23,713 bases of DNA from the IMG/VR virus record IMGVR_UViG_3300010885_002093, positions 1 through 23,713 of that record, one strand, 5' to 3'. The stretch comes from a virus. The position numbers were made by a program, and so were the translations under genes. Positions 1 to 23,713 of the stretch are shown one piece after another (the first letter of the stretch is position 1; each line of letters opens with the position of its first letter). A model generated the notes under the pieces. The model did not search any database. It was not told the origin of the DNA and worked only from the letters and a program-made list of their open reading frames with translations.

Positions 1-959
1 GCAAGATCGTTAAACACATTACAGGGTTTAAGGATGCGTGTGATTATCTCAAGGCAGGGAAGCAAGGCGACTATGTTTCGCTTTGGTGGAATGCTGAACA
101 ATGGACACCTGATGGCATTATCGCTGGCTCTACGCTTTGGGAAGAGGTTAACAAACCTGTTGAGAAGTCACTTGCTTTATATCCTTGGGAAGGCGTAAAT
201 GAATTAACTTATGGCATACGTCCTGCCGAGTTAATTACGGTTACTGCTGGCTCAGGACTTGGCAAGTCACAATTCTTGCGTGAGATTATTTGGCACTTGC
301 TTAAAACTACTGACGGTAATATTGGCTGTATGTTTATGGAAGAATCAGTAGTCAAGACTGCTAAGTCGATCATGTCCTTATATGCAAATAAACCGTTACA
401 CTTACCCGATACTATAATTTCACCTGAGGAACTACAAAATGCTTTCGACAATACTCTTGGTAGTGATCGCCTTTTCTTTTGGGATAACTTTGGTAGTACA
501 GATATTGACAACGTCATCAATCGAATAAGATACTTTGCTAAAGCAGCCGATTGTAAATATGTTTTCCTTGACCACATTAGCATGGTTATATCAGCACAGT
601 CTAACGGTGACGAGCGTAAAGCAATTGACGAGTTGATGACTAAGTTGCGTATGTTGGTACAGGAAACCAATATATGCTTAGTTGCTGTATCGCACCTAAA
701 GCGTCCAGAAAGCAAAGGACACGAGGAAGGTGCTGCTACATCATTATCGCAGTTGCGTGGCTCCGGTAGTATTGCTCAGTTGTCTGACATTGTTATTGGA
801 CTGGTGCGTAATGCTCAGGCTGATGACCCGATTGAGCGCAACACTACTAAAGTTAGTATTTTAAAGAATCGCTTTGCTGGTTTAACCAGTCCGCATTGCG
901 CTTCATTGTTATATAACCGAGAAACTGGGCGTATGTTAGAAATTAAGGATCAGCTATGA
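1..959 (+). CDS. T7 gp4-like replicative DNA helicase, C-terminal part (5' end cut by window)
   Basis: The reading frame is open from the window edge (first full codon at base 3), so the N-terminal part, where T7 gp4 carries its primase, is missing. The visible part is a RecA-fold hexameric helicase that would unwind DNA at the phage fork using NTP hydrolysis. Walker A GSGLGKS is at bases 249-269. Further gp4-like motifs follow: MEESV, the Walker B region ending LDHIS, DERKAIDELMTKL, SHLKRPESKGHEEG and QLRGSGSIAQLSD. The linker upstream (FKDACDYL, then WTPDGI) also matches the gp4 layout. The stop overlaps the next start as ATGA, suggesting translational coupling. Whether a working primase domain is present cannot be seen. 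Confidence 0.95.
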   Translation, partial: KIVKHITGFKDACDYLKAGKQGDYVSLWWNAEQWTPDGIIAGSTLWEEVNKPVEKSLALYPWEGVNELTYGIRPAELITVTAGSGLGKSQFLREIIWHLLKTTDGNIGCMFMEESVVKTAKSIMSLYANKPLHLPDTIISPEELQNAFDNTLGSDRLFFWDNFGSTDIDNVINRIRYFAKAADCKYVFLDHISMVISAQSNGDERKAIDELMTKLRMLVQETNICLVAVSHLKRPESKGHEEGAATSLSQLRGSGSIAQLSDIVIGLVRNAQADDPIERNTTKVSILKNRFAGLTSPHCASLLYNRETGRMLEIKDQL

Positions 960-1150
960 ATGAGCGTACACAAATGGCAGCAATGGTTTTCCAAGGAATC
1001 TGTGCAGGTGATTGGAAGTTTCAATTAGGCGAAGGACAGTTTTGGGATGATGTCGCAGTATTCCGAGCTGTTGAATTAGCAGATAAATTATTAAAACAAT
1101 TGGATGTAATAACAGACGTAGTAGTAACTGAGGAGGAATCAAATGATTAA
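956..1150 (+). CDS. Small conserved phage protein, unknown function
   Basis: A 64-residue protein whose ATG overlaps the helicase stop (ATGA), so it is probably translated by coupling. The C-terminal half contains a helical stretch, AVELADKLLKQL, which resembles the 'A-x-x-x-A-D-x-L-[IL]-x-x-L' tail seen in many small phage proteins encoded near replication genes. No catalytic motif, cysteine pattern or membrane segment is visible. Its last codons overlap the next gene by 8 bases. The position points to an accessory role in early infection, but that is inference only. Confidence 0.75.
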   Translation: MNERTQMAAMVFQGICAGDWKFQLGEGQFWDDVAVFRAVELADKLLKQLDVITDVVVTEEESND

Positions 1151-1448
1151 GAATATTATTATTGTGGTACTAGTGTTGTATATGTTTTTTAGTGGTAATT
1201 GTAGTGCTCAGGCTCTTTTTGAAGATAGTCCCTATAATTTTAAAAATAGTGAATACAACTTTGACAACAGTCAATATAACTTTAAAAATAGTCCGTACAA
1301 TTACAACAACAGTCAATACAACATGACTGCCCCGAATGGAGTCTATGACAACTATGGAAACAAAACCGGATATACCACCGTCAGCCCCACAGGAGTCGTC
1401 AACATCTATGACAACAACGGAAACAGAAAAAGTTTTATTCCACGATAG
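1143..1448 (+). CDS. Secreted protein with N-terminal signal peptide and tandem seven-residue repeats
   Basis: This 101-residue protein has a strong Shine-Dalgarno (GAGGAGG at about 1130-1136). Residues 4-17 are very hydrophobic and are followed by a polar region with small residues, SGNCSAQA, as in a signal peptide with cleavage after A22 or A24. C20 has N before it, so a lipobox is unlikely. Residues 29-63 are five tandem heptads of the form S-x-Y-N-[FY]-x-N, the last one degenerate. Residues 66-101 hold two imperfect copies of YDN-x-GN-[KR]. Proteins of this layout recur in aquatic phages without a known function, as far as I recall. Export to the periplasm or outer surface is inferred. 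It sits among replication genes, so it is probably made early and may alter the host envelope. Confidence 0.8.
   Translation: MIKNIIIVVLVLYMFFSGNCSAQALFEDSPYNFKNSEYNFDNSQYNFKNSPYNYNNSQYNMTAPNGVYDNYGNKTGYTTVSPTGVVNIYDNNGNRKSFIPR
1227..1331 (+). repeat. Five 21-bp units encoding S-x-Y-N-[FY]-x-N heptads
   Basis: Five in-frame 21-base units (1227, 1248, 1269, 1290 and 1311) lie inside the secreted-protein gene. The serine, tyrosine and asparagine codons are conserved, while the second and sixth positions vary (P/E/Q and K/D/N). The units differ at third codon positions, so the repeat is kept at protein level and is not a fresh DNA duplication. Confidence 0.85.
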
Positions 1449-1524
1449 TCCTTGGAAGTGTCCACCGTTGAATTTATTTAACTGGAGTAATTTATGGAAA
1501 TGGCTCGATAATGAACAAAACTAG
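1408..1524 (+). CDS. Possible small tryptophan-rich protein, unknown function
   Basis: A 38-codon frame that overlaps the end of the secreted-protein gene and runs 14 bases into the next gene, filling what would otherwise be a 62-base gap in a very dense genome. The C-terminal 26 residues carry four tryptophans in a pattern (DSPWKCPPLNLFNW, then LWKWLDN) that is unusual for a chance frame. An AGGAG lies at 1391-1395, but 12 bases from the ATG, which is long. In-frame ATGs farther upstream (from 1336) are also possible starts. I do not recognise the family. The call rests on coding density and composition only, and a shadow frame is not ruled out. Confidence 0.35.
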   Translation: MTTTETEKVLFHDSPWKCPPLNLFNWSNLWKWLDNEQN

Positions 1525-1741
1525 ATTTGATTTGGAACAAGCGATTATGCAGTGCTGGTCTACGTGTGATGACCTTATGTTGTTTGCTCAAGCGTATCAA
1601 GATTACGAAGAAGAAATGACCGAGGATGATGTAGCAAATACTATTCTAGGTCTGCATTACATTCACGAAATGCGCTGCAAGAAATTGCTTGAGTTGCATA
1701 GGCAGTTTTTTGAAATTGATAACTATAGGAAAAGCAAATGA
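1511..1741 (+). CDS. Conserved small phage protein, helical, unknown function
   Basis: A 76-residue, mostly helical acidic protein. The segment LEQAIMQCWSTCDDLMLF followed by DDVANTILGLHYIHEMR resembles a small family found near replication genes in T7-like and cyanophage-type genomes ('F-x-x-x-I-M-x-x-W-x-x-x-D-D-L'). No enzyme motif is visible. The start has only a weak ribosome-binding site of its own (GGAAATGG at 1496-1503). A five-codon ORF (1494-1511) with a better site ends as TAATG on this start, so coupling is possible. The stop overlaps the next ATG as ATGA. Confidence 0.8.
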   Translation: MNKTRFDLEQAIMQCWSTCDDLMLFAQAYQDYEEEMTEDDVANTILGLHYIHEMRCKKLLELHRQFFEIDNYRKSK

Positions 1742-1965
1742 TAAACGAACATGACATTGCAGATATGTGTGCTCTTTATGAATTAAACAAGGGCGACAGT
1801 TTTACTATAAATTATGACAAAGTTGATGAGTCGATAGGACATATTCCAGCAAACAAGTCAGATGTGTTCTTGTTTGATCACATTGACGGAATGTATAGTT
1901 ACTGTAAAGACATGGCTGGCAATGTTGTACATTTTGCTGCGTGGACTAAGGTAATAAAAACATGA
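1738..1965 (+). CDS. Small conserved phage protein, unknown function
   Basis: A 75-residue protein coupled to both neighbours by ATGA overlaps. It has a compact pattern: an N-terminal helix (DIADMCALYEL), a KGD turn, then DVFLFDHIDGMYSYC and a C-terminal VVHFAAWTKV. The FDHIDGMYSYC and AAWTKV segments look like a conserved core shared with unnamed phage proteins I have seen, so this is very likely a real gene. No nuclease, kinase or DNA-binding signature is evident. A single small beta-rich domain is my reading. Confidence 0.75.
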   Translation: MINEHDIADMCALYELNKGDSFTINYDKVDESIGHIPANKSDVFLFDHIDGMYSYCKDMAGNVVHFAAWTKVIKT

Positions 1966-2111
1966 CCATTGAAACTACAATTGTTGCATTGACAGGTATC
2001 GGTTACATTGTGGTAGGACTGTTACAACTTTCTAAAGGATCGATACCGAACGCTATGATCTGGATCGGGTACGCCTTTGCTCAGGCAGGATTACTGCTTA
2101 ACCTAAAATGA
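1962..2111 (+). CDS. Small membrane protein with two transmembrane segments
   Basis: A 49-residue frame starting with an ATGA overlap to the previous gene. Residues about 6-23 (ending IGYIVVGLLQL) and 31-48 (ending AFAQAGLLLNL) are two hydrophobic helices joined by a short polar loop, SKGSIPN. This hairpin layout is typical of small phage inner-membrane proteins encoded among early genes. It is far from the lysis cassette on the other strand, so a holin role is not favoured. Function unknown. The gene ends 15 bases before the DNA polymerase start and its stop abuts a promoter-like sequence. Confidence 0.75.
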   Translation: MTIETTIVALTGIGYIVVGLLQLSKGSIPNAMIWIGYAFAQAGLLLNLK

Positions 2112-2120
2112 TGGTATAAT
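2112..2120 (+). promoter_or_regulatory. Extended -10 promoter element before the DNA polymerase gene
   Basis: TGGTATAAT is a perfect extended -10 (TGn plus TATAAT at 2115-2120). No convincing -35 is present; the best hexamer at the right distance is poor (TTACTG at 2091-2096). The polymerase ATG begins at 2127, seven bases after the hexamer, where transcription would normally start. Confidence 0.55.
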
Positions 2121-2126
2121 AGAGCA

Positions 2127-3776
2127 ATGAAAATCGTTCTCGATATTGAAACTAACAGTACACACGATAAGATTTGGATGTGTGTTACTCGTGACATTGA
2201 AACAGATGAGGTACAAGTATGGAAACAGGCAAGTGGATTACAAAAGTATTTGGACGGTTGCGATTTGATTATCATGCACAACGGAATAAATTTCGACGCA
2301 CCAATACTCAGGAAGAGCTGGAGCGTCACGATGAAGTTGCCCCAAGTGTACGATACGCTGACCGCAAGCCGACTGTTGAACCCAAGTCTCGAAAACGGAC
2401 ACAGCCTTGAAGCGTGGGGGCAACGACTGGGTTACCTTAAAGGTGACTTCAATGACTGGGATGGCGGTATAACACCGGAGATGGAAGAGTATTGCATTCA
2501 GGATACTTTAGTCACTAAGCAATTATACAAATATCTAGTAGCAGAATTTAAACAACAGAAGTTTTCACAAAGGAGCATAGACCTTGAGCACAACGTACAA
2601 GCAATCATCACGAAGCAAGAAGAAGCTGGATTCAAACTCGATGAGTTTAAAGCTATTCAATTACTATCTTTACTTAAAATTAAGTTGGACGCTATTCAGG
2701 TTGAAATGCAGCTCTTATTTCCTGCCCGAGTTGAAGCAGGACGTATCAGTAAACTCGGTAAGCCCCTTAAAGACATCGTCACGCCGTTCAACCCCGGCAG
2801 CCGAAAGCAAATTGCAGAAAGACTCCAAGAAAAAGGTTGGAAGCCAGACAAGCACACCGAAAAAGGCAGCATCATCGTTGACGAAACGGTCCTCGAAGCA
2901 CTCGACTATCCCGAAGCAAAAACCTTAGCCGAGTACATGATGCTACAGAAGCGTATCGCACAGATCGAGAGCTGGATGGAGCACATTAAAAAGGATGGTC
3001 GGGTACATGGAAGAGTTATCACTAACGGAGCTGTGACGGGGCGTATGACGCATATGTCGCCCAACATGGCGCAAGTTCCCAATAGTGGTAGTCCTTATGG
3101 AGAAGACTGTAGAGAATTATGGACTGTTGATAAAGGATATAAGTTAGTCGGTATTGACGCTAGTGGTTTAGAGCTTCGTATGCTGGCACACTATATGGAT
3201 GATGATGCATATACAACTGAAGTGGTATCAGGCGACATTCACACAGCCAATCAAAAGGCTGCTGGGTTACAAACGAGGAACCAAGCCAAGACGTTTATTT
3301 ATGCATTCCTCTATGGAGCGGGATCTGCCAAGATCGGGAAGATTGTTAACGGCAATGCGAAAGAAGGACAAAAACTTATTACTAGTTTTCTACAAAACAC
3401 GCCGAAGCTGCAAAAACTTAGAGAAAAAGTTGCTCGCTACTATGATTCGAAAGGACGGTTACCGGGTCTTGATGGACGAGTCTTACACGTTCGTTCCGAG
3501 CACTCGGCACTCAACACGTTATTACAAGGCGCTGGTGCGATAGTAATGAAGCAAGCTTTAGTGTTGTTAGATAAACAACTTAAAAAAATGAAGATTAAGT
3601 ATAAGTTTGTAGTTAATGTTCACGATGAATGGCAGTTAGAAGTTGAAGAATCGAGAGCAGAAGAAGTGGGTCGTTTAGGCACACAGGCTATTGTTGACGC
3701 TGGTGTTGTATTAGAGATGCGTTGCCCGTTAGCTGGTGAATTTAAAGTAGGTAATAACTGGAAAGAAACTCACTAA
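2127..3776 (+). CDS. Family A DNA polymerase, T7 gp5-like, with 3'-5' exonuclease domain
   Basis: This 549-residue replicative polymerase copies the phage genome. The N-terminal proofreading domain has Exo I D6/E8 (LDIETN), Exo II HNGINFD (residues 51-57) and Exo III Y122/D126 (YCIQD). The polymerase domain has motif A with D344 (GIDASGLELR), motif B R384, K388 and Y392 (RNQAKTFIY) and motif C H499-D500-E501. All catalytic residues are present. Between LLFP (about 200) and VTPFNPGSR (about 218) there are only about 20 residues, where T7 gp5 has roughly 80 including its thioredoxin-binding insertion, which explains most of the shorter length (T7 is 704). The start is fixed by the Exo I motif beginning at once. 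No good ribosome-binding site precedes it. The stop overlaps the next gene as TAATG. Confidence 0.97.
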   Translation: MKIVLDIETNSTHDKIWMCVTRDIETDEVQVWKQASGLQKYLDGCDLIIMHNGINFDAPILRKSWSVTMKLPQVYDTLTASRLLNPSLENGHSLEAWGQRLGYLKGDFNDWDGGITPEMEEYCIQDTLVTKQLYKYLVAEFKQQKFSQRSIDLEHNVQAIITKQEEAGFKLDEFKAIQLLSLLKIKLDAIQVEMQLLFPARVEAGRISKLGKPLKDIVTPFNPGSRKQIAERLQEKGWKPDKHTEKGSIIVDETVLEALDYPEAKTLAEYMMLQKRIAQIESWMEHIKKDGRVHGRVITNGAVTGRMTHMSPNMAQVPNSGSPYGEDCRELWTVDKGYKLVGIDASGLELRMLAHYMDDDAYTTEVVSGDIHTANQKAAGLQTRNQAKTFIYAFLYGAGSAKIGKIVNGNAKEGQKLITSFLQNTPKLQKLREKVARYYDSKGRLPGLDGRVLHVRSEHSALNTLLQGAGAIVMKQALVLLDKQLKKMKIKYKFVVNVHDEWQLEVEESRAEEVGRLGTQAIVDAGVVLEMRCPLAGEFKVGNNWKETH

Positions 3777-3925
3777 TGAATGAGATTAGACAATTAGTTT
3801 TAAAACTGTTACGGATGGGCAGTACACCTTCCCAAGTATGTGACTTACTTGCTGACATTGAGGCGGAACTACGGACTTCAGCGGACTACATTCAAGCAAT
3901 TAAAGATTCAGATTTTCGACCATGA
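3776..3925 (+). CDS. Small protein of unknown function (49 residues)
   Basis: A short frame starting at TAATG on the polymerase stop and ending in an overlap with the next gene (CATGATG). The sequence is helical, with a basic, leucine-rich N-terminus (IRQLVLKLLRMG) followed by an acidic helix (VCDLLADIEAEL). STPSQVCDLLADIE looks like a compact helix-turn-helix-like pair, but it is too short to call. No recognised family. It is supported by its perfect fit between two genes and by the absence of any other use of the region. Confidence 0.6.
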   Translation: MNEIRQLVLKLLRMGSTPSQVCDLLADIEAELRTSADYIQAIKDSDFRP

Positions 3926-4098
3926 TGAAAGATAAGAACATTCCAGCAGGATTTGTACCCTTAGTAACAATAGGGGAATTGGACGGGTACTTGATGGTAT
4001 ACACAGCAGAGTCACATGACGACACACTGGAGATACTTGAAAGAACCATTGAAGTATTATCAGGAACTGACACAAATCAGGGAATGACAATGCAGTAA
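3922..4098 (+). CDS. Small protein of unknown function (58 residues)
   Basis: Starts with tandem ATG codons (3922 and 3925) overlapping the previous stop; either could be used. The N-terminal half looks like a beta hairpin (VPLVTIGELDGYLMVYTA) and the second half is an acidic helix (DDTLEILERTIEVL). Its last codons lie inside the promoter that drives the SSB gene, so the end of this gene and that promoter share sequence. Not recognised. Function unknown. Confidence 0.6.
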   Translation: MMKDKNIPAGFVPLVTIGELDGYLMVYTAESHDDTLEILERTIEVLSGTDTNQGMTMQ

Positions 4099-4112
4099 AA
4101 ATGTGGTATAAT
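4084..4112 (+). promoter_or_regulatory. Sigma70-type promoter for the SSB/exonuclease genes
   Basis: A -35 box ATGACA (4084-4089, 5 of 6 consensus) is separated by exactly 17 bases from TATAAT (4107-4112), which also has the extended TGG at 4104-4106. The predicted start, about 4119, gives a leader of about 33 bases with AAGGA (4141-4145) six bases before the SSB ATG. This is the best + strand promoter in the window. Confidence 0.8.
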
Positions 4113-4126
4113 GGTAATGCAGTAAA
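4089..4126 (+). repeat. Perfect 11-bp direct repeat flanking the SSB promoter -10 box
   Basis: AATGCAGTAAA occurs at 4089-4099 and again at 4116-4126, 27 bases apart start to start. The first copy begins at the last base of the -35 box and runs into the spacer; the second covers the predicted transcription start. This placement is that of a possible operator pair. No protein able to bind it is identified. Confidence 0.6.
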
Positions 4127-4151
4127 CAACTAACCTAATAAAGGATCTAAC

Positions 4152-4571
4152 ATGAGCAACACTAAAGCAGTGGCAATTAAAGGTGAACTATTCTGGAGTA
4201 AATGGATGAACACTTTTAACACTAAATTTAATGAATTAAACACAAAGTATGAATGCACTATCGGTAACATTAGTGATAACGATGCTGCAGCATTAACAGG
4301 TCTTGGCATTAAGATTAAAAACAAGCCAGAAATGGGTAATTACATTGTTGGCAAAAGCCAATATTTATTTACTCCGTTTGATACTAAAGGCGAAGCAGTT
4401 CCTATTGAAGACATCGGTAATGGAACTAAAGTAGCTGCCATTGTTTCGTCTTACTCACACCGGATGAGTGACAAGCACGGCAATGCTCCATCGATTGCTA
4501 AATTAACTGTTACTGAAGTTAAGACTTATGTACCTGTTGTTGAAGATTCATTGATGGATGACGTGTTGTAA
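4152..4571 (+). CDS. Phage single-stranded DNA binding protein, gp2.5-like
   Basis: A 139-residue protein that would coat single-stranded DNA at the fork. The order NTFNTKFNELNTKYECTI, then LTGLGIKIKNKPEMG, then VPIEDIGNGTKVAAIV and a C-terminal TVTEVKTYVPV fits the OB-fold SSBs of T7-like and marine podoviruses as I know them. The acidic C-terminus (EDSLMDDVL) is the usual tail for contacting polymerase and helicase. Length is near that of small phage SSBs (T7 gp2.5 is 232). The ATG has a good AAGGA site and its own promoter. The stop overlaps the exonuclease start as TAATG, as expected for replication partners made together. The SSB call rests on pattern and context, not on a catalytic motif. 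Confidence 0.8.
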   Translation: MSNTKAVAIKGELFWSKWMNTFNTKFNELNTKYECTIGNISDNDAAALTGLGIKIKNKPEMGNYIVGKSQYLFTPFDTKGEAVPIEDIGNGTKVAAIVSSYSHRMSDKHGNAPSIAKLTVTEVKTYVPVVEDSLMDDVL

Positions 4572-5251
4572 TGCGAGCACTGCTCGATGCTGATTCACTT
4601 GTGTACGCAATTGGTTTCTCAAGTAACGATATTGAAGAACCTTTAGCAAAGTGGAGAATGGACGAAGCAGTGCAAACAATTCTTTCTGATGTAGGAGCAG
4701 ATACTTACTTTGGTTGGTTAACGGGTAAAGGAAACTTCCGTAACTCCATTGCTAAGACTGCTCCCTACAAAGGACAACGAAAAGCAGAGAAGCCAGAGCA
4801 CTACATTGCACTTCGGGAATATTTGATGGTTAAGTATGCATTTATGGTCACCGAAGGCATAGAAGCTGATGACGCTGTGGGAATTGCTGCTTATGCTTTA
4901 CCAGAAGACGAGTGCATCATGGTGCATATTGACAAAGATCTCAACCAGTTACGGGGGTGGCACTACAACTACCGTACAAAAGAAAAGTATCACGTTACGG
5001 AGGTAGAAGGACTTAGAAGTTTTTATACACAGATATTAACTGGCGATAGAATTGATAACATCATTGGACTAAAAGGTATTGGTCCTGTTAAAGCGAAAAG
5101 GATTCTTGAAAAATGTACAAACGAAAAAGAGATGTATCTGGCTTGTCTGGAAGCATACGAAAACGACACCGAGCGAGTCTTGGAGAACGGACAACTGTTG
5201 TGGCTCCAAAGAAGCCGAAATCAACTTTGGAGTCCGCCAAACCCGTCTTAG
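4571..5251 (+). CDS. 5'-3' exonuclease / flap endonuclease (PIN-like plus H3TH)
   Basis: This 226-residue nuclease would remove RNA primers and degrade DNA from 5' ends, as T7 gp6 and T5 D15 do. Metal-binding acids appear in order: D6 and D8 (LLDADSL), E95, E98, D100 and D101 (EGIEADDAVG), D121 and D123 (IDKDLNQL), and D159 and D162 (GDRIDN). The helix-three-turn-helix DNA-binding segment follows directly (IGLKGIGPVKAKRIL, residues 165-179). Length is shorter than T7 gp6 (300) but the core is complete. The C-terminal ENGQLLWLQR...NQLWSPP is the usual end of this family, supporting the stop at 5251 even though the next gene overlaps it by about 50 bases. Confidence 0.93.
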   Translation: MRALLDADSLVYAIGFSSNDIEEPLAKWRMDEAVQTILSDVGADTYFGWLTGKGNFRNSIAKTAPYKGQRKAEKPEHYIALREYLMVKYAFMVTEGIEADDAVGIAAYALPEDECIMVHIDKDLNQLRGWHYNYRTKEKYHVTEVEGLRSFYTQILTGDRIDNIIGLKGIGPVKAKRILEKCTNEKEMYLACLEAYENDTERVLENGQLLWLQRSRNQLWSPPNPS

Positions 5252-5538
5252 TCGAATGGCTTGACGCTGCAGCATCGGGCGAGTGGCACGAAGCAAAGAA
5301 AGAAGATTTACATTGTCGTACCATTGGGTTTGTCGTTTATGAAGATAATCAACAGATTGAATTAGCAGGAACGATTACAGAGGGGATGTGCAACAACAGC
5401 ATTACCATTCCTAAACAAATGATTATTAAACGAAAGACAATACAAATTGAAACCACAAAGCGCAAAAGCAAAAGGAAGGAAACTCCAGCAGTGGGTACGG
5501 GATATGATCCTACAAAAGTTCCCTTCTCTGACCATTGA
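5200..5538 (+). CDS. Small conserved phage protein, unknown function, overlapping both neighbours
   Basis: This frame overlaps the exonuclease end and the next nuclease start. The core VLVEWLDAAASGEWHEA, then CRTIGFVVYEDNQQIELA and SITIPKQMIIKRKTI, resembles a small beta-rich phage family with a V-E-W-x-D start and an 'IP-K' strand near its end, so it is likely real. The start is uncertain. GTG at 5200 gives 112 residues and the shortest overlap with a family-like N-terminus. ATG at 5113 (AAAAGGA about 10 bases before) would add 29 very basic residues read out of phase with the exonuclease, and TTG at 5227 is also possible. The last 30 residues are Lys/Arg-rich and overlap the next gene. Confidence 0.65.
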   Translation: MAPKKPKSTLESAKPVLVEWLDAAASGEWHEAKKEDLHCRTIGFVVYEDNQQIELAGTITEGMCNNSITIPKQMIIKRKTIQIETTKRKSKRKETPAVGTGYDPTKVPFSDH

Positions 5539-5782
5539 TGACGTTAGAAGTACTTCAATGGGCGCTGGCGGGGAAGATGTGCAACTAAGTACTGCTGCCC
5601 GTTTACTTGTTCCTTTTCAAATTGAATGTAAGAACCGTAAAGCGATAGCAGTATTTAAAGACTACGAACAAGCAGGGACGCATGGACTGGTTGAGCCGCT
5701 TGTAGTCCTGAAGCAAAACAACAGTAAACCATTAGTTTTAGTCGATGCGGAATACTTCTTTAATTTACTATCAAGGAAATAA
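5447..5782 (+). CDS. Putative PD-(D/E)XK-type endonuclease (resolvase-like)
   Basis: A 111-residue protein whose TTG start at 5447 is chosen because the KPQSAKAKGRKLQQWVRD segment that follows is the conserved N-terminus of this phage family. The core reads GAGGEDVQLS, then VPFQIECKN; the acidic residue in GED and the E-x-K of IECKN fit the metal-binding D...ExK of PD-(D/E)XK nucleases. The end, KPLVLVDAEYFFNLL, is a typical final strand and helix. It may cut branched or foreign DNA during replication or recombination, an inference from fold and position after the flap nuclease. It overlaps the previous gene by 92 bases and ends one base before the next ATG. No strong ribosome-binding site is seen for TTG, so coupling is likely. 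Confidence 0.75.
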   Translation: MKPQSAKAKGRKLQQWVRDMILQKFPSLTIDDVRSTSMGAGGEDVQLSTAARLLVPFQIECKNRKAIAVFKDYEQAGTHGLVEPLVVLKQNNSKPLVLVDAEYFFNLLSRK

Positions 5783-5783
5783 C

Positions 5784-6065
5784 ATGGATGATTTTATTGA
5801 ATACCCATTAAAAGTTACATTTAAGCTGGAAGAATTAAATAACGTCCTTGAGCAATCTATTGACGTTGAGAATTGTGAAAGTTGGAGTTCACTAGTAATA
5901 AAGTTTGCTACATTCTTGTCAGCAAAATATGGGTACAGCATTCTTGATAAAATTATATTGATTGAAGATTATCCGTTTCCCTTTTCGTTAGAAGATGAAC
6001 GGTCTATCACTCAGAAAGAATACGATTCAATTATTGCTGCTAGAAAAACTAAAGGTAAAAAATGA
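5784..6065 (+). CDS. Acidic small protein, unknown function
   Basis: A 93-residue protein. ATG at 5784 is preferred over upstream in-frame starts because AAGGAA (5772-5777) sits seven bases before it and because this avoids overlap with the nuclease. The sequence mixes an N-terminal strand (PLKVTFKLEELNNVLEQ), a central SWSSLVIKFATFLSAKYGY helix and a basic tail (AARKTKGKK). No family recognised. The stop overlaps the next ATG as ATGA, placing it in the same translational chain as the two nucleases around it. Confidence 0.7.
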   Translation: MDDFIEYPLKVTFKLEELNNVLEQSIDVENCESWSSLVIKFATFLSAKYGYSILDKIILIEDYPFPFSLEDERSITQKEYDSIIAARKTKGKK

Positions 6066-6799
6066 AAATTCTTCATCTAGATATTGAAACAAGTCCTAAC
6101 ACAGCCCACGTTTGGGGTCTGTGGCAACAGAACGTCAGTATCAATCAGTTGATGGAGTCTTCCTATGTTTTATGCTTTGCGGCTAAATGGGATGACGACA
6201 CAGAAATTACCTTTGATTCTGTACACCAATCTAAACCAAAAGCAATGTTGAAAGGAATCCATGCTTTACTCGATAGTGCTGACGCTGTTGTTCATTACAA
6301 TGGTACTAAGTTTGATATTCCTACGCTTAACAAAGAATTCCTCTTACATGGTTTTGCTCCACCATCGCCTTATAAACAGATTGATTTACTTCGTGTTGTT
6401 CGCAGCAACTTTCGCTTTCCTTCTAATAAGCTGGACTATGTAGCACAACGCTTAAACTTAGGAAAGAAACACGCTCACGAAGGACATGATCTGTGGGTTA
6501 AATGCATGAACGGTGACAACGATGCATGGACACGAATGAAGGATTACAACATTCAGGATATTTTGTTGTTAGAAAAGTTGTATCATACGCTCCTGCCATG
6601 GATTAAGAACCATCCTAATACCAATCTTTACAACGACCTACAAGGTTGTCCTACTTGTGGCGCTAACAGTCTTCAGAAGCGTGGTACAGCAGTGTCGATT
6701 ACGGGAACGTATCAACGCTACCAGTGCAAATCTTGTGGAAGCTGGAGTCAAGGAACAAAATCATTAACCCAACGAGCAGAAATCAAACATCATGGATAA
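6062..6799 (+). CDS. DnaQ/RNase H-fold 3'-5' exonuclease with C-terminal zinc ribbon
   Basis: A 245-residue protein. Residues 1-180 form an exonuclease domain of the DnaQ-like superfamily: Exo I D7/E9 (LDIETS), Exo II HYNGTKFD (78-85) and Exo III Y162/D166 (DYNIQD). The polymerase next door has its own proofreading domain, so this is a second, separate exonuclease. Residues 196-225 form a likely zinc ribbon with C196-x2-C199 and C222-x2-C225, which could hold DNA, RNA or a protein partner. Substrate unknown; roles in recombination, proofreading or host nucleic acid turnover are all possible. The start overlaps the previous stop as ATGA and the end overlaps the DUF3310 gene by 8 bases. Confidence 0.87.
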   Translation: MKILHLDIETSPNTAHVWGLWQQNVSINQLMESSYVLCFAAKWDDDTEITFDSVHQSKPKAMLKGIHALLDSADAVVHYNGTKFDIPTLNKEFLLHGFAPPSPYKQIDLLRVVRSNFRFPSNKLDYVAQRLNLGKKHAHEGHDLWVKCMNGDNDAWTRMKDYNIQDILLLEKLYHTLLPWIKNHPNTNLYNDLQGCPTCGANSLQKRGTAVSITGTYQRYQCKSCGSWSQGTKSLTQRAEIKHHG

Positions 6800-7142
6800 G
6801 ACACCAATTGCAATGCCGGGACCTTACGGGTTCCAAGAAGAAATTACTTTTACTTTAAGTGATTATTTTAAGCAACTTCACGAAAGATTTCCTGATGAGA
6901 AGTTTGATACTACAAGCGACGTACAGGTAGGAGGCACTCACTACCGTCGTAACGCACTACAGCCGTGGGATATTTTTATTGAGTGGGGGCTTGACCCGTG
7001 GGCTGCAAATGTGGTAAAATATATACTTCGATTTCCGTATAAGAATCACAAAGAGGATCTCGAAAAAGCTCGTCATTATATTAATTATTTGATTAATAAT
7101 ATTGATGCTGTTGAAGCTAAATATTATCATAAAGATAAGTAA
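6792..7142 (+). CDS. DUF3310 family protein (related to the T7 gp1.7 nucleotide kinase region)
   Basis: A 116-residue protein. The C-terminal half carries the DUF3310 pattern: VGGTHYRRNALQPWDIF, then GLDPWAANVVKYILRFPYK and EDLEKARHYINYLI. T7 gp1.7, a dNMP kinase, shares this HY...G-N-x-x-KY...LEKA signature as I recall it, so a role in nucleotide metabolism is plausible, and the gene lies two positions before the ribonucleotide reductase. There is no P-loop, and the protein is shorter than gp1.7 (196), so kinase activity is inference. The N-terminal 40 residues are not recognised. The gene contains a promoter-like sequence at 6991-7020. Its stop overlaps the next gene as TAATG. Confidence 0.85.
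   Translation: MDKTPIAMPGPYGFQEEITFTLSDYFKQLHERFPDEKFDTTSDVQVGGTHYRRNALQPWDIFIEWGLDPWAANVVKYILRFPYKNHKEDLEKARHYINYLINNIDAVEAKYYHKDK
6991..7020 (+). promoter_or_regulatory. Possible internal promoter ahead of the ribonucleotide reductase
   Basis: TTGACC (6991-6996), an 18-base spacer and TAAAAT (7015-7020) preceded by TGG form a promoter-like sequence inside the DUF3310 gene. It could drive the 56-residue protein and the reductase. These bases also encode the conserved DPWAANVVKY segment, so the match may be a by-product of coding. Confidence 0.35.
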
Positions 7143-7312
7143 TGTTTCCATTGACGTTAGTAGAATTGAAGGAGCGTCTTACAAGTCTTGACGAAGTTGT
7201 CTTACTGGAGCTATTAAATATTAGCTCAGAAGAACTCGTCAAGGCTTTTTCAGATGAAATTGAAGAAAACTTTGAATCACTATTGGATTCAGTAGACTGG
7301 GATGATGAATGA
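7142..7312 (+). CDS. Small acidic protein, unknown function (56 residues)
   Basis: A short frame starting at TAATG on the previous stop and ending in ATGA on the reductase start. It is strongly helical and acidic: LVELKERLTSLDEVVLLELLNISSEELVKAF, then a tail rich in D and E ending in DWDDE (written here in parts: LVELKERL, DEVVLLELLNISSEEL). The LLELLNISSE core recurs in small phage proteins I have seen near DUF3310 genes. A protein-protein adaptor or inhibitor is possible, but nothing in the sequence proves a function. Confidence 0.7.
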   Translation: MFPLTLVELKERLTSLDEVVLLELLNISSEELVKAFSDEIEENFESLLDSVDWDDE

Positions 7313-9219
7313 CTAATAAATATGTAATGACACCGTACAATACCTTTATCGCTAAAAGTCGATATAGCCGGTATCTAGATGATGAAGGACGCAGAGAACA
7401 CTGGGGCGAGACAGTAGATCGTTACTTTGATTTTATGACGGAACATCTTAAAGAAAAACAAAACTATGTAATGCCTGTAGATTTACGAGCTGAATTGCAG
7501 GAAGCTGTACAAGAACTTGATGTTGTACCCAGTATGCGAGCAGTGATGACCGCAGGACCTGCATTGTCCCGTCAGAACGTAGCAGCATTCAATTGTTCAT
7601 ATTTACCGATAGACGACCTTAAAGCCTTTGATGAAGCGATGTATATCCTTCTCTGTGGCACTGGTGTTGGCTTTTCTGTGGAGCAACAATATGTATCTAA
7701 ATTACCTGAAGTCCCGGACGAGTTGTATCCTAGTCAAACTATTATTAGCGTGTCGGATTCTAAAGAAGGATGGGCGAAGTCATTACGTCAACTCATTGCT
7801 CTTTTATATTCTGGTGAAATTCCAAGGTTTGACTTATCCAAAGTTCGACCTTCCGGAGCTAGACTCAAAACATTCGGAGGAAGAGCTTCTGGACCCAGAC
7901 CTTTGGAAGACCTTTTTAAGTTTGTTACCGTCAAATTCAAAGGTGCAGTTGGTCGTAATCTGTCATCAATCGAATGTCACGATATTCTCTGCAAAATCGG
8001 GGAAGTTGTTGTTGTGGGCGGAGTCAGACGGTCAGCAATGATTTCTTTGTCTGACTTAACAGACGATAAGATGGCTCACGCCAAAGCAGGTAATTGGTGG
8101 GACGGTCAAGGACACCGAGCATTGGCTAACAACTCAGCCACATACCGGGAAACACCTTCTATTGGTCAGTTCATGCGTGAATGGAGTTCAATATATGAAT
8201 CACACAGTGGTGAACGAGGTATCTTTAATCGGGAAGCTTCACAAAAACAAGCTGCTAAGAATGGTAGACGAGATGCTTCTTATGACTTTGGAACTAACCC
8301 ATGTTCAGAGATTATTTTACGTCCTTATCAATTTTGTAATCTATCTTCTTGTATTATTCGCAGTACCGATACTGACGCTGACCTTGCTCGTAAGGTTCGT
8401 CTGGCTACGATACTTGGAACCTTCCAAGCTTCACTTACGTATTTTCCATACTTGCGTAAAATATGGCAAAAGAATACTGAAGAAGAGGCGCTTTTAGGTG
8501 TGTCAATGACTGGCATTCTAGATAACACATTATTGAATAACCCAGATGATGAGTCTTTACCTTTACGATTGGAGAAACTTCGTGATATTGCTATTAGTGT
8601 TAACGCTGAATATAGTGCTGCTATTGGTATCAATCAAAGTGTGGCGGTCACGGCAATCAAGCCCGAAGGCACTGTATCGCAGTTATGCAGTACTGCTAGT
8701 GGGATCCATCCTCAACACAGCCAATATTATATACGTCGTGTACGGGCTGACAATAAAGATCCTTTAACACAGTTTATGATTCAAGCAGGATTTGTTGCAG
8801 AGCCTTGTGTGATGAAACCTGAAACTACAACTATCTTTAGTTTTCCAGTTAAAGTTGCTGATGGTGCTCTACTTCGTGAAGACTTATCAGCAGTTCAGCA
8901 TTTGAAACTGTGGCTTATCTTTCAACGTCATTATTGTGAACACAAACCAAGTGTAACAATCAGCGTTAAAGAAAACGAATGGATGGATGTTGGAGCTTGG
9001 GTGTTTAAACACTTTGACGAAGTAACTGGCGTATCTTTTCTACCGATGGATGGAGGAACTTACAAGCAAGCGCCTTACGAAGAGTGTACAGAAGAAGAGT
9101 ACAATAAATTAAAACTACTTGTTCCTGATTCTGTAGATTGGAGTAATTTTAAAGAGTACGACGATAATGTCGAAGGAGCACAAATGTTGAGTTGTACTGC
9201 TGGAGGGTGTGAAGTATGA
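7309..9219 (+). CDS. nrdJ: Class II (adenosylcobalamin-dependent) ribonucleotide reductase, monomeric type
   Basis: This 636-residue enzyme reduces ribonucleotides to deoxyribonucleotides for phage DNA synthesis, using a thiyl radical made with coenzyme B12. The key residues are those of the Lactobacillus leichmannii-type enzyme: C96 (AFNCSYLP) and C343 (QFCNLSSC) as the reducing pair, C332 within NPCSE as the radical cysteine with E334 nearby (C332 and C343 are 11 apart, as in that enzyme), and a C-terminal C629-x4-C634 that shuttles electrons. VVVGGVRRSAMISLSDL (about 233-250) and KPEGTVSQLCSTASGIHP (451-468) are typical. It is shorter than the 739-residue bacterial enzyme but complete. No NrdB-type subunit is nearby, as expected for this oxygen-independent class. 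It overlaps both neighbours by four bases. Confidence 0.96.
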   Translation: MTNKYVMTPYNTFIAKSRYSRYLDDEGRREHWGETVDRYFDFMTEHLKEKQNYVMPVDLRAELQEAVQELDVVPSMRAVMTAGPALSRQNVAAFNCSYLPIDDLKAFDEAMYILLCGTGVGFSVEQQYVSKLPEVPDELYPSQTIISVSDSKEGWAKSLRQLIALLYSGEIPRFDLSKVRPSGARLKTFGGRASGPRPLEDLFKFVTVKFKGAVGRNLSSIECHDILCKIGEVVVVGGVRRSAMISLSDLTDDKMAHAKAGNWWDGQGHRALANNSATYRETPSIGQFMREWSSIYESHSGERGIFNREASQKQAAKNGRRDASYDFGTNPCSEIILRPYQFCNLSSCIIRSTDTDADLARKVRLATILGTFQASLTYFPYLRKIWQKNTEEEALLGVSMTGILDNTLLNNPDDESLPLRLEKLRDIAISVNAEYSAAIGINQSVAVTAIKPEGTVSQLCSTASGIHPQHSQYYIRRVRADNKDPLTQFMIQAGFVAEPCVMKPETTTIFSFPVKVADGALLREDLSAVQHLKLWLIFQRHYCEHKPSVTISVKENEWMDVGAWVFKHFDEVTGVSFLPMDGGTYKQAPYEECTEEEYNKLKLLVPDSVDWSNFKEYDDNVEGAQMLSCTAGGCEV

Positions 9220-9368
9220 GAACAATACTGTTTCATTGGATTTGTGGCTTCTCGATTGGATTTGAGTATGTTCCCGATTGGGACGATGAAGCGCACTTTG
9301 CTATTGACCTAGGAGTACTTAGGATAATCTTTAGCAAAGAACACGAAGACGATATAGACTTTCAATAA
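9216..9368 (+). CDS. Small protein of unknown function, last gene of the + strand block
   Basis: A 50-residue frame overlapping the reductase stop as ATGA. It starts with an aromatic strand (ILFHWICGFSIGFEYV), passes through an acidic loop (DWDDEAH) and ends with FAIDLGVLRIIFSKE. This hairpin-like F/W-x-G...DLG-x-x-R pattern matches small phage proteins I have seen, so it is likely real. It is followed at once by the terminator hairpin, so it closes the early transcript. Function unknown. Confidence 0.7.
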   Translation: MRTILFHWICGFSIGFEYVPDWDDEAHFAIDLGVLRIIFSKEHEDDIDFQ

Positions 9369-9372
9369 AACT

Positions 9373-9398
9373 AAGGGGACTCGAAAGTCCCCTTTTTT
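9373..9398. terminator. Intrinsic terminator between converging gene blocks
   Basis: AAGGGGACT (9373-9381), a CGAA loop and AGTCCCCTT (9386-9394) make a perfect 9-bp stem, followed by a T-run reaching 9398 on the + strand. On the - strand the stem is followed by TTAGTTTTATTG, a weaker T-rich tail. It lies 4 bases after the last + gene and just after the last - gene, so it can serve both directions, best for +. Confidence 0.93.
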
Positions 9399-9399
9399 G

Positions 9400-11622
9400 T
9401 TACTCTTTACCTAAGATGTTCTTTAGGTATTTTCTAGTCTCACTTGGTATCTTTTCCATACCTTGTTTATCTACTCTACCGGGTCCCCAGTTGTAAGCCG
9501 CTAAAGCTAACTCTGGGTTGTTATTATACTTAGTTAAGAGTTGTTTCATGTATGTAATACCTGCTTTAATATTATCAGTAGGGTTGTATACATTTTTAAG
9601 ACCAAGTTCTTTAGCTGTTGATGGAATAATTTGCATTACACCACCAGCATTCTTATGTGAACGAGCATTGGGATTAAAAGAAGACTCTTGATATGCCTGA
9701 CGTACAAATAAGTCTGAGAATGCCCCTAAACCTTGTCTATCGGCTTCTAAACGCACTTGTTGTGCAATAGGATGTTCTGGGTCAAACTTGCGTCCGCCAA
9801 CGACTGTAGAAGCTAATTTCGGATATGCTTCTTGTAAATTACCAGAAAAAGGCAATGCTTTAGACTGTGGTTGTTGTACTGGCGTTTGTTGTGAAGGAAC
9901 GGCTGGAGCAGGAGCCGGAGCAGACATTTGATTCTGAACATTTCCTGACAGATTACCCAATAAGCCGGGATTGTCTTGAATAGCTTTTTGTACAGCGATA
10001 CGAGTAGCGCCCGGATCTTGCATTAATTTCTTAGCAACACCATAACTGAGACCAGAAGCTGTCAATAAAGGAAGTGCAATCGTTGGTGAAAATAAACCTA
10101 AAGCACCTAAACCACTTAACTTACCAGCAATCATTAATGAACGGAATTTCTGAGCTTCTTGTGTAGTATCACCAACTACATTTAGAGCTTTATTAGCCTC
10201 AGCTTGTAATGGTGCAACACCTTTAGCAGCTTCAAACTCGCCACCTTGTTTAGCAGCTATTTTAGCCATCTCAGCAGGACTAAACGTACCTTGAGTTCCA
10301 GCAATTTCAGCAGCATTCTTATTAACTGCTTCCATGAACCGTGCTTGTTTCATCCAACCAAGATTTGCTGCAGCAACATCGCCTGTAGCGTCGTTACGAG
10401 CAATAAAACCTTTAATGGCTTTGTAAGCATCGTCATAACCAGCTTTAAGTGTCTCGGCTGGTGTATCAACTGCTTTAATAGAATCAATTTTAGTTCTAAA
10501 AATTTCTTCTATTTTCTTTAAATCTTTTCCTGTAAGTTCACCATCTTTCATTCTGCTGGTAACATTAGCTTTAATAAAGTTATTAAACATTGCTGCTTGT
10601 TTTGGCTCTAAAGAATCAGCAATTGCTGTTTTAGCTACAGTTAGGGCATCATCAAAAATAGGGTCAACTTTAACAGTGCCAATTTTATCTAAAGCATCAT
10701 CATAAGATTTATTTAAAGCTTTGTTAATATATGCAAATGCTTGTTGTCCGTTTTGAACAGTATCAGGAACTGTTTGATTTATACTAGACAATACGTCATT
10801 ACCAACAGCTTTTGTGTATCCTAGATTAATAGCGTCTTTATTGACACGCATTCCGGGTAAGTCCAATTTTTCAATTTGACGATAAAGCATACCGGGGATG
10901 CCTTCGTAGGCTTGTCCGGGGGTAACTGGAATACCTTTATCCATTAGTTCACGAGTACCAGCCTTGAGAGTCGGTGTCAGTGCATTCGCAAATGCAGCAC
11001 CAACACGTCCAACAACTGCCCCAAGACCCATCTGTTCAATTTTACCTTTAAGGACATCTTCTCCTGAAAGGTTTTCACCTGTAACAGGATTTAATGCAGC
11101 GCCAATTGCACCACCAAGAGCGCCTCGTGAAGCAATACTTCCAACAGGTCCTGTGACGGGTAAAAACTTATTTACAGGACTAACTAGAGCACCGCCTAAT
11201 TCAGCAAAATCAAAACCAGTTGCTCCTGCATTCTTACGTTGTGTTTCGTATGCTTGTTGTGTTGCCTGAGCAAAATCTCTTCCTGTTTGTCCACCAACAA
11301 CTTGAGCGACAGCCGATACTGGATTGATAACAGCACCTTTAGCTAAACCAGCACCAACTTGTACTGCTCTGTTTACGCCTTCTCCTACTGCTTTCATAGT
11401 AGGACCTTGCTCTGTTTTTTGCTCGGCTCCTAGATATGCAAAAGGATTATTAGGATCCATAACATCAGAACCTGCTGGTGCGGCTGGTCCTGTATACGCT
11501 GGAAGTTTTTCTTTCGGTGCTATATGTTTTGCATACATTGCCGATATTTGTTGTTTTGTAGTGCCTTCAGGTACATCTTGAATCAAAGTACCGTCTGGCA
11601 TTTCCACATCAAATGTAGCCAT
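9400..11622 (-). CDS. Internal virion (ejection) protein with C-terminal lytic transglycosylase domain
   Basis: This 740-residue protein is probably packaged in the head and injected with the DNA, cutting peptidoglycan so the genome can pass. The last 110 residues are an SLT lysozyme-like domain: catalytic E646 in YQESSFNP, then GGVMQIIPSTAKELGL, NPTDNIKAGITYM and LALAAYNWGPGRV. The N-terminus (MATFDVEMPDGTLIQDVPEG) is a small strand-rich start common in such proteins. The middle is Ala/Gly-rich and helical, with a hydrophobic segment at about 496-530 that could insert in the membrane, then a Pro/Gln linker (about 565-587). T7 gp16 carries its SLT domain at the N-terminus, so domain order is reversed here. 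It is the last gene of the late block. Confidence 0.9.
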   Translation of the reverse strand: MATFDVEMPDGTLIQDVPEGTTKQQISAMYAKHIAPKEKLPAYTGPAAPAGSDVMDPNNPFAYLGAEQKTEQGPTMKAVGEGVNRAVQVGAGLAKGAVINPVSAVAQVVGGQTGRDFAQATQQAYETQRKNAGATGFDFAELGGALVSPVNKFLPVTGPVGSIASRGALGGAIGAALNPVTGENLSGEDVLKGKIEQMGLGAVVGRVGAAFANALTPTLKAGTRELMDKGIPVTPGQAYEGIPGMLYRQIEKLDLPGMRVNKDAINLGYTKAVGNDVLSSINQTVPDTVQNGQQAFAYINKALNKSYDDALDKIGTVKVDPIFDDALTVAKTAIADSLEPKQAAMFNNFIKANVTSRMKDGELTGKDLKKIEEIFRTKIDSIKAVDTPAETLKAGYDDAYKAIKGFIARNDATGDVAAANLGWMKQARFMEAVNKNAAEIAGTQGTFSPAEMAKIAAKQGGEFEAAKGVAPLQAEANKALNVVGDTTQEAQKFRSLMIAGKLSGLGALGLFSPTIALPLLTASGLSYGVAKKLMQDPGATRIAVQKAIQDNPGLLGNLSGNVQNQMSAPAPAPAVPSQQTPVQQPQSKALPFSGNLQEAYPKLASTVVGGRKFDPEHPIAQQVRLEADRQGLGAFSDLFVRQAYQESSFNPNARSHKNAGGVMQIIPSTAKELGLKNVYNPTDNIKAGITYMKQLLTKYNNNPELALAAYNWGPGRVDKQGMEKIPSETRKYLKNILGKE

Positions 11623-12713
11623 TATTTCATGTCCCCGAATTTAACTACTTTTCTGGTTGCTTGTTCAGCAGGTGTTGTTGCTGGTGCTGTAGGTGCTCCA
11701 GTGCCAGTCTCTGATGGATTATAAGTACCTCTAGCTTTTTGGTCTAATTTAATAAAGTATTTATTAATGGTATCTAATTTCTCATTGAATTTCTCAGGAC
11801 TTAATTTCATTTGATCCAAATCTGCAATATTCTGTTTAATTACTTCTAATTCTTTCATGTTCAAAGCACCAAAACCAGTTGCTCCAGTTTTGCTTTGAGC
11901 CTTTGCAGCAGCCATCACAGACATAGTTAATTTAGATTGTAGTTCTTTTAAATCACTCGCTAAAGCAGCAGCATCTGTCATAGGTACTTTAGCCAATGTT
12001 CCACCTACTGCACCAACTGTATACGGATTTACTTGCTTTCTAATTTTAGCAACATAATCTGTTCCCTCTATTGCACTACCAATTAATTCATTAGCAACAT
12101 CAGTATTAACTTTATCAGCAGCTTCTTGCTTTAGTGCTATTTTATCTGCCGCTGCTAAAGAACGTGTTAATGCTGCCCCTTGAGCGTCGGGACCGCCAAA
12201 TTTACGGTAAACAGAAAGATATTGTTCATCTGAAGCATTTTCAGGTAGTGCGTCTAAAGCATCACGAAGTTTTTTATCTTGTGCAAGTTTGTACTGTGAA
12301 GACTCTAATGATGCTTGTTGAGTTTTCATTGTCAAACCTTGCGCTTGCATTGTTTGTGCTTTAGATTGCATATCTTGAACTTTAGCCATCGCCATCTGAG
12401 CTAAGTCAGGAGCACCGTTTTGTGCTAATGCTTGGGCATACTGAGCTAAACCTTCAGGAGTAGTAGTTTCAAATTGAGAAGCTAACTGTTGTGCCATTTG
12501 AGCTTTTTGTAACTCAGGATCTTGTATGCCCAATAAAGGAGCCATTACTTGAGAACCAAAAGCACGACCACCTTGACGTAAAGCTAAATTAGCTTGCTGG
12601 CGAGGATCTAAACGAACTGCTTGTAAGTCTTGTGAGTAACCTGTAGCAGCACGTTCTTGCTGAATCTGCTGTGCTGTTGGTCCAAAAAGACCTTGTACTA
12701 TGCTGTCTGCCAT
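11622..12713 (-). CDS. Putative internal virion protein, Gln/Ala-rich
   Basis: A 363-residue helical protein lying between two putative ejection proteins and sharing their composition. The N-terminal 70 residues are rich in Q, A and R (PTAQQIQQERAATGYSQD, then LDPRQQANLALRQGGRAFG). A long helix follows with few breaks (about 75-150), and the C-terminal part has TGATGFGALNMKELEVIK and a LSPEKFNEKLDTI helix, segments common in podovirus internal proteins. The end is a Thr/Pro/Ala tail. It is likely a counterpart of T7 gp15, inferred from position and composition, not from a motif. AAGGA lies seven bases before the ATG, and the stop overlaps the next ATG as TAATG. Confidence 0.7.
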   Translation of the reverse strand: MADSIVQGLFGPTAQQIQQERAATGYSQDLQAVRLDPRQQANLALRQGGRAFGSQVMAPLLGIQDPELQKAQMAQQLASQFETTTPEGLAQYAQALAQNGAPDLAQMAMAKVQDMQSKAQTMQAQGLTMKTQQASLESSQYKLAQDKKLRDALDALPENASDEQYLSVYRKFGGPDAQGAALTRSLAAADKIALKQEAADKVNTDVANELIGSAIEGTDYVAKIRKQVNPYTVGAVGGTLAKVPMTDAAALASDLKELQSKLTMSVMAAAKAQSKTGATGFGALNMKELEVIKQNIADLDQMKLSPEKFNEKLDTINKYFIKLDQKARGTYNPSETGTGAPTAPATTPAEQATRKVVKFGDMK

Positions 12714-12722
12714 GATTTTTCC

Positions 12723-14201
12723 TTAATCCACACCTGTTGAACTTGTTGGAACAGTGCCTTGTCCGCCGTAGCCATATACATTGCTAGGACCTGCTGTAAT
12801 ATTAGCTAAAAATCCATTAAACCAAGGCATAACAGCATTAGCACCGCCTTGTCCAGCCATTTGTCCACCAGCACCAGATAAGAACTGACCAAGGTTACTA
12901 GTAGCTGATGCGCCGTATGAATACGGAGCTGCTTGAGTCTGTCCCTGCATTTGCATTTGACCCGCAGTTTGATTAGCTCCTTGAATAGAAGTTCCCATAT
13001 TCTGACTTAAATTATAAGCGCCTTGTCCCATGTTTTGCATGGTATTTGCTTGACCCAGATAATTACCAAGTGTATTCAATGCAGCATTCTGTAATTGATA
13101 TTTACCCATTTCTTGACTAATAGCATTAGAACCAAGCTGTGAAGAAGTACTTAATAAGTTAGCACCCGTATTCAACGATTGATTACCAACACCAACCATG
13201 TTAGCTGCTGTCTGATACTGGTTTGCACCAACATTAAACAACTGACCACCAACGCCTTGAATATTAGCTCCTGTACCAGCAACACCTGCAGCTTGACTCT
13301 GTAACTGACCACCTTGACCGTACAGATTAGCACCAAGAGCAACATTAGTACGTCCTTCAGCTTGTGCTTTAGTAGCCATGTCAAGATTACGTTGTCCTAA
13401 CGAATTATAATAAGCAGCTAATTCTGGATTAGAAGCAAGCATTCCAGTTGTTGTTCCGCCTGTAGCTAAACCAGCTCTACCAGTAGAGTATACTTGATTT
13501 CTTAATCGTGCTAAAGTTTGTTCGTCACCACCAGCTAAAGCAGCTTGTGTACGAGCCATGTAGTCTGCTTCGGCTTGTGGCGCTGAACCTAAGTAGCTTG
13601 CACCTGTGTTGTACAAGTCTTGAGCATTAGCAAACATTCCCGGAGCTTGTGCTGTAACAGCTTCGCCTTGACGGAATAAAGCATTACCTTGATTAAAGGC
13701 AGTTTGTCCTTGTGGGTATAAATCTTTAGACTGAGCATATAATTGATTACCAGCATTAAACGCATTAGGCGCTTGAGCCATCGCCATTTGCATACCAGCT
13801 AATGAGTTCTGACGAACACCATTAATAAAACCTACATCTGGTTGATAGTTATAATTTGCAGCAGCATTCATTAGTCCTGTTTGCATTCCTTGCAATTGAG
13901 GACTTAATGTATAACCAGCCGATGTCATCTGACCCGTAGTTGGATCGTAAACATAGTTAGACGTACCAAAATTGGTAGTCATTCCAAATGGTTTAAATTG
14001 TGCGTTTGCAGCAGCTTGGTTTGCTGTATTACGATAAGCAGTAGCTTGCTGGTTAGCGGCGTTATTAGCCGCACTGCCTGAAAGAGCACCGCCTAAAGTA
14101 CTTCCAAGTTGTGATCCTACCATTGCCCCTACTGGACCGCCAAAGATTCCTCCTGCAACGGCTCCACCAGCGCCTAAAACTGAACTAGCTAAATTACCCA
14201 T
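12723..14201 (-). CDS. Putative internal virion protein with glycine zipper and heptad arrays
   Basis: A 492-residue protein, very rich in G, A, Q and N. Residues 9-42 are a glycine-zipper-like hydrophobic stretch (GAGGAVAGGIFGGPVGAMVG and on), which could insert in a membrane. Residues 142-204 are nine successive seven-residue units and 281-357 eleven more, mostly of the form x-x-[GA]-x-x-[LAM]-[YFL]. Between them lies a segment with LARLRNQVYSTGRAGLATGG and NPELAAYYNS, which is like a conserved core of podovirus structural proteins. Position beside two other ejection-type genes suggests a part of the injected channel, a role similar to T7 gp14/gp15; this is inference. AGGAG precedes the ATG by six bases. 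Confidence 0.7.
   Translation of the reverse strand: MGNLASSVLGAGGAVAGGIFGGPVGAMVGSQLGSTLGGALSGSAANNAANQQATAYRNTANQAAANAQFKPFGMTTNFGTSNYVYDPTTGQMTSAGYTLSPQLQGMQTGLMNAAANYNYQPDVGFINGVRQNSLAGMQMAMAQAPNAFNAGNQLYAQSKDLYPQGQTAFNQGNALFRQGEAVTAQAPGMFANAQDLYNTGASYLGSAPQAEADYMARTQAALAGGDEQTLARLRNQVYSTGRAGLATGGTTTGMLASNPELAAYYNSLGQRNLDMATKAQAEGRTNVALGANLYGQGGQLQSQAAGVAGTGANIQGVGGQLFNVGANQYQTAANMVGVGNQSLNTGANLLSTSSQLGSNAISQEMGKYQLQNAALNTLGNYLGQANTMQNMGQGAYNLSQNMGTSIQGANQTAGQMQMQGQTQAAPYSYGASATSNLGQFLSGAGGQMAGQGGANAVMPWFNGFLANITAGPSNVYGYGGQGTVPTSSTGVD
13131..13361 (-). repeat. Second heptad array in the internal virion protein (residues 281-357)
   Basis: Eleven seven-residue units, for example ALGANLY, GQGGQLQ, GTGANIQ, GVGGQLF, NVGANQY and NTGANLL. 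Position 3 is nearly always G or A, and positions 6-7 are usually hydrophobic or Gln. Phase is kept without a break until about residue 350. Confidence 0.75.
13590..13778 (-). repeat. First heptad array in the internal virion protein (residues 142-204)
   Basis: Nine seven-residue units: AQAPNAF, NAGNQLY, AQSKDLY, PQGQTAF, NQGNALF, RQGEAVT, AQAPGMF, ANAQDLY and NTGASYL. Position 3 is G, A or S and position 7 is mostly F or Y. It is out of phase with the second array, so the two are separate blocks. Confidence 0.75.
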
Positions 14202-14503
14202 TATAAACTCCTGCTAAAAATGTTGTATGTTTTACCGTCTTTTCCAGTTGTAGTATCAACATGGGTAAAATTAATTGTTTGTCCAAATTTTTTCAATTTA
14301 TTATTCTCTTGTTCTACAGCAGCCATTAGTGGAACACCTGTTAAATATTGTAATAAGTTTAAATCTTCTAGATACTTAGTTTTTATTTCTTTAGTCCAAC
14401 GTGCTATATCTGTATGAAACCAAAGCATCTGATTAAAGTCTTCTAAGTACATTACATAGTCTGGTCGAATAACAACAGGTACTTTTGTGCTTAGTGTTTC
14501 CAT
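14201..14503 (-). CDS. Hypothetical protein between tail fibre and internal virion genes
   Basis: A 100-residue protein joined to both neighbours by TAATG overlaps. It has an aromatic N-terminal half (VMYLEDFNQMLWFHTDI) and a C-terminal half with a Lys/Thr-rich turn and HVDTTTGKDGKTYNIF, which looks like a strand pair. No signal peptide, membrane segment or catalytic motif is visible. The context (tail fibre on one side, ejection proteins on the other) suggests a virion part or assembly factor, for example an enzyme-like domain that modifies or folds a tail protein, but I cannot identify the family. Confidence 0.65.
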   Translation of the reverse strand: METLSTKVPVVIRPDYVMYLEDFNQMLWFHTDIARWTKEIKTKYLEDLNLLQYLTGVPLMAAVEQENNKLKKFGQTINFTHVDTTTGKDGKTYNIFSRSL

Positions 14504-15903
14504 TAAGCAGTATAAGTACCAGACGCAGTAAATGTAATGCGTGTATTAGCACCAGAAGTAGTTATTGTAGGTGAACCAGTTACTGTTCCTGTGTAGTTTA
14601 CAGTTGGCATCGACATAATGACTACACCAGAACCACCAGCGCCACCAGTACCACCAGTATTTGGAGAAGAACCACCTCCGCCTCCACCGCCGCCACGGTT
14701 AGCAGTACCTGCTGTACCCGGACTACCGTTTGCACCCGGAGAACCACCACCCCCGCCACCAGTGCCGCCAGTACCGCCACCGCCTGTACCGCCACCACCG
14801 CCACTAGTTGGGGAAGCATCACCACCGCCGCCACCGCCACCAGCATAGTAAACAGAATTAACAGACCACAATACACCAATTCCGCCAGTACCGCCGTTAA
14901 CAGGACCGCCTCCGCCTACTCCAGCACCAGCGCCACCTGCGCCACCGCCGCCACCACCGGGACCAACATACGTTGCGCCGCCAGCACTATTAAAGCCACC
15001 TGTACCGCCAGCGTTACCTTGACCTGAAGTACCAGCACCTCCAGATAATGGAGCAAAACCAACAATACCGTTTGCGCCGCCACCTGAACCACCAGTACCG
15101 CTACCGCCTTGACCGCCACCAGTAGTTGTAGCTAATGTGGTAGTTGGGGAAGTTAACGAACTAGTTGAACCAGCTCCAGAACCTGCTCCACCTGCACCAA
15201 TGACTGCTGTGTAAACTGTGCCAGCAACAAGAGTTGTTGAAGAATAAAGTAAACCACCTGCGCCGCCACCGCCGCCACCGTTTGTTGCACCACCGCCGCC
15301 ACCAGCTACAACAATAAAGTCAGCAGTATAATTACCTAATGGGCTAACACTAAAGCGAACCCAAGCACCATTAACATAGCCTTCGTAATTATCTGATTCA
15401 GAATTGTAACGCATTATACCTTCTGCAGGACTAGCAGGACGCTGTACAGTACTTCCTATAGGTAATTGAAAGTAACCAGTAGCAGTATTAAGCTCATCTG
15501 AAACCATCGCTGGAGTAGGGTCTCCAACAGGAACCCACACAGTACCATTCCAATTTTCTAACAGATTAATTGTAGTGTTATAACGAGTTAAACCAACAAC
15601 AGGAGAAGCTGGTCGTTGTGCTGTTGTTCCTTTTGCAATAACAAGACCACCTGTGCCAGTCATTACAATGTTAGCGTTAGCTGTTACTTCGCCAACTAAA
15701 GTAGAAACGGTGTTAGCAAACAACCCATCAGTAGTTACTAGACCAGAAAACACTGGATTTAATAAGTCAGCTTTTGATGTTACTGACGACGCAATAGCTG
15801 TAAACTCAGTATCGATCTCAGTACCTTTAACAATCTTTGAAGGATTGCCACTCGGAAGTGTATCTTTTGTTGCAAAGTTAGTTGATTTTATATAATCAGA
15901 CAT
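14503..15903 (-). CDS. Tail fibre protein with glycine-rich receptor-binding domain
   Basis: A 466-residue fibre. The N-terminus (MSDYIKSTNFATKDTLPSGN, then KGTEIDTEFTAIASSVTSKAD) is the usual attachment region of podovirus fibres. Two copies of a motif, QRPASP...G...RYN...E...NG-x-WV, lie at residues about 96-126 and 154-184. Residues about 194-425 are a glycine-rich domain starting ADFIVVAGGGGGA and dominated by runs of G with S, T and N, followed by GSGVVIMSMPTV and a final module (about 440-466) that also ends the 577-residue adhesin. Such domains occur in many aquatic phage tail proteins; a sandwich of polyglycine II helices that binds the host, as in the S16 adhesin, is an inference. 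TAGGAT precedes the ATG. Confidence 0.9.
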   Translation of the reverse strand: MSDYIKSTNFATKDTLPSGNPSKIVKGTEIDTEFTAIASSVTSKADLLNPVFSGLVTTDGLFANTVSTLVGEVTANANIVMTGTGGLVIAKGTTAQRPASPVVGLTRYNTTINLLENWNGTVWVPVGDPTPAMVSDELNTATGYFQLPIGSTVQRPASPAEGIMRYNSESDNYEGYVNGAWVRFSVSPLGNYTADFIVVAGGGGGATNGGGGGGAGGLLYSSTTLVAGTVYTAVIGAGGAGSGAGSTSSLTSPTTTLATTTGGGQGGSGTGGSGGGANGIVGFAPLSGGAGTSGQGNAGGTGGFNSAGGATYVGPGGGGGGAGGAGAGVGGGGPVNGGTGGIGVLWSVNSVYYAGGGGGGGDASPTSGGGGGTGGGGTGGTGGGGGGSPGANGSPGTAGTANRGGGGGGGGSSPNTGGTGGAGGSGVVIMSMPTVNYTGTVTGSPTITTSGANTRITFTASGTYTA

Positions 15904-15911
15904 AATTAATC

Positions 15912-17714
15912 CTATCTATTTTTACCAAGTTTTAAGGATATATCGATTTTTTGAATCGAGATCGGATACCCGTTTATACCGCACTCAAAACCGAGTTGAA
16001 CAACTTTACCAGTTCCAGTTGCATTAAATTGAACAGCATCAAGAGAAATACCATTACTATATTCAGCAATTCCGTATTCTCCAATTCCATACTCATAAAC
16101 ACCTGTAGAGTTTAAAGCAATAACTCCACTTTCATAGTTATCTGTGAAATCAAAGCCCCACTTAACTGAGATGTTTTGTCCACGTCCGCCAATAACAACA
16201 ACATTTACTCGTTTAAGTATTTTCAATGTTGTTGGTTGATCCATGTCAAAATAGTTAGTATAGTAACTAAACCGATACGAATCTGTGCTATCTAAATATT
16301 CATTGTATAAGCCAAGATAGCCAGCTTTACCAATATACAAATCACGACCTGCTGTACTACAGAAAGCAGTAGGGTTGATGTTTTGCCAAATTGTTGTTCG
16401 TGATGCTCCATTTTCTAACACGCCACGAGTATCAAAACAATAGGTATAACCAACAACAGGAAAAGACAATAAATAAAACGCATCTGTAGGATAATAAACA
16501 GCTTTAATATTATCTAAGTTTTCTTTTTTCAAGTTAAAAATTAAGTCATCACGGACATTCTTAGATATATCTCTAAAAGGCATTGATTTTTCTTGAATCA
16601 AACGCTGTAAAGACTGTACACCTGTTTCCGATAAGAATAAAATATCAGTACCAGCTACAGAAGCCACAGAGTCACGAGCAATACAACCAGTACCTTTAAT
16701 AATGTCTTGTACTGTTAATTGTGTTGTATCTTGTGGATTTGCATACAAAACAATGTGACGCTTACAGAAAACAATTAGAAATCCATTATGGGACGCAAGT
16801 GCTACGATACCATCACCTGTTGGAATAACTGTGCTAATATCTAAATAGCCAGATGTTCCTACTTGCCACTCATTAGGATTTTGTAAATCACTAAAGTAAA
16901 TCGTTTGGTCATTATCACCAATACCAGCAACCCAGATTCTTCCATAAGCGGCTAAAGCACAATTAGGTTGAAATGTAGTTATATCATATTCAAGCGGTAA
17001 GTTACCAAAATCACCTAAACGTTGAAATCCGTAACCACCTTCATGTGCGTGTGTTGATGAACTTAATTTGTGATACATTAATACTGGATTGTTCTTTTGT
17101 ACAAGCACTGCATGAGACGAAGCCGTTGGACCCGTGCCATATGGTAAAGAAGCTATTTGCCAGTTGTTTCCAGAAATGAATGCTGGTAATATATTTATAA
17201 CATCTGTCGTTCCAGAAGTTGTTCTCGAAACAGTTGATGTTACAGTAAATGTGTTTGTTGTAACTGCTGTTATTGTATAGATACCTGAAGTAGCTAAACC
17301 ATCAATAATAGTTAAATAAATACTTTGACTATATGTATAAGGATGCGCCGTAACAGTAACAGTAATAGTTGTCCCTGTTTGTGAATATGCTTTTGCAGAA
17401 TAAAAGGTAGTACCGTGAACGGAACGCTCGGCTAAGGTTGTTGTACCTGTATACAGTTTATTGTTAGCAGCACTGATAAACTGAGTTCCATCATTCTTAA
17501 CAAATTCAAAAATAGTTCTAAAACTGCCTGTAGACGCAGCAGTTGTGTTTAATTTTGTCCATCCTTTACGAGCACCAATACGACCATATTTATCAATAAC
17601 ACAGTTATACGCTTCACGAGCATATCCACTCGTAAGCTGCACTGAGGAGTCTTGGATGTTTAATCCAGAGAAACCCGGAGCTTGTAACGACCCAGTTAAT
17701 AGTTGTTCAGCCAT
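15912..17714 (-). CDS. Tail tubular protein B-like (nozzle) protein
   Basis: A 600-residue beta-rich protein of the type that forms the tail nozzle in T7-like phages (T7 gp12, 794). The N-terminus is typical: LLTGSLQAPGFSGLNIQDS followed by REAYNCVIDKYGRIGARKGW. Later segments fit a propeller-like body: GRIWVAGIGDNDQTIYFSD, SHNGFLIVFCKRHIVLY, GTDILFLSETGVQSLQR and AVYYPTDAFYLLSFPV. Residues about 115-165 (TITVTVTAHPY to NTFTVTST) look like an inserted Thr/Val-rich Ig-like module. It directly follows the gp11-like gene (TAATG overlap), the same order as in T7. Assignment rests on order and pattern. Confidence 0.82.
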   Translation of the reverse strand: MAEQLLTGSLQAPGFSGLNIQDSSVQLTSGYAREAYNCVIDKYGRIGARKGWTKLNTTAASTGSFRTIFEFVKNDGTQFISAANNKLYTGTTTLAERSVHGTTFYSAKAYSQTGTTITVTVTAHPYTYSQSIYLTIIDGLATSGIYTITAVTTNTFTVTSTVSRTTSGTTDVINILPAFISGNNWQIASLPYGTGPTASSHAVLVQKNNPVLMYHKLSSSTHAHEGGYGFQRLGDFGNLPLEYDITTFQPNCALAAYGRIWVAGIGDNDQTIYFSDLQNPNEWQVGTSGYLDISTVIPTGDGIVALASHNGFLIVFCKRHIVLYANPQDTTQLTVQDIIKGTGCIARDSVASVAGTDILFLSETGVQSLQRLIQEKSMPFRDISKNVRDDLIFNLKKENLDNIKAVYYPTDAFYLLSFPVVGYTYCFDTRGVLENGASRTTIWQNINPTAFCSTAGRDLYIGKAGYLGLYNEYLDSTDSYRFSYYTNYFDMDQPTTLKILKRVNVVVIGGRGQNISVKWGFDFTDNYESGVIALNSTGVYEYGIGEYGIAEYSNGISLDAVQFNATGTGKVVQLGFECGINGYPISIQKIDISLKLGKNR

Positions 17715-18367
17715 TAAACGTCAATCCAAGCAGCTTCTTCTAAATAACGACCAGATTCTAAAGCAATTGCGTCGCTTAAAGACTGAAGATATAAAGCATA
17801 CATTTCACTTGAGAGCATAGCGTTGTCTTCGCCTCGCTCCGCCATTCCACGAGCAACTGCTCCTAAAATAACAGGCTCTGCTGGGACCAATAAAACATCT
17901 GAACTATTGCTTAATGCTGCTTGTGGATTAATAAGGTTAAATCTAATGCTGTAGGCTTTATCAGGTATTGGATAAATATCTACTTGAGTATCACCATTAC
18001 TGTTAGTACCATTAAAGTTATAAAACTGAGGTTGTCCGTACTGAGACGGATTCATCAAAAATAACTCATTCATCTTTGATGTGGTTTGTGGCTGTAAAGC
18101 ATTATCGCTAGTATCGTCAAGTACATCAATTACACGAAAGCGTTGACCAGACCCTGCTAATACATAGTTGAATAAACTAGGAGTTGTATCGGCTGTAATA
18201 GTCGTGCTTAATGCGTTCCAATTGTAAGCGTCTTCTACCTGACGTTTAGAATCGTTAACATATTCACAAATTAGTTTAGAATAGATGTTATCTGTTACCG
18301 AGGTGACTTCACGTTCTCGAAGTCTCCTAAGCACAGAATTAACAAGCTGCAAGTATGTATAAGACAT
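17714..18367 (-). CDS. Tail tubular protein A-like (head-tail gatekeeper) protein
   Basis: This 217-residue protein probably caps the portal and links head to tail, like T7 gp11 (196) and P22 gp4. The start TYLQLVNSVLRRLREREV and the segment ICEYVNDSKRQVEDAYNWNAL are hallmarks of this group. Then come strands (FRVIDVLDD), a long linker and a C-terminal helical part (VILGAVARGMAERGEDNAML, then QSLSDAIALES). It is the first gene after a strong promoter, with AAGGAC (18371-18376) before the ATG, and it is coupled to the tail tubular protein B gene by TAATG. The late tail and ejection genes therefore share one transcript. Confidence 0.87.
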   Translation of the reverse strand: MSYTYLQLVNSVLRRLREREVTSVTDNIYSKLICEYVNDSKRQVEDAYNWNALSTTITADTTPSLFNYVLAGSGQRFRVIDVLDDTSDNALQPQTTSKMNELFLMNPSQYGQPQFYNFNGTNSNGDTQVDIYPIPDKAYSIRFNLINPQAALSNSSDVLLVPAEPVILGAVARGMAERGEDNAMLSSEMYALYLQSLSDAIALESGRYLEEAAWIDV

Positions 18368-18388
18368 AGAGTCCTTATTTAGTGGTAT

Positions 18389-18417
18389 ATTGTACCATAA
18401 TTATACTTAAAAGTCAA
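18389..18417 (-). promoter_or_regulatory. Sigma70-type promoter for the tail/ejection gene block
   Basis: Read on the - strand: TTGACT (18417-18412), exactly 17 bases, then TACAAT (18394-18389) preceded by TGG. The predicted start, about 18382, leaves a 15-base leader with AAGGAC before the gatekeeper ATG. The -10 lies within an interrupted palindrome, GGTACAATATACC, which may be an operator or chance. No terminator follows the Rz gene, so read-through from upstream also reaches these genes. Confidence 0.85.
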
Positions 18418-18422
18418 GTAAA

Positions 18423-18920
18423 TTATTTAGTATTTGCTGATTTAAGCGCTTCTATTTGAGCGGCTACTTCCCTGTATTTTCCGTGGTTTTCAATTGTGGT
18501 GGTGAGTACGGTAGCAAGGTCAACGGGGGAGCTGAGGTTATCAGTATTTGCGGGATTTGTGGTTTCACCTGTGGCAGAGGCGTTGTACAGCCTAATAAAA
18601 CCGTAAGAGACAGGACTGCCGAACTTAGCATTCCAAGCATCAATATCCTTTGTATACGCAGCGCCACGAACTTGTTTTTGATAGCCAACATTTTTTACTT
18701 GCTCCTTCTTTACCTGTTGAAAATAGTCAGACGCAGCAAGGTCATATTTAGCCTTATCTTGCGCCAAAGCTTCTTGATAAGCTTCTTTGTCTTTTGCAAT
18801 CTTTGCTTCATAATAGTTCTTTTCGTATTTGTGACCAGCATAAACACCTCCACCAAAAGCTACTGCTATTGCCAAACCAATGGCAATTAACGAATTAAAC
18901 CCACTTAATAACCAACCCAT
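18423..18920 (-). CDS. Rz: Rz-like inner-membrane spanin (i-spanin)
   Basis: A 165-residue protein that, with Rz1, would fuse inner and outer membranes at the end of lysis. Residues about 8-30 (FNSLIAIGLAIAVAFGGG) are a single N-terminal transmembrane anchor. Residues about 31-90 are a charged, heptad-rich periplasmic coiled coil (KYEKNYYEAKIAKDKEAYQE, then ALAQDKAKYD). The C-terminal part is globular and shares its DNA with Rz1. A strong AGGAGG lies five bases before the ATG. It directly follows the lysozyme gene, the classical order. Pairing with the embedded Rz1 supports the call more than sequence identity does. Confidence 0.88.
   Translation of the reverse strand: MGWLLSGFNSLIAIGLAIAVAFGGGVYAGHKYEKNYYEAKIAKDKEAYQEALAQDKAKYDLAASDYFQQVKKEQVKNVGYQKQVRGAAYTKDIDAWNAKFGSPVSYGFIRLYNASATGETTNPANTDNLSSPVDLATVLTTTIENHGKYREVAAQIEALKSANTK
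18464..18640 (-). CDS. Rz1: Rz1-like outer-membrane lipoprotein (o-spanin), embedded in Rz
   Basis: A 58-residue lipoprotein read in another frame wholly inside Rz. The start at 18640 is preferred over an in-frame ATG at 18691, because AAAGGA lies five bases before it and the protein then begins directly with a signal peptide (MLGMLSSAVLSLTVLLGC). The lipobox VLLG-C18 predicts acylation of C18, leaving a 41-residue mature chain rich in proline (TTPLPQVKPQIPQI and more), the hallmark of Rz1. It would sit in the outer membrane inner leaflet and meet Rz across the periplasm. Complete nesting inside Rz is the arrangement of lambda. Confidence 0.88.
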   Translation of the reverse strand: MLGMLSSAVLSLTVLLGCTTPLPQVKPQIPQILITSAPPLTLLPYSPPQLKTTENTGK

Positions 18921-18921
18921 A

Positions 18922-19383
18922 CTACCCTCCTATACAGCGGACATATTCTTCTTGTCTGCGTTTGATTAAGCCGGGAAATATCTTACCGCCAGCCATGGTC
19001 CACTTTAAAAGCTCTTTACAGGCTCCAGCATAATCTCCTGAATTAAGCTTCTTATTAAGAGTTGATGAACAAAATGCACCAACTCCAACATTGTAGGTAA
19101 ACGATGCGTATGCATCTAGTTCACCTTGGGTGATGGGAACTTTAATACACTTCACCATTCCCTTAACGTGCTCAGTAGCACTTTCTTGAAGCCTCACCAA
19201 GGCTCTCTCAGGGGTCGTGGTGTCTCCCATTCTAACTCCCTTAGTCTCCCCGTATCCTATCGTGGGAATGCCTCCTACGTCTCTGTACGCCATTGCACGG
19301 TAGCCTTCAAAGAAAGCAATCCCTGCGATGGCTGCACTGCTGATAGTTAAGGCTGCTGCTACCTGCCTTGCTCTATCGTTCAT
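18922..19383 (-). CDS. Phage lysozyme (GH24 endolysin) with SAR-type N-terminal segment
   Basis: A 153-residue muramidase that cuts the glycan strands of the wall. The GH24 triad E-x8-D-x5-T is exact: E26 (FFEGYR), D35 and T41 (GGIPTIGYG). Later family segments include ELDAYASFTYNVGVGAFCSSTL and GLIKRRQEEY (given here as motifs). Residues about 8-25 form a weakly hydrophobic Ala/Ser/Gly stretch right before E26, typical of signal-arrest-release endolysins that wait in the membrane. There is no cysteine in this segment, so activation would be of the R21 rather than the P1 type. Four cysteines (C79, C105, C122, C150) could make disulphides in the periplasm. It overlaps the holin gene by four bases. 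Confidence 0.92.
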   Translation of the reverse strand: MNDRARQVAAALTISSAAIAGIAFFEGYRAMAYRDVGGIPTIGYGETKGVRMGDTTTPERALVRLQESATEHVKGMVKCIKVPITQGELDAYASFTYNVGVGAFCSSTLNKKLNSGDYAGACKELLKWTMAGGKIFPGLIKRRQEEYVRCIGG

Positions 19384-19583
19384 ATATCTTTTTGAGCTAC
19401 TAACCTAGCTGTAAATGCTGCAGCACAGAAGAAAAAAGCTAATAATGCAAATAACGATCTGGGCATTGTGTCCCAGTATAGCGGAAGTATTGCTTCGCAT
19501 CCGCTAAGGAAGGCGGCTAATAAAATAAATCTTATCGACCACGCTTCCTTTAATATTTCTCTCCAATTGTGATACAGTCGCAA
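19380..19583 (-). CDS. Putative holin/pinholin, two transmembrane segments, TTG start
   Basis: A 67-residue membrane protein just before the lysozyme gene (ATGA overlap), where a holin is expected. Two hydrophobic segments, about 17-37 (IRFILLAAFLSGCEAILPLY) and 41-63 (PRSLFALLAFFFCAAAFTA onwards), flank a short loop; the N-terminus is charged (HNWREILKEAW). The only start is TTG at 19583 with GAGG about eight bases upstream, a weak initiation that would limit expression. Size and topology are close to the S21 pinholin, and the neighbour is a SAR lysozyme, so a small-hole pinholin is a reasonable inference. The WSIRFILLAAFLSG-type pattern recurs in small phage membrane proteins. Confidence 0.75.
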   Translation of the reverse strand: MRLYHNWREILKEAWSIRFILLAAFLSGCEAILPLYWDTMPRSLFALLAFFFCAAAFTARLVAQKDI

Positions 19584-19766
19584 TTAACGACCTCTACCAG
19601 AAGATTTCTTCATTGGTTTGGACATCTTTGCCTCTGACATTGCAATAGCAATGGCTTGCTTTGGGTTTTTAACCAAAGGACCGCTTTTACCACCAGAATG
19701 TAATGCACCTGTTTTGTATTCATGCATTACTTTACCAATTTTAGCTGATTGTTTTTTAGTTGCCAT
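19584..19766 (-). CDS. Small basic protein, DUF6496-like
   Basis: A 60-residue, strongly basic protein. The segment NPKQAIAIAMSEAKM is the core of a family I recall as DUF6496, in which a GALHSG-like turn and lysine-rich ends surround a short helix. A strong AAGGAG lies seven bases before the ATG. It ends at the base before the holin TTG, whose ribosome site lies inside its last codons. It may bind nucleic acid, given its charge, but function is unknown. Confidence 0.75.
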   Translation of the reverse strand: MATKKQSAKIGKVMHEYKTGALHSGGKSGPLVKNPKQAIAIAMSEAKMSKPMKKSSGRGR

Positions 19767-19779
19767 TTAACTACTCCTT

Positions 19780-20052
19780 TTAACAGTTCCAGTTTTTTAA
19801 TGAGGCTCTTGCTCTTTCAGCAGGACCTTTAGCTTTCTTTACAACTCCTGTCATTCTGGCGCAAAAAGAGGCTTTTCTACCTTTGTCTGCATCAGATTTA
19901 GGATTAGGTGCTGGCGCCTTCAAGTTGCTACCATTCTTGGCGTTGTATTCAGCACGACCTTTGGCTGTCATTCCTGCGCCTTTATCGGTAGGATTATAAG
20001 TTTTACCTTTTCCTGTTGTTTTATGAGGAATAGGCTTATCGTGTTTAGCCAT
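19780..20052 (-). CDS. Small basic protein with conserved C-terminal SFCARM...RA..LK.W.C motif
   Basis: A 90-residue basic protein. The N-terminal part is rich in Lys, Thr, Gly and Pro (KTTGKGKTYNPTDKGAGM), apparently disordered; the last 33 residues carry KASFCARMTGVVKK and GPAERARASLKNWNC. This motif recurs in aquatic phage proteins (I believe the DUF6321 group, not certain). The two cysteines could form a disulphide or bind metal. It starts in a TAATG overlap with the 50-residue gene and is followed by 13 non-coding bases. Function unknown. Confidence 0.75.
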   Translation of the reverse strand: MAKHDKPIPHKTTGKGKTYNPTDKGAGMTAKGRAEYNAKNGSNLKAPAPNPKSDADKGRKASFCARMTGVVKKAKGPAERARASLKNWNC

Positions 20053-20204
20053 TATTTTTTCTTTGCAGTCTTAGCAGCTTGTTTAAAGTCTTTGGCGCTA
20101 GGAGCAGCTTTGCTACCTACTTTGTTCATCTTTTCGCCTGAACCAGCAGCTATTCTTTTTTGTTTAGCATTGATGTTAGAATAAAGTCCGGGTTTAGTTG
20201 CCAT
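20052..20204 (-). CDS. Small basic protein (50 residues), conserved in phages
   Basis: A short frame from ATG at 20204 to TAA at 20052. The sequence starts MATKPGLYSNINAKQKRIAA and goes on with a GSGEKM turn, ending in lysine-rich helix KDFKQAAKTAKKK. Its N-terminal MATKPGLY...I-x-AKQ-x-RIA-x-GSGE-KM is a pattern I know from small phage proteins found beside the two basic proteins downstream. GGAG lies 11 bases before the ATG. Net charge is strongly positive. Function unknown. Confidence 0.75.
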   Translation of the reverse strand: MATKPGLYSNINAKQKRIAAGSGEKMNKVGSKAAPSAKDFKQAAKTAKKK

Positions 20205-20205
20205 G

Positions 20206-20529
20206 TTATACTCGCTCCAGTTCTACCGTTAAAATAATGTTAATTATTGATCCAGCTTCGCTAATAGCAGAGATTGTGTCTCCCTCTGACATTGCAATAT
20301 AGCTACCACTAAACTGAAAAAATGCTTTTGATCCTAACGAATGTTGATTAACAATATCTATTTGTGTTGAACTACTAGCAATATTCCAATGAACACTGGT
20401 TGTTTTAGTTCCAGAGCCTGAATTATTAATATATACTAGTACTAAGTTTCCAATGTATCCTGTAGGAACAGTGTAAAGAACTGTATTAGTATTTGCTACT
20501 AAAACTTTACCGATTGATAGTTTTTTCAT
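20206..20529 (-). CDS. Putative virion-associated beta-sandwich protein
   Basis: A 107-residue protein built of short strands with few charged residues: IGKVLVANTNTVLYTVPTGY, then NLVLVYINNSGSGTKTTSVHW and YIAMSEGDTISAISEAGSI. The 'T-x-LYTVP-x-GY...N...W...GDTI' layout matches small structural or decoration-type proteins of tailed phages that I have seen next to tail genes. No enzyme motif is visible. It overlaps the previous gene by four bases (ATGA). A surface or tail-tip protein is inferred from fold and place. Confidence 0.6.
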   Translation of the reverse strand: MKKLSIGKVLVANTNTVLYTVPTGYIGNLVLVYINNSGSGTKTTSVHWNIASSSTQIDIVNQHSLGSKAFFQFSGSYIAMSEGDTISAISEAGSIINIILTVELERV

Positions 20530-20885
20530 TTAAGAGTCAACAAATATAAAGTTTCTAAATACTGACCAACAATTTCATCAAGAATATTCTGTAGTGCTGT
20601 ATCTTTTTTGTCTATAATTTCATATCTAGCATTTTCAATCCATGATAAATGTTTTTTCAATATTTCTATAGGTGATTTAGAATAAGTATCTTTTTCTTCT
20701 AAAGTAGGTATTTCAACACGACCATGACGACCTTGATACTTTTCAACAAGACTGTCTGTCAATTCAAGAATGTTGTCATAAAACTCGTTTAAAGTTTTGT
20801 GTTCAGAAAAGCTTAAAGTAGCCCAGTGTTGTCTGTGGGCTGTATCTCGACTGAGTAAAAGTAAAGCAATTAATTTTGCAAACAT
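20526..20885 (-). CDS. Helical protein, DUF5856/Dps-like, unknown function
   Basis: A 119-residue, almost all-helical protein. Its pattern resembles the ferritin-like, Dps-like group I recall as DUF5856: SRDTAHRQHWATLSFSEH at the start, LNEFYDNILELTDSLVEKYQG with conserved D/E and H spacing, then a C-terminal NILDEIVGQYLETLYLL helix. The H and E residues could bind iron as in Dps, but the metal site is not proven. It may be a virion or host-stress protein. TAGGA precedes the ATG by seven bases. Confidence 0.65.
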   Translation of the reverse strand: MFAKLIALLLLSRDTAHRQHWATLSFSEHKTLNEFYDNILELTDSLVEKYQGRHGRVEIPTLEEKDTYSKSPIEILKKHLSWIENARYEIIDKKDTALQNILDEIVGQYLETLYLLTLK

Positions 20886-20893
20886 TCTTAATC

Positions 20894-21100
20894 CTATATG
20901 TGTTTAAATAACCAGTCTTTGAAGATAGTCAGAAAGACCACCACACCAGATGTAATAAATGCAATACCACCTAAGAATCCTTTATACCGAGTCATTTCAT
21001 TCTTAATCTCGTGCATAAGTCTTAGTAGTTCTTTGTGGTTGTCCTCAAGTGTGTTCACTTTGGACTCAATTACAGCTATTCTTTCTATGTGGTCAGTCAT
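20894..21100 (-). CDS. Small membrane protein with coiled coil and C-terminal TM (XhlA/holin-like)
   Basis: A 68-residue protein. Residues about 5-38 form a coiled coil (IAVIESKVNTLEDNHKELLR, then LMHEIKNEM), followed by one transmembrane helix (about 43-62, FLGGIAFITSGVVVFLTIF) and a short basic end (KHI). This layout is like the XhlA hemolysin/holin-associated proteins of other phages. It is far upstream of the lysis cassette in the same late block, so it may be a second holin, an antiholin or a virion membrane part. The topology is seen directly; the role is inference. Confidence 0.65.
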   Translation of the reverse strand: MTDHIERIAVIESKVNTLEDNHKELLRLMHEIKNEMTRYKGFLGGIAFITSGVVVFLTIFKDWLFKHI

Positions 21101-21110
21101 AATTCACCTA

Positions 21111-21488
21111 TTATGGACGAATCATTTCTGTCCATGACTGAGTAGGTTCGTCCCAAATATAGAGCTTTCCGTCAGCAGGGTAAGGAACAGGAGCTTCCCA
21201 TGTCCAAGTCTCTACTCGTAAAGACCAACTTGGGTAAGGCTGTTGTGCATAAAACACATCATTTGCACCATCATAAACATAACCAAGACCAGCATAATTA
21301 CCACGCAAAGCAACTCCGCCATCAGGTTGTCCTTCAGGATTATAATGAACATTGCCTTTTGTATTATAAGAAGTTTGAACCCATTGACCGGGTTGTGTTG
21401 CAATAAAATCAGCATCAGCAACAATAACTAAATCTACAGTAAATTTGTTTTCTGTGCTAGTTGGTACTACTCGTGCGTAATGTGCCAT
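21111..21488 (-). CDS. Conserved phage tail-associated protein, unknown function
   Basis: A 125-residue protein of a kind often found beside fibre or adhesin genes in aquatic phages. Its start (MAHYARVV...TVDLVIVADADFI) and centre (WVQTSYNTKGNVHY, LRGNYAGLGYVYD, YPSWSLRV) match a common pattern, ending with TWEAPVPYPADGKLYIWDEP. It may be a fibre chaperone, a tail-tip part or a baseplate-like protein; none is shown. It sits directly downstream of the 577-residue adhesin, with AAGGA before the ATG, suggesting a working pair. Confidence 0.75.
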   Translation of the reverse strand: MAHYARVVPTSTENKFTVDLVIVADADFIATQPGQWVQTSYNTKGNVHYNPEGQPDGGVALRGNYAGLGYVYDGANDVFYAQQPYPSWSLRVETWTWEAPVPYPADGKLYIWDEPTQSWTEMIRP

Positions 21489-21500
21489 TTTTTTTTCCTT

Positions 21501-23234
21501 TTAAGCCGTATAGCTTCCACTTGAGTTAAATGTAATTATAGTATTTGAACCGTTTGTTGTGATAGTTGGTGAGCCTGTTGTTGTTCCTGTATAACTTGCA
21601 GTAGGCACAGAAATGACAATAACTCCTGAACCTCCTGTACCCCCAGTACTACTATTTCCACCTGATCCGCCGCCACCAGTATTGGTAGTTCCGTTATTTC
21701 CAGCTCCAGTTGAATTTCCTGATGCACCCCCACCTACGCCACCTGAACCAGCAGGTTCGCTAGTGTCAAAACGACCACCACCGCCACCACCGCCACCAAC
21801 ATAATAAGTGCCACTAGAAAGCTGTCCAGAAGTTGAGCCAGTAATAGAATTTGCTATGCCTGCGCCACCATTTCCTGCTGGACCAGTATTTGCATTTCCG
21901 CCATTACCGCCCACTGCACCTGCACCACCGCCGCCAGCATCAGGACAATAACCTGCGCCAGATGGACCACCTGCGTTACCACCAGCGTTTCCTTGTCCTG
22001 CAGTTCCTGCTCCGCCTACGCCACCAGCCGAATTTCCCCAACCAGCACCACCACCTGAACCACCAGCAACACCGCTATTTGCACCACCACTACCAAAACC
22101 ACCACCACCGCCGCCTACTGCCGCAGTAAGACCAGTAATAGTTGAGTTTGTGCCGTTTGTTCCTACATTTGTAGCTCCACCAGCACCTCCGCCACCAACG
22201 GTTACAGTATAAGTTGTGCCGCTTGCAAAATTAGTTGTGCCTGAAACAACGCCACCTGCGCCACCACCGCCACCGCCATTATTTCCTTTACCGCCACCGC
22301 CAGCACCAGCAACAATTAAATAACTAGCTGAATAACCTTTAAATAAACTACCCGAACTAGTAAATTTGTGAATTGTTTTTCCACCAGATGAAGTTATTGT
22401 ACCACCAATAAATTGTTGTGAACCAGTATAAGAAATAATAACTACGCCTGAACCACCACTACCATTAGCAGGGGCAGGAGTACCCGTATAAACACAAGCC
22501 CCACCGCCGCCACCACCCGTATTAGCTGTTCCGCTAGAACCAGCCGTATCATAACTTGCTCCTGAAGCACCGCCGCCTCCCAATCCTCCTGATACAGAAC
22601 CAGAACCACCGCCGCCTGTACCGCCAGCACCACCGCCAGCATAGTAAGTTGCAGTCCCTGTTATAGAAGACTGAAGTCCTATACCACCTGCACCGCCAAT
22701 GCCGTTTGTGGGCCAAGTGCCTGAAGAATTTGCACCAACGCCTCCTGCACCACCGCCACCAGCAGTAGCACCAGAACCATAAGGAGTTCCGCCTAGTGAA
22801 ACACCAGCATTATTACCTTGCCCTGCAGTTCCAAGCCCCCCTGCCACATTTGTTGATTGGTTATAACCAACTGAAGAACTACCACCAGAACCACCAGTTG
22901 CGCCTTGAGTTCCGGGATTTGAATTAAAGCCGCTATGTCCACCACCAATTGCTGTTACCGTAGTTAAACCAGTTCCACTAAAGACAGAATCGCTACCATT
23001 TGTTGAATTTCCGCCATATGTTGCTCCTGAACCTCCACCACCTACTGTAATTGTATAAGTTACAGTGCCAAGCAAGGTTGCTGTGCTTTCCAAATATCCA
23101 CCAGCACCACCAGCAGCCATAGTTGCTCCACCACCGCCAGCTACAACTAAATAACTAGCGGAAACGCCAGAACTACCAGAAGTCCAACCAAAAGCCGCTA
23201 AGGAAGCTGCACCAATTTTGGATAGTCTAGGCAT
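21501..23234 (-). CDS. Glycine-rich tail adhesin with two tandem modules
   Basis: A 577-residue protein of low charge, about a third or more glycine. It has a short N-terminal region (MPRLSKIGAASLAAFGW), then two tandem modules of about 275 residues: residues 25-299 start SASYLVVAGGGGA and residues 301-577 start YSASYLIVAGAGG. Both go on with TYT-[IV]-TVGGGG, repeated GG-x-GG runs, GTAGQGN, YYAGGGAGG or YYVGGGGGG, GSGV-[IV]-[IV]-IS, and a final short module around a TSSGS or NSSGS strand. This is a repeated glycine-rich domain as in tail proteins of aquatic phages, probably receptor-binding. It follows the partial fibre gene by a TAATG overlap. Confidence 0.88.
   Translation of the reverse strand: MPRLSKIGAASLAAFGWTSGSSGVSASYLVVAGGGGATMAAGGAGGYLESTATLLGTVTYTITVGGGGSGATYGGNSTNGSDSVFSGTGLTTVTAIGGGHSGFNSNPGTQGATGGSGGSSSVGYNQSTNVAGGLGTAGQGNNAGVSLGGTPYGSGATAGGGGAGGVGANSSGTWPTNGIGGAGGIGLQSSITGTATYYAGGGAGGTGGGGSGSVSGGLGGGGASGASYDTAGSSGTANTGGGGGGACVYTGTPAPANGSGGSGVVIISYTGSQQFIGGTITSSGGKTIHKFTSSGSLFKGYSASYLIVAGAGGGGKGNNGGGGGGAGGVVSGTTNFASGTTYTVTVGGGGAGGATNVGTNGTNSTITGLTAAVGGGGGGFGSGGANSGVAGGSGGGAGWGNSAGGVGGAGTAGQGNAGGNAGGPSGAGYCPDAGGGGAGAVGGNGGNANTGPAGNGGAGIANSITGSTSGQLSSGTYYVGGGGGGGGRFDTSEPAGSGGVGGGASGNSTGAGNNGTTNTGGGGSGGNSSTGGTGGSGVIVISVPTASYTGTTTGSPTITTNGSNTIITFNSSGSYTA
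21504..22334 (-). repeat. Second glycine-rich module of the 577-residue adhesin (residues 301-577)
   Basis: Starts SASYLIVAGAGG and ends with GSPTITTNGSNTII and SSGSYTA. The final 50 or so residues are closely similar to the end of the 466-residue tail fibre at 14506, and the whole aligns with the first module of the same protein. Confidence 0.8.
22338..23162 (-). repeat. First glycine-rich module of the 577-residue adhesin (residues 25-299)
   Basis: Starts SASYLVVAGGGGA and ends GSGVVIISYTGSQQF, then HKFTSSGSLF. It has nearly the same length as the second module and the same order of landmarks, so it arose by duplication. Confidence 0.8.
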
Positions 23235-23713
23235 TATTTAAACTGAGTTACTGAAGCTAATACCGTAAATGTTGCAGAAGCTGTTTTAGTAATAACATAG
23301 TTATAAACATCAATTCCGCTTGCATTTCCTGAAGTTGGTGCTGTGCCGCCTTGCCATTTAGGAGTTACCGTTGTGCCGTCAATTGTGTAAGCATTGTTGT
23401 AATAAGCCGTAGTTCCTTGGGTAACCATAAAAGTAACGGCAATCGTATCATTGGTTGACATTAAGGTATTTAAAGAAGTACCGCTTGATGCTCTAAAGTT
23501 AACAGTCCAGTTTGCACTTGCATTACTCGTGTAATACAAAACAGATTGGGTTGTTACATCATAGTTAATCGTACCTGTTGCCGCAGTTGCTGAGACCGTT
23601 GATGGCTCAATAATATTAGCTGTTTTAAAAGCACTAACGCTAGACGTGCCTAAAAAGGTTTGTAATGCTGTAAACGAAGTAGAAGTTCCGGGGGCAACAT
23701 AGTCTGTTCCCGC
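23234..23713 (-). CDS. Tail fibre or structural protein, C-terminal part (5' end cut by window)
   Basis: The frame runs off the right edge of the window with no stop, so 159 C-terminal residues are visible. It is Thr/Ser/Ala-rich and beta-like: GTDYVAPGTSTSFTALQTF, then NIIEPSTVSATAATGTINYD, TTQSVLYYTSNASANWTVNF, WQGGTAPTSGNASGIDVYNY and VLASVTQF. These segments are a common C-terminal module of fibre or appendage proteins in marine and freshwater phages as I recall. It is followed by the adhesin (TAATG). Its full length and N-terminal domain cannot be seen. Confidence 0.8.
   Translation of the reverse strand, partial: AGTDYVAPGTSTSFTALQTFLGTSSVSAFKTANIIEPSTVSATAATGTINYDVTTQSVLYYTSNASANWTVNFRASSGTSLNTLMSTNDTIAVTFMVTQGTTAYYNNAYTIDGTTVTPKWQGGTAPTSGNASGIDVYNYVITKTASATFTVLASVTQFK

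Follow-up and report, generated by a model that had tools for sequence, protein, structure and literature searches.

Organization of the locus

The window, a 23.7-kb virus contig, carries on its minus strand and in this order genes for an adaptor, a head closure protein (Hc3), a Gly-rich fibre, a 100-residue orphan and proteins of 492, 363 and 740 residues (Table 1). This is the order of P22 genes 10-26-14-7-20-16. Three adjacent ejection genes follow the connector genes, as in the 7-20-16 cassette of P22-type phages, and the third encodes a peptidoglycan-cutting domain, as in many such cassettes. The 363-residue protein can be linked to P22 gp20 only through a bridging family: the gp20-family protein of Vibrio phage PVA1 (phrog_2534, 4e-84) also matches phrog_25769 (3e-5), and direct comparison of the 363-residue protein with PVA1 by BLASTP gave no significant match. 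From its slot, the 492-residue protein therefore occupies the position of the first, usually smallest, ejection protein; that it is longer than the 363-residue protein, unlike in the usual small-first order, is due to the arms described below. Among the loci of its family with sufficient room, a gp20-like gene lies directly downstream in 74 of 89, Hc3 upstream in 81 of 85 and the adaptor upstream in 36 of 39. The proposal of the first-pass annotation that this is an ejection protein is thus borne out by gene order and neighbours, and the protein very probably represents the smallest ejection protein of a P22-type podovirus cassette. Immediately upstream of the ejection gene, the gene-14 slot holds small proteins that are unrelated to one another: the 100-residue orphan in the window, a cupin-like protein matching short-tail-fibre PHROGs in L002 (L002:5598-5996) and a GNAT acetyltransferase in L004 (L004:4511-4978).

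Table 1. Features of the ejection-gene region, in window coordinates; residue numbers refer to the 492-residue protein.
Feature	Position	Strand	Basis
SU10/P22 gp4-type adaptor	17714-18367	minus	Pfam SU10_adaptor 5e-12
P22 gp10-like head closure protein (Hc3)	15912-17714	minus	phrog_578 7e-11
100-aa orphan, P22 gene 14 slot	14201-14503	minus	Position; no PHROG/Pfam family match
Probable ejection protein, 492 aa, gp7/gp14 slot	12723-14201	minus	ORF; 97-member alignable family
N-terminal Gly/Ala-rich segment, residues 9-41	14079-14177	minus	Sequence; low-confidence, unstructured in model
Conserved beta-hairpin domain, residues 79-99, within FxPxGxTT.FGTSNY...SAGYTLSP	13905-13967	minus	Family alignment and model
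Array 1, nine heptads, residues 142-204, inside predicted ascending arm helix 123-239	13590-13778	minus	Model and phase test
Conserved core without heptad phase, residues 205-266; motifs GR.GLATG and NPE.AAYYN	13404-13589	minus	Invariant alignment columns
Predicted tip loop, residues 240-258, between the two arm helices	13428-13484	minus	AlphaFold model
Array 2, twelve heptads, residues 267-350, inside predicted descending arm helix 259-372	13152-13403	minus	Model and phase test
Second ejection protein, 363 aa, P22 gp20-like via bridge phrog_25769	11622-12713	minus	phrog_25769 1e-17
Third ejection protein (gp16 slot), 740 aa, with an SLT transglycosylase domain at the C-terminus	9400-11622	minus	Pfam SLT 9.8e-26; PHROG internal virion protein with endolysin domain 7e-23

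Two heptad arrays in the 492-residue protein

The first-pass annotation had singled out positions 13131-13778 (minus strand), which correspond to residues 142-357 of the 492-residue ORF, and had described there two unbroken and strict seven-residue arrays of nine and eleven units, a conserved core between them and a glycine zipper ahead of them. Both arrays were recovered, the second with twelve units, the eleven counted previously being residues 274-350; the core and the Gly-rich N-terminus (residues 9-41) are likewise real, the latter as a possible membrane-inserting glycine zipper. The units of array 1 are AQAPNAF, NAGNQLY, AQSKDLY, PQGQTAF, NQGNALF, RQGEAVT, AQAPGMF, ANAQDLY and NTGASYL. 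Their positions 6 and 7 hold all 15 large hydrophobic residues of the array, with none elsewhere, and position 3 is Gly or Ala in eight of the nine. In array 2 position 3 is Gly or Ala in 12 of 12 units, and large hydrophobic residues are found at position 6 in seven, at position 7 in eight and at position 2 in six of them. The word strict is therefore apt for array 1, but in array 2 the full motif is loose and only the Gly/Ala position is strict.

When heptad phase was assessed with composition-preserving shuffles (floor 0.0002), large hydrophobic, small and polar residues were all biased in both arrays (p ≤ 0.0004), these values being indicative because the segments were picked after inspection. 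By the same shuffles the core (p 0.54-0.91) and residues 100-141 (p 0.56-1.0) are without heptad phase, and residues 351-432 show a weak polar bias alone (p 0.03). The stripe of hydrophobic and small residues is spaced i, i+3, i+4, i+7, which suits alpha helices; counting against helical arms, Asn/Gly-rich heptads have a modest helix propensity. Asn and Gln make up about 25% of array residues. A tandem-repeat search detected no repeat at the DNA level at either array, and the heptad units are therefore old and diverged. The first-pass annotation had also drawn a parallel to a secreted early protein at position 1143. The gene there (1143-1448, plus strand) encodes a small protein with a signal-like start, whose NSxYNF heptads stem from a recent 21/42-bp DNA tandem repeat; since the motif differs and the repeat exists in the DNA itself, the parallel carries little meaning.

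A family from uncultured podoviruses

Used as a query, the 492-residue protein found only three viral relatives. The family was reached through a neighbouring gene, which led to locus L004, where the slot is taken by a 330-residue protein that has the beta-hairpin domain and the core in common with the 492-residue protein, and almost none of the arrays. A scan with the L004 protein gave 215 relatives, of which 80 were kept, and a scan with that of L075 gave 128 matches, of which 80 were kept, overlapping the L004 set. The family lies in uncultured podovirus contigs; complete ORFs span 306-766 residues, and 97 relatives were aligned for the measurement of arm lengths. Ahead of the conserved domain lies a leader of variable length (37 to 466 residues) that is mostly Gly/Ala-rich (e.g. 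L041, L046, L082), with a 25-residue stretch of at least 12 Gly, Ala or Ser in 96 of 97 relatives.

The family is without a Pfam or PHROG model, and the 492-residue protein had no PHROG match; a resemblance to Pfam C19orf12 (0.0006, below its cut-off) is that of a Gly-rich membrane segment and was rejected. No relative was found by tblastn in 50,697 phage records, the named phages, with the 492-residue protein or its counterparts from L004, L075 and L045, nor in the bacterial genomes scanned, which hence gave no prophage or host clue. Profile searches of solved structures returned only a designed repeat protein (E 0.19). In the PDB, Foldseek matched only generic long helices, those of chemoreceptors, SMC arms and alpha pore-forming toxins, and these hits were set aside; against viral models it found a single close copy, of the same length and 91% identical, and other phage proteins without a name.

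One member, at L113:4001-5533, is a long-armed relative of independent origin (see below), a putative ejection protein with a C-terminal Peptidase_S74 chaperone domain. This domain usually occurs on tail fibres. It is the only part through which L113 matched the 50,697 phage records, and without it no PHROG match was obtained. The S74 domain is also present on annotated ejection proteins of phage 7-11 (phrog_4287) and Vibrio phage PVA1 (phrog_598).

Arm lengths change in pairs

For arm 1 the end points were the conserved Pro that follows the beta hairpin and the Pro that precedes the core; arm 2 was measured from the NPE motif to a conserved Glu. The lengths fall into discrete pairs: (35,54) in 41 of the 97 proteins, (43-44,61) in five, (47-49,68) in 46, (103,126) in L113, and (107,131) in the window protein, L002 and L163. 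The sole exception is L039 (51,54), in which arm 1 has gained 16 residues and arm 2 is unchanged; the extra stretch of this protein (L039:4948-6159) repeats a YLG motif. The first-pass annotation had asked whether unit number varies and whether phase is kept in homologues. Unit number does vary, and in both arrays together, and phase is not random: from the short to the middle classes arm 2 differs by exact multiples of seven (54, 61, 68), and in the longest it reaches 131, or 54 + 77, L113 excepted (126 = 54 + 72), while arm 1 grows by similar amounts. Across relatives the two lengths are correlated with a coefficient of 0.99, a value inflated by relatedness. Between the arms, the distance from the second anchor Pro to the tip Gly is a constant 33-34 residues in 97 of 97 relatives. 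A hairpin of two helices that turns at the core would be expected to show just this, both arms growing while the core between them stays constant.

A tree was built from the constant parts only; on it, class changes affecting both arms number six, and one change, that of L039, affects arm 1 alone. For the longest class the tree shows at least two origins, on branches with good support: L113 lies apart from the window clade as sister of the middle-length L104. Relative to L104 its arms 1 and 2 are longer by 54 and 58 residues, and its inserted sequence is unlike that of the window clade. In an independent-pairs test every pair differing in both traits goes in the same direction, the pairs being too few for significance. 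From these comparisons it looks as if both arms gain or lose heptads at the same time, so that arm length would be adjustable. No trade-off between arm length and the length of the tunnel protein is visible across loci.

Predicted structure

AlphaFold2 models were produced for the window protein, with 78 family rows, and for the protein of L090, which has middle-length arms. That of the window protein contains a helix (residues 37-66), the beta hairpin, an arm helix (123-239) that is interrupted near 185 and 206, the tip loop, a second arm helix (259-372) and further helices; that of L090 shows the same order of helix, beta hairpin, arm helix, tip loop and arm helix. Long helices, as the first-pass annotation had expected, are thus contained in both models. 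For the window protein the pLDDT is 75-89 over most of the arms and about 86-90 in the beta-hairpin strands (79-85 and 92-99). The pTM is low (0.31 for the window protein, 0.34 for L090), so that arm-arm packing is of low confidence in both models. The two arrays look like the paired arms of one long hairpin of helices. At 1.5 Å per residue, about 115 residues of arm helix would measure about 17 nm.

Comparison with known systems

The closest functional parallel may be T7 gp14 (internal virion protein B), which like the 492-residue protein takes the slot of the smallest ejection gene just upstream of the tunnel protein. After ejection six copies of gp14, each with two antiparallel helices joined by a short loop, line the channel in the nozzle and outer membrane, and in the head, before rearrangement, gp14 has five helices (PMC11784390); it forms an outer-membrane pore (PMC8954989). 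A helix-loop-helix is predicted here as well and the arm lengths are paired, with packing of low confidence. The size range of gp14-like proteins, 181-240 residues (PMC8954989), is not that of the window family, which runs from 306 to 766 residues, and hhalign gave a probability of 0.03% against a single gp14 sequence. We know of no report of heptad arrays or a beta-hairpin domain in T7 gp14.

P22 gp7 and Sf6 gp11 (phrog_598) occupy the same slot, between connector genes and gp20-/gp16-type genes, and have Gly-rich ends; unlike the window protein, gp7 has 229 residues and is without heptad arrays. Homology to gp7 was considered and found no support, as hhalign probabilities of 21-26% were off-register and not above the control, a reversed gp7 profile reaching up to 18% against the tip. 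Because sequence matching to gp14 and gp7 failed, as did the gp14 size range, the protein was classed as one working like gp14/gp7 in this slot, not as a member of either family.

The S74-tailed ejection proteins (phage 7-11 gp20, phrog_4287; Rhizobium phage RHph_N2, phrog_6121) have a similar gene neighbourhood and share S74 with L113; unlike in the window family, no heptad arms were seen in them. In the RHph_N2 family LSPE..., LAP... and the tip Gly align in order with the window family (18% probability vs 0.2% for the reversed control), which is too low for homology; a remote link between the two groups is hinted at by this weak in-register match and by the S74 domain of L113.

Other tube- or channel-forming proteins offer likeness of form. 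The tube of phiX174 protein H, 121 residues and 170 Å long, is amide-lined (PMC7354561). It resembles the proposed assembly of arms in being a helical DNA-conducting tube with heptads and an amide-rich inner face, and its length is near that of an arm helix here (117 residues, ~17 nm); it differs in having a single helix per subunit in a decamer and in belonging to a ssDNA phage, and we claim no homology. Pore formation has been demonstrated for the outer-membrane channel proteins DEV gp73 and N4 gp52 (PMC10925440, PMC12633501). These too are small partners of a tunnel protein, but come from schitoviruses and have one long channel helix.

Proposed role of the arms

Ejection proteins are among the least understood parts of phages. 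The account that we favour, and hold to be probable as a whole, is that of a P22-type ejection protein which forms an antiparallel heptad hairpin with the core at its tip and contributes to an envelope-crossing DNA channel. The protein would be the smallest of three ejection proteins stored in the head, would be released first and would help to build the channel. One array would ascend and the other descend within a single long antiparallel hairpin of helices that turns at the core GR.GLATG...NPE.AAYYN. In each heptad the small residue at position 3 and the hydrophobic residues at positions 6 and 7 would form one stripe along which the helices pack, and the face left over would be rich in Asn and Gln and mostly without charge. 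Placed next to one another, several such hairpins could make a helical tube, the Gly-rich N-terminus may insert in the outer membrane as T7 gp14 does, and arm length would be adjusted by adding or removing heptads in both arms jointly. Hairpin packing, oligomerization, the channel, DNA passage and insertion at the outer membrane are what we infer. A further proposal, which we regard as rather doubtful, is that the channel hairpins are tuned by paired heptads so that channel length matches the host envelope, arms of ~17 nm reaching from the tail through the outer membrane and much of the periplasm.

The paired lengths themselves could be an accident of shared ancestry, a few old changes having been inherited widely with no structural coupling. 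Six or seven length changes indeed suffice on the tree, and the independent-pairs test had too few pairs for significance. We nevertheless consider this improbable, as the sisters L104 and L113 differ in both arms by nearly equal amounts through an insert unlike the window clade's, and as joint changes outnumber single-arm ones by six to one (L039). We consider it very improbable that the protein is tail-fibre-like and that its arrays form a beta solenoid or a trimeric beta-roll, each rung being seven residues long as in the heads of YadA-type proteins. The Asn/Gly-rich heptads and the tail-fibre chaperone domain of L113 would fit it, but the i, i+3, i+4, i+7 spacing and the helices predicted at pLDDT ~75-89 do not, S74 is found on the annotated ejection proteins named above, and the gene occupies an ejection-protein slot.

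Two further readings keep the helices and the ejection protein. Contacts between the arms might form across subunits, either in dimers or with arm 1 of each copy against arm 2 of its neighbour; length pairing alone fits intra-chain and inter-chain contacts equally and pTM is low, yet the 19-residue tip loop makes a turn within the chain easy and T7 gp14 pairs within its chain, and so we regard this arrangement as unlikely. Alternatively, the arms might act in the stored state, wrapping the portal barrel or connecting it with the other ejection proteins in the head, with a length that tracks the portal barrel instead of the envelope. Precedents exist in mature T7, where gp14 helices wrap the portal barrel and bridge to gp15 (PMC11784390), and in DEV, where gp72 forms a ring around the portal (PMC10925440); the window itself contains no portal gene. 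Since T7 gp14 has five helices in the head and becomes a two-helix hairpin once ejected, and the hairpin state explains paired growth more simply, we give a stored-state role only a small chance of being correct.

For proteins without a solved relative, the paired lengths provide evidence of a hairpin that comes from sequence and does not depend on structure prediction. The outer-membrane member of ejection systems has been described as nearly constant in size, whereas the putative hairpin here comes in discrete paired lengths. The large uncultured family offers a natural length series in which channel length could be compared with host envelope thickness, portal or tail.

Other genes in the window

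Two separate Gly-rich fibre-like proteins (14503-15903 and 21501-23234, minus strand) both match phrog_2295. An Rz-like i-spanin gene (18423-18920, minus strand) adjoins that of a phage lysozyme (18922-19383), and nested in it is a proline-rich ORF of 75 residues (18464-18691, minus strand) with an LGC lipobox, like an embedded Rz1 o-spanin.
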